DNA of 64,000 bases from Actinomycetes bacterium. GTDB lineage: Bacteria > Bacillota > Sulfobacillia > Sulfobacillales > JAIMBI01. Position 1 is the stretch's first letter; every line of letters starts with the position of its first letter. The stretch spans positions 1-64,000 of the forward strand of contig JAIMBI010000007.1 in NCBI GenBank assembly GCA_023565505.1. The letters run 5' to 3'. The notes beneath the pieces are model-generated. The model was not told the origin of the DNA. It saw only the letters and a program-made list of their open reading frames with translations, and did no database searches. Below, piece by piece: positions 1 through 64,000 of the stretch. A program made the position numbers and the translations under genes.

Positions 1-619
1 GCGGGAATCCGAGCGATTCCTGCGGGGAAGGTCTCGCTCTTTTGTCCATCCCTGACCTACAAAAACTCTACACGCTCTGTCCCGCTGGGCACCCGCCGAC
101 CGCAAGCCGCCGGTGGGGGTCCGGCCCCCACCGGCCGCGCAGCTCCCGGCGCGCCCGGCGCCGGGGCGATGCGTGCCCGGCGGCGGCGTCCTTCCCCGGC
201 CCCGGTCGGTCGGCCCGTCGACGACCGCGGCCATCCCGGCACTCGCCGCCCGGCGCGGGACTCCCGGACCGCAGCCGGCGCCCGCGAGGGCACGAGGAGG
301 CCGACCGTCACCGCCCCCCTCGGTCGTGCCGCGGCGTGCGGCGGGCCGGGGGCCGCTCGCATCGCGCGGAAACCGCGGACGCGGGCACGGTGCGTCCCCG
401 CCCCCCAGCGACCGAGGCGTCCAGGTCCGCGCAAAATCTCCGGCGGCTTCCCGCCCTGATCGCGCGGAGGGAAGCCGGTGTCCCCGCCCCGTGCCGGGTG
501 CGGATCCGCCCGGCGTGCCCCCTCTTCGCACCGCCCGCCGCCCGCCGGGGCCGGCGCCGCATATCGCCCGCCGCCGGGGCGCACAATGCCCGAGAGGATG
601 TCGCAAGGAGGTTGACCGC
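1..619. other. No recognisable gene
   Basis: This very GC-rich stretch has open frames on both strands, but their translations are arginine/proline-rich and match no family I know. No promoter with good spacing and no RNA gene was recognised. It ends in the ribosome binding site of the DUF421 gene that follows. Confidence 0.5.
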
Positions 620-1093
620 TTGGATCTCAGCTGGAGCAACGTGGTCACGGCCGTCTGGCGCACGGCCGTCCTGTGGGCGGTAGCCCTGGCCGTCTTCCGC
701 ATGACCGGCAAGCGCACCCTGGGGAAGCTGGCGGCCTTCGACTTCGCGGTCATCATCATGATGGGCGAAGGCGTGGCCATCGGCATGGAGGATCCCAAGA
801 TCCCGCTGGTGTTCCCCGTGCTCACGCTCGTGGTCCTCGGCCTCCTGCAATGGATCCTGACCTACTTGAACGTCAAGCTGCCGGCGCTGGAACGCCTGAC
901 CCAGGGCACCCCCACGCCCGTCATCCGCAACGGCCAGGTGGACCGCCGCGCGATGCGCTCCGAGCGCCTCTCCGACGCCGATCTGGCCATGGAACTCCGG
1001 CAGAACGGCATCGACTCCCCGGACAAGGTGCAGGAGGCGTACCTCGAGCCCACCGGCAAACTGAGCGTGTTCAAGAAGCCGTCGGCCTCCTGA
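620..1093 (+). CDS. DUF421 (YetF-type) membrane protein
   Basis: A 157-residue integral membrane protein of the DUF421/YetF family, whose function is not well defined. Two hydrophobic helices are visible at about residues 10-26 and 38-75. Between them lies the family hallmark GKRTLGKLAAFDFAVIIMMG. A soluble C-terminal domain follows, with the typical PTPVIRNGQVD and a segment close to SDADLAMELRQNGI. I chose the TTG at 620 because AAGGAGG lies 8 nt upstream and family homology begins there; the frame stays open further upstream but that part is low-complexity. It appears to be monocistronic. Confidence 0.85.
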   Translation: MDLSWSNVVTAVWRTAVLWAVALAVFRMTGKRTLGKLAAFDFAVIIMMGEGVAIGMEDPKIPLVFPVLTLVVLGLLQWILTYLNVKLPALERLTQGTPTPVIRNGQVDRRAMRSERLSDADLAMELRQNGIDSPDKVQEAYLEPTGKLSVFKKPSAS

Positions 1094-1494
1094 AGGAGCC
1101 GGCCCGGGCGACCGCGGGCCGCCGGCCCGGAACCTCGGCGCCCGTCGGCCCGTACCGACCCTGCCGCACCGTGCCTCTTCGCCCCCCGGACGTCCGTGCC
1201 CCACCCCGCCCGGAGACCCGGCGGCCGGGCGGCCGGCGCCCGCTTGACGGACGCACGCCCCGCTCGCATATACTGGGTCAAGATTGCTCGCGACCGGTAA
1301 CCGGACGGGTTTCGGACGGGGGGTTCACGGCGGCGCCACCGCCGCCGCGTCCCCGGACCACACCCCGTCGGGCCGCGAGCGGGACCGCGACGCTCCCCGC
1401 ACCGCCTTCCGGCCGCCGCGGCGTCGTCGGTCGCCCGGGATCCCGCGGCCGCCAGGCGACATCAGGCGGCCCGGAACCGTGGGGGAGGCACGCA
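1094..1494. other. Intergenic leader region upstream of the kinase gene
   Basis: There is no coding signal here. The stretch holds a candidate promoter at 1244-1274 and then about 220 nt of GC-rich leader before the ribosome binding site at 1481-1488. I did not recognise a riboswitch fold in the leader. Confidence 0.4.
1244..1274 (+). promoter_or_regulatory. Candidate sigma-A type promoter
   Basis: TTGACG (1244-1249) is followed by the strong -10 match TATACT (1269-1274) with a 19-nt spacer. Reading the -10 as CATATA two bases earlier gives the usual 17-nt spacer. It points toward the guanylate-kinase-like gene, leaving a leader of about 215 nt. Confidence 0.45.
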
Positions 1495-2064
1495 ATGAGT
1501 CGCGGACACGTCTTCGTCCTCATCGGCCCCAGCGGATCGGGCAAGACGACCCTCGCCGACATGGCCCAGCGCGAAGGATTGGCCGGGCGCATCGTGACCT
1601 GCACCACGCGGCCGCCCCGGCCCGGCGAAGTCGACGGGGTCCACTATCGGTTCCTCTCCCCCGACGCCTTCGAAGCCAGCTTCCGGGCCGGCGAGCTGCT
1701 CGAGCGCGAACAGATCCACGGCCACTGGTACGGCGCCCCCCTGTCCGCCGTCGCGGAGGCGCTGGAGGCAGGGCGGATCATCGTCGTCCCCCTGGGCTAC
1801 GAAGGCGCGCGCCGCTTCAAGGCTCTCTGGCCCGACCACACCACCGTCGTCTTCGTCATGCCGCCCGACCTCGAGGCGTTACGGGAGCGGCTCGGCCGCC
1901 GCGGGGACGACGCCGCCGTGGCCGAGGTCCGGTTGGCGGGGGCCCGCGAGGAGATGGCCCTGGCCGCCCAGGCCGACGCGGTGGTCGTCAACGACGATCT
2001 GGATGCGGCCTACGCCCGACTGCGGGCGATCATCCTCGGCGCGCGCGCGGCCGCGGGGCGGTAA
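1495..2064 (+). CDS. Guanylate kinase-like P-loop kinase
   Basis: A 189-residue cytosolic NMP-kinase-fold protein. The P-loop GPSGSGKTT is at residues 11-19. The guanylate kinase signature follows at about 35-52 (TTRPPRPGEVDGVHYRF), which in the family binds GMP. The next part (FEASFRAGELLEREQIHGHWYG) also matches the family. The second half diverges from housekeeping Gmk: no clear RxxxA(x)xE lid series, and the segment MPPDLEALRERLGRRG is the best lid candidate. It could be a paralogue or act on another nucleotide or sugar phosphate (PhnN-like). The ATG at 1495 is preceded by GGGGGAGG at 1481-1488. Confidence 0.75.
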   Translation: MSRGHVFVLIGPSGSGKTTLADMAQREGLAGRIVTCTTRPPRPGEVDGVHYRFLSPDAFEASFRAGELLEREQIHGHWYGAPLSAVAEALEAGRIIVVPLGYEGARRFKALWPDHTTVVFVMPPDLEALRERLGRRGDDAAVAEVRLAGAREEMALAAQADAVVVNDDLDAAYARLRAIILGARAAAGR

Positions 2065-2126
2065 GGCGCGCCAGGTGGCCGAGCCCCCGACTGCGCCCGA
2101 CCGGTGCCGCCGCGTGCGGAGCGCCC

Positions 2127-3197
2127 TCACTCCCACCGCCACGTCCGCGTGGTGGCGGCCACCACCACCGCGAGCCATGCCGCCAACCCCAGCACGTCGT
2201 GCGTCATCACGGCGTCCCACCCGCCGCCGGCGTTCATCAGGTGCCGCAGGCCGTCCACCAGGAACGTGAGCGGAAACCAGCCCACCACGTCCCGCAGGAA
2301 GGGCGGCAGGGTGGACACGGGGAAGAACACCCCGCTCAGGAACATCATGGGGAACGCCACCAGGTTGACCAGCGGCATCACAGCTTCCTGGGTGCGGGCC
2401 ACGCCGCCGATGAGGAAACCGATGCCGAGGAAACAGGCGACGCCGAGCACCAGCAACGCGGCCACGGGCAAAAGCGGGACGGCCACGTGGGCGTTGAGCC
2501 CGAAGACCGCCACGGCGAGCACCACGGCCAGACCGAGGAAACCGGTGAGCAGGTGGTTGGTGACCGTCGCCCCGAGGAACACGACCGGAGGCATGGGCGT
2601 GGCCAGGAACCGACGCAGCACGCCCTTCTCCTTCCAGCGCGTGAGCGTCCCCGCCAGTCCGAAGAGACTGTTGTTCATCGCCATCATGGCGAGAATCCCG
2701 GGGACCAGGAAGTCCAGGTACGAGACGGTCCGCCCGGCCACCGTCCGGAACCGGACCACGAACGCCGGGGGGCGGGCGGCCAATGCCTGGTTGGCCTCGG
2801 CGACCAGGGCGGCCACCAGCCCCTTGGTCGCCTGCGCCTGCACGTAGTTCGTCGTGTTGACGTAGGCGGTCAGCGGCTCGGGCGGGGGTCCCGCGACCGT
2901 GTCGGGGGGCACCAGTACCGCGTCCAGCCGGCCCTCCCGGAGTGCCGCCAGGGCTCTGTCCAGGGAAGGCTCGTGGACCAGCGTCGCTGCTCCCGCGTGC
3001 GCGACCACCCCGGCCACGATCCGGCCGGCCGGCCCGGCCTCCCCTTGGACATAGACCTTGGCCGGGCTCGAGGCGTTCCCCAGGAACGAAAACACGAGCA
3101 TCAGCACAAGCGGCGAGAAGAACGTCCAGAACAAGGCTTGCCGGTTCCGCAGGGTGGATCGGAGCAACCCCCGCACGAGGGCCAGATATGCCCGCAT
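2127..3197 (-). CDS. ABC-2 type exporter permease
   Basis: A 356-residue membrane subunit of an ABC-2 exporter. One N-terminal helix (about residues 22-41) is followed by a large extracytoplasmic domain and five or six C-terminal helices, with the typical MPLVNLVAFPMMFLSGVFFP segment near the end. It lies directly downstream of the ATPase gene on the same strand, 40 bp away, so the two probably form one operon. The substrate cannot be read from the sequence; families of this layout export drugs, lipids or peptides. Confidence 0.85.
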   Translation of the reverse strand: MRAYLALVRGLLRSTLRNRQALFWTFFSPLVLMLVFSFLGNASSPAKVYVQGEAGPAGRIVAGVVAHAGAATLVHEPSLDRALAALREGRLDAVLVPPDTVAGPPPEPLTAYVNTTNYVQAQATKGLVAALVAEANQALAARPPAFVVRFRTVAGRTVSYLDFLVPGILAMMAMNNSLFGLAGTLTRWKEKGVLRRFLATPMPPVVFLGATVTNHLLTGFLGLAVVLAVAVFGLNAHVAVPLLPVAALLVLGVACFLGIGFLIGGVARTQEAVMPLVNLVAFPMMFLSGVFFPVSTLPPFLRDVVGWFPLTFLVDGLRHLMNAGGGWDAVMTHDVLGLAAWLAVVVAATTRTWRWE

Positions 3198-3237
3198 CGT
3201 CTGCCCATCCGCTCCTTCCGCAGGTCCGCCGCGCGGG

Positions 3238-4149
3238 TCAGTCGCGCAGGCTGTGGCCGGTCAGCGCCAGGAACAGGTCCTCCAGGGTCGCCGACCGCGT
3301 GCTGAGGCCGCGGAGCACCCGCCCCCCGCGCCGGGACCAGTCCACCAAGTCCACGAGCGTGTCGTTCACGTCGTCGGTGTACAGCCGCACCAGCCCGCCC
3401 GCCGCCTCGACGCGACGCACGCCCCGCAGGGCGGGGACGCCGTCCTCCGCCTCCAGCTCGACGACCGACTGGGGGAGATGGCGGGCGACGAGCTCGCGCG
3501 GCGGCCCCTCGGCCACGATCCGGCCGCGGTCGATGATCACCAGGCGATCCGCCAGCGCCTCGGCCTCATCCATGTAGTGCGTGGTCAGGACCACCGTCCG
3601 CCCCTCGGCCCTCCACTCCCGCACCATCTCCCATACGGCGCGCCGGGACTGGGGATCCAGTCCGGCGGTAGGCTCGTCGAGGAAGACCACGGCCGGGTCG
3701 TTGACCAGCGCGAGGGCCACCGCCAGCCGCTGGCGTTGGCCGCCGGACAGCCGGCCCACCGGACTCGCGGCCTTGTCGTCGAGGCCGAGGCGGGCAATGA
3801 GCCCGGACAACGCCGGCCGCGGCAGCGCGCGCGGGTACAGGCGGGCCACCAGGTCCACGGTCTCGCGCACGGTCAACAGGTCGAGGAAGCTGGAACTCTG
3901 CAGCTGGATCCCCACGCGGGCCTTCACGGCGCGCGCCTGGGTGCGCACGTCGTGGCCCAGGACCCGGATCCGCCCGGCGTCGGGGCGCCGCAGCCCTTCG
4001 ATCATCTCCAGCGTGGTGGTCTTCCCCGCGCCGTTGGGGCCGAGCAAGCCGAAGACGGTCCCGGCCGGCACCGCGAAGCTCAGGTCGTCGACCGCCACGA
4101 CGTCGCCGTAGCGCTTGTGGACGTGGTCGACTTCGAGGACCGGCTCCAT
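3238..4149 (-). CDS. ABC transporter ATP-binding protein (exporter type)
   Basis: A 303-residue nucleotide-binding subunit that powers the adjacent ABC-2 permease. Visible motifs are Walker A GPNGAGKTT (about 37-45), a Q-loop with LQSSSF, signature LSGGQRQRLAVALAL, Walker B VVFLDEPTAGLD and the switch histidine in LTTHYMDEAEALADR. A C-terminal domain of about 85 residues follows, as in DrrA/CcmA-type exporter ATPases. The ATG at 4149 has a GGAGGTGGGG ribosome binding site; longer upstream frames look non-coding. Confidence 0.9.
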   Translation of the reverse strand: MEPVLEVDHVHKRYGDVVAVDDLSFAVPAGTVFGLLGPNGAGKTTTLEMIEGLRRPDAGRIRVLGHDVRTQARAVKARVGIQLQSSSFLDLLTVRETVDLVARLYPRALPRPALSGLIARLGLDDKAASPVGRLSGGQRQRLAVALALVNDPAVVFLDEPTAGLDPQSRRAVWEMVREWRAEGRTVVLTTHYMDEAEALADRLVIIDRGRIVAEGPPRELVARHLPQSVVELEAEDGVPALRGVRRVEAAGGLVRLYTDDVNDTLVDLVDWSRRGGRVLRGLSTRSATLEDLFLALTGHSLRD

Positions 4150-4513
4150 CCGCCCCACCTCCGTCGGGTCCGACTGCCACGAGTCTACGGCCGGCCGGCA
4201 CCGGGCACCAGTGACGTCTCTCACCTTCGACGGCTGACATTCGTCACATCCGCACCCCCTGGCCCCCCGAACCCGGCGTCGCCCCGGTCCGGCGGCGCCG
4301 CGGCCGCCAAAAGAGAAACCAGAGGCCGCCGGCGTAGGGCCCGCGGGGTGCGCCGGACTGCGCCCCGGCCTCCGTGGAGCCGGCCGCCCGCCCGTAGCGG
4401 ACACGCCGCCGGCCTTGTAGGCTAGAGGATGGGCGGCGGCGACCGGGCGGATGCCGCCTCCGGGCGCGGACCGACCGATGCCCTCCATGCCTGACCGAAA
4501 GGGGCCCGAGAGC
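4150..4513. other. Divergent intergenic region
   Basis: This lies between the ABC ATPase gene (leftward) and the HD-GYP-like gene (rightward). It holds a TGAC/GTCA dyad at 4235-4246 and otherwise GC-rich sequence without a recognisable RNA. Earlier ATG codons for the rightward gene (4451, 4478, 4487) fall here but lack ribosome binding sites. Confidence 0.4.
4235..4246. promoter_or_regulatory. TGAC-n4-GTCA dyad upstream of ABC exporter
   Basis: TGACATTCGTCA is a 4+4 bp inverted repeat 86 bp upstream of the ABC ATPase start. A similar TGACAAGTGTCA dyad sits upstream of the other ABC exporter operon at 23001-23012. Possibly a transcription factor site; unproven. Confidence 0.3.
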
Positions 4514-5560
4514 GTGCGCCTCCTGCCACTCAGCGAGATCCGGGACGAAGACCGACTGGCCACCTCGATCTGGGGCGCGGACCGCCGCCTGATCCTGTCC
4601 AAGGGCAGTCCTTTGACGGCCGCGTACCGAGCGCTGCTCACCGAGCGGGGCTACTGGGCGCTGCCGGTGGAATTCCCGGGCTACGAAGGCGTGGAGGCGG
4701 TGCCGTGGCTCAGCGACAACCTGGTGCTAGACCTCGTCGCGTACCTGCTCAATCTCCCCGAGCGGTTCGACGCCAAGGCCTGGTTCGCCGCCCAGAGCCT
4801 CGTCACCCAGATCCTCGAAGAGTACTGGGCGCATCCGCGCGGCGCGGTCGAGCTGTTCCTGCCCCGTGACGCCGCCAGCAACCCGGCGGTGCTGGCCATC
4901 AACCGCGCCCTCGTGGTCATCGCGGCGGGCCATGGCCTCTTCGACGAGGCGCGCCTGCCCGAGATCGTCCTGGCGGCCCTACTGCTCGACAGCGGACCGG
5001 GCAACGCCCTGGCCACCGGTGTTATCCACGACAGCGACGACCCGGCGTTCATCCAGGAAGCCGTCGGCGCCACCGTCGCCTACCTGCAGCAGACGTCCGC
5101 CGTCTCGTTCCGCACGCTGGGCGCCATCCGCCAGGCCTACGCCCACTGGGACGGATCCGGCACCCCCCCGCTCCGCGGGCCGGCCATCTACGAGGGGGCC
5201 CAACTGCTGGCACCGGCCAACAAGCTGGCCCGCCTCCTCATGCCGACCCCCGAACACCCTCCGGTGGCGCCCCACGAGGCCCTCGAATGGGTCATCGGCG
5301 GAGCGGACCTGGACTATGCCCTGCGGTGGGTGGCCACTATCAAGGAACGGGTCGCCCCCTACGCCACCGGCACCACCGTCCGGCTGTCGAGCGGGGAGTT
5401 GGCGGTCGTGACCCGGGCTCCCCTCGGCACCCCGACGCGTCCGCACGTGCGCCTTCTCACCGGCCCGGAGCGGGGCACGGAGCGGGATCTGCAAGACCCC
5501 GCCCTCCGCAACGTGGTCATCGTGGACGTGTACTGGCAGCGCGAGCTCGAGTCAGCCTGA
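4514..5560 (+). CDS. Degenerate HD-GYP domain protein
   Basis: A 348-residue protein with the layout of Bacillota HD-GYP c-di-GMP phosphodiesterases. The start RLLPLSEIRDEDRLATSIWG and a GRLL.KG-like strand match the usual N-terminus. The region YAHWDGSGTPPLRGPAIYEG corresponds to the ...WDGSGYP... segment, and PYATGTTVRLSSGELAVV to the typical C-terminal beta element. Key metal ligands are missing: the HD position reads LLLDSGPGN instead of LLHDIGK, and the GYP triplet is GTP. It is therefore probably a c-di-GMP-binding or scaffolding relative rather than an enzyme. GTG 4514 was chosen because homologues begin with this RLLPLSEI segment and AAAGGGG lies 9 nt upstream. Confidence 0.7.
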   Translation: MRLLPLSEIRDEDRLATSIWGADRRLILSKGSPLTAAYRALLTERGYWALPVEFPGYEGVEAVPWLSDNLVLDLVAYLLNLPERFDAKAWFAAQSLVTQILEEYWAHPRGAVELFLPRDAASNPAVLAINRALVVIAAGHGLFDEARLPEIVLAALLLDSGPGNALATGVIHDSDDPAFIQEAVGATVAYLQQTSAVSFRTLGAIRQAYAHWDGSGTPPLRGPAIYEGAQLLAPANKLARLLMPTPEHPPVAPHEALEWVIGGADLDYALRWVATIKERVAPYATGTTVRLSSGELAVVTRAPLGTPTRPHVRLLTGPERGTERDLQDPALRNVVIVDVYWQRELESA

Positions 5561-5651
5561 GCCCGGCCCGGTCGGCGCGACGGCCGCGCGGGGGGTCGAG
5601 CCCCCGGGTTCGGGGACGACCCTCGGAGGCGGCACCGGCGCGCCCGGGGTC

Positions 5652-6953
5652 TCATCGGCTGGCCAGATAGCACGCGGCGAACCGGGCCGCGTCGACGCCC
5701 GGGCTGAAGAGATAACCCTGGTAGAGATCGCACCCGACCTCACGCAGCGCCGCCAACTGGGCCGACCGCTCGACCCCCTCGGCCACGACGACCATCCCCC
5801 GCGCATGGGCCAGCGTCACGACACCGGCGACGAGGCCCAGTTCGGCCGGGTCCACCGCCCCGCACGGCGCATCCAATCCCTGGATGAACAGCTGGTCCAT
5901 CTTGAGCCCGTCGCAGGGGAGCGACCGGACCCGGTCCAGGGTGCTGTGACCCTTGCCGAAGTCGTCCAGGAACACGCGGACACCCCGCCGGCGCAGCGTG
6001 GCGAGCTGCCCGGGGGCCGAGCCGACCAGCGGCGCGCTCTCCGTCAGCTCCAGCTGCAGCCACGCGGCCGGCACGCCGGCGGCGTCCAGCGCCCCGGCCA
6101 CCCGGCGGGCGAAGCCCGGATCCTCCAACTCGACGGCCGACACGTTCACCGCCACCGGCACCACCGCCCGGCCGGCCCGATGCCACCGGAGCAGGTCCTC
6201 CAGGACCTGCCGTCGGACGAAGGCGCCGAGATCCGCCGCGAGGCCGGCCTGTTCCGCCAGGGGAACGAACCGGGACGGCGGCACCTCGCCCCGGACCGGA
6301 TGGTGCCACCGCAGGAGCGCCTCCGCACCGACCACGGCGCCACTTTGGACGTCGACCTGCGGTTGGTACACGAGCCGCAACCCCGGGACGTCGCGGGTGA
6401 CGGCCCAGTAGAGGTCGCGGATCAACTCCAGGCGTTCGCGGGCGGCGGCCACCATGTCGGCGGCGTACACCACCAACCGGTTCCGGCCCGCCCGCTTGGC
6501 GGCGTGGAGCGCCGACTCCGCCCGGGCCAGCAGGACCGCCGGGGGCGCCGACCCCCCCGGATCCACGACCAGCCCCGCACTGGCCGTCAGGGCCAGCTCG
6601 TGATCCGCCACCCGGAGCGGAATCCGCACGGCGGCGAGCACCCGCCGCCCCGTGGCCTCCTCGGCCTCCGGCGAGCCGCGCGCCGCCCACAGCACGGCGA
6701 ACTGGTCGCCGCCGAGGCGCCGTAGGTGGGCGTCCGGCGGCAGGGCGTGCACCAGCCGGTCCGCCAGCACGTCCAGCACGCGGTCGCCGAACGCATGGCC
6801 GAACGCGGCATTGACCACCCGGAACCGGTCCAAGTCCAAGACCAACGCCACCTGTCCCCGGGCACCCACGCCCGCGCCGCCCTCTGCCCCCGCTGCCGCC
6901 GGATGCCGCTCCGGCACCACCAGGCAACCACCCCGTTCACCCGGCCGTCGCAC
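5652..6953 (-). CDS. GGDEF (truncated) / EAL c-di-GMP protein
   Basis: A 433-residue protein. Residues of about 35-165 form a GGDEF domain that begins abruptly at VALVLDLDRF. The usual DxLTGLxNR beginning is absent and the signature reads GGDQF, so cyclase activity is doubtful. Residues of about 180-430 are a complete EAL phosphodiesterase domain with EALLRWHHP, the Asn in VAVNVSA, ELTES, FLDDFGKGHS, the Lys in DGLKMDQLF, AEGVE and YQGYLFSPG. It should therefore hydrolyse c-di-GMP. The start (GTG 6953 or the downstream GTG pair) is uncertain. It is last in the minus-strand chemotaxis cluster, 16 bp after cheR. Confidence 0.8.
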   Translation of the reverse strand: MRRPGERGGCLVVPERHPAAAGAEGGAGVGARGQVALVLDLDRFRVVNAAFGHAFGDRVLDVLADRLVHALPPDAHLRRLGGDQFAVLWAARGSPEAEEATGRRVLAAVRIPLRVADHELALTASAGLVVDPGGSAPPAVLLARAESALHAAKRAGRNRLVVYAADMVAAARERLELIRDLYWAVTRDVPGLRLVYQPQVDVQSGAVVGAEALLRWHHPVRGEVPPSRFVPLAEQAGLAADLGAFVRRQVLEDLLRWHRAGRAVVPVAVNVSAVELEDPGFARRVAGALDAAGVPAAWLQLELTESAPLVGSAPGQLATLRRRGVRVFLDDFGKGHSTLDRVRSLPCDGLKMDQLFIQGLDAPCGAVDPAELGLVAGVVTLAHARGMVVVAEGVERSAQLAALREVGCDLYQGYLFSPGVDAARFAACYLASR

Positions 6954-6969
6954 GCGGCGGTCCGTCCCC

Positions 6970-7749
6970 TCAGGCGCGACGCCGGTACAAGGCCGGAAAA
7001 ACCACGGTCAAGCCGAAGTCCTCCGGATTGAGCAGCACTTCGGTCGCCCCGACGAAGAGCACGCCGGCCGGGGCGAGCCGTTCGACCAGGCGCCCCACGA
7101 CGCGGTGGCGTTCCTCCGCGGTGAAGTAGATGAGGACATTGCGGCAGAGGATGAGGTCGAAGGGGCCGGCCGGATAGGGATCCTGGAGCAGGTCAAGCCG
7201 GCGGTACCGGATCTGCGCCCGGATCTCCGGCCGGACGCGCACGCTGCCGGGGGACCCGGCCTCGAACAAGATCCGGCGCACGGTCTCGTCGAGCCCCCCG
7301 ATCTCCGCCGCGCCGTACTCCCCCGCCTCCGCCTGGCGGATGACGCGTTCGTCCACGTCGGTGGCCAGAATGTCCGCCGGGTACCCCAGGCGGCGCAACA
7401 GGGCGGCCACCGACAGGGGTTCGGCCCCCGTGGCCGCGGCCGCGCTCCACACCCGGAGCCGCCCCGCCCGGGGACGGGCGGCGAGCAGTTGCTCCAACCA
7501 CGCCCAGTAAGGCGGGTCCCGGAAGAACGCGGTCACATGGATCGTCAAGTAGTGCCGGCATTCCTCCGCCCATGAGCGGTCGGCCCGCACCCGGCCCACA
7601 AGCTCCCACGGCCCGTCGAGGCCGCGTTGATGCGCGAACGCGGCGGCCCGGCGCACCAACTGCTCGCGCTTGTAGGCGCCGAGCGACAGTCCGAGTTCGG
7701 CCGCGAGCGCGTCGAGCCACCCATCGGCCTCCGACGTCCGGCTCTCCAT
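6970..7749 (-). CDS. cheR: Chemotaxis protein methyltransferase CheR
   Basis: 259 residues. SAM-dependent methylation of glutamates on chemoreceptors, working against CheB. An all-alpha N-terminal domain (1-75) ends in YLTIHVTAFFRD, the CheR hallmark. The Rossmann SAM domain follows with RVWSAAAATGAEPLSVA, ILATDVDERVIRQA, DLILCRNVLIYF and a C-terminal SEVLL-like segment (ATEVLLNPEDFGL). The motif I cysteine/serine of typical CheR (ACSTGEEP) is replaced by AAAATGAEP. ATG 7749 has GAGGAGGA just upstream. The gene is downstream of cheB on the same strand. Confidence 0.9.
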   Translation of the reverse strand: MESRTSEADGWLDALAAELGLSLGAYKREQLVRRAAAFAHQRGLDGPWELVGRVRADRSWAEECRHYLTIHVTAFFRDPPYWAWLEQLLAARPRAGRLRVWSAAAATGAEPLSVAALLRRLGYPADILATDVDERVIRQAEAGEYGAAEIGGLDETVRRILFEAGSPGSVRVRPEIRAQIRYRRLDLLQDPYPAGPFDLILCRNVLIYFTAEERHRVVGRLVERLAPAGVLFVGATEVLLNPEDFGLTVVFPALYRRRA

Positions 7750-7873
7750 CGTGTCCTCCTCGTTCTTTCCGTCTCCGCCGGCCGCGCCTCCGCCCGGGTC
7801 CCGATCGGGGACCCGAGCGCATCCGGCCCACCAGGCTCCCGCCGAGGACCGGTCTGGCGGCGGAGGCGCGAGC

Positions 7874-8887
7874 TCACCCCGCGGTCCCGCCGGCGAGGAC
7901 CTCGCGCAACCACGCGCGGATGCGCGCGAGCGGCCAGACCGCGTCGGCCCCGCCCCGGGCCACCACCGCGCCCGGCATCCCCCAGACCACCGCCGTCTCG
8001 GCGGCCTCCGCCACCACCGTGGCGCCGGCGCGCCGGGCCTCCGCCGCGGGGCCGGCACCGTCCTCGCCCATGCCCGTGAGCACCACCACGGCCAGCCGTG
8101 GTCCCATGGCGGCGAGCGCGTCCTGGATGGTGACGTCGGCCGAGGGGATGACGCCGTGCCGGCGCGGGCCGTCTTCGGCCCAAGCCCGGGCCGTCGTCAG
8201 GCGCAGGTGCCGACCGCCGGGGGCCAGCACCGCCTGTCCGGCCGCCAATGCCACCGGGCGCCCGTCCGGGGGCACTTCGACCACCGGCCAGCCCGCGAGC
8301 CGGCTGAGTCGCTCGGCGAACGGCTTGGTGAAGCCCGCCGGCATGTGCTGCACGATGGCCAGCCAAAGGCGGGGCCGGGGCGTGTCGGCGAGCAGCGTCG
8401 CCAAGGCCTTCGGCCCCCCGGTGGAGGCCACCACCACCACGCCGTCGAAGTCGCGGGTGCGGACCCGCCCGGACGACCCGACCGGGCGCGCGTCGGGCCG
8501 CACGCGCTCCGTGAGCGCCCGGAACTTCTCCTGGAGCACATCGAGCACTCGCGCGATCTCGCCCGGGTGGCCGGGTTTGGGGACGAAGTCGTCCGCGCCG
8601 GCCTCCAGGGCCTCGAGCGTCACCCGGGCCCCGGCGACCGTCCGGCCCGAGACCATGATGATCCTGCCGGCAAAGCCGGCCGCCCGGAGCGCCCGGACGG
8701 TCTCGACACCGGACAGCCCCGGCATCTCGACGTCCATGGTCACCAGGTCGGGCGCTCGCTCCTGGACCAGGCGCAGAGCCTCGGTGCCGTCCCGGGCCGT
8801 CCGCACCCGATAGCCGCGGGCGCGCCACCGCTCCCCGAACACCATCCGCACGAACGCGGAGTCGTCGACCACCAGCACCTCTGGCAT
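7874..8887 (-). CDS. cheB: Protein-glutamate methylesterase CheB
   Basis: 337 residues. It removes methyl groups from chemoreceptors when its receiver domain is phosphorylated by CheA. The receiver (1-120) shows VVDDS and phospho-acceptor Asp52 in TMDVEMPG. The C-terminal esterase domain has the serine in ASTGGPKAL, the histidine in IVQHMPAGFTKPFAERL and the aspartate in TGMGEDGA, so the catalytic triad is intact. ATG 8887 begins the receiver; the upstream frame is unlike CheB. A 124-bp gap separates it from cheR. Confidence 0.92.
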   Translation of the reverse strand: MPEVLVVDDSAFVRMVFGERWRARGYRVRTARDGTEALRLVQERAPDLVTMDVEMPGLSGVETVRALRAAGFAGRIIMVSGRTVAGARVTLEALEAGADDFVPKPGHPGEIARVLDVLQEKFRALTERVRPDARPVGSSGRVRTRDFDGVVVVASTGGPKALATLLADTPRPRLWLAIVQHMPAGFTKPFAERLSRLAGWPVVEVPPDGRPVALAAGQAVLAPGGRHLRLTTARAWAEDGPRRHGVIPSADVTIQDALAAMGPRLAVVVLTGMGEDGAGPAAEARRAGATVVAEAAETAVVWGMPGAVVARGGADAVWPLARIRAWLREVLAGGTAG

Positions 8888-9053
8888 GACCGCCCACCCA
8901 TCGTCCTGGGGTGCGGGCCCGGCCGCCCCCGCGCCGGTCCCGGCCGCCACCGGGCGCGGCGCGGGGCCGACCGGACCGCGCGGAGGCGCCGTGGACGCCC
9001 CCGTCGATCTCTTCGCAGCACCCGGCGCCGGGGACAGGCGCGGTCACCCCCGG

Positions 9054-10922
9054 TCAGGCCCCGGTCCCCGCCGGCAGACGGAAGCGGCTCACCAAGCCGT
9101 CCAGAGCATGCGCCAGCTCGGCGAGGGACGAGGCCGCCCGGGCGATCTCCTCGGTCGACGCGCTCATCTCTTCGGCCGCGGCCGACACCTCCTCCGTGGT
9201 GGCGGCGGTCTCCTGCGCCGTCGCGGCCACCTGGCGAATCGCCTCCGCGACGACGTCGCCGGCCGACGCCATCTCCTCGGCCGCCGTCGAATGGCTCTGG
9301 CTGACGGCGACAGCGTCGTCGACGGCGCGCACGGCCTCCCGGCTCGACGCCGCGATCTGCTGCGCCGCCCGGGTGATCTCCTGGATCTGGCCGTGCGTCG
9401 CCTCCATCGCCGCCAGGATCCGGGCCAGGGCCTGGTCCGCCTCCTGGCTCAAGGTGACCCCGGCGGCCACCTCCCGGGTCCCTTCCTCCATACTCGCCAC
9501 CACCCGGTCGGTCCCGGCCTGGATCCGCTCCACCAGCCCGGTGATCTTCTCGGCCGCCTCGCGCGACTGTTGGGCTAGGACCCGGACCGCGTCGGCCACC
9601 ACGGCGAAGCCGCGGCCGGCCTCGCCCGCCCTGGCCGCCTCGATGGCCGCGTTCAGAGCCAGGAGGTTGGTCTGGGCGGAGATGGTGGTGATCATCGCCG
9701 TGATCTCCCCCACCTCGCGCGAATGCGCTCCGAGCTCCTCCACCTTCGCCGCCGCGTCCAGCACCGTCCGCCGGATGCTGTCCATACCCGCCCGCGCCCG
9801 GTCCATGGCCTCCCGCCCACGATGGGCCAGGTCCAGGCTCTCCGTGGCCGACCCGGCCACGCTTTCGGCCCGCTCCGCCACCGTGCCGATGGCCGCCACG
9901 GTCTGGTTCAGCGTCCCGGCCACCGTGCCCAGGGCCGTCGCCTGGGCCTGAGTCCCCTCGGCCACCTGGGCGACCGCCGCCTTCAACTCCGCCGTCGACC
10001 GCGCGGCCTCCGCGGCGTGGCGGGCCTGCCGGTCGGCGCCGGCGGCCGCGTCCGTCACCGCCTGGGCCACCTGGGTGACCGCCTGCGCCGTCTGGTTGGC
10101 GCTGGCGGTCAGTTCCTCGCTCGCCGCCGCCACCTGCCGGCTTGTGTCGACCACCCGGCCGATGACGGCCCGCAGAGCCGCCAGCATGGCATTGAACGCG
10201 GCCGCCATCTCGCCGACCTCGTCCCCCGTCGCCACGTCCAGGGGATCGGCGGAAAGATCCCCTTCGGCCAGGCGACCGGCTGCCTCGGCGACCTTCCGCA
10301 CGGGCCGCACGATCGCCCCGGTCAGCAGCAAGGACACCCCCACGGCCACCACGGCGACGCCAATCGCCACCGTCCACTCCAGGACGCGGGTGAGATGCGC
10401 CGTCTGAGCATCCCGCGCCACCAGCGTCGCGACGGCCGCCTGGGCGTCCCGGTCGACTGCCGCGAGGTCGCTTTCGGCGGTGGCGCGGAGCGGCGCCGCG
10501 TCGGCCAACGTCAGGGCCGCCTGGTCGCGTTGGCCCTGCGTCGCCGCGCCGACCACCCCGTCCAGCACCCGCACGACGCTCTCCATGGCGGCCGCGGCCC
10601 GCCCCGCGGCCCCGCGCTCTGCCGGGGTCTCCGCCAGACGCGCCAGGGTGGCCACCTGCGCCTGGGCGTCCGCCCGGGCGGCGGCGTACGTGCCCGCCTG
10701 CCCGTCCTGGACCGCCCGCCGGGCCTGGTCGAGCATCTGCCAGAGATCCCGGTCGAGTTTCAGCGCCGCCACCTCGAGCGGCACCGAGTGGGCCAGGACA
10801 TCCTGGTAGTCGTGCTGGACGCCGGTCTCCCGGCTGATGCCCCACACCATGCTGCCGGCGTACAGGACGATCACGATGCCGAAGGCCCCGAGGAGCTTCG
10901 TCCCGAGCCGCCATCGCCTCAC
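9054..10922 (-). CDS. Transmembrane methyl-accepting chemotaxis protein
   Basis: A 622-residue chemoreceptor. TM1 is at 8-28 and an alpha-helical periplasmic-type sensor (30-180, four-helix-bundle-like) follows. TM2 is at 182-204 and a HAMP domain at 205-255. The long cytoplasmic signalling coiled coil carries the conserved hairpin [20 protein letters not shown]. The signal enters CheA/CheW. It starts at GTG 10922, immediately before the [14 protein letters not shown] membrane anchor. It is preceded by the degenerate GGDEF gene and followed by cheB/cheR, which act on it. Confidence 0.9.
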
Positions 10923-10966
10923 CTTGTCCCCACGCTCCCTTCCCTCGTTGCCTGTCCCCTGTGCCG

Positions 10967-12142
10967 TCACGCCCCGAACCCGCGGGCCAGGCCGGCCAGC
11001 AGGCGCTCCTCGGCCAGGTCCAGCAGGTCCTCGGCCGTCTCGCCGTCGTCCGGGAACAGCGCACTGCCCACGCTCCCGGGCGGCGACCAGAACCGGAGCA
11101 GAGCCAGCCGGATGTGCTCGATCCGCCGCCGCAGCGTGTGGGGATCGATGTCGGCGAGCAGCAGGAAGGCCATGCCCGCCGGGTCCATGGCCGCCACGTC
11201 CTCCCGCCGGACCAGCGCCCGCAGCGCCCGCGTGTGGTCCCGAAGGCGGGCCGGCCACGGCCGGTCGTCGTCCGGGGCGGCCCTAAGCCGCGAGCGGACG
11301 GCGAGGACGGCCAGCCGCCCGCCGCGGCGCCCCTGGCGGGCCAGCTCCTCGCGCAGCCGGGCGCGGAAATAGGCCATGGAATGAAGTTCCGTCAGCGGAT
11401 CCACGACGGCGCCCGCGCGCCATTGCCCCACCCGGTCGACCATGGCGGCCAGAAGTGCCGCCTGCTCGGCGACCGACGCGGCCCGGGGCAGGATGCCCAT
11501 CGCCCCCGCCCGCACGGCGGCCACGGTGGCGCCGCCGCCCGGATCCCCCCAGAGCCAGATCTCGCTGTAGGCCAGGCGCGGGTCGTCGCGCAGGGTCTCG
11601 CAGAGCTCGCCGAGGAACGGGGCCACGAGTCCCGGGCGGAGCAGCAGCAGATGCGGCCGCACCAACCGGGCCATGCGGAGGATGTGGGCTTTCTCCGGAG
11701 GGACCGCCACCAGGCCGACCTCCCGGGCCGCCAGGGCCCGGGCGAGTTCGGGATCGGCGGCGTGATCGACGGTGACGACATGCGCTCCGACCGTGACCGG
11801 CACCCGATCCCCGACCGGAGGAACCCGGTCGCCCGCCGGCGCTCGGCGGGCGATGAGGCGTCCCAGCCGGTCGAGGCGGTCGACCAACTCCCGCACGTCG
11901 ACATGGTTGGCGACGCGCCCCAACCAGCCCGCGAGATCCTCCGCGGCCCGGGCGAGCTCGTCCCACCCGAGCGCGCGGCCGTAACCCTGGATCTCGTGCA
12001 GGACCACCCGGAGCTCCCGCGGTACGTAGTCCAACCAGGCGTCGGGCCCGGCCCGCGCCGCCCAACGCGCCGCCGCGTGGGCCAGGAAGGCGGCCGCCGC
12101 CTCGAGGTCGGACCAGGCTTCGGAACCGGGACGGGGAGTCAT
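10967..12142 (-). CDS. Degenerate GGDEF-domain protein
   Basis: A 391-residue protein with an N-terminal helical region (1-110; possibly Hpt-like) and a middle receiver-like segment (about 110-230; [19 protein letters not shown] and ILPRAASV). The C-terminal region starts [12 protein letters not shown], like the first motif of GGDEF domains. The position of the GGDEF signature reads [13 protein letters not shown], so it cannot be a normal cyclase. It probably binds protein partners or nucleotide. ATG 12142 overlaps the stop of the upstream response regulator (ATGA), and GGAGG lies upstream, so translation is coupled. Confidence 0.65.
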
Positions 12143-12849
12143 CGGCTCGTCCTCCGATACAACGCCGGCCGACGGTCCCGCAGGCGATAACCGAAGCCGG
12201 GAACCGTCTCGATGGGGGTCTCCTGGAACTTCTCCCAGAACTTTTTGCGGATGCGGGCCACGGTGGCGTCCACGGTGCGCAGCTCGAGGTCCAGAGCCTC
12301 GATGCCCCACACCCGGTCGAGCAGCGTCTCCCGAGGGATGACCACGCCCGGCGACTGGGCCAGGGTCTGCAGCAGCTGGAACTCCCGCGATGTCAGATCC
12401 ACCGGCTCGCCCCGGAAGTACACCGTACGTCGGTCCGGGTCGACGATCACCTCGACGTCCCGCTCGGCCACGGGACGGGGTGCCCGGACCCAGTACGCCA
12501 ACCGCTCCAGGAAGTGACTCACGTGCAGCGGCTTGGGGAGCGATTCGTTGGCTCCGGCGTAGACGGCGGCCAGTTGGTAGACCTCGTCCGATCCGTCGGC
12601 CAGGGCCACGATGGGGACGCCGCTGGCCGCCGACCGAAACCGGTGGCACGCGGAAAAGCCCGGCAGGTCCTTGATCCACAAATCCAACACCACGGCGTCG
12701 AACCCCCCCGCGTCGAGGGCTCGCAGTCCCTCCGCGCCCGTGGCCACGTCGACCACGGTGAATCCGTGATGGGTGAGCACCAGCTTCAGGGCCTCGCGGT
12801 AGGTCGGGTCACCCGACACCCACAAGACCCCCGATGCTCGCGACCCCAT
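12139..12849 (-). CDS. OmpR/PhoB-family response regulator
   Basis: 236 residues. The receiver domain (7-118) has acceptor Asp56 in VVLDLWIKDLPG and Lys in SLPKPLH. The usual acidic pair near the N-terminus is reduced to one Asp (VSGDP), so phosphorylation could be atypical. The C-terminal winged helix (about 130-228) contains LTSREFQLLQTLAQSPG, RVWG and TVDATVARIRKKF...ETVPGFGYRL, typical of DNA-binding OmpR members. No partner histidine kinase is adjacent. ATG 12849 has GAGAGGAGG 11 nt upstream. It heads the minus-strand cluster running into the chemoreceptor and cheBR. Confidence 0.85.
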   Translation of the reverse strand: MGSRASGVLWVSGDPTYREALKLVLTHHGFTVVDVATGAEGLRALDAGGFDAVVLDLWIKDLPGFSACHRFRSAASGVPIVALADGSDEVYQLAAVYAGANESLPKPLHVSHFLERLAYWVRAPRPVAERDVEVIVDPDRRTVYFRGEPVDLTSREFQLLQTLAQSPGVVIPRETLLDRVWGIEALDLELRTVDATVARIRKKFWEKFQETPIETVPGFGYRLRDRRPALYRRTSR

Positions 12850-13779
12850 GCGCCGTCGGTGCCTCCTCTCGACTTCCACCATGACTGTCACAGATGACAC
12901 GGTGATGGCACTTCTTTGACGAACCGCCGCGATTTTTGTCGCAGCGTCGTCAAGGACCCATCCGGCACGGAATCGGCAAAACCCTTTTTCGGGGCGGCTT
13001 TGTCCTGCGCCGCTCCTGTGCCTCCGGGTCGCAAGCCCCCGACCGGCCTCCTGCCGCGCCACCCTCCGCAGCTCGTGCGCCGGCGGCGGCGTTCCGCCCG
13101 CCCTCTGGGGCTGACGGGTGCGCCGGACCCGTCCGCCAGGGGTCCCGCGCTGCGTCGGCCCCGCCATGCTGGAGCCGCACGATGCAGCGCCGCGGGGCAA
13201 GCTGCCCCACACGTTCTCACGTTCTGGCGATACACAGGGGAGTCTTGGCCGAACGGGGAGCAGCCGTGCGTCCGCCGCGCCGCGCCCTGGTCCCCGACGG
13301 CCCGGCAGCGTCAACAAGGCGAAGCGGGACGGGGCGAACCGGCCGTGAACCAGGACGCCGGCCGCTATGCCGGGATGCGGTGCCGCGCCGGGGCCGCGGC
13401 TAGGCGCCAGGCCCGGGATTCGGCGTCAAGCCCGGCCTGCGTAGCACTCATGGGCTCCGACACGGACCCGACCGGCGAGCGTCCGATTGCCCGGAGTTCG
13501 GATCCCCGGGCCGCGCGGGAAGGCGACCGGAACCCCCGGACGGGCCAGGTCCCCAGGCCGCGGGGCACCCCGACGCCGCGCCGAGGGGAAAGGCACGGCC
13601 TGCCCGAGGGGGAGCCGGTCGGCGTGAAGGGACGGCCGAAATGGGAGCACGCCGAGCCCTCCGGATCGTCTTCCGGACCAGCAGGCCACGATGCCGCTTT
13701 CATCGGCTCGACGGCGACCCCCTTTACGGTCGTGGGCGAAGCGCGAGGTCGCAGCGCCAGGCTTGAGTTCGACGTGAGG
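12850..13779. other. Long intergenic region without recognisable gene
   Basis: About 0.9 kb. The first 60 bp hold nested TGAC/TGTCA dyads (12882-12899) next to the response regulator. The remainder is GC-rich with no family-like translation in any frame; possible open frames are arginine/proline-rich and look non-coding. It ends at the candidate left end of the IS1634-type element. Confidence 0.45.
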
Positions 13780-13824
13780 GTTGCAAAAATGGCGTCCTGA
13801 TGCGGATCCCGTGACGCCGTGGCA

Positions 13825-15414
13825 CTACCGCGGCGCGATGCTGGGCGGGAGGGCCACCCCGGCCACCCGGAAGGCAGCCGCGGCTTCCCCGACCAGGGGC
13901 GTGCGGCACAGGTACGCTTGGTCGTTGACCGTCAGCGGCACCGCCTGCACCCGCTCGAGGTCCGCGAGCACGGTCCGGGTCGACGCCGTGACCCCGGCGT
14001 CCCGGAGCAACCGCTGCAAGGTGTACTCCAACACCAGCGCGAGGACACAGACCGTCACATGGCCCCGAATGCGGGCGTCGGTCCAGTGAAACATCGGCCG
14101 CAGATCCAGCTGGCTCTTCAGGGTCCGGAACGCCCGTTCAATCTGCCACGCCTGCTTGTACGCGGCGACCACCTCCGCGCGAGGCAGGCGGGTGTTCGTG
14201 CGGAGCACGAACTTCCCATCATACCGGGCGTCCTCGCGAAAGGCCCGCTCGTTGAGCCGCACGGTCGTGCCGTCGGTGACCACATAGCGCCGATACCCCT
14301 TCAGCAAGGGGCGCACCGACCCGCGGGCGATCGCGGCGGTCAGTTGGTCCCGCAAGGCTTGGCGGAGGGCGGCATCCTCGGTCGCCCGCTCCGGGTTGTA
14401 GGCCAGGATGAGCCGGTCGCCCTGCGGCCCCGAGGCTTCTTTCAAGCCCAGGGCCCGGGTGCCGTCGGCCCGGCGGACCCATTGGTACCGTCCCCGTTGG
14501 CGCAGCACCGCATCGACGCCCCGGCGCCGGCGCACCGGTTGGCCCAGGATGTATTCCCACCTCGCGGCGACCAGCCAATCCACGAGATGCGGCGCCAGCA
14601 TGCCGCGGTCGCCCACCACAATCAGCCGCGTGATGGGCCACCGCGCCTTCAGGTCCTGCAGGGCTGCGGCCATCGCTTGGTGGTCCACGGTCGCCCCCGG
14701 AAACACCCAGTGACCCACGGGCAGGCCATCGCGGGTCATCAACAAGCCCAGCAGCAACTGCTGGCGATCCGGGCGCCGGTCCTTGCTGTACCCTCGCTGG
14801 GCCAAGGGGGTGCGGGGGTGGCCCACGAAGTACGTCGACGTGGTGTCAAAAAACACCAAGTCGAGTTCTAGATGAAAGAGATCCCGATATCCGTCGAAGA
14901 TCACCCGTTCCAGCTCGGGCCCCACCTCCGCCAACACGTCGAGCCCCCGATAGAGATGGTGGAGGTCGAGCGCGGCCCACCGGGGTTCCCAGACGGTCGG
15001 CAGCCACGCGAGCATCCCCCGCTTGCTCTGCGGGTCCGCCAAGCGGTTGACCACCATGGCGAAGATCGCTTCATCCAAAGGCACCGTGTGCCCCGCCTGC
15101 TGGACGAGCTGCCGCAGGCGGGGTCCCAGGCCGAGCCGCTCCCACAGCGCCCGGGCGACGAGGACGAGGCCCCAGGCCCGGCCGGCGTCCGCCGCAATGG
15201 CCGACAGGGCTTCGATGACCTGCAGGCGCGGGGCAAACTGGGCCAAGCTCTGCACGAGGCGGTCCAACCCGCCGGCGGCGAGGTCGTCCAGGCGACCCAA
15301 GGTGGCCACGACCCGTTGGCGGGGGCGCCCGTTAACCCGGACGGATTCGACGAGCTGGAGATAGCGGCGGACTGAGCCGTCTTTGTTGGTCTGGGTTTTG
15401 AGCCGGGCAAACAT
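13825..15414 (-). CDS. IS1634-family (IS4-type DDE) transposase
   Basis: A 529-residue transposase, apparently intact. The N-terminus has the family start (MFARLKTQTNKDG...RYLQLVESVR...RQRVVATLGRLDDL). The catalytic domain includes LVFFDTTSTYFVG (first Asp), LIVVGDRGMLAP (second Asp) and YKQAWQIERAFRTLKSQLDLRPMFHWTDARIRGHV (Glu, Y-2R-like region). The length is normal for IS1634/ISL members. It should catalyse excision and insertion of its element. Confidence 0.92.
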   Translation of the reverse strand: MFARLKTQTNKDGSVRRYLQLVESVRVNGRPRQRVVATLGRLDDLAAGGLDRLVQSLAQFAPRLQVIEALSAIAADAGRAWGLVLVARALWERLGLGPRLRQLVQQAGHTVPLDEAIFAMVVNRLADPQSKRGMLAWLPTVWEPRWAALDLHHLYRGLDVLAEVGPELERVIFDGYRDLFHLELDLVFFDTTSTYFVGHPRTPLAQRGYSKDRRPDRQQLLLGLLMTRDGLPVGHWVFPGATVDHQAMAAALQDLKARWPITRLIVVGDRGMLAPHLVDWLVAARWEYILGQPVRRRRGVDAVLRQRGRYQWVRRADGTRALGLKEASGPQGDRLILAYNPERATEDAALRQALRDQLTAAIARGSVRPLLKGYRRYVVTDGTTVRLNERAFREDARYDGKFVLRTNTRLPRAEVVAAYKQAWQIERAFRTLKSQLDLRPMFHWTDARIRGHVTVCVLALVLEYTLQRLLRDAGVTASTRTVLADLERVQAVPLTVNDQAYLCRTPLVGEAAAAFRVAGVALPPSIAPR

Positions 15415-15529
15415 GGCACTTTCATAATACCCATAAAAACCCCATCCGTAAAGGGCAATCAGGCTCGATCCGTGGCACTACGCTCGCGGCTCACTGGGGG
15501 CGGGTCGGGCCGGCGAAAGCGCATCAGCA

Positions 15530-15565
15530 CGCCCTTTTCTCGTGCCACTTCCCGCTGAAAGGGCG
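15530..15565. repeat. Inverted repeat near IS right end
   Basis: CGCCCTTT (15530-15537) and AAAGGGCG (15558-15565) are perfect 8-bp arms around a 20-nt loop, followed by TTTT on the plus strand. It may be part of the IS terminus or a weak terminator. Confidence 0.4.
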
Positions 15566-15574
15566 TTTTGCTGT

Positions 15575-16005
15575 CAAACTCGAGCCAGGCAGACATTCCG
15601 CGTCAGGCGCCGTCTGTGGAGGGCGGCTGTCGTCCTCCGCTGCCTGGGGCACGCCGTATGCCCGGGGCCGCTACGAACCGCAAGGGCGAGAAGATCTGGG
15701 ACCGGCGGGCGTCAGGTAGGGATGAGGCTTCTCGCGGCACCGTGTGCAGCGCGAAGGAGGGGGCCGGCGAACGAGGCGTCCTGCGTAGGCGGGGGCGCAG
15801 CAGACTGGAGACCAAGGACGGCAGCCCGGCGCGCCACGCCCCGAAGCCGGTCTGGCCGGGAGGTGGCAGGGGGCACCGGATGCCTTGCGGGTCCCCGCGG
15901 TCCCGGCTGGAGCCCCGCCCATCGGGGGTAACCCCTGACCTCGCCGCAAAAACAACCGAGCGGAGCGGTCACCCGCCTCCGCCCGGTCCTTGACGATAGG
16001 CCCGG
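15575..16005. other. Intergenic region, no gene seen
   Basis: Between the IS right end and the small secreted-protein gene. Translations in all frames are low-complexity, and I found no RNA or regulatory element beyond the inverted repeat at its left edge. Confidence 0.4.
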
Positions 16006-16434
16006 CTAATCCGCTTCGTGGGCAGCCGACACCTCGGCGTCGGGTCCGCCGCTGGTCTGGACCTCTTGGCTTCCCGGACCCTGCTGCAGGTCCGGACCGC
16101 TCGCCGTGTCCGTCTCCACGGCGGTATTCCGGTCGGGGAGACCGTCGTTGACATCGGGACCCTGCTGGACGTTGGCACCCGACTGCACGTTCGGGCCGAG
16201 GTCCGGGCTGTTGGCGGTCCCGTTGGGCTCCCCGACGGCGGTAGGATTCTCATTCGACGTTACGGTGCGGGATGCCGAGCCGGTCGCATCCCCGGCCGTC
16301 GACGGGTTGACGGGCGTCGTGACGACCGGCCCGTGCGCAGCGGCCGGGGTGGTGGCCGCATAAACCCACGGCCCCCCGACGAGGGCGGCCAGTCCCAACG
16401 ATACGGCGACGAGGCGGCCGGACACGTTCAGCAT
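16006..16434 (-). CDS. Small secreted acidic Asn/Gly-rich protein
   Basis: 142 residues, unknown function. Residues 1-26 form a clear signal peptide (hydrophobic VAVSLGLAALVGGPWVYA, ending in an AxA-like site). The mature part is hydrophilic and acidic, with short repeats of G-P/A-N-V-Q type (LGPNVQSGANVQQGPDVNDG) and many Thr/Pro/Asn. No catalytic motif is visible. Ribosome binding site AAGGAAG lies upstream of ATG 16434. It is next to, and in the same direction as, the two-component pair, which may control it. The upstream leader carries a 12-bp tandem repeat. Confidence 0.65.
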   Translation of the reverse strand: MLNVSGRLVAVSLGLAALVGGPWVYAATTPAAAHGPVVTTPVNPSTAGDATGSASRTVTSNENPTAVGEPNGTANSPDLGPNVQSGANVQQGPDVNDGLPDRNTAVETDTASGPDLQQGPGSQEVQTSGGPDAEVSAAHEAD

Positions 16435-16454
16435 GGCTATCGTAGCTTCCTTGC

Positions 16455-16490
16455 TAAGATGGGCGCTAAGATGGGCTCAGATGGGCGCGG
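16455..16490. repeat. Three 12-bp tandem repeats in leader of the secreted-protein gene
   Basis: TAAGATGGGCGC (16455-16466), TAAGATGGGCTC (16467-16478) and a degenerate AGATGGGCGCGG (16479-16490) lie head-to-tail 20-56 bp upstream of the start codon. Helical-turn spacing of about 12 bp fits a repeated DNA-binding site or an RNA leader element. Confidence 0.6.
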
Positions 16491-16645
16491 ATGCCCTGAG
16501 ATCCCGGGCCCCGCCAGGGATGGTGACCCGGGGGACGGCCCTATGCCTGGACCAGCTACTGCCGATGATGCCGGGACATCCTGGCGGCAGCCTGACATGG
16601 CCCTGATCATTACCTGTCCGTTCTGACCCGGAAGGGGATCCCCCG

Positions 16646-18046
16646 TCAGGAGAGACGGATAGAGTCGTCGCGCGGCAGAACGAGGACGACCACGGCGCCA
16701 CCTTCCGGTCGGTTGAAGGCCAGCGCGTCGCCGCCGTGGCGGGCCACAATGGTGCGAACGAGGGAGAGGCCGAGGCCGGCTCCGGTGCTGGACGGCCCTT
16801 TCACGAACGGGTCGAACGCGGCGGGCAGCAGATCCGGAGGAAAGCCGGGGCCCGTGTCGCTCACCTCGAGCCGCACGGTCAGATCCGTCGGGCCGGCCTC
16901 CCAGGTCAGGATCATCCGGGCGTCGGATCCTCCGTGGCGGCGTGTGTAGGCGGACAAGATGGACCGCGCCTCGAACAGGAGGTCGCGGTCCACCCGGACG
17001 CTCACGTCGGGGCCCGGCACCACCTCAACCGGAACGTCGGCCATCTGGCGCCAAGCCTCGCACAGTTCGGCCACCGGCACCGGCTCGGGTCGGAAGTCTT
17101 CCTCACCCTCGACTGCCGCAAGCCGGAGTACGGCGTCGACCGTGCTTTGCAGACGCCGGAGCTGGCGGTGAATCTCCTCCAGCCCCTCCCGCACCAGCGC
17201 CGGGTCCTCACGCGCCCAGCGGGTCAGCAGGCCGCTGTAGCCGAGGGCCGTCGCCAGCGGCGTGCGGAGCTGGTGGGACGCCTGGGCGACGACCAGCGCT
17301 TGACGGGCGAAGCTTTCCTCCAGGCGTCCGAGCATTTGGTTGACACTGGCCTGCAGCGCACTCACCTCGTCGCCCACGGGATCCTCGGGAAGCCGCCGGG
17401 AGAGATCCCGCCCCCCGGCGATGCGGGCCGTCGCCCGAGTCAGGCGCGTCAGGCGGCGGAGCATGCCGAATGTCACCCACGCGGTGACGAGCGATGACAG
17501 TAGAAGAATGCTACCGCCCACTTCCAGCAAGCTTCGGCCGACGGCGTCAATGGTCGTGACCAAGCTTTGGACCGAGACGGCCACCGCCACGTGTCCCACC
17601 GTCCTGCCCCGGACGATGACGGGGCTCACCGCTTCGACGGCCAACCCGGTGGGGAGCCTCACCAGTGGGCCCGACACACCGTACAACGGCAGCGCGCCCC
17701 AGGTAAGGACCCTCCGGGGCGGGACCGCCGCCGGCAGATTGGCCCGACCGAGGTTGGCTGACTTCTGAGCCACCGCGGTCCCCTGGAAGATCTCGAGCGC
17801 CACCCCGGGATGGCGGGCGGCCGCCAGCATGCCGGGGTCGTCCAGCGACAGGTGCTCCACCGGATTGCCCGGATCCGACGCGAGCCACGCCGTGCGCCGG
17901 GCGATGGTGGCGGCCAGCCGTACGTCTTGGGCAAGCGCCGAGCGGGCAAGGCCCCACAGCTGGCTTCCGCCGAGAAGCACCAGGGCGGCCGTCGTCACCG
18001 TCATGTACGCCAGGACCAAGCGGCCCGGGAGGCCCAGGCGCCTCAT
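16646..18046 (-). CDS. Membrane sensor histidine kinase
   Basis: 466 residues. TM1 is at 9-31, an extracytoplasmic sensor at about 32-165, TM2 at about 172-198, then HAMP, HisKA and HATPase domains. The H-box is ASHQLRTPLATALGY, the G1 box DTGPGFPPDLLPAAFDPF and the G2 box GAGLGLSLVRTIVARHGG. The N-box normally reads NLLxNAxR; here it is ARSILSAYTRRHG with serine in place of the magnesium-binding asparagine, so ATP handling may be altered. ATG 18046 overlaps the stop of the response regulator gene (ATGA), so the two are co-translated. Confidence 0.88.
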   Translation of the reverse strand: MRRLGLPGRLVLAYMTVTTAALVLLGGSQLWGLARSALAQDVRLAATIARRTAWLASDPGNPVEHLSLDDPGMLAAARHPGVALEIFQGTAVAQKSANLGRANLPAAVPPRRVLTWGALPLYGVSGPLVRLPTGLAVEAVSPVIVRGRTVGHVAVAVSVQSLVTTIDAVGRSLLEVGGSILLLSSLVTAWVTFGMLRRLTRLTRATARIAGGRDLSRRLPEDPVGDEVSALQASVNQMLGRLEESFARQALVVAQASHQLRTPLATALGYSGLLTRWAREDPALVREGLEEIHRQLRRLQSTVDAVLRLAAVEGEEDFRPEPVPVAELCEAWRQMADVPVEVVPGPDVSVRVDRDLLFEARSILSAYTRRHGGSDARMILTWEAGPTDLTVRLEVSDTGPGFPPDLLPAAFDPFVKGPSSTGAGLGLSLVRTIVARHGGDALAFNRPEGGAVVVLVLPRDDSIRLS

Positions 18047-18789
18047 GGGCGGCCAGGGGTTCGGTCCGAACGGATCACGTAGCCGATCCCGCGGACCGTC
18101 TCGATGCGAAGGGCACTGCCGACCTCCGCCAACCGGCGACGGAGGCGGCTGACGGTGACCTCGACCAGGTTTCCCCCGGTCGCGGGTTCGAATCCCCACA
18201 CCCGGTCGAGCAGGGTGTCGCGGGACTGCACCCAATCCCGATGCAGCAGAAGGAACTCCAGGAGGCGAAACTCAAGGGGCGGCAGCTCGAGCGGCCGGCC
18301 GGCCGCCTCGACCCGATGCTGGTCCCGAAAGAGCACGACGTCGGCCACCGCCAGGACCCGGCCCTGGGCGGACAGACCGACTCGGCGGCGGAAGACGGCG
18401 CGGATGCGGGCCGCCAGTTCCTCGATGCGGACCGGCTTGACCAGGTAGTCGTCGGCCCCGATATCGAGGGCGGCGACGATGTCGGGCGTCTGCCCGCGTG
18501 CGGTCACCATGATCACGGCGACATCGGACGCCTCGCGGATGCGCGGCAGCACTTCGATGCCGCTTAGATCCGGCAGCATCACGTCGAGCAGGACGCAGTC
18601 GATGCCCCCCTGGCGCACGCGGTCGATGGTTTCCCGTCCCCGCCCCGTCGTCTCGACGCTCATCCCCGCATGGGCCAGTTCGAGGAACAGGACGCGGGCG
18701 AGGGACACCTCGTCTTCGACCACGAGGACCTGGATGCTTTCCGCCTCCTGCTTCGGTCGTCGTCGGGCCGAAACCGCGTGAGGCGCCAT
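18043..18789 (-). CDS. OmpR-family response regulator
   Basis: About 248 residues if ATG 18789 is used; the GTG at 18819 is also in frame, and neither has a clear ribosome binding site. Homology starts at IQVLVVEDEVSL. The receiver has acceptor Asp69 in VLLDVMLPDLSG and a Lys in YLVKPVRIEEL. The winged-helix domain has LELPPLEFRLLEFLLLH, RVWGFEP and VEVTVSRLRRRL...TVRGIGYVIR. It pairs with the downstream kinase through a 4-bp ATGA overlap. Targets are unknown; the neighbouring secreted protein is a candidate. Confidence 0.88.
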   Translation of the reverse strand: MAPHAVSARRRPKQEAESIQVLVVEDEVSLARVLFLELAHAGMSVETTGRGRETIDRVRQGGIDCVLLDVMLPDLSGIEVLPRIREASDVAVIMVTARGQTPDIVAALDIGADDYLVKPVRIEELAARIRAVFRRRVGLSAQGRVLAVADVVLFRDQHRVEAAGRPLELPPLEFRLLEFLLLHRDWVQSRDTLLDRVWGFEPATGGNLVEVTVSRLRRRLAEVGSALRIETVRGIGYVIRSDRTPGRP

Positions 18790-19122
18790 CCCGGGGGATT
18801 GGCCCGGGACGGCCCCCACAGTCGATTGGCCCCCGGCCTCCCACGCCGGGCGGCGCCCCCCGACGTCGGCCCGCAGTCTGGTTCGCCCCCTCTCAGTCTA
18901 CCGTCCCAGGCCAGCCGGAACGATCCCATCGCCATGCCCCCCTGCCGGCGGGCCGCCCGGTCGCCCGCTCGGAGAACGGCGCACGCCGTGCCTCTCCGCA
19001 TGCCCGGGCCCACCGGATCCGGCAGGACGACTCCGCTTGCCGCCGGTCGCCCGGGTCGTCCTCCCCACCGTGGCGTTTTTGGAGGACAATGAAGAGAATC
19101 CGACGACAGGGAGGCGACGGAC
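18790..19122. other. Divergent intergenic region
   Basis: Separates the leftward two-component genes from the rightward YbjQ gene. It has no gene-like frame and no confident promoter. It ends in AGGGAGG (19108-19114), the ribosome binding site of the YbjQ-family gene. Confidence 0.4.
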
Positions 19123-19485
19123 GTGGCCGACGAGGTGCTGGTCGTATCAACGCCGTTTGTTCCGGGCCACCGTATCGAACAGGTCTTCGGCATGGTGTGG
19201 GGCACCGTGGTGCGCAGCCGAGGCCTCGGCTACCAGGTGGTGGCCGGGTTGCGGTCGCTCGCCGGCGGAGAGATCAACGAGTTCACCGACATGTTGAACC
19301 ACGCGCGGCAGCATGCCCTCGACCGGATGACGGCCCAGGCCGCCGCGCTGGGGGCCAACGCCGTCATCGGGGCGGCGTTCGACTCGTCGGAGATCGGCCA
19401 GAGCATGTCGGAAGTGCTGGCCTACGGCACCGCCGTGCGCGTAGTGCCCGATCCGTCGGCGTTCGCCCCGGTGCGGCTCGGCTAG
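19123..19485 (+). CDS. YbjQ (UPF0145/DUF74) family protein
   Basis: A 120-residue small protein of the YbjQ/DUF74 family. These form pentameric beta-barrel-like rings and have sometimes been labelled heavy-metal binding; the function is not settled. Hallmarks are VVSTPFVPGHRIEQVFGMVWG near the start, then RSLAGGEINEFTDML, and ALGANAVIGAAFDSSEIG near the end. Start GTG 19123 is 8 nt after AGGGAGG. It appears monocistronic and converges with the following response regulator gene. Confidence 0.88.
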   Translation: MADEVLVVSTPFVPGHRIEQVFGMVWGTVVRSRGLGYQVVAGLRSLAGGEINEFTDMLNHARQHALDRMTAQAAALGANAVIGAAFDSSEIGQSMSEVLAYGTAVRVVPDPSAFAPVRLG

Positions 19486-19511
19486 GCGGGGCGGACGGTC
19501 GGCACCTGGCT

Positions 19512-20117
19512 TTAGATCCAGCCGTTGGCCTCCGCCTTCCGTACCGCCTGGATACGGTTGGTCACCCCGAGTTTCTGGATGATCACCGACAGGTAGTTGC
19601 GCACCGACCCTTCGCTCAGGTTCAGCCGGCGCGCGACCTCGGCCACCGGCGAGCCGTCCGCCGCCGCCCGCAGGACCTCGAGTTCCCGCGGCGTGAGCGG
19701 ACACGGCCCGGTGGCGAGGGTCAACACCGCCAGCGAAGGATCGATGACCCGCTCGCCGGCGGCGATGCGGCGGATGTTGCCCGCCAGGCGGTCGACGGGG
19801 TCGTCCTTGAGCAGGAACGCGGCCGCCCCCGCCTCCAGGGCCTGCTGGAGGTAGCCGGGCCGCCCGAACGTGGTCAGGATCGCGACACGCACCTCGGGAT
19901 GCCGGGCGGCGATGCGCCGGCAGGCTTCCAGGCCGTCCAGGCGGGGCATTTCGATGTCCATCAGGACGACGTCGGGGCGACAGCGTTCCACCAACTCTAC
20001 CGCCTCCGCCCCGTCGGCCGCCTCCCCCACGACGACGAAGTCGGCAAAACGCGCGAGCAGTTTGGCCAGCGCATCGCGCACGAGCGTCTGGTCCTCGGCG
20101 ATGGCCAGACGAATCAC
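19512..20117 (-). CDS. NarL/LuxR-family response regulator (YvfU-like)
   Basis: 201 residues. The receiver has acceptor Asp54 in VLMDIEMPRLDG and Lys in AFLLKDDPVDRLAG. The C-terminal LuxR-type helix-turn-helix (about 135-200) has LTPRELEVLRAAADG, VAEVARRLNLSEGSVRNYLSVIIQKLGVTNRIQAV. Start GTG 20117 overlaps the kinase stop codon (GTGA), and GAGGAG lies upstream. Last gene of an ATPase-permease-kinase-regulator operon resembling Bacillus yvfRSTU; it probably activates its own exporter in response to an envelope signal. Confidence 0.92.
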   Translation of the reverse strand: MIRLAIAEDQTLVRDALAKLLARFADFVVVGEAADGAEAVELVERCRPDVVLMDIEMPRLDGLEACRRIAARHPEVRVAILTTFGRPGYLQQALEAGAAAFLLKDDPVDRLAGNIRRIAAGERVIDPSLAVLTLATGPCPLTPRELEVLRAAADGSPVAEVARRLNLSEGSVRNYLSVIIQKLGVTNRIQAVRKAEANGWI

Positions 20118-21268
20118 GCCGAATGCTCCTCGGCCGGGCGCGACCGGACGCGGGCCCGGAGCTCCAATCCGCCGCCCGGAGGCCTGGACCACGCCACGGT
20201 CCCCCCGAACTCGGAGAGCCGTTCCGACACCCCGCGGAGGCCGTGGCCGGGGACGATGGGACCGCCCCGCCCGTCGTCCCGCACCGCCAGCTCGAACCCG
20301 GTCGGGTCCGCCTCCAGCCTGACCTCGCAACGCCGGGCGCCGCTGTGCCGCAGCACGTTCGTCGCGGCCTCGCGCAGCACGAGGGCCAACGCCCGCTCCA
20401 CGGGAGCCGGGGGCATGCGCTCGGGCCATGTGGCTTGCGCCGCGATGCCGGCGAACGCGAACAACTCGGCGAGGCGTTCCCATTCCTGCCTGAGCGTCGT
20501 GGTGTGGACGCCGGCCACCATCGCGCGCACCTCCGCCAGGGCCTGCCGCGCCAGTTGGGCCACCCGGTCCATCTCGTGGGCCGCCTCCGGTGCCGCATCC
20601 AGCGCCTGGGCCCGCGCCAGCTCCGCCCGCATGGCGATGGCGGAAAGACTGTGACCGAGGATGTCGTGCAGGTCGCGGCTGATCCGCAGCCGCTCGTTCG
20701 CGGCCGACAGCGCCTCGACGTCGGCGCGGGCGCGGGCGAGGGCCCGCTGCATCGACACCAGTTCGAAGATGCCGCGCGAGGCGACGGCGACCGTGAAGGT
20801 GGGCACCAATCCCGCCAGATACGCGGACGGCCCCGCGCGCAAGAGAGCCAGCAACCCCGCGGTGAGGGCCAAGAGAACCGCTGTGCCGATGCCGAAGCCC
20901 CGGCGGTCCGGCTCCAGCGCCACGGCCGGCGCGGCGTACACCGCGAACTCGACCGCGTCGGGACTGCGGAGCATGGCGGCCTCGAGCCCCGCCACCGCGA
21001 CCGTCGCGGCCACGTAGGCCCAGCGGGCCACTGCGGGCGCCCACGGCGGCCGCCGGTCCCCCGACGCCCGCCCGTCGGCCTGCCGCCAGTAGCCCACGTA
21101 GAGGCCGACGTAGACCGCCAAGAGCGCGAGCGCCTCGATCGCGCGGCCGGGGAGCAGGCGGGCCGTCGCAATCTGCCACACGGGATAGACCAAGTAGAGC
21201 AGCCAGAGCCACGCCCAGCGGGCGGCGCGGCGGCCGACCACCTCGGCGGGGTCAGGCCCGGCGTCCAT
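20114..21268 (-). CDS. Membrane histidine kinase (DesK/YvfT type)
   Basis: A 384-residue HisKA_3-class kinase. The N-terminal half has five or six membrane helices (about 18-170) without a large outside domain, as in DesK-like membrane sensors. The coiled linker is followed by the phospho-acceptor motif RISRDLHDILGHSLSAIAMR. The HATPase domain has REAATNVLRHSGARRCEV (N-box) and a reduced G box DDGRGGPIVPGHGLRGVSERL. It partners the NarL-type regulator downstream. ATG 21268 lies within the end of the permease gene (17-bp overlap), with a GGGAGGGG ribosome binding site. Confidence 0.92.
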   Translation of the reverse strand: MDAGPDPAEVVGRRAARWAWLWLLYLVYPVWQIATARLLPGRAIEALALLAVYVGLYVGYWRQADGRASGDRRPPWAPAVARWAYVAATVAVAGLEAAMLRSPDAVEFAVYAAPAVALEPDRRGFGIGTAVLLALTAGLLALLRAGPSAYLAGLVPTFTVAVASRGIFELVSMQRALARARADVEALSAANERLRISRDLHDILGHSLSAIAMRAELARAQALDAAPEAAHEMDRVAQLARQALAEVRAMVAGVHTTTLRQEWERLAELFAFAGIAAQATWPERMPPAPVERALALVLREAATNVLRHSGARRCEVRLEADPTGFELAVRDDGRGGPIVPGHGLRGVSERLSEFGGTVAWSRPPGGGLELRARVRSRPAEEHSA

Positions 21269-21983
21269 AGAGCACCCCTCCCATCCACCCGAAGGCGACG
21301 GCGTAGAGCATCAGAATCGCGGGATCGGCCCAGGGAACGGCTCGGCCGGCCACCAGCTGCCAAGCCATGTCGGCCATGCGGTACGACGGCAGCCCCCGCG
21401 CAATGGTCGTGAAGATCGGCGGCAAGACCGCCAGCGGCGTCCACAAGCCGCCGAGGAATCCCGAGCCGAGGTAGACCACCACGGTGCCGAACCCGATGGT
21501 GCTCGCGTCCAGGATGTGGGCCAGCGCCATCCCGATCGCCGCGAACACGAGCGAAGCCGCCCAGACCGCCCCCGCGCCGGCCAGCAGCCCGGTCGTCACG
21601 GGCACGTGACTCACCCCGACCGCCGTGGCGGCGATCAGGATAACAGCGCCGAGACTGGCCGTCATGGCCGCGACCCATTGGGCCAGGACGTACGCCGCCG
21701 GGTTCAAGGGCGTGGCCCGGAGATAGCGGACCCACCCCTGGTCGCGGTCCAAGGCCGTTTGGGTTCCGGTGACGTTGAGGGTGGTCCCGATGGCTCCGAA
21801 GGCCGCCATGGACACCATGAAGTAGGCGCCCCAGGTGGTGCCGGCGAAAGCGCGGGAGGCATGGTACATCTGGGCGTAGAGCAGATAAAACCCCTCCGGC
21901 ATCAGGAGCGCGAACACGATGAAGCGCGGGTTGTGCGCCAGCCGCGCCAGACTGAAACGCACAGCCGCCCCGAGACCGGTCAT
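21252..21983 (-). CDS. ABC-2 type permease (YvfS-like)
   Basis: A 243-residue membrane protein with six predicted helices, starting with FSLARLAHNPRFIVFALLMPEGFYLLY. It shows the ABC-2 pattern of short loops and a conserved GSGFLGGLWTPLAVLPPIF segment before the last helix pair. Start ATG 21983 overlaps the stop of the ATPase gene (ATGA) and has AGGAGGG. It forms an exporter with the upstream ATPase. The substrate is unknown; related systems handle antimicrobial or envelope stress. Confidence 0.88.
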   Translation of the reverse strand: MTGLGAAVRFSLARLAHNPRFIVFALLMPEGFYLLYAQMYHASRAFAGTTWGAYFMVSMAAFGAIGTTLNVTGTQTALDRDQGWVRYLRATPLNPAAYVLAQWVAAMTASLGAVILIAATAVGVSHVPVTTGLLAGAGAVWAASLVFAAIGMALAHILDASTIGFGTVVVYLGSGFLGGLWTPLAVLPPIFTTIARGLPSYRMADMAWQLVAGRAVPWADPAILMLYAVAFGWMGGVLYGRRA

Positions 21984-22894
21984 GCCTGTCCCTCCTGCCA
22001 TCCCATCACGGCCAAAAACACGTCGTCCAACGAGCCCGGCTCGACCAGGACCTCCTCCACCGCCGGCCGCCATCCCAGAAGCTGGACCAGGGCTTGGTCG
22101 CTGTCTTGCACCCACGCCTCGACCCATCCTTCCGCATCCGGTCCCGCGAGCGGCACGCCGAGCGCCTCGACCACGGGCCGGAGGTCGAAACCCCGGGCGA
22201 CCCGGAACCTAAGACGCCGGGACCCGAAGCGCCGCCTCAAGCGATCCGGCGCGTCGCACAGGACCACGCGGCCGCCCTGGAGCAGGAGGACCCGGTCCGC
22301 CGCCCGCTCCGCCTCACGGAGGTCGTGGGTGGAGAAGACCACGGTCCGCGCCGCCTCCCCGGTGCCGCGGCGGCGCAGTTGCTCCCAAAACGCCAGCCGG
22401 GCCGCCGGGTCCATCCCTTCCGTTGGCTCGTCGCAGAGCAACAGACGTGGTCGACCGACGAGGGCGGCTGCGAATTGGACCCGCCGCCGCTCCCCACCCG
22501 ACAGCCGATGCACCGGTCGGCGCCACAGGGCCTCGATACCCGCCCGCGCCACCACTTCCTCGAGAGGCAACGCCTCCGGGTAAAGGGCCGCCAGGAAGCG
22601 CAGCACCTCGTCCACCCGGGCGAACGTCGGCAGGGCCACCTCCTGCGGCATGACGCCCACCCATCCGGCCCGCACCGCCTCGCGCGGCGAACAGCCGAAG
22701 ACGTCCAACCGTCCCGAGGTGGGTGCGAAGAGACCCCGTACCAGAGCGAGGAAGGTCGTCTTGCCGGCCCCGTTGGGTCCGACGAGGGCCAACGTCTCGC
22801 CGCTCTGGACGCTGACCGTGACCTCGTCCACCGCCCTCCGGCCGTTGGCATAGGCGAACGACACCTGCTCCGCCCGCAAGACCACCTCGGACAC
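21980..22894 (-). CDS. ABC transporter ATP-binding protein (YvfR-like)
   Basis: A 304-residue ATPase for the following permease. It has Walker A GPNGAGKTTF, Q-loop VMPQEV, signature LSGGERRRVQFAAALVG, Walker B LLLCDEPTEGMDP and switch His in FSTHDLREAERAADR. A C-terminal domain of about 90 residues follows, as in bacitracin- or drug-type exporters. Start GTG 22894 has GGGGAGGG upstream. First gene of the four-gene exporter/two-component operon. Confidence 0.9.
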   Translation of the reverse strand: MSEVVLRAEQVSFAYANGRRAVDEVTVSVQSGETLALVGPNGAGKTTFLALVRGLFAPTSGRLDVFGCSPREAVRAGWVGVMPQEVALPTFARVDEVLRFLAALYPEALPLEEVVARAGIEALWRRPVHRLSGGERRRVQFAAALVGRPRLLLCDEPTEGMDPAARLAFWEQLRRRGTGEAARTVVFSTHDLREAERAADRVLLLQGGRVVLCDAPDRLRRRFGSRRLRFRVARGFDLRPVVEALGVPLAGPDAEGWVEAWVQDSDQALVQLLGWRPAVEEVLVEPGSLDDVFLAVMGWQEGQA

Positions 22895-23204
22895 AGCCCG
22901 TCCCTCCCCGTCACGCCGTGCCTCATCCGGCCTACGCGACACCTCGACCGTACGCCTCCCAAGGCGATGGGCGCCAGTCACGGACGTCATCCCGGTGGCA
23001 TGACAAGTGTCACGGAGCCGGGGGCGCAGCCGACCCCGCACCGCGCCGCCATGGCGGATCCGGGAGCGGAGGGGGACCGTACGACGGGGTGGCGTGGGCG
23101 CCGGCCCCGGGCGGCGCCCGGGCCCGGGACCGGCTTGGGCCGAAGGCACGCGGCCCATGGTCCCGCCTGGGTGGTCCCGGCAGGGCACACGGGCCGCCAT
23201 CCGG
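22895..23204. other. Intergenic region with a TGACA/TGTCA dyad
   Basis: About 310 bp between the UGSC-family gene and the exporter operon, both leftward. It contains a TGACA-AG-TGTCA palindrome and the exporter ribosome binding site; otherwise I saw nothing. Confidence 0.4.
23001..23012. promoter_or_regulatory. TGACA-n2-TGTCA palindrome upstream of exporter operon
   Basis: TGACAAGTGTCA is a perfect 5+5 bp dyad 107 bp upstream of the ATPase start, matching the half-sites at 4235-4246. It could be the binding site of the NarL-type regulator encoded in the same operon; NarL-family regulators often bind such inverted repeats. Inference only. Confidence 0.35.
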
Positions 23205-24788
23205 TCAAACGCCTTCGACGATGCGGGTGACGGCTTGCGACTTGTCGCCGAACCAGGGCGGGATGACCGCGCCGAAACCGCCGGCGGGACCACCCGCGGC
23301 CACCACCAGGAGATCCTCCGGGGCCTTCAGGGCGCGATAGATCCGGTCGCGGTTGGCATCCGACACCAGGCGCCCCTTGCCGACCGCGCGCCACTCCTCG
23401 CGCCGCACCACGGCGTGCTCGTAGACATAGCGGCGGATGTCCGCCTTCTGCCACCCCGCGGCTTGCAGAACGTCCCGGAGCTGTTTCGGGACGACGAGCA
23501 CGTAGGGACCGGGCCAGACCGAATAGGTGAGCATGTTGGCCCGTATCGCCGCGACGAAGGTGTCGAGGATCTCCGCCGGATCGGTGGTCCACTCGTTCAT
23601 GATCTGGTGGGGCGATTCGACGGCCACGACGGTGACGGCCGACCGCCCCGGCGGCACCCCCCGCTCCGTGGCGAGGGGAAGCCAGGAGCTGTCCTCCTCG
23701 TCTTCGGCGAGGCAGAAGGTGAACTTCCCCGGGTGGCCCAGGGTCGAGCGGTCCCACACCCCGGGCACCCCGCCCAGCAGATTCGCGATGATGAGGCGCA
23801 CCGCCCGCCCCACCGTCGCATTGGCGCGGAACCCGTTGGCCATCGCGTTGTGGGTCGCGTTGAAGCCCAGTTGACGGCGGACGGGTCCGTTGACGACGAC
23901 GAGCACGGCGCTACCCCCGGTGCTCGCCGAGCTGCCGTGCAGGTTGAAGGCCGGGTCGGCCATGGCCCGGACGACGGCCAGCACGACCGGCATGTATTCC
24001 GGCCGGCAGCCCGCCATCAGGGCGTTGACGGCGATCTTGGCCACGGTCAGCCGCCGGCGCCGGACCGGTTCCTCCGCCACCACCGCGTCCGGCGCGAGGC
24101 CGGCGGCGTCGAGAAACGGCCGGAGGCGTTCCGGCGTCGGGGGTACCACGGGCAGGCCGTCCGTCCATCCCTGGGCAAACGCCGTCTCGATCGCTGCCCA
24201 AGCGTCCTCGGCCCGCCCGCCGGCGGCCTCCGCGTCCAGCCCGCCGCGACGCGACGACGTCGCCGGCGGGCGGGCACCGCTCCAGACCAGGACCGCTTGG
24301 CGCACCGCCGCTTCGGCCTTCGCCCGGAGTCGAGCCGCGTCGTTGTGGCTGATGGGGTGCTCCACGATCGCGAGCGCGGGCGGCTGCCCGTAGGCGTCCG
24401 CGACCGCCTCGGCGGTGGGGACGAACGGCTCCGTGACCACCGCCACGGCCGGCACACCGCGTTCGGTCAGCTGGATGGCGTCGTGCACACTGCACGACGA
24501 GCAGCTCCCTCAGTCCCCGACCCCCGAGAGAACCGCATCGACCCCCGCCAGGGCGTCGAGGACGGCGGCCGGGGCCGGCCGGCTCATGTCCGGCTTCCGC
24601 ACGGCCACGACCTCCGCCACGCCGTAATCCCGGCGCAGGATCTCCCCCGCCGCGGCCAAGAGCTCCGCTGCGCCCGCCTTTCCGTTGTCCAACAGACCGA
24701 CGCGCCGGCCCCGGAGCGAACCGAGGCCGACGGTCGGCCGCCCGGCCCCGACCTCGGGACCGAGCGTCGGATCCACAAGCGTCACCAT
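23205..24788 (-). CDS. UGSC-family selenoprotein (in-frame TGA as Sec93)
   Basis: Read as one 527-residue protein if the in-frame TGA at 24510-24512 is decoded as selenocysteine. The UGSC domain (about 1-190) has a DPTLGPEVG-like start, LRGRRVGLLDNGKAGAAELL, then DAVLSGVGD-Sec-GSCSSC-SVHDAIQL, the motif that names the UGSC (seleno)protein family. The C-terminal domain (about 200-527) has WTDGLPVVPPTPERL and FNLHGSSASTGGSAVLVVVNGP. Family function is unsettled; the U/C-x-x-C motif suggests redox chemistry. ATG 24788 is preferred over 24794 because GGAGGG then lies 6 nt upstream. Without Sec decoding it would be two truncated fragments, yet both halves are fully family-like and in frame. Confidence 0.85.
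24479..24499 (-). promoter_or_regulatory. Candidate bacterial SECIS hairpin
   Basis: On the minus strand, immediately downstream of the TGA codon (24512-24510), CGTCGTGCA and TGCACGACG form a perfect 9-bp stem around the loop GTG. The loop begins 19 nt after the TGA. A 16-37 nt spacing, a small apical loop and a G among its first two positions are the accepted features of bacterial SECIS elements; all three are met. Confidence 0.75.
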
Positions 24789-24989
24789 CGCCATCCCTCC
24801 CCCCGCCCCGGGCCGGGCCGGGGCGGTTCCCGTCTTCGCCGGTCGGCTTCGCGCCCGCCCCGGCGAAGTCCTCTCCCCGCGGCCGCGGAAGGCCTCGCTG
24901 TACCGCCCGGGCGCACCGATTCTCGGTCCCTGGAAACCGCCCCGGAGGGCTCGGGCCGCCTGACCTGACGTCAGCTCGGCGGCCGCATG

Positions 24990-26423
24990 TCATCGCCGCA
25001 CGAACAACCACACCGAGCCGGCATGATACACCACGTACCAGGCGGGCGAGGCGGCGAGACGGCGGATGGTCCGCTCCACCAAGGCCGGCGGCGTGATCCG
25101 GTTGACCGGGTTGACGTCCGTCGTGAGGAGCACGTACGTCCCGGACCGGACCTGGTCGTCGGGCGGGAGCGGCAGCAGCGCGATCCGGGGCCGGCCGGCG
25201 AGGGGTGCCAGGGTGGCGTTCTGACCCACGAGCGGCGCCGCGGGCGGGATGCGATGCGCCGCCGCCGTCAACGCCGCGGCCGGCGGTGCCGTATACCAGA
25301 CCAGGGGACGCTCCAGGCGCCACCACATCAGCGTCGCCCAGCCCGCCAGGAGCCACGGGAGCACCGTCCGGGCGCGGTCAAGCCGCATCCGGGCCGCGAG
25401 ATCCAGCGCGGCCACGAAGAACCCCGGGGCCACGGCCACCCAGTACTGGGTGTACGGGTTGAGCTGCGGCCCGAAGTGGGACAGGCTGTTGAAGGCCACG
25501 ACGAGCCATGCGGGCCAGGTCCAGCCCCCCCGCCACAGGCCGGTGACGGCCGGCACGATGCCGACGGGCACGAGCAGCAGCACCAGCGCCCGGATCACCG
25601 CCCCCTGCCGCATATGCGCCCACACCCAGCCCGGTTCCGCGACGATCCGGAGGACGGCCGCGCCGGGGGTGGGGCCGAGCCATCCGTACAACGGCGGCCA
25701 GAGGGGGTAGGCGTGGTGCAGCAGGCCCGGCAGCACCCCGTTCAGTTCGACCAGACCCGCTCCGAGTCCGACGCCCACGCACGCCAGGCCCAGCCCGAAC
25801 CGCCGCCGCAGCCACCACGGCACGGCCAGCCCGACCACCACGAGGCTCATGGTGATCTTCGTCAGGAGCAGAAGGCCGGCCGCCGTCCAGAAGTGGCCCG
25901 GGCGGTCCGTGGCCACCGCCGCCATGGCCCAGAACAAGAGCGGCACGGCGACGACGTCCGGATGCCAGTCGAAGAGCAGGGGACCCAGGACCGCCGGATA
26001 GGCGGCCCAGAGGACGGCGACGCCCCAGAAGACCGCCGGCGGCAGACGCAACCGGTCCGCCCACCAGCGGAGGCCCACGACGCCGGACGCCAGGGCCAGG
26101 GCCTGCGCGGCCAGGATGCCCGCGGGACCGGCGCCGCGGTACAGCCAAGCCAGAGGGTAGAGGACCCAGGCGCCCGCATCCGCCGCCGCCGGGATCCCGT
26201 CGAGCGTCGACCGGGCCAACCCATCGCCGTGACTCAAAAGCCAGAGATACTGCGTGTAAAGCCCGAGATCCCACGTCGTCGCCCGCCAGCTCCCGAGCCG
26301 CCACACCGCCGCCGCGGTGCCCAGCGTCGCCAGGACGAGGGCCGCCGCGCCCGTCCCCCACCATCTCCCCCGTGGACCGGCTTCGGCCCGCACCGGCTCT
26401 GCGTCGGCCACCCTGCCTGCCAT
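24990..26423 (-). CDS. DUF2079 polytopic membrane protein
   Basis: A 477-residue membrane protein with about ten hydrophobic helices. The DUF2079 pattern is visible: WDLGLYTQYLWLLSHG near the first luminal loop, then LLFDWHPDVVAVPLLFWA and LSHFGPQLNPYTQYWVAVAPGF. DUF2079 proteins resemble GT-C glycosyltransferases/mannosyltransferases, so a role in cell-surface sugar transfer is possible but unproven. The soluble C-terminal tail (about 400-477) has a short beta domain. ATG 26423 has GGGAGGGG upstream. Divergent from the FAD enzyme gene. Confidence 0.85.
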   Translation of the reverse strand: MAGRVADAEPVRAEAGPRGRWWGTGAAALVLATLGTAAAVWRLGSWRATTWDLGLYTQYLWLLSHGDGLARSTLDGIPAAADAGAWVLYPLAWLYRGAGPAGILAAQALALASGVVGLRWWADRLRLPPAVFWGVAVLWAAYPAVLGPLLFDWHPDVVAVPLLFWAMAAVATDRPGHFWTAAGLLLLTKITMSLVVVGLAVPWWLRRRFGLGLACVGVGLGAGLVELNGVLPGLLHHAYPLWPPLYGWLGPTPGAAVLRIVAEPGWVWAHMRQGAVIRALVLLLVPVGIVPAVTGLWRGGWTWPAWLVVAFNSLSHFGPQLNPYTQYWVAVAPGFFVAALDLAARMRLDRARTVLPWLLAGWATLMWWRLERPLVWYTAPPAAALTAAAHRIPPAAPLVGQNATLAPLAGRPRIALLPLPPDDQVRSGTYVLLTTDVNPVNRITPPALVERTIRRLAASPAWYVVYHAGSVWLFVRR

Positions 26424-26702
26424 GTGCCCCTCCCGCACGCCGCGACCGTCTCCGCCACCGCTCCCGGCGGGTGTCGTTTCGCGTCGCCGGCCCCGGCTCC
26501 TCCCGTGCGGCGGCCGCATCTACCGTCGCCAAGCAGGAGACGCGCGCGCGCCCGCGTACTCTCGACTCCCAAGAAACCGGCAACGAGGGCCGCGGCCCTC
26601 TTGTCGAAGCGGGCGTGTCGACGGGCCGGGTCGCGGCGCCGCACCGCCTGGGCTCGCCGGCGGACCGGGGCGCGCCCGCAGCCGAAAGGGGGGTGGTCCC
26701 TG

Positions 26703-28226
26703 GTGCCCCACGAGACCCCGACCATCGTCATCGGAGCCGGCCCGGCCGGCTTGACCGCCGCCTATTACCTGGCGACCCGAGGGATCCCGGTCACGGTCCT
26801 GGAAGCCGACCCGGAGTACGTCGGCGGCCTGGCCCGCACGGTGGCGTACCGCGGTTTCCGCTTTGATCTCGGCGGCCACCGCTTCTTCTCGAAGAATCCG
26901 GAGATCGAGGCCTTCTGGTCCGCGGTCCTGGGAGACGACCTGCTGGTCCGACCGCGTCTGTCCCGCATCTATTTCCGCGGCGCCTTCTACGACTATCCCT
27001 TGAAGCCGTGGAACGCCTTCCGCAACCTGGGACCGCTCGAGACGGCCCGCTGCGTCGGTTCGTACCTCCGGGCCCGCGTGGCCCCGCGACGCCCCGTGGT
27101 CAGTTTCGAGGACTGGGTGGCCAATCAGTTCGGCTACCGCCTCTACAGCCTCTTCTTCAAGACGTACACGGAGAAGGTGTGGGGCATCCCGTGCCGGGCG
27201 TTGAGCGCCGACTGGGCCGCCCAACGCATCCAAGGGCTCTCGCTCGCCACCGTCGTCCGGAGTGCCTTCGGCATCAAGCCGTCCGGCGACGACCCCACGA
27301 GAGTCGTGAAGACCTTGATCACGTCCTTCCGCTATCCCCGGCACGGTCCCGGCATGTTGTGGGAGCGCGTCCGCGACCTCGTGCGCCGGGCGGGCGGCGA
27401 GGTCCTCATGGGGCGCCGGGTGGTGCGGGTGGAGCGCGTGGCCGGGGGCGGCCTCCAGGTCACGACGGCGGACCCCGCCGGCGGCCCGCCGACCCCGTTC
27501 GTGGGCCGTCACGTCATCTCCACCATGCCGCTCGCCGAACTCGTCCGGGCCCTCCGGCCGTCCCCGCCGGCGGCCGTTCAGGAGGCCGCGGCGGGCTTGT
27601 CCTACCGGGACTTCCTGTCCGTGGCCCTCATCGTGGACCGGGCCACGGTGTTCCCCGACAACTGGATCTACGTGCATGATCCCGACGTCCACGTGGGCCG
27701 CGTCCAGAACTTCAAGAACTGGAGCCCCGACCTCGTGCCCGATCCCGCCAAGACCTGCCTCGGCCTAGAGTACTTCGTCTCGGAGGGGGATCCGCTCTGG
27801 ACCCTCCCGGACCGGGACCTCGTGGACCTCGGAATCCGCGAACTGGCCCGCATCGGGCTGGTACGCCCCGACGAGGTGGAGGACGGCCACGTCGTCCGCG
27901 TGCGGAAGGCGTATCCCGTCTACGACGAGGGCTACCGCGACCGCGTGGCGGTCCTGCGGCACTTCCTCGAGGCGCATTGGCCGGACATCCTCCCGGCGGG
28001 CCGCAACGGCATGCACAAGTACGACAACCAAGACCACGCGATGATGACGGGGCTCGTGGCGGCGCGCCGGATCGCCGACGGCGTCGACCTCGACCCTTGG
28101 AAGGTCAATGCCGACGCCGTATACCACGAAGTCGTGGGCGAATCCGATACGGGACGGACCCAGCCCACGTTCGGGCTCGGGCCGGGGAGCCCGGGGGGCC
28201 GGGGCCGGGACGCGACCGGCCGGTGA
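26703..28226 (+). CDS. FAD-dependent amine-oxidase/UDP-galactopyranose-mutase-like enzyme
   Basis: A 507-residue flavoprotein. The dinucleotide-binding motif is IVIGAGPAGLTAAYYLATRG (8-27), followed by LEADPEYVGGLARTVAYRG and FDLGGHRFFSKNPEIE, a start typical of protoporphyrinogen-oxidase/UDP-galactopyranose-mutase-like oxidoreductases linked to glycan loci. The C-terminal FAD segment has GRNGMHKYDNQDHAMMTGL. The substrate is unknown; a sugar nucleotide or polyprenyl-linked sugar is plausible given the divergent DUF2079 neighbour. GTG 26703 follows AAAGGGGGG; the last 25 residues are Gly/Arg-rich and poorly conserved. Confidence 0.82.
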   Translation: MPHETPTIVIGAGPAGLTAAYYLATRGIPVTVLEADPEYVGGLARTVAYRGFRFDLGGHRFFSKNPEIEAFWSAVLGDDLLVRPRLSRIYFRGAFYDYPLKPWNAFRNLGPLETARCVGSYLRARVAPRRPVVSFEDWVANQFGYRLYSLFFKTYTEKVWGIPCRALSADWAAQRIQGLSLATVVRSAFGIKPSGDDPTRVVKTLITSFRYPRHGPGMLWERVRDLVRRAGGEVLMGRRVVRVERVAGGGLQVTTADPAGGPPTPFVGRHVISTMPLAELVRALRPSPPAAVQEAAAGLSYRDFLSVALIVDRATVFPDNWIYVHDPDVHVGRVQNFKNWSPDLVPDPAKTCLGLEYFVSEGDPLWTLPDRDLVDLGIRELARIGLVRPDEVEDGHVVRVRKAYPVYDEGYRDRVAVLRHFLEAHWPDILPAGRNGMHKYDNQDHAMMTGLVAARRIADGVDLDPWKVNADAVYHEVVGESDTGRTQPTFGLGPGSPGGRGRDATGR

Positions 28227-28239
28227 GCCGGCCTCGTGC

Positions 28240-28599
28240 TCACCCGCCGGCCCACTTGGCGACCGCCTGAAGGATGCGGTCCGGTTCGTACGGCTTGACC
28301 ACGAAGTCCCGTGCGCCCGCCTCGAGCGCTTCGACCACCATGTTCTGCTGACCCAGGGCGGAACACATGATGACGTGGGCGTCCGGGTCCTGGGCCCGGA
28401 TCGCCTTGAGGGCCGCGATGCCGTCCATCTCCGGCATGGTGATGTCCATCAGCACCACCGCCGGCCGCTCCGCGCCGTAACGGTCCACGGCCTCCTTCCC
28501 GTTGCCCGCCTCGACGACCTCGTAGCCGCGGTCCTTGAGCAGCTTCACCAGCCGCATGCGCATGAACGCCGCGTCGTCGACCACCAACACCTTCGCCAA
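28240..28599 (-). CDS. cheY: Chemotaxis response regulator CheY
   Basis: A 119-residue stand-alone receiver domain. The acidic pocket VVDDAAF, acceptor Asp52 in VVLMDITMPEMDG, Thr/Ser in MCSALGQQ and Lys in DFVVKPYEPDRIL are all present. It carries the phosphoryl signal from CheA to the flagellar switch. It is last in the minus-strand chemotaxis operon, 54 bp after cheC, whose product dephosphorylates it. Confidence 0.92.
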   Translation of the reverse strand: MAKVLVVDDAAFMRMRLVKLLKDRGYEVVEAGNGKEAVDRYGAERPAVVLMDITMPEMDGIAALKAIRAQDPDAHVIMCSALGQQNMVVEALEAGARDFVVKPYEPDRILQAVAKWAGG

Positions 28600-28653
28600 G
28601 CCCGTGGCCCCCTTCGCAAGATCTCCCGGACGCCAGCCCGACCGATCCGGCCC

Positions 28654-29220
28654 CTAGGCACTGGAGATCAACAGCAGGTAGCCGTCGATGGAGCGGCGCC
28701 CCAGGCGGAAGGCCGTCCGCACCACCAGCGCCCGGTGCCCGTTGCGGGCGAACGCCGGGACCAGCCGGTCGAGGAGGCCGGGGACCGACGTATCCACGAC
28801 CCGGGGCGTACTCGGGAGCAGTCGGACCCCGAAGGCGTCCGCCACCACGTTCAGGAAGGCCGTGGCGGTGATGTTGCCGACCTCCCCCAACGCCGACAGG
28901 GCCATCTCGTCGAGCGGCCACGGCTCGTCCTGCCCCATCATCAGGCCGGCCAGGTTCTCCGCCGAACCCCGGGAGAACAGGAGCGAGACCGCGCCGCGGT
29001 CGTCCCCCTGCACCTCGAGCACGGCCGCCACGAGCTCGCCGCCCAGGTCCGGTTCCACTAGGGCCGCCAGCTCCGCCCAGGGCACCTCCCGCACGTCGGA
29101 CTCCAGCACCTCCACCGGATCCTGGGCGAACTCGGAGAGAGAGGCGCCGGCCCGTCGGCACGCCTCGGGGACGACCTCCTCCAGCGCCTCCCAGGAGGGG
29201 GCTCCGAACGGCAGACCCAT
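28654..29220 (-). CDS. cheC: CheC-family CheY-P phosphatase
   Basis: A 188-residue CheC/FliY-type protein. The catalytic helix DEMALSALGEVGNITATAFLNVVADAFG carries the essential Glu and Asn. The related first helix (EALEEVVPEACRRAGASLSEF) has lost the Asn, so only one of the usual two active sites is intact. Substrate is CheY-P. ATG 29220 was chosen; an in-frame GTG lies 9 nt upstream. Located between the CheA fusion gene and cheY. Confidence 0.82.
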   Translation of the reverse strand: MGLPFGAPSWEALEEVVPEACRRAGASLSEFAQDPVEVLESDVREVPWAELAALVEPDLGGELVAAVLEVQGDDRGAVSLLFSRGSAENLAGLMMGQDEPWPLDEMALSALGEVGNITATAFLNVVADAFGVRLLPSTPRVVDTSVPGLLDRLVPAFARNGHRALVVRTAFRLGRRSIDGYLLLISSA

Positions 29221-29320
29221 CGCGCTCACTTCCCTTCCCACCCCGGGTGGGGGCAAATGCCGGCACCCGCAGGGATCCGGCCGTACCAGGCCCCCGCCGG
29301 CGGAACCCCGCCGGGTCCTC

Positions 29321-32041
29321 TCATGCGGCACCGCCCTGCCGCGCCGCTCCGGCCCTCCCGGACCGCGTGACCCCCGCCACCAAGCCCGCCACCGTGTGGG
29401 CCAGCAAGCCCGCGTCGAACTTGGTCACGATGGCGTCCACCTGCACCTGCTGGGCCCGCTCCGCGTGCCAGTGGCCCGACAGCGACGTGTGCAGCAGCAC
29501 CGGCAGCTCCCGCGTGCGGGGATCCTGCTTGAGCCGCTGCGCCAGCGTGTAGCCGTCCAGCCGCGGCATCTCCACGTCCAGCACGAACAGCCGCGGCAGC
29601 GGCTCCCCCGCCTCCACCGCGTCCCACACCGCCTGCCCGTCGGCGAACGTCCGCACCGCCACGCCGAGGGGGGCCAACGCCCGCTCCACCTGCTGTCGCG
29701 CCACCCGGGAGTCGTCGGCAAGCCACACCGGCTGGCCCGCCACCGCGGGCATCCCCGCCGCCGGCGTCGGGGGATAGGTGGGCGGGGCCACCTGGGCCAG
29801 AATCTGCTCGAAGTCGATCAATTGGATGGGGCCGAGCTCCGGATGGTCGATGAGCCCCACGAACCGCCGCCCCTCGCCGGCCGCCACGTCCAGCACCGCC
29901 GGCAGCGGCTCCACCTGGTCCCACCGCACCCGGACCATCCGTTCCACCGCGTCCACCCGGAAGGCCTGCACCGTCTGGTTGAACTCGGTGATGAGCATGG
30001 ACCCCGCCGCGGACGCCTCCGGCAGGCCCAACGCCCGGTAGAGGCTGACCACCGGCACCGTCTGGCCCCTCAGCCGCAGGAAGCCCTCGACCCACGGGTG
30101 CTGTCCCGGGACCGTCGTCACCGGCAGGGGCTGCAGCACCTCCCGCGTCTTGTACACGTTGATCCCGTACTGCTGCCCGTCGCTCAGGCGGAAGACCAAC
30201 AGCTCCATCTGGTTGGACCCCGCCCGGAGCACCCCGTCGTCCGCCGGCCGTTCGCGGTCCCCCGCGGTGGCGGCCACGATCCGCCGGACGTCGGCCATGA
30301 GCGCCAGGCGGCCGTCCCCCAGGAGCGCGACGCCGGCGAGCCAAGGCGCCCAGGCGGCCAGCGTGGCCACCGGCTTGACCACCACCTCCTGCTGCCCCCG
30401 GATCCCGTCCACGGCCAACGCCGCCCGCGTCCGCCCGTCCCGCACCCGCACCAGGTAGGCGTCCGTCACCGTCGCCGCGGGGTCGAGCCACCGCCCCAGC
30501 GACACCACCGGCACAGGCGCCGCCCCTTCGGGCACCGCCGGCTGCCCGAGCACGGTGCCCACCCCCGCCACCGCCTCCTCGATGCGCTCCACCGCCAGGA
30601 TCGGCAGCCCGACCGTCCAGGGCCCCGCCTCCACCAGGAGCGCCGTCATGATGGCCATGGTGAGCGGCAGTTCGAGGTGAAACGCCGTCCCCGCCCCCGG
30701 GCGGCTGGTCACCGTGACCGTCCCGTGGATGGCGTCCACGAACGTCCGCACCACGTCGAGCCCGACGCCCCGCCCCGACAGATCCGTCACCGCCGCCGCC
30801 GTGGACACCCCGGGCCGGAACAACAGACCCGCCAGCTGCTCCTCCGACGCCCGCGCCGCCTCCTCGGACGTCAGCCATCCCTGCCGGACGGCCTTCTCCC
30901 GCAGCCGGCCCCAGTCGATCCCGGCCCCGTCGTCCTCCGCCACCACATGCACGTGCCCCTGGGCCGCGTAGGCGCGGATCCGCACCACGCCCGTCTCGGG
31001 CTTGCCCGCGGCCCGCCGCGCCGCCGGCGGCTCGATGCCGTGGTCGCAGGCGTTGCGCAAGAGGTGCAGGAGCGGCTCGTGGAGCCGGTCCATCACCAAC
31101 CGGTCCAGCTCCGTCTCGCCGCCCACCGTCTCCAGCCGGATCTGCTTGCCGAGGCGCCGGGCCAGGTCGTGCACGGCCCGCGGGTACTGGCGGAACAGCG
31201 TGTCCAGGGGCAGCATGCGGGCCCGGAGCGTGATGTCCTGCAGCTCCAGCGCCACCCGCCGCATGTGGTCGAGGACCGTGCGCGTCGCCGGCTCCAAGCG
31301 GTCACCGGCCTGGTAGGCCAGCTGCCCTTGGTCCAGGAGCAGTTCGCCCAGCCCTTCGAGGATCTGCTCCAAGACGTCCGCCCCGATGCGAATGGTCCCG
31401 CCCCGGCCGGCGGACGTCCCCCCGTCCCCGGCCGCCGGCGCCGGCCCGGGGGGCGGCGGCGCGGCCTCGGGCGCCTCCACGGCCACCAGCCCCTCGATCC
31501 CCTCGAGGGCCTGCCGGACCGCGTCGGGATCCGCCCCGCCGGGCACCACCAGGCGTGTCACCGTCCCGCTCCAGTCGGCCAGCGCCCCCGCCGGCGGGTC
31601 GCTCGTCGTCCCGGGGGCTACCGCCGCCACGGCCTGCCAGGCCTGGTACGCCCGCGCCCCGACCATGGGGGTGGCCGCATCCCACCGGAGCGTCCACGCC
31701 GTGCCCCCGCTCGCCTCAGCCGTCGCCGGCGCGCCGGCCAACTCGGCCCGCAGCGCGTCCACCGCCGCCAGCACGACCTGCTGCACCGCCGGGTCCCAGG
31801 CCTGCCGCCCCTGCCGCACCGCGTCCAAGGCATCCTCCAGCCGATGGGCCGTCTCCGCCCAGGCGGTGAGCCCCAGCATGGCCCCCGATCCCTTCAGCGT
31901 GTGGGCCGCGCGGAACAGCGCGTCGAGTGGGGGATGCTCCGCCAGGGCCCCCTGCTCCAGGGTGTCGAGGAGCTCCTGCGCCTCCTCCATGAAGAGGGTC
32001 CGCTCCGCCTCCGTCTCCCATCGCACGTCAGCCAAGCGCAT
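29321..32041 (-). CDS. cheA: CheA histidine kinase fused to a CheV module
   Basis: 906 residues. Hpt domain (1-110, phospho-site His47 in AAHTLKGSG), a divergent P2-like region (about 120-210), dimerisation helices (about 225-300) and ATPase follow. The ATPase has N-box [15 protein letters not shown]1 AEDDGAGID and G2 [12 protein letters not shown], then the CheW-like P5 domain (to about 640). A second CheW domain and a receiver domain (VWLADDSRV, acceptor in [11 protein letters not shown]) follow; together these have the exact order and sequence style of CheV ([20 protein letters not shown]). Usual CheA is about 670 residues, so the last 260 are an added CheV. ATG 32041 has AAGGGAG; overlaps the receptor gene by 14 bp. 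Confidence 0.9.
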
Positions 32042-33257
32042 GCTGCCTGCTCCCTTCCGCGCCCGCGTCGACCGCCGCGGCCCAGTCCTCCAGGGTCCGG
32101 CTGACCTCCCGCCCCAGATCCAGCCACCGCCCGAAGGCGGCCGGGTCCCGCTCCTCCCCCCGACCCAGCCGTGTCGCCAGATCCGCCGTGGCGGCGTGGA
32201 ACGCCTGGTGGCGGGCCACGACGTCGGCGTAGCGGGGATCCCGCCGGGTGCTCGCATCCAGTCCGTCGAGCGTCCGCCCCAGCCGGCACCCGTGAAAATC
32301 CCCCGCCTGACGGGGGTCGATCGGGGTGCCCTCCACCCAGGCCCGGTAGACCCGGTACCGCCACAAGCGGTGATCCGTCACGGCCACCCGGAGGACGTCG
32401 GCCAAGGCCAGGCTCGACGCCGTGGCCAACAGCCGCTGGCGCTCGCCGTCGGCCCGGTCGACCGCCGCGGCGAGGAAGCGGGTGGCCTGGCCGAAGGCGT
32501 CCCCGGTGCGGTGCAGCGCCGCCTGGACCGCGGCACTGTGCCCGGCCAGGCTCTCGAGCGCGCGGCGCTGCTCCACCACGGCCTCGAGCGCCGTCTCCAG
32601 TTGGGGCAGCCATTGGCTCCACTGTTGGGCCGTCGCCGCCAGGTCCCGCAGCATCGCCGCCTGGCGCCCGGCGTTGTCCGTGACCCGGCCCTCGGCCCGG
32701 CGGAGGGCCGCCTGGGTGGCCTCCGTCGCCGCCGTGACCGCCTGCAGGACGGTCATCGCCTCGCCGGTCGCCGTCTTGGTGCGTTGCGCCAGACCCCGGA
32801 CCTCCTCCGCCACCACCGCGAAACCGCGACCGGCGTCCCCCGCCCGCGCCGCCTCGATGGCGGCGTTCAGGGCCAACAGGTTGGTGGCGTCGGCCACCTC
32901 GGTGACCACCTGGACCATGCCGCCGACCGCCTGGACCTTCTCGGTCAGTTCCGCCACCGTGCGCAACATCTGCGCCATGTCGGCCCGCTCCTGGTCGCGG
33001 TCCTGCGCCCACTGGGCGCCGATCCGGTCCCACACCCCGACTTGGTCGCGCGCCGCCGCGAGGTCCGCCCGCAGGGCCTCGGTCTGGCGGGCCACCTGCT
33101 CCACGGCCGCCGTGAGCTGCCCCACCGCCGCTGCCACGTCGTCCAGGTCCCGGAGCACGGCCTCCAGGTCCCAGCGGGCCTCCACCAGAGCCTCGTAGGC
33201 GTGGACGGTGTCGTTGACCTGCGCCCCCCACGCCAGAATCGCCGCGACGTCAGACAT
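32028..33257 (-). CDS. Soluble chemoreceptor with C-terminal zinc-binding (CZB) domain
   Basis: A 409-residue cytoplasmic receptor without membrane helices. An N-terminal coiled coil leads to the signalling hairpin [23 protein letters not shown]. The C-terminal CZB domain (about 285-375) has its 3-His/1-Cys zinc ligands in [30 protein letters not shown] and [18 protein letters not shown] domains sense zinc or hypochlorous acid in other bacteria. It sits between cheW and the CheA fusion gene, overlapping both (8 and 14 bp), so it is probably a dedicated receptor of this complex. Confidence 0.88.
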
Positions 33258-33699
33258 GGCTGCGGGCCACCTCCTCCACGTCCCGACTCCCGAGCCGCTC
33301 GGGGAGGTCGGCCGGCCAGGCCCAGATCCACCGGTCGGCCTGCCGGTAGCCCGCGGCAATCCACGGCCGGGCCTCGGCGGGAACCACGTCCTGCCAGGTC
33401 TCGGGCGGCAGAGGGTCCCCCGGCGTCCACAGCTGCTCCACCTGGTCGGCCGCGACCAAGGCCACGCCCCGCCCCTCACCCCACCGCAGCGCCACCGGGA
33501 CCGACTCGACTGGCAGTCCCAGCAGCGGACGGCACGTCAACACCGCCAGGGGTTGGCCCCGCACCACGGCCACGCCGGCCACCACCGGCGGGGTCCGGGG
33601 CACCCGCGTCACGGCAGGCCGGGCCAAAATCTCCGAAACCATCGCCACCGGGGCCCCGAACACGTACGGCCCCACGTGGACGATCAACAACTCGCTCAT
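33250..33699 (-). CDS. cheW: Chemotaxis coupling protein CheW
   Basis: 149 residues. Typical CheW beta-barrel: [25 protein letters not shown], then [32 protein letters not shown], then [14 protein letters not shown]. It bridges chemoreceptors to CheA. The C-terminal tail (about 110-149) is Trp/Ala-rich and longer than usual. Its stop overlaps the start of the CZB receptor gene by 8 bp, consistent with coupled translation. Confidence 0.85.
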
Positions 33700-33765
33700 C
33701 GTTCGCTCCTTCCCCGGCGGGGCGGTCCGACCACGCCCGGCGCCCCGCGCTCCGTCCGCCCGGTT

Positions 33766-35004
33766 TCACGGGCGGGAGGCGGGCATCCGGCGTGCGGCCC
33801 GCCGCATCCGGACACCCGTGATCGCCCGGGCGGCGCGGGGGCCGGCCGCCGGCGGGCGACGGCCGCCGGCCCCCGACCGGGCGCCCGCTCCCGGGCCGGG
33901 GGCCGCCTCGGCCCCGGGCGGCCCCGCCGCGGCCCCGCCCGCCGCGTCGCCCTCTCCGGTTGCCGGAGCCTCGTCTCCGATCGCCGCGGCGTCCCCGGCC
34001 CAAGCCGCCCGAAGCTGGTTCTTGCCGGCGCGTTTGGCCGCCAGCAGGGCCCGGTCCGCCTCCCGCGCCGTGGCCTCGTCCAACGGGCCGACGGCCCACC
34101 CCACCGACACGCTGAGCGCGACCGACCCCTGGGCCAGCGGGTAGGGCGCCCCGCCCGCCGCCTCGAACAGGCTCCGGGCCAAGAGAGGCGCGGTCGCGCG
34201 GTCGATCCCCGGCATCCAGACGGTGATCTCGTCGCCCCCGGGACGCACGACGGCGTCGGTGGCGCGGACTTGGCCCCGGACCCGGCGGGCGAACTCCACC
34301 AGGACGGCGTCGCCGGCGTCGTGCCCGTAGGTGTCGTTGACGTTTTTGAACTCGTCGAGATCCAAGGCCAGGATGAGACCCGCGGCCGGGCCGAGCCGCT
34401 CCCGCCAAGCCCAAAGCCCGTGCCGCGTCAGGAGATCCGTCAGCCCGTCGTGCTCCGCCCGCCGCGCCTGCTCCAGCCAGTAGCGGCGGCGACCGTCGTG
34501 GCGGAACCCGTAGGGCGCTGCCACCACGGTGAATCCCAGTACCGCGGCGACGGCGGGGCCGGCCGACGGTTGTACCGCCCATCGGGCGGCTTCCCAGCCC
34601 AGGGCGCCGGCGCAGGCCGCCGTGACCCACACCCCCATCCTCCCGGGCGGGGCCAGGGCCAGCCCGATCCGGCTCCCGAGGCGACGCGCGGCCGCCCGAA
34701 GCGGCCCCAACCCGGCCCACCCGGGCGTGCCGACGCCGCCCCGCGCGTCCGCGAGGCTTCCCTCGGCCGCGCGCCACCAGGCCACGAGGTAGGCGAGGAC
34801 CCACAGCGGCCCCGGCAGGGGGGCCCCCAGGCCCACGCCGTCCAGGACCAGGACGACGGGCGGGACCAGGCTCCAGGCGACCGCCGCCCGGTGCGCGGCG
34901 GGGCGCTCCGTGAGATCGCCGAACTCGGCGAGGGCGACGACCTGGGTCCCGGCCACCATCCCCCACAGTCCAGCCATCGCGACCGCCGTCATCCCCCGCG
35001 CCAT
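33766..35004 (-). CDS. Membrane diguanylate cyclase (GGDEF)
   Basis: 412 residues. The first 160 residues contain four or five membrane helices with no recognised sensor fold. The GGDEF domain (about 185-340) starts DGLTDLLTRHGLWAW, continues ALDLDEFKNVNDTYGHDAGD and has the signature RPGGDEITVW. The inhibitory RxxD site (RATD, five residues before GGDE) is present, so it should make c-di-GMP with product inhibition. The C-terminal 70 residues are Ala/Gly/Pro/Arg-rich low complexity. It precedes cheW on the same strand by 66 bp and could share its transcript. Confidence 0.85.
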   Translation of the reverse strand: MARGMTAVAMAGLWGMVAGTQVVALAEFGDLTERPAAHRAAVAWSLVPPVVLVLDGVGLGAPLPGPLWVLAYLVAWWRAAEGSLADARGGVGTPGWAGLGPLRAAARRLGSRIGLALAPPGRMGVWVTAACAGALGWEAARWAVQPSAGPAVAAVLGFTVVAAPYGFRHDGRRRYWLEQARRAEHDGLTDLLTRHGLWAWRERLGPAAGLILALDLDEFKNVNDTYGHDAGDAVLVEFARRVRGQVRATDAVVRPGGDEITVWMPGIDRATAPLLARSLFEAAGGAPYPLAQGSVALSVSVGWAVGPLDEATAREADRALLAAKRAGKNQLRAAWAGDAAAIGDEAPATGEGDAAGGAAAGPPGAEAAPGPGAGARSGAGGRRPPAAGPRAARAITGVRMRRAARRMPASRP

Positions 35005-35313
35005 CCTCTCCGTGGTGGCTGTCCGGCATGCGAGCCGGCCCTCATCCGTCTCTTAGTTCGTACCGGCCCCGCGGGCCCGTGCGGGCCCGGACCCGGGGCG
35101 GGACCCGGCGGACCCCGGAGCGCCGGGATGCAGTTTTCCCGGCCGCAATAGAGGACGGCCGCCCCGGGCCGCGTATGTAGTCCGGCAACGATCGCGGCCC
35201 GGTTCGGGTTCGGCCCGGCCGGACCGACCGGGACCGGCGGCTCGTCGCAGGCACGTTCCGACAACCGTCGCCGTCCCGGGAACCTCGCACGGAACAAAGG
35301 AGGCGCATCCGCC
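35005..35313. other. Divergent intergenic region between chemotaxis operons
   Basis: Separates the leftward GGDEF-cheW operon from the rightward soluble receptor. It is GC-rich with no gene-like frame. It ends in AAAGGAGG (35296-35303), the ribosome binding site of the receptor. Confidence 0.4.
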
Positions 35314-36423
35314 TTGACCGCAACCCCGACCCTTCGGCTGTCCTCCACGGCCGTGCCGCCGGCCTTGGCGGCCCTGAGCGACGTGTTGCCCGGCCTCCAA
35401 CGAGCTTTTGCCGTCGACACGTACTGGGTGGTCGCCGACCGGACCCGCCTGGTGGCCCTGCTGCCCGGTCGCGCCCTGGACCTCGGACTCCGGCCGGACC
35501 AGCCCGTCCCGCGCGGCAGCGTCACCGAGGCGGCCCTGGCGCGGGGCGAGGCGGTGACGGACGAGCGCGGCCCGGAAGCCTTCGGCGTGCCGTACCGCGC
35601 CACCGCCGTCCCGGTCCACGTGGAGGGGGAGATGGTCGGGTGCCTCACCGTCGTGACCTCTACGGCGGTCGAGGAGACCCTCCGCGCGGCGGAAGCGGAT
35701 CTCTCCCGCCATGCGGAGGAACTCGCCACCACGGCCCACGAGACCCATGCCGCCGTCGCCCATCTCCAGGAGACCTTCGACCAGCTCACCGCGCGGGCCA
35801 CCACCATCCGGACCGCGGTGGACTCGGTCCAGAGCCAGACCGGCGAGGGCAGGCGGACCATCGACGCCCTGAGCGGCCAAGCCGCGACGATGGTCAAGGC
35901 CATGGAGGCTGTCCTGGCGGCCAAGGACGCTCTGGAGCGGCAGATGCAGGCCATCGCCGAGTCCACCACGCTCATCTCGAACATCGCCCGCCAGACCAAC
36001 CTGCTGGCTCTCAACGCGGCCATCGAGGCGGCGCGTGCCGGGGATGCCGGGCGGGGCTTCGCCGTGGTGGCCGACGAGGTCAAGAAGCTCTCGGAAGGGT
36101 CCCAACAGGCGGCCCGCCGGATCAACGAAACCATCCAGGGCGTGGGCGGCCGCCTCGGCGAGTTGAGCCAGGCGGTGGCCGCGACCGAGCAGGCGTCGGG
36201 AGCCAGTCGCGACCAGACGGAAACGGTCGCCCGCCTGTTCGAGGGCATCGGGACGACCGTCGCCGCGGTGGCGGCAGCGGTGCAGGCCGCTACCGCGGAC
36301 ATCCAGAACGCGGGGACGGCGTTGGCCCAGCTGGTCGCCGGCGCGGAGGGCATCGCCGCCCAGGCCGAGGAGGTCGCGCGCCTGGCGCTGGCCTTCCGCC
36401 GCCACCAGGATGCCGCGCGATGA
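35314..36423 (+). CDS. Soluble methyl-accepting chemoreceptor with PAS-like sensor
   Basis: 369 residues, no membrane helix. The N-terminal domain (about 15-115) has the pattern of a Bacillota PAS-like sensor fused to receptors: [59 protein letters not shown]. The ligand is unknown. The signalling region (about 130-350) has the hairpin [28 protein letters not shown] 35314 was chosen from the AAAGGAGG 10 nt upstream. Same strand and 160 bp before the PAS-GGDEF-EAL gene. Confidence 0.85.
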
Positions 36424-36509
36424 TGCGGCGCGGCAGCCGGCTCCCGCACCGTCGGCGGGTGCGGTCCGGGCCTAACCCGCGGTTGCCACGGGGCGACAAG
36501 CGTGTTGCA

Positions 36510-36536
36510 TAAATTCCACACGATTCGCCACGATTG
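36510..36536 (+). promoter_or_regulatory. Weak sigma-D (flagellar)-like promoter
   Basis: TAAA (36510-36513), exactly 15 nt, then CACGATTG (36529-36536) against the sigma-D consensus TAAA-N15-GCCGATAT (4 of 8 in the -10). It lies in an unusually AT-rich patch 46 bp upstream of the multidomain GGDEF/EAL gene, which would fit motility control. Confidence 0.25.
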
Positions 36537-36582
36537 AACACTATCAGACGCTCGTCCCGGCGAGGCTCCCCGCCAGGTCGGC

Positions 36583-39500
36583 GTGACGGTCGGTGACCCG
36601 AGGATGGCCAGGCTCGTGCCGCCCGAGCGGCTCTGGACGTTGGATCCGGTGTGGGACGCGCTGCCCGACGCCGTGGTGGTCACAGACGCGGACCAGCTGA
36701 TCCGGTACGTGAATCCAGCCTTCGAGCGGCTCACCGGGTGGGGGCGCGACGCCGTCGTAGGCCGGAACCCCCGTCTTCTCCAGGGGCCGGGGACCGACCC
36801 CTGCACCCGGGCCGCCATGAGGCGGGCCATCGAGGCCCGAGAACCCTACGTGGGGGTGGTCCTCAACTACCGTCGCGACGGGACGCCCTACTGGAACGCC
36901 CTCAGCATCGCGCCGGTGGCAGGGTCGGACGGCGCGCCCCCCCGTTTCGTGAGCATCCAGCGCGAGACCGCGCCGCCGTCCGGCCGTGCGCCGAGCCACG
37001 CCCGGGCGACCCGCGAACTCGCCTTGTCGGTGCGGTTCTACCGGGCCCTCGCAGAGACCCGGGCGCTCCTGCAGGAGCGGGCGGGAGACCCGGAGGCCGC
37101 CGTGCTGTCCGCGTGGTGCAACAAGGTGGTCGAGGTGCTGGCCCTGCCGCTCGTCTGGGTCGGCCGGCTCCCGGCGGGCGGCCACGTCGTCGTGCCGGTG
37201 GCCTCGGCCGGTCGGGCGCAGGCGTACGCCGAAGGGCTCGTCCTCACCGACGACCCGGCGCGCATCGAGGGTCGCGGCCCGGCCGGCCACGCCCTGCGCA
37301 CGTTGACGCCGACGTTCATGCCCGTCGACGATCCGGCCTTCGCGCCCTGGCGCGCCCGCGCACGCACCTACGGCCTGACGGCCGTCCTCGCCGCGGCGGC
37401 CGTGACCGAATCCGGCGACCGGGTCTTGGTGGGCCTGTATTGGGACCGGACGGATCGCCTGGCCCCCGGTCTCGCCGACGTGGCAGCGCGCCTCGTACAG
37501 GACGCGGCGGACTGGTACGACCGGCAGGCCACGACGCGCCGCCTGGCCCGGATGGCTCAGTTCCGCGAGGCCCATCGGGCGCTCCAGGCCCATCTGATGA
37601 ACGCCGACAGCGTGGACGCCATCTTCGCCGCCGTGGCGGACACTCTCGCCCGTTCGACCGACGCCCTGGGCATCACCGTGCTGGTCCCGGATCCCGACGG
37701 CGGCCGGTTCCAGCGTGTCCGCACGGCCGGCCCGTTGGGACCGTTTTTGGCCAGTCTGCCGCTGCCGGCGCTGGAGACGGGCCCGGCCGACGCCACCGTC
37801 TCGGTGTCGACGCGCGTGTGGGCCGCGCGGGCACCCCAGATCATCCGGGCGCCGCACGCGGATCCCCGGCTGCCGGACCTGTGGCGCAAGCCGCCCCTGT
37901 CCGGAGCGGGCGTGGTGGCCGGCTGGCCCATCCCCCGGCCGGATCAACCGGTGCCCGGCGGGGTGGTGACCATTACCGCCGCCGACCCCGACACCTTCAC
38001 CCCGGAACTGAGCCAACTGGTGGACGAGATCATGCGGTCCGCGGGGCTGGCCTGGGCCCAGGTCGCCGCCCGTCGGCGTCTGCGGCGCCTGCAACGGTAC
38101 CAGCAGGCGGCCCTCGACGCCCAGCAGGAGTTCCTCCGCCTGCCGGACCGGGCCGCCATCTTTCAGCGGGTCACCCGCCTGTTGGTCGAACGCGCGGACT
38201 GTCCCGCCGCCTACGTCGCCGCGCCGGCCCCCGACGGGAGCCGACTCGTGCTCCGGGCGCTCCACGCCCGGGACGCCGCCGTCGCCGCCGCCCTGCGCAC
38301 CCTGCCCCTCCCGCTGCGGCCCGAGACCGGGCCGGCGACGCTCCCCCTGGCCGTCCGGGCGTTCCGGACCCGCCGCCCGGTGGGCCCCACGGATCCCTGG
38401 CCGGGGGGCACCCGGGACGCCCTCGCCCCCGCCCTGGCCCGATTGCGGGCGGCCATCGGCTGGCCCGTCGGCCGGATGCCCGACGGCCAGCCTGCGGCGG
38501 TCCTGGTCCTGTTGGCGGAGTCCCTGGCCGACCTGACGGCCGAGCTGACCCAACTGCTGTTCCAACTGGTGACGAGCCTGGATACGGCGCTGGCCAAACT
38601 CGACGAACAGGCGCGGGTGGCCGCGCTGGCTTGGCGGGACGCCCTGACGGGTCTCGGCAACCGGCGCGCGCTCGACGAACGCCTGGACGGTGCGCTGGCG
38701 GCCGCCGGGCAGGCCGGGCACCACGTCGCCGTGGCCCTCCTCGATCTCGACGACTTCAAGCCCATCAACGACCGCCTGGGCCACGTGGCCGGGGACGAAA
38801 TCCTGAAGACCGTGGCGCGGCTTCTCGAGGCCAACGTGCGCCCGGCCGACTTCGTCGGCCGCTGGGGCGGCGACGAGTTCGTCGTCGTCCTCCCGGCCCT
38901 GGCCGAGCCATCCGCCGTGGAACCGGTGCTCAATCGGATCGAGCAGGCGCTGGCCGCCCCGGTGCCCGTCCCCGGGGCGCCTCCGGTCGCCGTCCGGGCC
39001 AGTGTCGGCATCGCTGTTTTCCCCGACGACGGGCGCCGTGCGCCCGACCTCCTGCGCCAAGCCGACCAGGCGCTCTACCACAGCAAGCTCGACCCGGGCC
39101 CGCGCCCGCTCCGGTGGACGTTGGCCGCCCATCTCCGGCAGCATCCCGCGCCCACGATGATCCTCGACCAGGTGGCGGACCGGATTCGGGTCGTCTACCA
39201 ACCGGTTTGGGACACCGCCCGACGCCGGGTCGTCGCCCTGGAGGCGCTGGCCCGCTGGCGCGACGACACCGGCCGCCTGCACGGCCCGGCGGTCTTCCTG
39301 CCGCGCCTGTCGCCTCTCGGCCGCCGCGACCTCACCCGGGCGGTCCTCACCGCCGTCCTGGACGACTGGCTCCGGCTCGCCGGTCCGCGCGCACCGGCGG
39401 ACCTGTCTCTCAATCTCAACGTGTGGCCGGAACAAGTCGCCTCGGAAGCGTGGCGACGGGACGTCGTGGCGCGGGTGCGGGCCAGTGCGCTCCCGCCGAG

Positions 39501-40302
39501 CCGCCTGACCTGGGAGCTGGTCGAGACGGGCGGCGACGCCCTCGCCCCCGACGCGCTCGCACGCGGCATCGACGCCCTCCGGGCGGAAGGTTTCCGCGTG
39601 GCCCTCGACGACATCGGGAGCGGGGACTCGTCGCTGGTTCGCCTCAAGCAGTTGGCCGTGGACGAGATCAAGCTCGACGCGGCGTTCGTGCGGGACCTGG
39701 AACACCATCCGGAGGGTCTGGTCTACGTCGCCACGGTCCGCGAGCTGGCCCGGGACCTCGGCATCACCCTGGTCGTCGAAGGAGCCGAGACGGCGGAGAT
39801 CGTGGATGCTCTCACCGTGCTCGGCGTGCCGCGCCTGCAAGGGTATGCCATCGCCCGTCCGCTCCTGCCGGCCGCCCTGGTCCGATGGTGCGCGACGGCC
39901 ACACCCCCCGCCGCGTCGCCGAATCTGCTCGGCCTGTACGCGCGGGTCTTCGAGGACCACCGCCCCTGGGTCGCGGTGCTGCGGAATCCGCGGCTGCCCG
40001 CGGGCCGCCTGCCTGTGCCCGGCGGCGATCCGACCGACTGCCGGACCCACGCCTATCTGGCCCAGCTCGGCCTCCAGGACACCGCCGTCGACCGGGCCCA
40101 TCGCGCCCTCCACGACGCCTTGGACGTGAGTGCCGGATCGGACCGGAGCGACGCCCGGTCCCCGGACGTCGCGCTCACCCGCTGTCTCGACGTGGTGGCC
40201 CGCGCCCTGCGGGAACCCGGCAGAGACATCTCCCGCCCGGAGGCCTCCGGCCCGTCGACCGAAGCGCCCCCGGAGCCGCTCGCCGACGACGCGGCAGGAT
40301 AG
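36583..40302 (+). CDS. PAS-GAF-GGDEF-EAL c-di-GMP protein
   Basis: 1239 residues, cytosolic. A LOV-like PAS domain (about 20-130) reads GRNPRLLQGPGTDP and NYRRDGTPYWNALSIAPV; proline replaces the flavin-reactive cysteine of LOV. Two or three GAF-like domains follow (about 150-310, 330-490, 500-660). GGDEF starts DALTGLGNRRALDE at 686, has signature WGGDEF near 761 and an RxxD inhibitory site (RPAD). EAL (about 866-1102) keeps EALARW, the Asn in LSLNLN, ELVET, ALDDIGSG, the Lys in DEIKLDAAF and VVEGAE. A tail of about 130 residues is unassigned. Both enzyme activities look possible. GTG 36583 or ATG 36604 could start it. Confidence 0.88.
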   Translation: MTVGDPRMARLVPPERLWTLDPVWDALPDAVVVTDADQLIRYVNPAFERLTGWGRDAVVGRNPRLLQGPGTDPCTRAAMRRAIEAREPYVGVVLNYRRDGTPYWNALSIAPVAGSDGAPPRFVSIQRETAPPSGRAPSHARATRELALSVRFYRALAETRALLQERAGDPEAAVLSAWCNKVVEVLALPLVWVGRLPAGGHVVVPVASAGRAQAYAEGLVLTDDPARIEGRGPAGHALRTLTPTFMPVDDPAFAPWRARARTYGLTAVLAAAAVTESGDRVLVGLYWDRTDRLAPGLADVAARLVQDAADWYDRQATTRRLARMAQFREAHRALQAHLMNADSVDAIFAAVADTLARSTDALGITVLVPDPDGGRFQRVRTAGPLGPFLASLPLPALETGPADATVSVSTRVWAARAPQIIRAPHADPRLPDLWRKPPLSGAGVVAGWPIPRPDQPVPGGVVTITAADPDTFTPELSQLVDEIMRSAGLAWAQVAARRRLRRLQRYQQAALDAQQEFLRLPDRAAIFQRVTRLLVERADCPAAYVAAPAPDGSRLVLRALHARDAAVAAALRTLPLPLRPETGPATLPLAVRAFRTRRPVGPTDPWPGGTRDALAPALARLRAAIGWPVGRMPDGQPAAVLVLLAESLADLTAELTQLLFQLVTSLDTALAKLDEQARVAALAWRDALTGLGNRRALDERLDGALAAAGQAGHHVAVALLDLDDFKPINDRLGHVAGDEILKTVARLLEANVRPADFVGRWGGDEFVVVLPALAEPSAVEPVLNRIEQALAAPVPVPGAPPVAVRASVGIAVFPDDGRRAPDLLRQADQALYHSKLDPGPRPLRWTLAAHLRQHPAPTMILDQVADRIRVVYQPVWDTARRRVVALEALARWRDDTGRLHGPAVFLPRLSPLGRRDLTRAVLTAVLDDWLRLAGPRAPADLSLNLNVWPEQVASEAWRRDVVARVRASALPPSRLTWELVETGGDALAPDALARGIDALRAEGFRVALDDIGSGDSSLVRLKQLAVDEIKLDAAFVRDLEHHPEGLVYVATVRELARDLGITLVVEGAETAEIVDALTVLGVPRLQGYAIARPLLPAALVRWCATATPPAASPNLLGLYARVFEDHRPWVAVLRNPRLPAGRLPVPGGDPTDCRTHAYLAQLGLQDTAVDRAHRALHDALDVSAGSDRSDARSPDVALTRCLDVVARALREPGRDISRPEASGPSTEAPPEPLADDAAG

Positions 40303-40316
40303 ACCGCAGAGGTCAG

Positions 40317-40349
40317 GGGGAGCGGCCTGCGGCGACACGGTCGCTCCCC
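40317..40349. terminator. Candidate bidirectional hairpin between convergent genes
   Basis: GGGGAGCG (40317-40324) and CGCTCCCC (40342-40349) form a perfect 8-bp stem around a 17-nt loop. It lies between the ends of the GGDEF/EAL gene and the molybdenum hydroxylase gene. There is no T-tract, so factor-independent termination is uncertain. Confidence 0.4.
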
Positions 40350-40432
40350 TCGGCCGCGCCGATCCTCGCGCGCCATCGGCGGGGCAACGGAGGCCGCCGC
40401 GCGTCTCGGCACGCGACGGCCCCGGGGGCGTG

Positions 40433-42763
40433 TCAGGCGGCGCCGCCCGCTGCCTTCGCGGCGTCCACCCACGCCAGAATCTGGTCGGGCGTGATGGGCA
40501 GTTCCGTCACCAGCACCCCGAACGGGGCCAAGGCGTCGGACACCGCGTTCGCCAAGGCGGCCGGCGTGCCGATGAGGGAGCCTTCGCCCATGCCCTTGAA
40601 GCCCCCCTCGCTCGGCGACGGCGTCTGGATGTGCTCCACCCGGATGCGCGGGACGTCCAACGCCGTCGGCAGCAGGTAGTCCATCAGACTCGTGGTGAGG
40701 AGCTGGCCTGCTTGGTCGTACGTGAGCCGTTCCAACCAGGCGCTGCCCAACCCCTGGGCCACGCCGCCGTGAATCTGGCCCTCGACGACGAGCGGATTGA
40801 TGAGCACGCCGCAGTCGTTGACCACCACGTAGTCCAGCACCCGCACCAGCCCGGTCGCGATGTCCACCTCGACCAACGCGGCGTGCGTACCGTTGGAGTA
40901 CGTCGCCGCGCCAGGCGGCTGGTACCGCACCAGGACTTCCAGGCCCGGTTCCATTCCCGGCGGCAGTTTGGCCACGTCGTGATACGCGATGCGCGCCAGT
41001 TCGGCCAACGGCACCGCGCGCCCCGGCACGCCCGCCACGGTCGCCTGGCCGGCCGCCAGGACGATGTCCTCAGCCGCCGCCTCCAGGACGTGGGCGGCCA
41101 GGCGCACCAACTTCGCCTTCAGCGCCTGTCCGGCGCGAATCGCCGCCCCGCCGCCGATCGTCGCCGACCGGCTGCCGCCCGTACCTCCGCCGAGCGGGGC
41201 ACTGTCCGTGTCCCCGTGCAACACGGTCACGTCGCTCGGCTTAAGGCCTACCATGTCGGCGATGACCTGGGCCAACGTGGTCTCGTGTCCCTGCCCGGTG
41301 GGTCCCAGCCCGCAGGCCGCGGTCACCGTCCCGGTGGGTTCCATCCTGAGGCTCACCGTCTCGTACGGGATGCTCCCCGCCTCCGACTCCGCGAAGGCCG
41401 AGGGTTCGACGAACACGCACACCCCGAGGCCCAGGTAGCGGCCCGCCGCCCGAGCCCGTGCCTGGTCGCGCCGGAACCGCTCCACGTCGATGAGCGCGAG
41501 CGCCCGTTCCAGCGACGGCCCGTAGGATCCCGCGTCGTATACCTGGCCCGTGGCCGTCTTGTAGGGGAACGCGTCAGGAGGGATGAGGTTGACGCGCCTG
41601 ACATCGATGGGGTCCTTCCCCAAAGCCCGCGCCACCGCCTCGACGATCCCTTCCTGGACCTGAGCCCCGATCGGCCCCCCGACGCCGCGGTAGGGACCGA
41701 GCGGCGCCTTGTTCGTGTAGACGCAGGTGATGTTAAGGGCCACGTGCTCGATCCGGTACGGTCCCGTGAGCATGTCCGTCGCCCACGTGGCCTCGCCCAC
41801 GGCTCCGGGGAAGCCCCAGAACGGCCACGCGCCCTGGTCGCCCCATACCTCGTCACGAACGGCCAGGATCCGCCCCGAGTCGTCGAACGCGACGTCGACG
41901 ATGTGCTCGGCATCCCGCGCGTGAGCGTCGGACCAGAAGGCCTCCGTGCGGTCGCTCACCCATTTGACCGGCCGTCCGAGCCGGCGCGCCGCCTCCGCCA
42001 CTACGGCATACTCGGGATAGAACATCGCCTTGATGCCGAAACCGCCGCCGACCTCCGGCACCACCACGCGGATGCGGTGCTCCGGCCATCCCAGCAACTG
42101 GGCCAGCTGGCTCCGCACCCCGTGGGGGGACTGGTGGGTCACATAGACGGTCAGCCGGTCGCCCGCCGGATCCGGCCATGCCACGCACGCCCGCGGCTCG
42201 AGCGTCACCCCCGTCTGCCGTCGGGTGCGAAACGTGAGGCGCAGGTGATGCGGGGCCGCCCCATAGGCCGCCTCGAACCCGTCCGTCGTCGTCTGACGCG
42301 CATAAAAGCGATTCGGTACGGCCGCGTGCACCCGCCCCGGGTCGTCGGCTGCCGCCGCGTGCGCCTCCAGCACGGGTGGAAGGGGAGCGTAGGTCACGGT
42401 CACCCGTTCGGCCGCGTCCTCCGCCTGATAGCGGTCCTCCGCGAAGACGACGGCCACAGGTTCCCCCACGTACCGCACCTGGTCGGTCGCCAGCACCGGT
42501 TGTTCCAGGTGCTGCGCCGTATGCGGGATCCTCAGCGGACAGTCCGCCGCCGTCCACACCGCGTGGACTCCGGGCATGGTGGACGCGTCCGCGGTGTCAA
42601 TCCCCCCGATGCGCGCCGCCGCATGGGGCGACCGGACGAACGCCGCCACCAACATGCCCGGCGCGTTCAGGTCGTCGACGTATCGGCCCTGGCCCCGGAG
42701 CAAACGGACATCCTCCACCCGCGTCACCCGGGCGCCGACCCACCGCGGTAACATCGGCTCCAT
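40433..42763 (-). CDS. Xanthine-dehydrogenase/CoxL-like molybdopterin subunit
   Basis: A 776-residue large subunit of a molybdenum hydroxylase. It starts WVGARVTRVEDVRLLRGQGRYVDDL, has PEVGGGFGIKAMFYPEYAV (cofactor binding), GPTGQGHETTLAQV, and the active-site glutamate region FKGMGEGSLIGTPAALANAVSDAL. The form I CO dehydrogenase loop (AYxCSFR) is absent; the equivalent loop reads APLGPYRGVGGP. It is therefore a form II CoxL or other aldehyde/purine-type hydroxylase, not a proven CO dehydrogenase. Located 4 bp after the 2Fe-2S subunit gene. No FAD subunit (CoxM) gene is adjacent. Confidence 0.88.
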   Translation of the reverse strand: MEPMLPRWVGARVTRVEDVRLLRGQGRYVDDLNAPGMLVAAFVRSPHAAARIGGIDTADASTMPGVHAVWTAADCPLRIPHTAQHLEQPVLATDQVRYVGEPVAVVFAEDRYQAEDAAERVTVTYAPLPPVLEAHAAAADDPGRVHAAVPNRFYARQTTTDGFEAAYGAAPHHLRLTFRTRRQTGVTLEPRACVAWPDPAGDRLTVYVTHQSPHGVRSQLAQLLGWPEHRIRVVVPEVGGGFGIKAMFYPEYAVVAEAARRLGRPVKWVSDRTEAFWSDAHARDAEHIVDVAFDDSGRILAVRDEVWGDQGAWPFWGFPGAVGEATWATDMLTGPYRIEHVALNITCVYTNKAPLGPYRGVGGPIGAQVQEGIVEAVARALGKDPIDVRRVNLIPPDAFPYKTATGQVYDAGSYGPSLERALALIDVERFRRDQARARAAGRYLGLGVCVFVEPSAFAESEAGSIPYETVSLRMEPTGTVTAACGLGPTGQGHETTLAQVIADMVGLKPSDVTVLHGDTDSAPLGGGTGGSRSATIGGGAAIRAGQALKAKLVRLAAHVLEAAAEDIVLAAGQATVAGVPGRAVPLAELARIAYHDVAKLPPGMEPGLEVLVRYQPPGAATYSNGTHAALVEVDIATGLVRVLDYVVVNDCGVLINPLVVEGQIHGGVAQGLGSAWLERLTYDQAGQLLTTSLMDYLLPTALDVPRIRVEHIQTPSPSEGGFKGMGEGSLIGTPAALANAVSDALAPFGVLVTELPITPDQILAWVDAAKAAGGAA

Positions 42764-42767
42764 ACCC

Positions 42768-43274
42768 TCACGCCCTCCCTTGCGCCGCGTCGAGCACGGC
42801 GTCCACGATGAACTGGTAGCCGGTGCACCGGCACAACTGGCCGGCGAGGGCCTCCCGCACCGTCTGCTCGTCCAACGCCGCCCCATGCGCCCGAATCAGG
42901 GCCTCGGCGGTCACCAACATGCCGGCGGTGCAGAAGCCGCACTGCAGGGCGTGGTGCCGCTGGAACGCCTCCTGCAGGGGACTCAGGCCCGTCGCCGGCG
43001 TCAAACCCTCTACGGTGGTAATGGCGTGACCCGCCGCCTGCACCGCGAAGATGAGGCAACTCCGCTGCGGCGCCCCGTCGACCAGAACGGTGCACGCACC
43101 GCAAGCGCCCTGTTCACATCCGACGTGGGTGCCCGTCAGACCCAGCTCCTGGCGCAGCACATCGGCCAACAGCCACCGGGGTTCCACCCACACAGCGTGG
43201 TCCTCTCCGTTGACGGACAGCGTGATGGGTATCCGCTGCGACGAGTCCACTCGCGCCCACCGTCCCTTTGCCAT
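42768..43274 (-). CDS. 2Fe-2S subunit of molybdenum hydroxylase (CoxS-like)
   Basis: 168 residues. Passes electrons from the molybdenum centre. The plant-ferredoxin-type cluster motif is GCEQGACGACTVLVDG plus a later Cys (QRSCLIF). The C-terminal four-helix domain has CGFCTAGMLV and CRCTGYQFIVDAV for the second cluster. ATG 43274 has no obvious ribosome binding site; the frame stays open upstream to 43556, but that part shows no homology. It is co-directional with, and 4 bp before, the large subunit. Confidence 0.87.
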   Translation of the reverse strand: MAKGRWARVDSSQRIPITLSVNGEDHAVWVEPRWLLADVLRQELGLTGTHVGCEQGACGACTVLVDGAPQRSCLIFAVQAAGHAITTVEGLTPATGLSPLQEAFQRHHALQCGFCTAGMLVTAEALIRAHGAALDEQTVREALAGQLCRCTGYQFIVDAVLDAAQGRA

Positions 43275-43730
43275 AGCTTTTGCCAAACGGGAACCAAACT
43301 CTGCTGCCCGACGGCGGTCCTCGCCATGCCGGGCCTCACCGTCCCGTCTAGGGAATGCACTTCGCTGCCGGACGTCCGTAGTTCCTGCCGCCATCCAGGC
43401 CGCAGCGGGGGAATACGGTTGCACGGCGGACACATGATCTACCGGTGTTCTTCCCTCGGACAACCCAGAAGGGAGTGCATTTCCGGCCCCCAACATGCTG
43501 TCAATGCCAGCGTAGGTTTGACCCGCAGGTTCCACGTTCCAATTGACCCACCCCATCCCTTCAGAGAGCGTTCATTATGCCCCAGGCTTGCTGTCCGCCC
43601 TGCGGCCACCTCAAAAGCCCCGTCCAGCGCCCCTTTGGGAGGCGGGCCATTCATGCCCCGTGGGGAGCGATGGGCGCGGTGGCGCACCCCCGGGGCCCGG
43701 CGCTTTGCCTGCCGGGAGCGGACCTGCGTC
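43275..43730. other. Region upstream of CoxS-like gene; no confident gene
   Basis: This contains an in-frame upstream extension of the 2Fe-2S gene that does not look conserved, an unassigned TTGACA on the minus strand, and the decayed beginning of the transposase remnant that follows. Base composition is slightly lower in GC than around it. Confidence 0.35.
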
Positions 43731-43731
43731 T

Positions 43732-43940
43732 GTACCCGTATTTGTCGACATCGCCTTCGACGACCCGGTGCCGGACGAGACGACCCTCGTCGTGTTCCGG
43801 CGCAGGCTCGGCGAGGCGAGTTGCCGCACGCTCTTCGCCCGGGTGATTGAGAAGGCCCGCCGCCAGGACCTCCTCAAGGGGGAGCGGACGATCGTCGACG
43901 GTACGAAAGTGAAAAGCCATGCGGCGGAGCGAGGGACCAT
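43732..43940 (+). pseudogene. Transposase fragment (IS1182/IS5-like)
   Basis: About 70 residues match the N-terminal half of IS1182/IS5-type DDE transposases: DDPVPDETTLVVFRRRLGEA, then LFARVIEKARRQDLL, then TIVDGTKVKSHAAERG. No catalytic core follows; the frame runs into unrelated sequence. A dead remnant. Confidence 0.7.
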
Positions 43941-44284
43941 CGAGCTACCGCGGAAGGGCGGCGAGGCCTCTGGGAGAGCGGGGTGTGCGTGTCAAGCCCG
44001 AATTGAGGCTCGGCGTCCGGGCACGCGAAACCCCGGGAGGCCCCCCGGAGTGCACCTGGCTGGCAGGATCTGAGCGGCCCAGAGGCCCGCCCGTAGAGGG
44101 GGGAAGACGGTCAACGGTGACGCCACGTGCGCATCGGGTGGTGCGCTGGGCCGTACGCCCGGCCATGGCGCAGCAGAGCGTAGACCGAGCGCGTCGATTG
44201 GCATGCGGTCAGCACCAGTGACCGATGATGGGCAGGCTGGGTGCTTCGGCCAGCATGCGTCGGTAGGAGGCCCCCTACGTCGCG

Positions 44285-44780
44285 TCATACCACCGGATCC
44301 TGTTCACGGCCTGGACCAGATAGCGGCCGAGATAGGCGTTGCCGGTTCGCGCCAGCGGTGTGCTCAGCATCTGCGTCCCCGCATCGGCCGGCGGGCGCGT
44401 CAAGCCGGCGAACTCAGCCAGGGTCGTCGTCGGGGAAATCGGCGATGTCCCCGATCTCGGCCAGGATGCCCTCCGCGAAGACCGGCCCGAGGCCGGGGAC
44501 GTCAGGAGGCGGTTCGTCCGCGCCGCCGGTTCGCGGGCACGCGTCGGTCGACCACCCGAATTTGGGCTTCCAGGTACCGATGTCCTGCAAGGACCCGCTC
44601 AGGATCTGATGCACGGGTTCCTCGAGGACCTCCGGCAACCGGAAGGAGGCCCGGGCCGCTTGACGGACCGCCTGGGCCAACCCGGGCCGGGTCGGACAGG
44701 TGGTCCGGGGCCCGCGTTGCAGGCACTCCACCAGCTCCGCCAGGGGGGCGGCGATGTCCTCCCCCGTCTGGTCCGGGAGG
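44285..44780 (-). pseudogene. IS110-family transposase remnant, frameshifted
   Basis: Two minus-strand frames together give the C-terminal (IS116/IS110/IS902) domain: FRLPEVLEEPVHQILSGSLQ and PDVPGLGPVFAEGILAEIGD in one, then LAEFAGLTRP and GNAYLGRYLVQAVNRIRWYD in another. They are separated by a frameshift near 44430. The N-terminal catalytic part is missing. Together with the fragment on its left, it marks old insertions next to the hopanoid operon. Confidence 0.65.
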
Positions 44781-44971
44781 AGGAGTATCCTGCCCTGTAC
44801 CTGGCCCCGAGACTCTGAAGCTTCGGATTCGAAGCGGCCGGGGTCGGTATCCGGGCCTGGGTCGGCGTTTTGCGCCGTGTGCCCGGACACCGTCGTCACG
44901 GGATGCCTCCATTGGCCCCCCTGCGACATGCCTCCCCGGATCCCAGGACATCCGCCGGCCGGCCCGGTGCG

Positions 44972-46309
44972 TCAGGCGGCATTCGGCCCGTGGTCCCCCG
45001 GTGGCAGCCCGTTGAGGCACGCCGCGGCCGCCTGGCCGCTTCGCACCGCGCTTTCCAGGGAGGCGGGCCAACCCGTTCCGGTCCAGTCGCCGGCGACGAC
45101 GACGGAGGGGTGCCAGCGCGGGTCGACCGGTCGGATGGTCTCGCAGCCCGGGCGGGCCCAGAACGTGGCACGACGCTGCCAGACGACTCGCCAGTAGACC
45201 AGACGCGCGGCCTGTGCGGCCGGGATTGCCCGGGCCACCCCTTCCGCGACGGACACCGCCAGTTGGGCGGCCGGCCGGCCGAGCCACGACCGTGCGGCCG
45301 ACAGCGAGACGGCGAGCAGGGAGCCGTCGCGCCCGGGGGGTGCCCCGAGCAGGTGGTCCCGGTCAAAGACGAACGCACTACCCTCGCCGTCCGCCAAGGC
45401 GAACACCGGCGGAGCGTCGACGGGTCGGTCGTACAGCAGGTAGACGTTGACGATGGGACTCCATCCGAGCGACTGCCAGTGCTTCGCCGGCTCGGCGGTC
45501 TCGACCAGCGCTCCGATCCGGTCGGGCGGCACCGCCAGGACGGCCGCGTCCGCGTGCAGCTCGGTGCCGTCGTCGAGGAGCACCTGTACCGAGGCGGGGG
45601 TGACGGCACGGACGGCCTTCACCGCCGTACCCAGCCGAATCCGTATGCCGGCGCCTTCCAGCGCCTTCCCGATGCGGTGCGCCACCTGGCCGAGCGGCCA
45701 GCGGAAGAACCCCAGGCGGGCCGGCTCGGCGCCGCGTAGCAGACCCAGCCGAAACGCCTGGGTGGCCAGGGCGGCGCTGGCTTCGTCGGCCCGGCAGTTC
45801 AGGACGGCCGTCACCACCAGATCCCAGAACCGGTCGATCGCATGGGGGGATTGCCCGTGGTCGAGGAGCCATGTCCGGAAGCTCATCGCGTCGGGTGCGG
45901 GACGCGCTAGGCCGCGCGCGGCTCGTCCCAGCGCGAGCCGCTCCCGAGGCGTCAGGAGGCGGTAGCCCGCCAGGGCGGCGAGAAGGTGGAGCCCACCTGG
46001 CCAGGGCCGACTGTAAAGGCGGCCCCAGAACCCGTCAGCAAACACCGGCAGGTCCAGCCGAGGTTCGAAGCGGATGGCCGCGTCCAGCCCCAGGCTCCGA
46101 AGCCAGCTGCGGACCGCGGTGCATGCGCCCAGGAGCACGTGCTGCCCATTGTCCAGGACTCGTTCCGCCCGCGGGTCCCAGAAGGAGAAGGCGCGTCCGC
46201 CCAGCACGGGCCGGCGCTCGAGAAGGACCACGGCCCACCCCGTATGCGCCAGCGTCCAGGCAGCGGACAGGCCCGCCCAGCCGCCGCCCACCACCACCGC
46301 CCGCCTCAT
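44972..46309 (-). CDS. hpnE: Hydroxysqualene dehydroxylase HpnE
   Basis: A 445-residue FAD enzyme that reduces hydroxysqualene to squalene, the last step of the HpnCDE route. The FAD motif is VVVGGGWAGLSAAWTLAHTG, followed by LLERRPVLGGRAFSFWDP and DNGQHVLLGACTAV, characteristic of HpnE. The C-terminal FAD segment is VVAGDWTGTGWPASLESAVRSGQAAA. The hpnD stop overlaps its start (46306-46309, ATGA). Last gene of the operon. Confidence 0.92.
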   Translation of the reverse strand: MRRAVVVGGGWAGLSAAWTLAHTGWAVVLLERRPVLGGRAFSFWDPRAERVLDNGQHVLLGACTAVRSWLRSLGLDAAIRFEPRLDLPVFADGFWGRLYSRPWPGGLHLLAALAGYRLLTPRERLALGRAARGLARPAPDAMSFRTWLLDHGQSPHAIDRFWDLVVTAVLNCRADEASAALATQAFRLGLLRGAEPARLGFFRWPLGQVAHRIGKALEGAGIRIRLGTAVKAVRAVTPASVQVLLDDGTELHADAAVLAVPPDRIGALVETAEPAKHWQSLGWSPIVNVYLLYDRPVDAPPVFALADGEGSAFVFDRDHLLGAPPGRDGSLLAVSLSAARSWLGRPAAQLAVSVAEGVARAIPAAQAARLVYWRVVWQRRATFWARPGCETIRPVDPRWHPSVVVAGDWTGTGWPASLESAVRSGQAAAACLNGLPPGDHGPNAA

Positions 46310-47166
46310 GACCGGATCGCCTGCCAGACTGCCCGGCCCAGGATCCCCATTCGGCGCGGAAGCGACAACCCCACGCGCCGGGTCAACACTTGCCGCGGGT
46401 GCGCCCGGATCTGGGACCAGATGGCGTAGTAAACGCCGTACAGCATTCCGGCCGCCAGCCGCGCGTCTTCGGCCAACAGTCCGAGCAGCCGTGCCGCGCG
46501 AGCATAGTACGCCTGGGCTCGGCTTAACTCAAGGGCCATGAGGCGGTCGAAGGCGGGTCCCGGATGGCGCGACGCCAAGTCCTGCAGGTCGAGGCCGGCG
46601 GCGGCGAGGTCCTCCTGCGGTAGGTAGAGGCGGCCGCGTGCCATATCCTCGCGGAGATCGCGGAGGATGTTGGTCAGCTGCAACGCGATGCCCATGTCGA
46701 CCGCGAGCCGGCGGGCGTCGGGGTCGCGGTAGCCGAAGATCTCCACCAGGATACGACCGACCGTACCTGCCACCTTTTCGCAGTACCGGCGCACGTCGGC
46801 AAAAGTGGCGTAGACGGCCGGCACCAAATCCATCCGCATGCCTTCCACCAATTCCCAGAACGGCTCCGCCGGCAGGCAGAAGCGGCGGACAGCGTCGCCC
46901 AGCGCCTGCGCGACGGGGTGGTCTGCCTCGCGCCAGTGGGCCCCGAAGGCCACGCGAACCAGGTCGGCGGCGGCTTCCAGGCGCTGTGCGGCGTCGGCCC
47001 CCTCGGCCTCGTCCACGGCGTCGTCGCAGACTCGGCACCAGGCGTAAACGGCGTAGACGGCCGCGCGCTTGGGCGGCGGCAGCAGCCGCATGCCCCAATA
47101 GAAACTGGAGCCGGCTCGGCGGACGATAGCCCCGCACTGGCCGTAGGCGACCTTAACGGCGTCCAT
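46306..47166 (-). CDS. hpnD: Presqualene diphosphate synthase HpnD
   Basis: A 286-residue squalene/phytoene synthase family member joining two farnesyl diphosphates to presqualene diphosphate. Aspartate-rich motif 1 is CRVCDDAVDEAEG, motif 2 is LTNILRDLREDMARGRLYLPQEDL, and the region SSFYWGMRLLPPPKRAAVYAVYAWCR is typical of HpnD. ATG 47166 lies within the end of hpnC (14-bp overlap); an in-frame GTG at 47184 is less likely. Confidence 0.92.
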   Translation of the reverse strand: MDAVKVAYGQCGAIVRRAGSSFYWGMRLLPPPKRAAVYAVYAWCRVCDDAVDEAEGADAAQRLEAAADLVRVAFGAHWREADHPVAQALGDAVRRFCLPAEPFWELVEGMRMDLVPAVYATFADVRRYCEKVAGTVGRILVEIFGYRDPDARRLAVDMGIALQLTNILRDLREDMARGRLYLPQEDLAAAGLDLQDLASRHPGPAFDRLMALELSRAQAYYARAARLLGLLAEDARLAAGMLYGVYYAIWSQIRAHPRQVLTRRVGLSLPRRMGILGRAVWQAIRS

Positions 47167-48025
47167 GCCCGACCTGCCTTTCACGGGCAGCTACCACCGC
47201 TTTCAGGGCGATGCCCGCCTTGGCGACAGGGGACAAGCGCGGCCGCCGCCGGAAGGGGTCGTAGTCCGGCCTGCGCACGGCGCCGAGGATGGCCTCGCCG
47301 CCGAGCCGGTATAAGCGGAGTTGCAGCCTGAGGCGCCAGGGCACCTGCTGTTCGAGCCGGGCCCCCTGCGCGAACAAGGCGGCCGCGCGGTCGGCTTGCA
47401 GCCGGATGACGGCACGTAGCGCAGGAGTAGGGCGGCGGGCCAGGATGTCGTCTACCGCCAGTCCTACGTGCTGCAGGTCTTCTACGGGGAGGTAGCAGCG
47501 GCCTCGGTCGGCGTCGTCGCCGATATCCTGGAGGAAGTTCGCGATCTGCAGGGCGCTGCAAGTGGCATCGGACAGCCGGGCCCGTTCCGGGTCCAGCAGC
47601 CCAAAGATGCCCAGGACGAGCCGGCCGACCGGATTGGCGGAGTAACGGCAGTACTCCAGCACGTCGGCGAAGCTCCTGAAGGGCTGGCCGAGCTGGTCGC
47701 GCCGATTCGCCTCGATCAGGTCATAGAACGGTTCCGAGGGGAGCGCGCGGCACGCTACGGTGTGGGCCAGGGCCCGGAACAGCGGGCCGTCCGGGTCGCC
47801 CGCCAAAGCCCGGTCTAGCTGCCGACGGAAATCGGCGAGGGCTGCCAACCGGTCGCCAGGATAGGCGTCCCCGAGGTCGTCGACCGTGCGGGCGAAGGCG
47901 TAGACCGCCCAGAAATGGGGACGCAAGGTCCCCGGGACGAAGCGACTGACCACGGCGAAGTTCTCATAATGCCGGAAAGTCAGCGCCCGGCACCACGCAT
48001 AGTCGGTCACGAGGGCGGGAGTCAT
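47153..48025 (-). CDS. hpnC: Hydroxysqualene synthase HpnC
   Basis: A 290-residue squalene/phytoene synthase homologue that converts presqualene diphosphate to hydroxysqualene. Motif 1 reads FARTVDDLGDAYPGD and motif 2 NFLQDIGDDADRGRCYLPVEDL. The HYENFAVVSRFVP start is typical of HpnC. ATG 48025 overlaps the shc stop (ATGA). It is followed by hpnD and hpnE, giving the full farnesyl-PP to squalene route. Confidence 0.92.
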   Translation of the reverse strand: MTPALVTDYAWCRALTFRHYENFAVVSRFVPGTLRPHFWAVYAFARTVDDLGDAYPGDRLAALADFRRQLDRALAGDPDGPLFRALAHTVACRALPSEPFYDLIEANRRDQLGQPFRSFADVLEYCRYSANPVGRLVLGIFGLLDPERARLSDATCSALQIANFLQDIGDDADRGRCYLPVEDLQHVGLAVDDILARRPTPALRAVIRLQADRAAALFAQGARLEQQVPWRLRLQLRLYRLGGEAILGAVRRPDYDPFRRRPRLSPVAKAGIALKAVVAARERQVGHGRR

Positions 48026-49914
48026 CCGCTCGCCGCCTCCTCCCGGGCGGCCGCTCGGCTGGCCCGCCAGCGACCCAGGGCCAACAGCGGGAAGACCTGC
48101 CGGTACAGACCGTAGTTGATGTAGAAGTCGCCCGGAAAGCCGGTCCCGGTGTACTGCGGCTCGTCCCAGCTCCCGTCGGGCCGTTGGGTTCGCGCGAGGT
48201 ACGCGACCGCGCGTCGGGCGGCCGGCGTGTCGGCTTGTCCGCCCGCGACGAGCGCCATAAGAGCCCACGCCGTCTGAGACGGCGTGCTGGGTCCACGACC
48301 GCGCCAAGCCGGGTCCAAGTAAGAGCGGCAATCCTCCCCGAATCCGCCGTCGGGATTCTGCCGGGCGACGACCCACTCGAGGGCCCGCCGGATGGCGGGA
48401 TCCTCGGGCGGGACGCCCACGGCCACCAGGCCGGGCACGACGGCGCCCGTGCCGTAGAGGTAGTTGACGCCCCAGCGCCCGAACCACGGGCCCTCGGGCG
48501 TCTGCGCCCGACGGAGGTAGCTGACGGCCCGAGCCACGACGGGCCAAGCGGTGTCGTAGCCGAAGCCGCCCAAGCATTCGAGCACGTGCCCGGTCACGTC
48601 CTCCGTGGGGGGATCCGTGACCCAGCCGAAGTCACTGAACGGGATGCGGGAGGGCCAGGTCGCGAAGTTGTCCGCATCGAAGGCGCCCCAGCCGCCGTTT
48701 TTGCTTTGCATGGCGACCATCCAGCGGAATCCCCGGGTCAGGGCGGTCTTGCGTCGTTGAGCATCGGGCAGAGCCACCTGGGCAAGGGCCATCAGCACGA
48801 CCGCCGTGTCGTCGACGTCCGGGTAGTGGTCGTTCACGAACTCGAACGGGAATCCGCCGGGCGGGGCGTGCGGCCGACGGATCTGCCAGTCGCCTCCCGT
48901 GGTCACCTGTTGAGCGACAAGCCATTGCCCCGCGCGGACCAGTGCAGGATGGTCCGCTGCCAGCCCCGCGGCCCGGAGCGCCAACACGGCCAGGGCGGTG
49001 TCCCACGTGGGCGATACGCACGCCTGCAGCCACCAGCGGCCGTCTTCGGTGTCCACCCCGAACGCCTCAAGCCCCTGCCACCCGCGCTCGAACGCCGGGT
49101 GCCGCTCCAGGCCGACCGTCTTGAGGGCCAGGAGCGCGTAGAACCACGGCGGCTGGATCCCGCCCCAGCTGCCGTCACGTTCCTGGTGCGCCAGGATCCA
49201 CGCGATGGCTCGCGCTTCGGCCCGGGCGCGGCCGGGATGGGGACCGGGCCACCGTTGGTAGGCCTTGAGCCACCGGTCGATGCGGGCGAAGACCCCCCGG
49301 GGCGGCGGACGGTGGGGCCCGCGGAGTTCCTCCACGCCGGCACCGGGAGGGATGGGGAACACGGGGCGGCGGGCCAGCACGACGGTCAGGGGCACGATGG
49401 TGGCACGGGCCCAGCTGGCGAAGTCGTAGAGGTTGAAGGGCAACCAGGGAGGCACCAGCATGATTTCCGGAGGCACGACCGGCAACGCGTCCCACGGGTA
49501 TTGGCCCAACAGGGCGAGCCAGAGCCGGGTGAACACGCGGGTGGCCTCTAGCCCCCCCGCCGCTCGGATGAAGTCGCGGGCCCGTTCGAGCCGCGGCCGG
49601 TCCGCTTCCGGGTCGATGAGCTTCAAGGCTTGGTAGGCCTCGGTGGTGACGCTTACGTCACCCGGTCCGCCGGGGTACAGGGTCCAATACCCGTCGGGAT
49701 GCTGGCAGGCCAAAAGGTGCCGACGGATGCGCTGCTCGCGGTCCGGGTTGCGCCGTCCCAAGGCGTGGGCCAGGAAGACGTATTCGGCCTCCATGGCCAC
49801 GTTGGTCGAGAGAAGCCCCCACCAGGCCCCGTCAGGCCGTTGGCGGGCCAACAGGGCCTCCGTGGCGCGGCGGACCACGTTGTCCACATCCCAGTCGCGC
49901 CCCGACATCGTCAT
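48022..49914 (-). CDS. shc: Squalene-hopene cyclase
   Basis: A 630-residue class II triterpene cyclase that turns squalene into hopene at the membrane. The protonating DXDD motif is present as DVDDTA (about residue 366). QW repeats are numerous, for example ARQRPDGAWWG, ACQHPDGYWTLY, MQSKNGGWGAF, ARQNPDGGFGE, RTQRPDGSWDE. The GTGFPGDFYINYGLYRQVFPLLALGRW C-terminus is family-typical. Length is normal. ATG 49914 overlaps the hpnA stop; ATG 49908 is an alternative. Confidence 0.95.
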   Translation of the reverse strand: MTMSGRDWDVDNVVRRATEALLARQRPDGAWWGLLSTNVAMEAEYVFLAHALGRRNPDREQRIRRHLLACQHPDGYWTLYPGGPGDVSVTTEAYQALKLIDPEADRPRLERARDFIRAAGGLEATRVFTRLWLALLGQYPWDALPVVPPEIMLVPPWLPFNLYDFASWARATIVPLTVVLARRPVFPIPPGAGVEELRGPHRPPPRGVFARIDRWLKAYQRWPGPHPGRARAEARAIAWILAHQERDGSWGGIQPPWFYALLALKTVGLERHPAFERGWQGLEAFGVDTEDGRWWLQACVSPTWDTALAVLALRAAGLAADHPALVRAGQWLVAQQVTTGGDWQIRRPHAPPGGFPFEFVNDHYPDVDDTAVVLMALAQVALPDAQRRKTALTRGFRWMVAMQSKNGGWGAFDADNFATWPSRIPFSDFGWVTDPPTEDVTGHVLECLGGFGYDTAWPVVARAVSYLRRAQTPEGPWFGRWGVNYLYGTGAVVPGLVAVGVPPEDPAIRRALEWVVARQNPDGGFGEDCRSYLDPAWRGRGPSTPSQTAWALMALVAGGQADTPAARRAVAYLARTQRPDGSWDEPQYTGTGFPGDFYINYGLYRQVFPLLALGRWRASRAAAREEAASG

Positions 49915-50921
49915 TCCCTCACCGGTCCTTTCATCACCGCGGGGTAGGGGTTTTTGAACCAGGCCAGGGCCTCCGTGATCGCCTGGTCAAGCGGCGTCTG
50001 GGGCAGTCCCAGCTCCCGGACGGCCTTGGCGGCGGAAAAGTAGTGGGGTCGGCGCGCCAGCTCCACGCCGGCCAGAGGTACGCGGGGTGGTCGGCCCGTA
50101 AGAGGCGTCCAGAGACCCTCGTCCAAGACGGCGAGTGCCCAGGCAACCCCCCACGGCAGGCGGATCCGGGGCGGACGGCGCCCGGCCAGCCGGGCTACCC
50201 GGCTCAGGAACTCGGCCAGGGTCAAGTTCTCGTGCCCGAGAATGTAGCGTTCACCACGACGACCGCGTTCGAGGGCGAGCCAATGGCCCTCGGCTACGTC
50301 CCCGACGGCTACGAAGTTCAGGCCGGTGGCCACGTAAGCCGGCAGGCGTCCGAAAAGCGCATCGCGCACCAAGCGGCCCGTCGGGGTAGGCTTGACATCA
50401 CCCCATCCGACAGGGGTAGACGGGTTCACCACCACGGCATCGAATCCCTCCGCGGCCGCTGCCAGAACGAGGCGTTCCGCAAGGATTTTGGACCGCTTGT
50501 AGTCGACTCCGGTGGCGTCAGGGTCGGCATACCGACTCTCGTCGGCCGGCCGGCCCGACGGATCGAGCGCCACGGTCGCGGTGCTGGAGGTGTACACTAG
50601 GCGCTCCACGTGCGCGCGTTGCGCCGCTCGGAGCACGTGGCGGGTGCCGTCCACGTTGGTCCGATAGATGAGGGGACCGTCGCGGCGGTCGAGAGAATAG
50701 TGGGCGGCCACGTGGAACACCGCGTCCGCGCCCGCAAAGGCACTGTCGAGGCCCGCACCGGTCGCGATGTCGCCGTACACGGGGACCGCGCCGGTGCCCT
50801 GCAAACGGCCGGCGGCCGCCTGCGAGCGCACCAGCACGCGGACGCTGGCGCCGTGACGGAGTGCCGTCTGGACCACATGCCAGCCGATGAATCCGGAGCC
50901 TCCCGTGACTACGATACGCAC
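49911..50921 (-). CDS. hpnA: Hopanoid-associated sugar epimerase HpnA
   Basis: A 336-residue NAD-dependent epimerase/dehydratase (extended SDR). The cofactor motif is VTGGSGFIGWHVVQTALRHG, and the YxxxK catalytic pair is in GVDYKRSKILAERL. The segment VVNPSTPVGWGDVKPTPTGR is characteristic of HpnA. It probably processes the sugar-derived side chain of hopanoids. GTG 50921 has GGGGAGG 8 nt upstream, inside the end of hpnG (13-bp overlap). Confidence 0.88.
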   Translation of the reverse strand: MRIVVTGGSGFIGWHVVQTALRHGASVRVLVRSQAAAGRLQGTGAVPVYGDIATGAGLDSAFAGADAVFHVAAHYSLDRRDGPLIYRTNVDGTRHVLRAAQRAHVERLVYTSSTATVALDPSGRPADESRYADPDATGVDYKRSKILAERLVLAAAAEGFDAVVVNPSTPVGWGDVKPTPTGRLVRDALFGRLPAYVATGLNFVAVGDVAEGHWLALERGRRGERYILGHENLTLAEFLSRVARLAGRRPPRIRLPWGVAWALAVLDEGLWTPLTGRPPRVPLAGVELARRPHYFSAAKAVRELGLPQTPLDQAITEALAWFKNPYPAVMKGPVRE

Positions 50922-51490
50922 CAAAGACGCCTCCCCAGGGCGGCCAGGGCCCGACGGGCGGCGAGGGCCCGGCCCGGAAGCCATCTCCAGGCACCCCAGC
51001 TCCTGGGATCGCGGCGCGTGGGCAGGGCACTATCCGGGCCATCCACGACCACCTTGACGACGGAGCAGGGGATGCCGTGCGCGGCGCATACGTGCGCCCA
51101 ATGCGCGGTCTCCTGGTCCACCCAGCGTGCGGCGGTACGCTGCCACAAAACCCGCTTCGCCGACGGTAGAGCCACCACCGTCGGCACGGTCCACATCCCC
51201 CCGACCGGAACCAGCGGAGGAAGAGGGGCCAACCCTACGCGGACCGGACGATCCGCCAGCGCCGCCCACGCCGGCACTGCCAAGGTCCCCGCGCGGGCAT
51301 CGGGGGCGATGCCGCCGCAGAGACCGAACCCGACAACCCGATCCGGCCGCACGGACAAAATCGCGTCGGCCAGAGCGGGGCCGGCTCGTGGGCCGACCCC
51401 GGTCACGCGGATGATGAGCCGTCGGCCGTCGGCGTAGGATCTCCAGGCCGCCGCCTCAAAAGCGAGGGCCGCCACTGCGAGCGTGCGCAC
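50909..51490 (-). CDS. hpnG: Hopanoid-associated phosphorylase HpnG
   Basis: A 193-residue nucleoside-phosphorylase-superfamily protein. VTGVGPRAGPALADAIL and GFGLCGGIAPDARAGTLAVP are the phosphate/nucleoside-binding strands. WVDQETAHWAHVCAAHGIPCSVVKVVVD corresponds to the substrate loop, with Gln where many family members have Met (DMES). HpnG releases adenine from adenosylhopane to give ribosylhopane. GTG 51490 has GGAGGACGG upstream and is 12 bp after hpnH. Confidence 0.78.
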   Translation of the reverse strand: MRTLAVAALAFEAAAWRSYADGRRLIIRVTGVGPRAGPALADAILSVRPDRVVGFGLCGGIAPDARAGTLAVPAWAALADRPVRVGLAPLPPLVPVGGMWTVPTVVALPSAKRVLWQRTAARWVDQETAHWAHVCAAHGIPCSVVKVVVDGPDSALPTRRDPRSWGAWRWLPGRALAARRALAALGRRLWCVS

Positions 51491-51502
51491 GGCCGTCCTC
51501 CG

Positions 51503-52510
51503 TCATCCGGCGAAGATCCAGCGTAGCATCCGCCATGCGTCCGCCGGCCGCATCGCCGCGACGGCGGAGGCTTCGTAGCCGCTGTGCATCATGCAGCTCG
51601 CACACCGGGGATTCTTGCCGTAGCCGTAGTCCTCCCACGGCGTGCGGTTCATCAGGTCCTCAAAGCGTTCGTAGTGGGCGTCCGTGAGTAGGTAACACGG
51701 CCCTTTCCAGCCCAGGGGGTCCCGGGTCGGATTGCCCCACGGCGTGCATTGCAGAGTCCGGCGGCCCAACAAGAAATCAAGGTACATCGGCGTATTGTAG
51801 TACCGGACGCCGGGGCCGGCGGCCTGGACGACCCGGCGAACGAGCGCGATGGCCTCCTGCCGGTGCAGGAAGATACCGTGGGCGGCCGGGTCGACCTCCT
51901 CGTACGTGAACGCCGGGGACACCAGGCAGCTGTCCACCCCCATGGCCGTCAACTCGCGTAGGAGTTGGCCCACCGCTTCGGGGTCCGCACCCTTGTAGAG
52001 CGTGGTGTTCGTGGTCACCCGAAACCCCCGGGCTTTGGCCTCCCGAATGCCTTTCATCACCAAGTCGAAGACGCCCCGGCGTTCGACCATGCGGTCGTGG
52101 TGTTCGCGCGGGCCGTCCAGATGAAAGACGAAGGAGAAGCGGGGATCCGGCCGGAGCTTAGGCAGCACGCGGCCCAGGAGGATACCGTTGGTGCACAAGA
52201 GCGTGAGCTTCCGGCGGGCCAGCATGCCTTCGACGATTTCGACGATTTCCGGGTGCGTGAGTGGTTCGCCGCCGGCGATGGACACCGCCGGGGCGCCGCA
52301 TTCGTCCACGGCGTCGAAACATTCCTGGGCCGTAAGCCGCCGGGCCATAACGGCTGCGTCTTGGCGGATTTTCCCGCACCCCGTACAGGAGAGGTTGCAG
52401 AGCTCCGTGGGTTCCAGCATCAGGACCAGCGGGAACCGTCGCCGGCCCCGAAGCCGCTGGCCGACGACGTAACGGGCCAGGTCGAGCGTGACGCGCAGGG
52501 GCTGCCCCAT
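51503..52510 (-). CDS. hpnH: Adenosyl-hopene transferase HpnH (radical SAM)
   Basis: A 335-residue radical SAM enzyme adding a 5-deoxyadenosyl group to hopene, the first step of side-chain extension. The cluster motif is CNLSCTGCGK (CxxxCxxC), followed by VSIAGGEPLTHPEI. C-terminal cysteines in NPRCASCMMHSGYEASA are typical of HpnH. It heads the tightly packed hpnH-G-A-shc-C-D-E run; the start is MGQPLRVTLDLARY. Confidence 0.92.
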   Translation of the reverse strand: MGQPLRVTLDLARYVVGQRLRGRRRFPLVLMLEPTELCNLSCTGCGKIRQDAAVMARRLTAQECFDAVDECGAPAVSIAGGEPLTHPEIVEIVEGMLARRKLTLLCTNGILLGRVLPKLRPDPRFSFVFHLDGPREHHDRMVERRGVFDLVMKGIREAKARGFRVTTNTTLYKGADPEAVGQLLRELTAMGVDSCLVSPAFTYEEVDPAAHGIFLHRQEAIALVRRVVQAAGPGVRYYNTPMYLDFLLGRRTLQCTPWGNPTRDPLGWKGPCYLLTDAHYERFEDLMNRTPWEDYGYGKNPRCASCMMHSGYEASAVAAMRPADAWRMLRWIFAG

Positions 52511-52674
52511 GTCCTCACGGCTCCTTTCCCCGAGCGGTCCGCAGCCGGGGCGGAAAGACCACAGGTTCGGGCCGTTTCCCCGTCGGGGCGGCCCGCCCGG
52601 GCCGCGTCCGGTCTCGAGCCGATGTCGGTAGGTCTTTCCGGTTAAGGAAACGATAAGAACATGACATAACTAAT

Positions 52675-52704
52675 ATTAGCCAACAGCGGATCGGCGGACG
52701 TCAA
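52675..52704 (-). promoter_or_regulatory. Candidate promoter of the hopanoid operon
   Basis: On the minus strand TTGACG (52704-52699), an 18-nt spacer and GCTAAT (52680-52675) lie at the edge of an AT-rich island (52640-52680) that stands out strongly from the surroundings. The island includes the palindrome CTAATATTAG. It sits 165 bp upstream of hpnH and overlaps the fni stop. Confidence 0.4.
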
Positions 52705-53858
52705 TCCGGTCCGCGGGCCGCGGTGCGCGGCCCAGCACGGGAGCGCCGATCGGCTGGACCCGGCTCCGCGAACCAACCGCGCAGGGCGATGACCGGACCC
52801 AATCCCCGTGCTTCGAGCCACTCGCGCAGCGGCCCGAGAACTAACACCGGGCGCTCGCGCAGCTCCGTCCAGGTGCGGGCGCCCGTGAGTAAAAGGACCC
52901 GACGAAGGTCTCGATGGAGTCCAGCGAGATAGGCATCCAGGCGCGCTTCGCCGTCGGGTTCGGCCGCCAGTCGGAGCAGAGGCCCGGCGATCCCGGCGAC
53001 CTTGGCGCCCAGGGCGAGGGCTTTGGCCACGTCCAGCGCATGCCGGATGCCTCCGGAGGCGACCACATCGACCTGCGCCCCCACAGCCGCGACCGCTTCA
53101 ACCACGGCCGCCGCCGTGGGGATGCCCCAGTGGGCCCATGCCGGGTCCAGGACCTCACCTTGCCGCCAGGACTCCACCGCAAGAAAGTTGGTGCCCCCAG
53201 CTCCTCCCACGTCGACGGCTGCGGCACCGGCTTGCGCGAACTGGCGCGCTGCTTCGCCCGAGAGGCCCTGGCCCACTTCCTTGGCGATGACCGGCACGCC
53301 GACATGCCGGGCCACAGTCGCGAAGGCAGCCAGTGCACCTCGAAAGCGACGGTCCCCTTCGACCATGAAGAGTTCCTGCGCCGCGTTCCAGTGCACCTGG
53401 AGCATGTCCGCGCGCAGTAGCGCCACTGCCTGGCGCGCCGCTTCTAGCCGGGTGCCCATTCCGACGTTGGCCAACACCACCCCGTCGGGGTACTCGTCGC
53501 GGACCACCGTGTACGTCGGCGTGACATCCGGGTCTTCCAGGGCGGCCGTACTGGAACCGACGGCCATGGCCAAACCGTATCGGCGCGCCGCCCGGGCCAA
53601 GCGGCGGTTGATGGCAAGTGCAGCGCTCGTCCCACCGGTCATGGCATTGATGAGAACCGGAGACGCAAGGTGGCGGCCACAGAAGGTCGTGCTTAGGTCG
53701 ACATCTGCCCAATCGTATTCGGGGGCACTCGCCGGAATGAGATGCACGTACTCGAACCAGGGGCCAAAGCGGCCGTCCGGTAAAGCGCGCACGGCGTCGA
53801 TGTGCTCGGCCTTCCGCCGCTGGCGGAGGTGGCGCACGAACCGATAGCCTTCGGCCAT
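52701..53858 (-). CDS. fni: Type 2 isopentenyl-diphosphate delta-isomerase
   Basis: A 385-residue FMN- and NADPH-dependent isomerase interconverting IPP and DMAPP, supplying prenyl precursors. It has RKAEHIDAV at the start, INAMTGGT, MAVGSSTAAL, the substrate loop VHWNAAQELFMVEGDRRF, KEVGQGLSGE and VDVGGAGGTNF, and SGGIRHALDVAKALALGA for FMN phosphate binding. ATG 53858 has GGGGAGG upstream. It is co-directional with, and 190 bp before, the hopanoid genes, an unusual but functionally sensible neighbour. Confidence 0.93.
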   Translation of the reverse strand: MAEGYRFVRHLRQRRKAEHIDAVRALPDGRFGPWFEYVHLIPASAPEYDWADVDLSTTFCGRHLASPVLINAMTGGTSAALAINRRLARAARRYGLAMAVGSSTAALEDPDVTPTYTVVRDEYPDGVVLANVGMGTRLEAARQAVALLRADMLQVHWNAAQELFMVEGDRRFRGALAAFATVARHVGVPVIAKEVGQGLSGEAARQFAQAGAAAVDVGGAGGTNFLAVESWRQGEVLDPAWAHWGIPTAAAVVEAVAAVGAQVDVVASGGIRHALDVAKALALGAKVAGIAGPLLRLAAEPDGEARLDAYLAGLHRDLRRVLLLTGARTWTELRERPVLVLGPLREWLEARGLGPVIALRGWFAEPGPADRRSRAGPRTAARGPD

Positions 53859-54268
53859 GGACACGCTCCTCCCCCTGCCGGTCACAGGGTGCCGCCGGGG
53901 CGACCGGCCCCGAACCGAGACCGGCTTTAATGCGGAGAATTCTCTATGGGGAGGGCTATCCCTGCCGATTGGTGCGACTGGGGGGCCGGACCCGCGTAGA
54001 GTATCGCGTGGACGTCTGGCACCGGCAGCCGGCACGCCTGCGAGGGTCTGGCGGGCCGGGTGGGCGCGTTCGTGATCCAGCCGGTGTCCCCACGGTGAGG
54101 GGGTGTCGTGCCGGTCGAGCGGGCCCGTTCATCCATCCCCGCCGTCGGTGAAGCAGCTCGACCGACATACCGAGCGGGCTGCCGACGGTGTATGTCCCCC
54201 CAGGAGATTGGAAATTTAAAACGAACGCGTCCGCTTCCCGACGTGAGCGCTCGGAGAGCTGGCAGGGA
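53859..54268. other. Intergenic region at the edge of the accessory region
   Basis: Upstream of fni. It contains a local AT-rich patch around 54207-54222 (GGAAATTTAAAACG) that could be promoter DNA, but I found no well-spaced -35/-10 pair and no gene-like frame. Confidence 0.35.
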
Positions 54269-54742
54269 TCACGTGCGACCACCCCCGGCCGGCTGCCGGA
54301 AGCGGTCGCGCGGCAACGTCAGGCCCGGACGGTGGATGTTCCGGTTGAGCGGCTTGCGCGACAACAGACTCAAGAGCTCGGGGCCGTCGAAGGGCACGAG
54401 CGGCCAAAGATAGCCGATGCCCAGCGAATCGGTGCGCAACGCCATCAGCATCAGGACCAGGATCCCCACCACGAACCCGAACCACGGCAACCCGAACGTG
54501 TTCGCCAGGGCCACCAGGATGAGCAGGAACATGCGCATGACCCGCACCGCCATGCCGAAGTCGAAGTCGGGCGCGGAGAACGTGCCGACGGCGGCGATGG
54601 CCACGTAGACCATCACCTCAGCGTCGATCAACCCCGCCTTGATGGCGATGTCCCCGAGCAGGATCGCCCCGAAGAAGCCCATGGACTGCGACAGGCTGTT
54701 GGGCGTGAACATGAGGGCGAATCCTTGAATCCTCCTTTTCAC
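54269..54742 (-). pseudogene. C-terminal fragment of GerA/SpoVAF-family spore germination protein
   Basis: The 157-codon frame matches only the last third of SpoVAF-type proteins: FTPNSLSQSMGFFGAILLGD, LIDAEVMVYVAIAAVGTFSAPDFD, LLILVALANTFGLPWFGFV, SLGIGYLWPLVPFDGPELLSLL and a closing RPGL/RQ tail. Full-length members are about 470-500 residues. Nothing upstream in any frame supplies the first 330, so this is a truncated gene. It may mark a deletion or insertion breakpoint. It supports a sporulating ancestor. Confidence 0.75.
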
Positions 54743-54909
54743 CCCAACTCAGTCAGACGCTGAACACGCACGACCTGCATATCGTCAGCAGCCGCGGAAC
54801 GTGGCGGCTATGGGGGCCTGTATCCGGCACCTGCCAGCCAACGCCCCTCGGATGCCCTTCGTGTCGCAACCGGTTGCGGAGCGCTCCCGGCGGTACCCCT
54901 GGACGGCCG

Positions 54910-56883
54910 ATGGAAGGAATTTCCTTGGATGTTAGCGTGACCGCGATGGTCCCGGTCGTTTGGGCGCCCATCCTCGACGCGCTCCGCGCACCCTAGGGCG
55001 GCCTCCTCCTGCCGGACCCGCCGGATCCGGCTCCCAGCCGGGCGGTCTGGTGGGACGCCGAGGTCGCTGCCAGTCGAGGCGACGCCGTGGTGCTCGACGA
55101 CGCCTGGACGCTGGCCGACGGCGCCGCCGACCTCTCGCCGGACGCTCCCGACGTCGGATCCCCTCACGCCGGCGGAGACGGCCGCCCTGGACGCCCTCGA
55201 CGCGGAGTTGGACGCCTTGGCGGCCGTGGCTATGCCGGCCCCGGTCCCCGCCGCGACCGCGACGGCCGGGTCCCACCCGGCCTATCGCGAGGCCAACCGT
55301 CCGGTGCTGCGGGCCCAGAGGAACCCGCGCTACCGCCGCCACCCCGAGTGGCCGGAGGAGTGGTACGCGCGGGTGCCGGGCACGCCGCTCTCCTGGGCGC
55401 CCCCGGACGCGGTCGCCGCCGGAGTCCCGATCCAGGCGCTGGAGACGCCGGCGTTCCCCTCCGCCGCCGAGGCGGAAGCCGCCGCCGTGGCCCGGTGGCG
55501 GGAGCGCTGGCGCGGCCAGGTCCAGGCCGATGCGTGCACCCAGGTCCGCCGCGAGCAGGTGTTCACCGTCGATTGGCGGGCCCGCCAGGCCGACGGCCAG
55601 GTGCCGGACGGCGTCACGATCCCCTACAAGCACGCGCCGACTGCCGCGTCGCCGGTGATGTCCCCCGCCCTGCCGCTGGCGGATCCCTTGGAACTCCTCG
55701 GGCAGCATTGGGTCTCGCACGACGTGCCGGAGCGGGGTCAGGCGCGACGAATCACGCGGGCCACCGACCCGGCGGCGGTGGAACTCGCCCGGCGGCGCGC
55801 GGCGGCGTCCCCGGCTCCCGCCGCAGTCGATTCGGGTGGAGGTCCCTGGTTCGTCGTGGCCTTGGACCCGGACGAGTGGAGCCTTTGCCGGCCGGGATCG
55901 CCGTGGCGCTTTTGGCCTGCCTACCCCGAGCGGTCGCCCCGTCCGCATCGGGGCCGCCCCGGGCGAACAGGCGGCGCAGGCGGTGGGATTGGCCGACCAG
56001 GCGCAACCGGCGGCGCCGCCGGACTGGGCCCCAGCCGCCATCCGGGACGCCGGGATCCAAGCGGACCACGCGGTCACCGCGGCCCGGTGGGTGGCCGAGG
56101 GCCGCTGCTCCAGGAGGCGCGGGGACGGACCGTTGGCGCCGACCCCGGCGACACGCGGGGCGGGCGCGCCCCCTACCATGCGGCCACCCCGGCGGTGCGC
56201 GCGCCGTCCAGCCGGCCGGCGCGCTTGTCCCGCAGCCGGATCCCGACGCGTGGCGCCCGACGCTGGCCGACGTGCTGACGCACGCCGCGGCCCTCGGCCC
56301 GGCGTTGGCAGACCGGGCCGTCGCCTCAGTGGAGGCGGCTGCCACGATGCACCCCGCCGCGCGCGGGGTGGTCCGCCCCCGCCCAGTCCCCTCTGCGTCG
56401 GCCGAAGTCGCCGCCGTCAACGGATGGGATCCGCTGCCTCGAACCTCGGCGACGTGGCCCGGGTCGAGCGGCGCGAGGTGTTCGCCTGCCCGCTCCCCTC
56501 CGGCCGATTCCTGCTGTGGGGCGCGGCCCCCTCGCCGGGCGCGCGGACCCGCCAAGTGCTTCCCGACGTGTACGCCCCGCCCCTGGGCGCCGTCCCGGCC
56601 CCGCGTTGGGTGGACCGTCAGCTGTACCCCTCCTGGGCCGCCGTGAAAGCGGCGGCGGAGCGGCACGCCACCGTCACGGTCCTGGCCCACCCTGCCGTGC
56701 TGCGCCAGTGGCTGGTGCAGGTCGGCCGCACCGTCGACCGCTCGACCCCCGATGACCGGACGGCCCCCGCCGTCTTCTGGTCGCCGGGCGCCGTGGGCTT
56801 CCGGTGCCTGCATGCCCACTGCCGGCACCGCACCTGGCGGGACCTCGCAGCACTGCCCCCGTCCCGGTTCCGGTCCCTCTGAG
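54910..56883 (+). pseudogene. Decayed large gene of mobile-element type
   Basis: A coherent protein of roughly 650 residues can be followed only by crossing an in-frame TAG (54994-54996) and at least four frameshifts (near 55170, 55930, 56150 and 56430). Visible parts include PEWPEEWYARVPGTPLSW, IPYKHAPTAASPVMSP, RIGAAPGEQAAQAVGLADQA and a C-terminal CLHAHCRHRTWRDLAAL. The last resembles zinc-binding ends of plasmid/phage primase-helicase-type proteins. The function is not established; the decay is clear. Confidence 0.5.
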
Positions 56884-56951
56884 GCGAACAGCACACGAAC
56901 GGGCTCACGGCACCGCGCACGGCTGGCGTAGCATAAAGCGAGGAGGTGGCC

Positions 56952-57536
56952 ATGATGGGTCTGAGGCTGGACCTCGCGCAGCCGGTCACCGATGCGGATC
57001 TCCAGCCTTTGAGCGCAGCCAACCCCGGCTACCAGTTTGAGCGGACCGCCGAAGGGGTGTTGCTCGTGTCACCGACAGGCGGCGAAAGTGGACGCCGGAG
57101 TGGAGAGGTCTTCGCGCAGCTACACGCCTGGAACCGCACCACCGGTCGCGGCGTGGTGTTCGACCGCTCGACTGGCTTTCACCTCCCGGATGGTGCCTGC
57201 CTTTCGCCGGACGCCACGTGGCTCGCCGGGGAGCGGTGGCTTGCCTTGACGCCTGCCGAGCGCGAAGGGTTCCCGCCCTTGTGCCCGGACGCGGTCTTCG
57301 CGGTCCGCTCCGCCACGGACACGCCCCAGGCCCTGCAGGACAAACTGCAGTGCTATCTGGCCAACGGGGCCCGCTTGCCGGTGCTGGTGGACCCCTACGC
57401 GCGCCGGGTCACCCTCAGCCGGCCGCACCAGCCCATCCAGGTGCGCGAGGCACCCGACACGGTGCCGCTGGACCCCGAACTGCCTGGGTTCGCGCTGGCG
57501 TGCGCCCCGTTGTGGGCGGAGGACGGGACCCTGTGA
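56952..57536 (+). CDS. Uma2-family (DUF820) putative endonuclease
   Basis: A 194-residue PD-(D/E)XK-like protein common in cyanobacteria and other multicellular or mobile-rich genomes; the biological role is unclear. It has the family layout: ETGREFERTAEGVLL-like start (YQFERTAEGVLLVSPTGG), FHLPDGACLSPDATWL with the first Asp, CPDAVFAVRSATDT, and the Lys in LQDKLQCYLANGARLPVLVDP. The catalytic Glu normally in PDxxxEVxS is Ala here (FAVRS), so it may be inactive. AGGAGG at 56941-56946; ATG 56952 or 56955 starts it. Confidence 0.78.
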   Translation: MMGLRLDLAQPVTDADLQPLSAANPGYQFERTAEGVLLVSPTGGESGRRSGEVFAQLHAWNRTTGRGVVFDRSTGFHLPDGACLSPDATWLAGERWLALTPAEREGFPPLCPDAVFAVRSATDTPQALQDKLQCYLANGARLPVLVDPYARRVTLSRPHQPIQVREAPDTVPLDPELPGFALACAPLWAEDGTL

Positions 57537-58440
57537 CCTCTGGCCTTTAGCGTTGTCTTCCCTGAGCGCAGGCGGACTGGCGTTCCTCGGGCGGCGCGCG
57601 ACCCCTCGTAGCCGATGACCCGGCGACCTCAGCCCCCTGAGAGACCGCGCGCGCCCAGCGGGCCGGGTCATCGCGCGGAGGCGACGCGGTAGGACGTGGG
57701 CCGCGCTGAAGCGGCGCCCGTCACGTTCCACCTGGCGCGCCGCATGTCGCCACGCGGAGGCGGTGCGGCTCAAGCGATGCGGCTCCGTCTATCCGCGGGC
57801 GGCGGGGGGAGCCCGAGCGCCTACGGCCGCAGACGGGGCCATCGATCCGGGCGAGCCGACGCCGACGGCCCTCACTTTGGGGACGGTGTCACGCAGACCT
57901 TTGGTAAGGCAGCGCGGGCCTGCGCCCCGATTGGACGCGGTATGGGCTGGCACCCCCACGAACACCGGGCGGGATGTCGGCATCCAACGTGGCGCGTGTT
58001 TGTACCGGGTCACACCGCCGTGGGCCTGCGCTGTCCCGGGCGCTTGGGCGGAACCGCCTTTCCTGCCACCGCCGCCGAGGAGCATAGTCGGTCCTCGCGG
58101 AAGCGGGCGCCGCCTCGTTCACCCGTCCTCGTCCGGGCCGTGCGCCAAAGCCACCTCGCCCGCCTGCTTCTACGCCCGGATCGCTGCCACCATGGTGATT
58201 CAGCGCCGCCTTGCCTCCCCCACGGGGACCGGTCCCCGCTCCAGCATCTCCGCAGAGCACCAGCCAGAGTTGGCATTCGAGGCGCCCACCTTGGTGCCCC
58301 GCGGTCTCTGGGGTTGGCACGGGTGCGTGCTCGTGGGTTAGAGTGGAGGGCCTGATCCTGTGGTTGCTCGGATCCGCTGGCGCCGTCCCGACGGCCCCGC
58401 GCACGGCGCAGGATCCTCGTAGACGACGAGGGTGACGGAG
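57537..58440. other. 0.9 kb without recognisable gene
   Basis: Frames are open but their translations show no family motif and heavy Arg/Pro/Gly bias. The region carries one copy (58091-58110) of a 20-bp repeat found again at 59319-59338. It looks like decayed accessory DNA. Confidence 0.4.
58091..58110. repeat. 20-bp dispersed repeat, copy 1
   Basis: GTCCTCGCGGAAGCGGGCGC, 18 of 20 identical to the copy at 59319-59338. The core CGCGGAAGCGGG is a short imperfect palindrome (arms CCGC/GCGG-like), resembling REP-type elements. Confidence 0.45.
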
Positions 58441-59130
58441 ATGGCGTTCACGGTCGATGACTTTCGCGACCTAATCCAGCTCCTGGAGCGCCATCCCGCC
58501 TGGAAGCCGGACCTCCGCCGGCTGATCCCGGCCGAAGAGCTCCTCACATGGCCTGCTCGGATGCAAGAGCCGACCGACAAGCTGCTCACGCTGACCGAAC
58601 GCGTCGACGGCCTCTCCACTCGGGTCGATGTCCTGGCCGGCGTGCAGCAGCGAGCAGACCGCCCTCCAGATCGGGACGCTTGCCGCCCGGGTCGATCCAT
58701 TGCGGGACAGCCTCCTGGAAGCCCGGTTCCGCAACAGGGCGCCGGCTTACCTCGGGTCGCAGGGGTTCCGTCGGACGTTCGTATTGACCATCGCGAACGG
58801 GGTGGACCGGGTGGACGACGCGCACGACGCTGGCCGGCTCACAACCGCCGAGCGGGCCGAGCTCCTGCTCCCCGACGCGGTCGTCCGGGCGCGGGATGCT
58901 GACGGCGAGGTCTGGCTCGCCGTCGACGTGTCGGCCCGGTCGACACGCAAGATGTCGAGCGGCGCACTAGCGGGCCGCGTGGCTCACACGTCTTGATGGC
59001 CGAGCGCGGGCGTGGTGGCCGGCGCCGCGTTCACCGTGGCGGCGGAGGCGGCCCTGCAGGCCGACCCGACGGTGGTGGGCGTCCGGATCGCCGGAGACCT
59101 GACCACCGTTCGCGCTGCAGCGGCTCTCGC
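58441..59130 (+). pseudogene. Frameshifted coiled-coil/PD-(D/E)XK-like protein (DUF3782 type)
   Basis: The first frame gives FTVDDFRDLIQLLERHPAWK, LRRLIPAEELLTWPARMQ and a heptad segment. A frameshift near 58650 leads into VDPLRDSLLEARFRNRAPAYLG, then VVRARDADGEVWLAVDVSA, and a second shift near 58980 leads into VAGAAFTVAAEA. This order (helical start, coiled coil, RxRAxxYL, then an E/DVS nuclease strand) is that of DUF3782-type restriction-like nucleases. Broken by at least two frameshifts. Confidence 0.55.
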
Positions 59131-59567
59131 ATCGCCCGCGCGGCCTGCCCAACGCCGACGAGACGACCCGCTCGGAATGCCACCCGATGCGGCAACCGAG
59201 TCACCGCGTCACATTCTCCAGTGGGCCGGCTTGCGGCCGGGGCAGACCGCTGGGAACCCGTGGCCCTGTTGCGCCTGGTTCGTTCTTTGCTCGCCTCCAG
59301 CGCTGCAGAATCCGCCTGGTCCCCGCGGAAGCGGGAGCATCGCCGGCGCGGCGGCTACTACTACCCGCCCCCAGGGCGACCAGGGCGCAGTCCCCCCAGC
59401 GCGGGAACGACGCGCTGCGCAGGCCCTGGAGCTGCCGGTCAACGCGTGGCTTCGGCAACCTCCACTCGCGCACGCGAACCATGTGGCCACGGAGCGGCCG
59501 CGCGCCACGTCACTCGTTCCGCCCGATGGGCTGGCGCATCCCGCGCCGCCTACCGCCTCCCCTCATC
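59131..59567. other. Intergenic accessory DNA, no gene seen
   Basis: Between the broken nuclease-like gene and the toxin gene. It contains the second 20-bp repeat copy (59319-59338). Translations show nothing recognisable. Confidence 0.4.
59319..59338. repeat. 20-bp dispersed repeat, copy 2
   Basis: GTCCCCGCGGAAGCGGGAGC; the core CCCGC-GGAA-GCGGG is a perfect 5-bp inverted repeat. Copy 1 is at 58091-58110, 1.23 kb away in the same orientation. Confidence 0.45.
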
Positions 59568-59954
59568 TCACCACAAGACCCGAACCGGATAGCGCCGGAT
59601 ATTGGCATCCCGCGTGATGAGCGTCAGCTGGTCGACCTGGGCCTGCGCCACCAGCGCGCGGTCAAACGGATCATGATGGACATCGGGCAGGTCTTGGACC
59701 CGCAGCGCGTGATCCAGCGTCAATGGCAACACGGTGAACCGGTTTTGGCGCAATTGGTCCCGGACGAACACCGCGAGGTCGTCTACCAGAGTCAGTCGGC
59801 CCAGGCCGACCTTGATGGCCAGTTCCCACGCGCTGACTGCGCTGAAAAAGATCGTGTTCGCGGGATCGCCAATCGCGTCGCGCGCCGCGGGCGACAGCCG
59901 CGGATCGTCCAGAATCCACCACAGAAAGACATGCGTGTCGAGCAACGCCCTCAT
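59568..59954 (-). CDS. VapC-family PIN-domain toxin
   Basis: A 128-residue PIN-domain ribonuclease, the toxin of a type II toxin-antitoxin pair. The acidic residues are in place: Asp6 (LLDTHVFLWW), Glu in SAWELAIKVGLGRL, Asp in DPFDRALVAQAQ and Asp in ITRDANI. ATG 59954 overlaps the antitoxin stop (ATGA), so the toxin is translated after the antitoxin. It is the best-preserved gene of the decayed region, as expected for an addiction module. Confidence 0.9.
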   Translation of the reverse strand: MRALLDTHVFLWWILDDPRLSPAARDAIGDPANTIFFSAVSAWELAIKVGLGRLTLVDDLAVFVRDQLRQNRFTVLPLTLDHALRVQDLPDVHHDPFDRALVAQAQVDQLTLITRDANIRRYPVRVLW

Positions 59955-60190
59955 GAGTCCAGTGGTGCCGTCCATCGGGACTCATCAGGGAGGGGGTCAT
60001 CGAATGTGGGTGCGACGACCACGCGCCCCCGCGCACTCCCGGGTTGGCGACGCTCGACGGCTTGCACGGGCACCAGTCTTACCAACGGCGTCCCCGCCCG
60101 CCCGATCACGACGTCTTCGCCGGCCAACGCCTGTTGCACCAGACGGGATAGCTGACTCTTGGCCTCATGCATCGTCACGAGACGTGCCAC
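59951..60190 (-). CDS. Phd/YefM-family antitoxin
   Basis: A 79-residue antitoxin. The N-terminal DNA-binding part reads TMHEAKSQLSRLVQQALAGEDVVIGRAGTPLVRLVPV, the Phd/YefM signature; the C-terminal 35 residues should wrap the PIN toxin. Start GTG 60190, with GGGGGA 7 nt upstream. It probably represses its own promoter at 60211-60239 together with the toxin. Confidence 0.88.
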   Translation of the reverse strand: MARLVTMHEAKSQLSRLVQQALAGEDVVIGRAGTPLVRLVPVQAVERRQPGSARGRVVVAPTFDDPLPDESRWTAPLDS

Positions 60191-60210
60191 CGTCCATTCC
60201 CCCTCGCCAC

Positions 60211-60239
60211 ATCTTAGCTAACATGATTAGCTAAGTCAA
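60211..60239 (-). promoter_or_regulatory. Promoter and operator of the toxin-antitoxin pair
   Basis: On the minus strand TTGACT (60239-60234), a 17-nt spacer and TAAGAT (60216-60211) form a near-ideal promoter. Two copies of the self-complementary octamer TTAGCTAA (60214-60221 and 60227-60234), 13 bp apart, fill the spacer and touch both hexamers, the expected geometry for an autorepression operator. Confidence 0.75.
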
Positions 60240-60240
60240 G

Positions 60241-60984
60241 ACTCGGCGGGCAGTGCGCCAGGCGGGCCGTGACGACAAGCGCGCGGGCTGGACAGCCGCT
60301 CGGCCGCCCCCCGCTGAGCCCTTTCCCAACCGGCTTCCACAGCGCCCCGAATGGCTGTCCACCGCCTGGGGCTCCCAGGGAGGGGATGTATCGTGGCGCC
60401 GTCTGACGCCCCCCGGTGATGCACCGCCACGGCCAGCTTGGCCCAGCAGGCATCCCTCACGGCGGGCCTTTTGGCGGCGGCCACCCCCGACAACGCGCCC
60501 GCCGCCGTCTTCGGCGACCCCGAAGCGGCCGGGATCTCTTGGGTGCCGTGCTGGGGCACCTCCTCGAGGCTTGGCCGCTGGAGGCCCAAGCGTTCGCATT
60601 CGCGCTGCCCGCGACACAAACGGTCAGGGCGCGTCACCCCTGCCATCCGGTCTGGTTGGCGCTCTTCCAAGCCGCGCATGAGAACGGCGCGCCTCGCCCA
60701 GGCTTCCGGTTCCGCCCCGGCCGACGAATGGCGCCGCGACGACTCGTGAGCCGGTCAGCCCGCTCCGCACCGGATCGTCACGAACTCGGCGGGAGCCCGC
60801 GCGGCCGGCATCCCCTTCCCGTTGCCGCTGGCCCATCCCCGGGATCCCGTCCGCGACACCGCTTTACCGGCGACGCCACCGCCGACCGGCCTGCGCTGGG
60901 GTCGGTGCCGTTGGATTCCGTACCCCCTTCCAGGCCCTGTCACGGCGGGACCGGGGGCGCACCACTTGACCCCAGCGGTTGAAG
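60241..60984. other. Decayed accessory DNA, no recognisable gene
   Basis: About 0.75 kb upstream of the toxin-antitoxin promoter. Frames are open but show no motif or family pattern. Confidence 0.4.
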
Positions 60985-61261
60985 ACGGGGCCTGTTACCG
61001 CCGACGGCTCCCACGTTGTAAACGAGCATGTCCGCCAGGGTGCCGTATCCCTGGATGTCCTCCGTCTGGTGCCCTGCCTGCACCGTGCCGGTCGTCATCG
61101 TCAGCGCTTCCAGCCCGAGGGTGGCCGACCACCGCCACCGGGTCGCCGACCTGCAAGGTTGCCGACGATCCGAGCGGCAACGGCGGGGCACCCCATCTGT
61201 TGTCCAGTTTCAGGCGGACCAGATCGTGGGCCGGGTCCGTCGTCGCCACGTAGGCGTGGTA
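60985..61261 (-). pseudogene. HtrA/DegP-type serine protease fragment
   Basis: About 90 residues of a trypsin-like fold, split by a frameshift near 61110: DPAHDLVRLKLDNRWG, PLPLGSSATLQVGDPVAVVGHP, then LEALTMTTGTVQAGHQTEDIQG and MLVYNVGAVGGN. The catalytic GNSGG sequence is lost (GAVGGNRP). The fragment is joined abruptly at 61262 to an IS256 transposase fragment in the same direction, so it was probably cut by transposition or deletion. Confidence 0.6.
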
Positions 61262-61890
61262 CGTGGACTCCGCTCAAGCCCCGGTCCAACAAACTCCGGA
61301 GAAACGCCATCCAGAACTCGGCATCCTCACGGGCTCCCACCTCACAGCCCAAAACCTCCCGGTCGCCCTGGGCATTGACCCCTGCCGCGACCACCAGGGC
61401 CATGCTGAGGACGCGATCCCCCTCCCGCACCTTGAGGTGCTTGGCATCGAGCCAGACATACGGGAACGGCCCGCTGAGCGCGCGGGTCCGGAAGGCGTCC
61501 ACGCGCTCGTCCAGACGCTGGCACGAGGCGGACACCGCGGACTGGCTCAGTCCCGTCATGCCTAACGCCTGCACCAGCTCGTCCACCTTGCGGGTGCTGA
61601 CCCCCAGCCCGGACGCCTCCTGGATGACGGCGGCGAGCGCTTGTTCACTCCGTCGGCGGGGTTCCAAGAAGTTGGGGCAGTCACTCCCTTGGCGGAGCTT
61701 GGGCATCGGCGAGTGGACAGTGCCCAACCGGGTCTCCCAGTCCCGGTCACGGTGGCCGTTCCGGTGTGTCGTGCGATCCGGGGTGTGCTCGTAGCGATCC
61801 GCCCCGATGCGGCGACGTCCGCTTCCATGAGGTCCTGCAAAAACCGGTCCAAGGCGAGGCGGAGAAACTCCGCTTGGTCGATGCCGGCGT
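61262..61890 (-). pseudogene. IS256-family transposase, 3-truncated and frameshifted
   Basis: The N-terminal half of an IS256/Mutator-type transposase: FLRLALDRFLQDLMEADVAA, then a frameshift near 61812, then YEHTPDRTTHRNGHRDRDWE, RRRSEQALAAVIQEASGLGV, VSASCQRLDERVDAF and PYVWLDAKHLKVREG with the first catalytic Asp. It stops at AFLRSLLDRGLSGV, where intact members continue with the second Asp. Dead remnant. Confidence 0.8.
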
Positions 61891-61972
61891 CCCTTTCCCT
61901 TAGGGCGTTGCGCTGATCCCTAGGAAACCGAGCGGGATGGGCTGTGTCCATACAACAGAATCTGGCAAGCCC

Positions 61973-62007
61973 GGCCTGCCCCTTCGGCTACGCCTGCGGG
62001 GCAGGCC
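61973..62007. repeat. Perfect 10-bp inverted repeat
   Basis: GGCCTGCCCC (61973-61982) and GGGGCAGGCC (61998-62007) enclose a 15-nt loop. It lies about 70 bp beyond the stop of the IS110 transposase, without a T-tract; it may be an IS110 flank/target hairpin or a REP-like element. Confidence 0.55.
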
Positions 62008-62077
62008 TCTTCTGTATTCCCGTTTGCTTTTCCACGTATGATGGGCGTCAAGCCCCGCCCCGGCCGCGCAGCGGCCG

Positions 62078-63211
62078 TTAGGCCGGGACCGCCGTCGGCG
62101 GGCCCTCGTCGGCGGTAGTGCCTGTCCACCGGGCCCAACGCTCCGCCAAGGGATACGGCGGCAAGGCGCGGAAGGTCGCCCGAATCCGGCTGAGTTTTTT
62201 CTGATAGCGGCGCGGATGGACTTCCCGCGCCAAGCGCTCATCCCGCCACACCACCCGCCACGCGGCAAGGAGCAGTTTCCGCGCGATCGCCACAATCGCC
62301 CGCCGTTTCCCGAGGCGCGGCGCCCAGGTCGCGAACTGCGCCGCCCAGGGCCCGTCGGCACTGCGGATCGCCCACCACGCCGCTTCGACCAAGACGCGGC
62401 GTAAGAGCGGCGAGCCTTGCCGGCTGATATGGCCGCGCCAATCGGCCTCCCCCGATTGGTGGACAGTGGGGTCGAGTCCCGCGTAACGCGTGACCTGCCG
62501 GGCGGTCCGAAAGCGCTGGGGATCCCCGAGGATTGCCCAGAGGACGACCGCGACCCACGGGCCGATTCCGGGCAGGCTCCAGAGCCAGGCGAGCTCCGGG
62601 CGGTCCTGGACGCGCCGGAGGATTTCGCCCCGCAGCCGGTCCGCCTCGGCCGCCGCTTGCTCGGCCAGGGTCAGCGCACTGGTCACCAAGATCCGGGTGG
62701 CCTCATCCAGCGCCGCCCCGTGCTCCGCGAGCCAGACCGCGACGGGTTGCCGCGCCGGCACCGCCCAGCCCTGCCGCAGCAGCGCGCTCTTCGCCCGATT
62801 CTGCCACGCGCGCGCCGTCCGCGTGCAGGCTTCGACCTGCTGGAGCAGGGCGCGAACCACGCGGATTTCCCCCGGGGGGACCCAGACGGTGGGCCGTGTC
62901 CCCCGCGCAAGCATCTGGGCCAGGCGTTCGGCGTCGACCCGGTCGGTATGCCGGCCGGATCCCAGGCGTTTGAGCAACAGCGGGGACGCCACCGCCACTT
63001 GACCGGCCCGGGAGACCAACCGATCATAAACTTGAAACGCATTGCCGGTGGCCTCGAGGGCGACCCAGGTATCTGCGGTGACCTGGGGCAAGAACTGTTG
63101 CCACCCCTCGGGGGTGTTGGGGAACCGGCAAGGCGCCCCTTTTTGCCCCGGCCGAAACCAATAGCCGTGCACGTACTGTTTGTGCAAATCGAGTCCGAGA
63201 TAGCAGGGCAT
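62078..63211 (-). CDS. IS110-family transposase
   Basis: A 377-residue DEDD transposase, apparently complete. The RuvC-like N-terminal domain has Asp in YLGLDLHKQ, Glu in WVALEATGNAF and the Asp pair in HTDRVDAERLAQML. The C-terminal IS116/IS110/IS902 domain has LPGIGPWVAVVLWAILGDPQRF, YAGLDPTVHQSGE and HISRQGSPLLRRVLVEAAW with the conserved Ser region. ATG 63211 has GGGAGGAGG upstream. The element has no obvious terminal inverted repeats, as is usual for IS110. Confidence 0.93.
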   Translation of the reverse strand: MPCYLGLDLHKQYVHGYWFRPGQKGAPCRFPNTPEGWQQFLPQVTADTWVALEATGNAFQVYDRLVSRAGQVAVASPLLLKRLGSGRHTDRVDAERLAQMLARGTRPTVWVPPGEIRVVRALLQQVEACTRTARAWQNRAKSALLRQGWAVPARQPVAVWLAEHGAALDEATRILVTSALTLAEQAAAEADRLRGEILRRVQDRPELAWLWSLPGIGPWVAVVLWAILGDPQRFRTARQVTRYAGLDPTVHQSGEADWRGHISRQGSPLLRRVLVEAAWWAIRSADGPWAAQFATWAPRLGKRRAIVAIARKLLLAAWRVVWRDERLAREVHPRRYQKKLSRIRATFRALPPYPLAERWARWTGTTADEGPPTAVPA

Positions 63212-63317
63212 GGATCATCCTCCTCCCGACGTCTTCGGACAGGCGTCGCATCGCCTTTGGTGTCACATCGCACGCACTCAGGTATGATCGATGTCAAGGG
63301 CGCCGGGGCGATGGGCC

Positions 63318-64000
63318 TCAGCCTGCGGCGGCTTGGCGAGTGAGGACGGAAGTAACAGAGGAGGGGCCGCGCGTCGGAAGATGCGCCAGGACGGTATCGG
63401 CGTCTTGGTGGCGGGCTGCGGCGAGGCGCGTGAGCTGGCGCCACTTCCTCTCCCACAGGGAGGCGCAGACGGAGCGGTACGGCTCTCCCGTAACCAGGAT
63501 GCGCCAGGCGATGATGAGGAGCTTGCGCGCCAGAGCGACGATGGCCTTGTGGTACCCGAGCTGATCCACCTTGCGGCGGTAGAACGCGCCGAGCGGCCCG
63601 TGGTCGTGCCGGGCGATGCTGTGGGCGGCCTCGATGAGAGCGCGTCGGAGAAGCCGGCTGCCGTTCTTACTGATGTGCCCCCGGTAGTTCTGATCCCCCA
63701 ACTGGATCACCGCGGGGTCGAGACCGGCGTAGCGCACCACCTGCTGCGGTCGCCGAAACCGTCGGGCATCGCCCAGGGCGGCGTCGATCGGAGCCGCCAC
63801 CATTCGCCCCACGCCCGGGATCGAGAGGAGCAGCCGCACCGCAGGGACGCCCTGGGTCTGCCGGGCGATCTCGGCGTCGAGGATCTCGAGCTCCCGGCGC
63901 TCGGCCTCAAGCCGGCGCAGCGCCGAGAGGACGATCACGCGATCGCCCGCCGGCAGGGCCTCGACATCCTCCCGGGAGAGGCGCTGGAGCGGATCTCCCC
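63318..64000 (-). CDS. IS110-family transposase, cut by window end
   Basis: The C-terminal 226 residues of a second IS110-type transposase; the frame is open through the window edge. It shows RLEAERRELEILDAEIARQT (coiled linker), LLSIPGVGRMVAAPIDAALGD, YAGLDPAVIQLGDQNYRGHI and LLRRALIEAAHSIARHDHG. The sequence differs clearly from the neighbouring IS110 copy, so it belongs to another element. The catalytic N-terminus lies outside. Confidence 0.85.
   Translation of the reverse strand, partial: GDPLQRLSREDVEALPAGDRVIVLSALRRLEAERRELEILDAEIARQTQGVPAVRLLLSIPGVGRMVAAPIDAALGDARRFRRPQQVVRYAGLDPAVIQLGDQNYRGHISKNGSRLLRRALIEAAHSIARHDHGPLGAFYRRKVDQLGYHKAIVALARKLLIIAWRILVTGEPYRSVCASLWERKWRQLTRLAAARHQDADTVLAHLPTRGPSSVTSVLTRQAAAG

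Follow-up and report, generated by a model that had tools for sequence, protein, structure and literature searches.

A predicted selenoprotein gene in which a UGSC domain related to GrdB is fused to its usual partner domain

The minus strand of the window (the whole stretch of 64,000 nucleotides that was analysed) carries a reading frame that opens at ATG 24788, meets TGA at 24512–24510 and continues in register to 23205. An earlier note, made from the letters of the DNA, had described this frame as one gene for a UGSC-family selenoprotein. Read anew, the frame runs as described and comprises 527 residues, with a single TGA inside it, at residue 93 (GVGD-U-GSCSSC). We favour ATG 24788 over ATG 24794 as the start because a GGAGG sequence lies 7 nt 5′ of it. 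Consensus searches gave no sigma-70 promoters or terminators, and no Rfam family matched in the window at gathering thresholds. The features of the locus are as follows.

23205..24788, minus strand: predicted UGSC–Unk1 fusion selenoprotein gene, 527 codons plus stop; alternative start at ATG 24794
24796..24800, minus strand: ribosome-binding-site-like GGAGG, from the sequence, 7 nt 5′ of ATG 24788
24279..24779, minus strand: UGSC domain (PF24696), predicted alpha/beta, related to the C-terminal part of GrdB; from profile match and model
24510..24512, minus strand: UGA codon, predicted selenocysteine 93, in the U-G-S-C motif followed by S-S-C; from frame, homologues and hairpin
24479..24499, minus strand: SECIS-like hairpin, 9-bp stem (24499–24491 with 24487–24479), GUG loop (24490–24488), 19 nt after the UGA
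23208..24215, minus strand: Unk1 domain, about 335 to 336 aa, without Pfam or NCBIfam match; elsewhere mostly a separate protein adjoining UGSC
23205..23207, minus strand: stop codon at the gene end, likewise TGA, from the sequence

The joined frame matched PF24696 with 155.1 bits over residues 4–170 (curated cut-off, 25), whereas the split halves gave 60 and 73 bits over model positions 2–92 and 94–171, respectively; the NCBIfam model NF041046 scored 124.8 bits, marginally (0.2) short of its cut-off of 125. The TGA thus stands at the U of U-G-S-C within one coherent family protein, as had been claimed, and the further claim that Sec93 joins two apparent genes agrees with Cys-containing fused homologues, which are single continuous frames. 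Two separate genes, the first stopping at the TGA and the second starting from an internal codon such as GTG 24488, would match the plain list of open reading frames (24794–24510 and 24488–23205), and long chance frames do arise in GC-rich DNA. However, GTG 24488 overlaps the hairpin loop and lies within the conserved UGSC domain, either half would be an incomplete PF24696 domain, the Cys-containing fusions are continuous and the selenocysteine machinery is present in the genome (below); we regard two genes as very improbable.

Relatives were collected by scanning a one-genome-per-species collection for the Unk1 domain, which confirmed at least 574; the analysis went on with the best 80 loci. 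A motif search, whose pattern needed U or C and left other residues uncounted, read the codon at the Sec site. It found 76 motif-bearing UGSC genes in 70 of the best 80 loci, with TGA in 69, TGC in 6 and TGT in 1; with the four genes of the window's own genome added, the 80 motif-bearing genes comprised 73 with TGA, 6 with TGC and 1 with TGT. Three UGSC matches without the motif were left out: in L029 a fragment that follows a frameshift, in L032 a divergent copy that contains TGA, and in L092 a fragment at the end of a contig. The seven Cys genes come from Mycobacterium (six) and Rhodococcus (one).

Fusion was checked in 20 regions from the phylum, picked mostly for apparent fusions, together with regions from the own genome and from the same order; one picked phylum region (L193) had no UGSC match. 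In this sample, chosen for apparent fusions, 27 of 31 UGSC matches were in frame with a downstream Unk1 without TAA or TAG. One TGA was present in 16 of these 27 and the other 11 were TGA-free; fusions without Sec, those with Cys among them, are therefore ordinary single genes. Two same-order genomes (G016 and G028) had stops or another frame between UGSC and Unk1, and in L206 a stop separates two annotated genes, which are not fused. The earlier note had set Cys at this codon in homologues against a stop followed by a separate start for the second half; what the homologues carry is Cys or Sec, and among them are single-frame fusions free of any stop.

Other residues also occur at the site. 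Judged by eye, some same-phylum fused relatives have Met (L190–L192) or no Cys (L183), and the plasmid copies of Sporomusa and Vibrio (L204 and L205) have Met. L200, by contrast, has TGA. Given Met or no Cys in fused relatives, Unk1 may have a function independent of the selenol. In the Met-bearing fusions L190–L192, L204 and L205, which span the window's phylum and the Sporomusa and Vibrio plasmids, the Sec/Cys position carries Met and the second Cys is changed to Ser (DMGTS); they are possibly a selenol-free branch of the UGSC family.

The hairpin that follows the UGA agrees with the bacterial model of a SECIS element, which has a small apical loop with G within its first two positions and lies 16–37 nt after the UGA (PMC13188914): in the window the loop is GUG, the distance 19 nt and the stem 9 bp. 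Its minimum free energy is −21.9 kcal/mol (z −2.25), and 6 of 200 shuffles were as stable or more so. For 72 of the 73 TGA genes, the remaining one being too short, we compared the nine fixed pairs with synonymous recoding. On average 8.08 of the 9 pairs formed, against 5.47 under recoding, with p<0.05 in 40 of the 72; the loop was GUN in 71 of the 72, the seventh codon after the UGA was Ser AGT in 70 of the 72, and one stem pair was exchanged, being C-G in 65 genes and G-C in 7. The seven Cys genes formed 3.29 pairs, and none had AGT. Folding energy separates the two sets weakly (mean z −1.44 in the 72 TGA genes versus −0.90 in the 7 Cys genes), the stretch after the terminal TGA is foldable too, and 16 TGA sites in same-order and phylum regions formed only 2–7 of the 9 pairs in the register of the window. 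SelB and tRNA-Sec would decode the UGA at 24512–24510 as Sec93, with the hairpin 19 nt downstream directing the decoding.

The genome is a draft of 3.12 Mb in 49 contigs (97.6% complete, 6.6% estimated contamination). All four genes that the earlier note had named as a check, selA, selB, selC and selD, are in the assembly: tRNA-Sec (selC) scored 74.3 bits with anticodon TCA, a second tRNA-Sec match above the Rfam cut-off being a tRNA-Ser, and SelA scored 490 bits, SelB 357 bits (above its cut-off) and SelD 367 bits. They sit on contigs other than the window's, which, in a draft assembly, counts against decoding. The selD gene (G000:C41:15678-16604, L026) has one in-frame TGA, and selenophosphate synthetase is itself probably a selenoprotein. 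Each of the four UGSC matches in the genome contains exactly one TGA. Elsewhere in the genome (G000:C7:221343; L109, match from 1501), a short protein matches the C-terminal part of PF07355 and then has an in-frame TGA as the U of U-P-V-C; by its sequence it is probably a further GrdB-related selenoprotein. With four UGSC genes, a TGA-bearing SelD and this GrdB-related short protein, Sec use is unexceptional here, and the expectation that it would be notable did not hold, as the genome encodes several likely selenoproteins.

Because one TGA recurs in all four genomic UGSC matches, homologues have Cys at the site and the Cys fusions are uninterrupted, the internal TGA goes beyond chance. A pseudogene or a sequencing error at the TGA might be suspected in a draft of 49 contigs with the contamination estimated above, but the TGA recurs in those four genes and in 69 of 76 homologues in the best 80 loci, and the hairpin pairing is present in TGA genes and missing from the seven Cys genes; the probability of such a defect is negligible. 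From these comparisons we infer with near certainty that the locus is one gene whose UGA is decoded in vivo as Sec93.

The C-terminal half of the protein, Unk1, matched no Pfam model (E up to 1) and no NCBIfam model (E up to 0.1); 79 members scanned singly gave no consistent Pfam family, and Unk1 profiles found no credible sequence relative in the PDB. The earlier description of a long C-terminal domain whose role is unknown stands as to the long domain; the domain is not private to this protein, being the usual partner of UGSC. Of the best 80 loci, 62 have UGSC no more than 250 nt downstream of Unk1, 68 have it at some distance of up to 2.6 kb, and 72 have any match to the 55-row UGSC profile. 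Among the loci lacking UGSC, four end less than 220 nt from the Unk1 match (L038, L069, L088 and L107), and the other four lack it despite room beside Unk1 (L076, L097, L099 and L106), which counts against the partnership. Of the phylum genomes sampled, 20 of 398 had UGSC and 21 of 396 had Unk1; every one of the 20 had both, and the Unk1 pieces in the extra genome (G381) are interrupted by stops. Among annotated plasmids, 24 records contain Unk1. In the six that were inspected, the Unk1-containing gene is always annotated as hypothetical, and in three of the six its neighbour is annotated as a UGSC family (seleno)protein. The own genome has a separate Unk1 directly before UGSC on contig C10 and UGSC–Unk1 fusions on contigs C30 and C13, with another separate Unk1 on C30. 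Cys-type UGSC also adjoins Unk1 on haloarchaeal plasmids (L202 and L206). Elsewhere, several Unk1 genes lie close together: the clusters of L068 (5968–9930), L171 and L173 each include a single UGSC gene, and the L172 stretch has no UGSC gene. Such clusters suggest that hetero-oligomers form or that one selenoprotein serves more than one substrate.

In a FastTree tree built from the Unk1 domains of 112 loci (133 domains, 33 of them in fusions), the window Unk1 fell in a group of 15 with local support of 1.0. The other 14 members comprise 12 with UGSC just downstream and 2 that are alone in the available DNA; the window protein is the sole fusion in the group, so its fusion apparently arose independently of the others. 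Among the 41 genomes of relatives searched, homologues occurred in only three, the own genome included, and in the regions examined the parts are separate in the other two, a distribution that, on sequence searches, suggests patchy or horizontal spread. Altogether, Unk1 is very probably a dedicated partner of UGSC in a two-part enzyme, mostly encoded by a neighbouring gene and here fused apparently independently of other fusions.

The UGSC domain resembles GrdB and PrdB in U-G-(S/T)-C-x-x-C, followed by E..G(I/V)P, T and HP(L/I); the profile comparison was made with GrdB. The GrdB profile was built from 16 of 31 GrdB-type loci, read through the UGA; left out were L109, which is of a different short type, and 14 in which the GrdB frame was not caught. 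HHalign aligned UGSC (55 rows) with GrdB (16 rows) at 95.4% (E 1.6e-8, 84 columns), with Sec on Sec. With the seven motif columns masked, the value was 77.6% (E 1.9e-5), or 83.3% in global mode, compared with 0.5% for a reversed template and 1.2% for the best of 30 column shuffles. Full-length matches to the Pfam GrdB model (PF07355) end at model position 347, with the TGA next. The model apparently ends just before Sec, which may be why the link between UGSC and GrdB is absent from libraries. The match is confined to the part around and after Sec, and UGSC differs in lacking the long N-terminal region of GrdB: the window protein has no PF07355 match before Sec, and a Pfam scan at E 0.001 gave UGSC only. 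The partners differ as well, pyruvoyl GrdE or PrdA for GrdB/PrdB and Unk1 for UGSC. Unk1 as a homologue of GrdE was tried and rejected, at 0.2% against 10 proteins taken as GrdE by their place before grdB (three of them verified with PF09338). GrdE/PrdA (PF09338) and GrdA (PF04723) gave no match in the genome in searches whose controls matched nowhere either. Searched against the PDB by sequence, UGSC gave nothing credible. On these profile comparisons UGSC is related to GrdB, yet we do not file it as a GrdB member, since the N-terminal region is missing, Unk1 is unlike GrdE, and GrdA and GrdE were unfound in those searches, whose controls matched nowhere. Set against GrdB and PrdB, UGSC is found also in Mycobacterium and Rhodococcus, which are aerobes.

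For folding we used an alignment of 47 rows (A3); a larger one of 145 rows (A2) was set aside because its 140 single-domain rows lay outside the UGSC motif column. The full-protein model was confident, with a pLDDT of 88.2 and a pTM of 0.82. In it the UGSC domain is alpha/beta, and the motif opens a helix that comes after a strand. PDB matches of the full model were weak (best E 5.7e-4, TMq about 0.2). Modelled alone, Unk1 reached a pLDDT of 94 and a pTM of 0.93; its top three Foldseek matches (E 8e-5 to 2e-4) were class I fumarate hydratases, followed by 17 cyclic amide hydrolase chains (E 3e-4 to 9e-3). With TM-scores of 0.32 or less throughout, this fold match is unreliable, and we leave Unk1 without an assigned fold.

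Single-query tblastn searches served to count neighbouring genes in the best 80 loci. TctC carboxylate-binding proteins were found in 16, SDR in 14, CaiB CoA-transferases in 12, LarA lactate racemase in 6 and LysR in 5; thioredoxin reductase (trxB) and amidase were rarer (3 each), as were DUF6282 and DctP (1 each). These 80 loci had no PxpA, PxpB, PxpC, RraA, DUF2848 or aconitase X, and none of the Sporomusa FAD oxidoreductase, aldehyde dehydrogenase or class III aminotransferase. Of the six plasmid regions, two have thioredoxin reductase nearby and two have aconitase X with DUF126; CoA transferases occur in three, and TRAP or TTT transporters likewise in three. Haloarchaeal L202 and L206 have CoA transferase genes nearby, together with DUF6282 in L202 and RraA and amidase in L206. 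On C30 of the own genome, amidase, DUF6282, DUF2848 and 5-oxoprolinase A/B/C-type genes lie on the same strand; on C10, the same strand has an MFS transporter and RraA, and 5-oxoprolinase B/C-type genes are encoded on the opposite one. Aldehyde dehydrogenase, aminotransferase and PucR genes are further neighbours in same-order genomes. In L015 (3468–12081), one strand carries an amidase, a separate Unk1, a UGSC–Unk1 fusion, DUF6282, DUF2848 and 5-oxoprolinase A/B/C-type genes, which together make a candidate module for lactam degradation. The window gene itself is flanked by an ABC transporter and a DUF2079 membrane protein, with a histidine kinase also a neighbour and no catabolic neighbour, surroundings that point to no substrate. 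Across the family, the neighbours speak for catabolism of diverse small acids or lactams, none of them being universal.

Sec decoding, the domain architecture, the partnership and the relation to GrdB are supported, all at the level of sequence analysis, and the near-constant partner, the natural fusions and the GrdB relation yield a testable two-component enzyme hypothesis for UGSC. We propose that the GrdB-like alpha/beta UGSC domain would display Sec93 and Cys96 where a helix begins; Sec93 would act as the catalytic nucleophile or reductant, and Unk1 would bind the substrate. The selenolate would attack or reduce the partner-bound substrate as in GrdB/PrdB, with Unk1 replacing the pyruvoyl subunit GrdE/PrdA. 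Cys96, together with reducing equivalents drawn from thioredoxin reductase or some other thiol, would then resolve the selenium adduct or Se–S bond that results; against recycling by thioredoxin reductase, trxB is near the pair in only three of the best 80 loci. The substrates would be small carboxylic acids or lactams handled by catabolic operons, each copy having its own. GrdB-like chemistry of UGSC–Unk1 on such substrates is a tentative proposal, to which we give somewhat under an even chance; the lack of any relation of Unk1 to GrdE counts against it. Confidence in the mechanism is only moderate, mainly because Met-bearing fused relatives suggest a selenol-free role for Unk1.

The same Sec-decoded fusion could work otherwise, with UGSC a thioredoxin-like thiol/selenol oxidoreductase that reduces or protects Unk1, and with Unk1 the sole catalyst, for example hydro-lyase-like or cyclic-amide-hydrolase-like. 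UGSC was described as likely Trx-like in 2008 (PMC2398784), the best fold matches of Unk1 are the hydratases and hydrolases named above, Unk1 is retained where relatives have Met, or lack Cys, at the Sec site, and amidase, 5-oxoprolinase-type, racemase and aconitase X genes lie near some copies. However, those fold matches have TM-scores of 0.32 or less, none of the 50 fold matches listed for the full model is a thioredoxin, and the profile comparison relates UGSC to GrdB; we consider Unk1 as the sole catalyst possible, although rather doubtful. The explanation we prefer as a whole, a Sec-decoded fusion with a dedicated Unk1 partner and GrdB-like chemistry, we put at about even chances.

The family is not new. 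UGSC and a UGSC/Unknown_1 fusion (Figure S1A) were reported in 2008 in the GOS selenoproteome, in which UGSC was among the most abundant marine-metagenome selenoprotein families, with 255 Sec members (PMC2398784), and a 2026 review lists it without function (PMC13188914), in line with the earlier view that the family is known and its chemistry is not. The window protein agrees with that family (PF24696/NF041046) in profile match, U-G-S-C motif, Sec/Cys exchange and SECIS-like element; it differs in carrying Unk1 at its C terminus, whereas UGSC in the best 80 loci is mostly a separate short protein beside Unk1. Like the published fusion, it joins UGSC to a conserved function-unassigned domain; set together by their descriptions, Unknown_1 of PMC2398784 is likely to be Unk1. 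The consulted parts of PMC2398784, PMC13188914, PMC9312934, PMC5029168, PMC9402790 and PMC7435645 state no function, usual partner or GrdB relation for UGSC. Nor did we find a UGSC–GrdB relation in the openly searchable UGSC and GrdB literature, in which PMC5330540 and PMC7539508 were covered by their listings. In the literature so searched, therefore, the family and its fusion to an unknown domain are already known, and the usual Unk1 partnership and the GrdB link were not found.

UGSC and Unk1 may be a class of two-part selenoenzymes for which the literature so searched has no description. In it a GrdB-type selenol domain, trimmed, would work with Unk1 in place of the pyruvoyl subunit in carboxylate or lactam catabolism, across many bacterial phyla, aerobes included, with a Cys form in haloarchaea; we offer this as a conjecture that falls a little short of even odds. 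Unk1 is a widespread family lacking annotation and merits a profile of its own. The Cys-containing single-frame fusions can be expressed without the Sec machinery, and the partner family makes the role of the UGSC enzyme easier to test.
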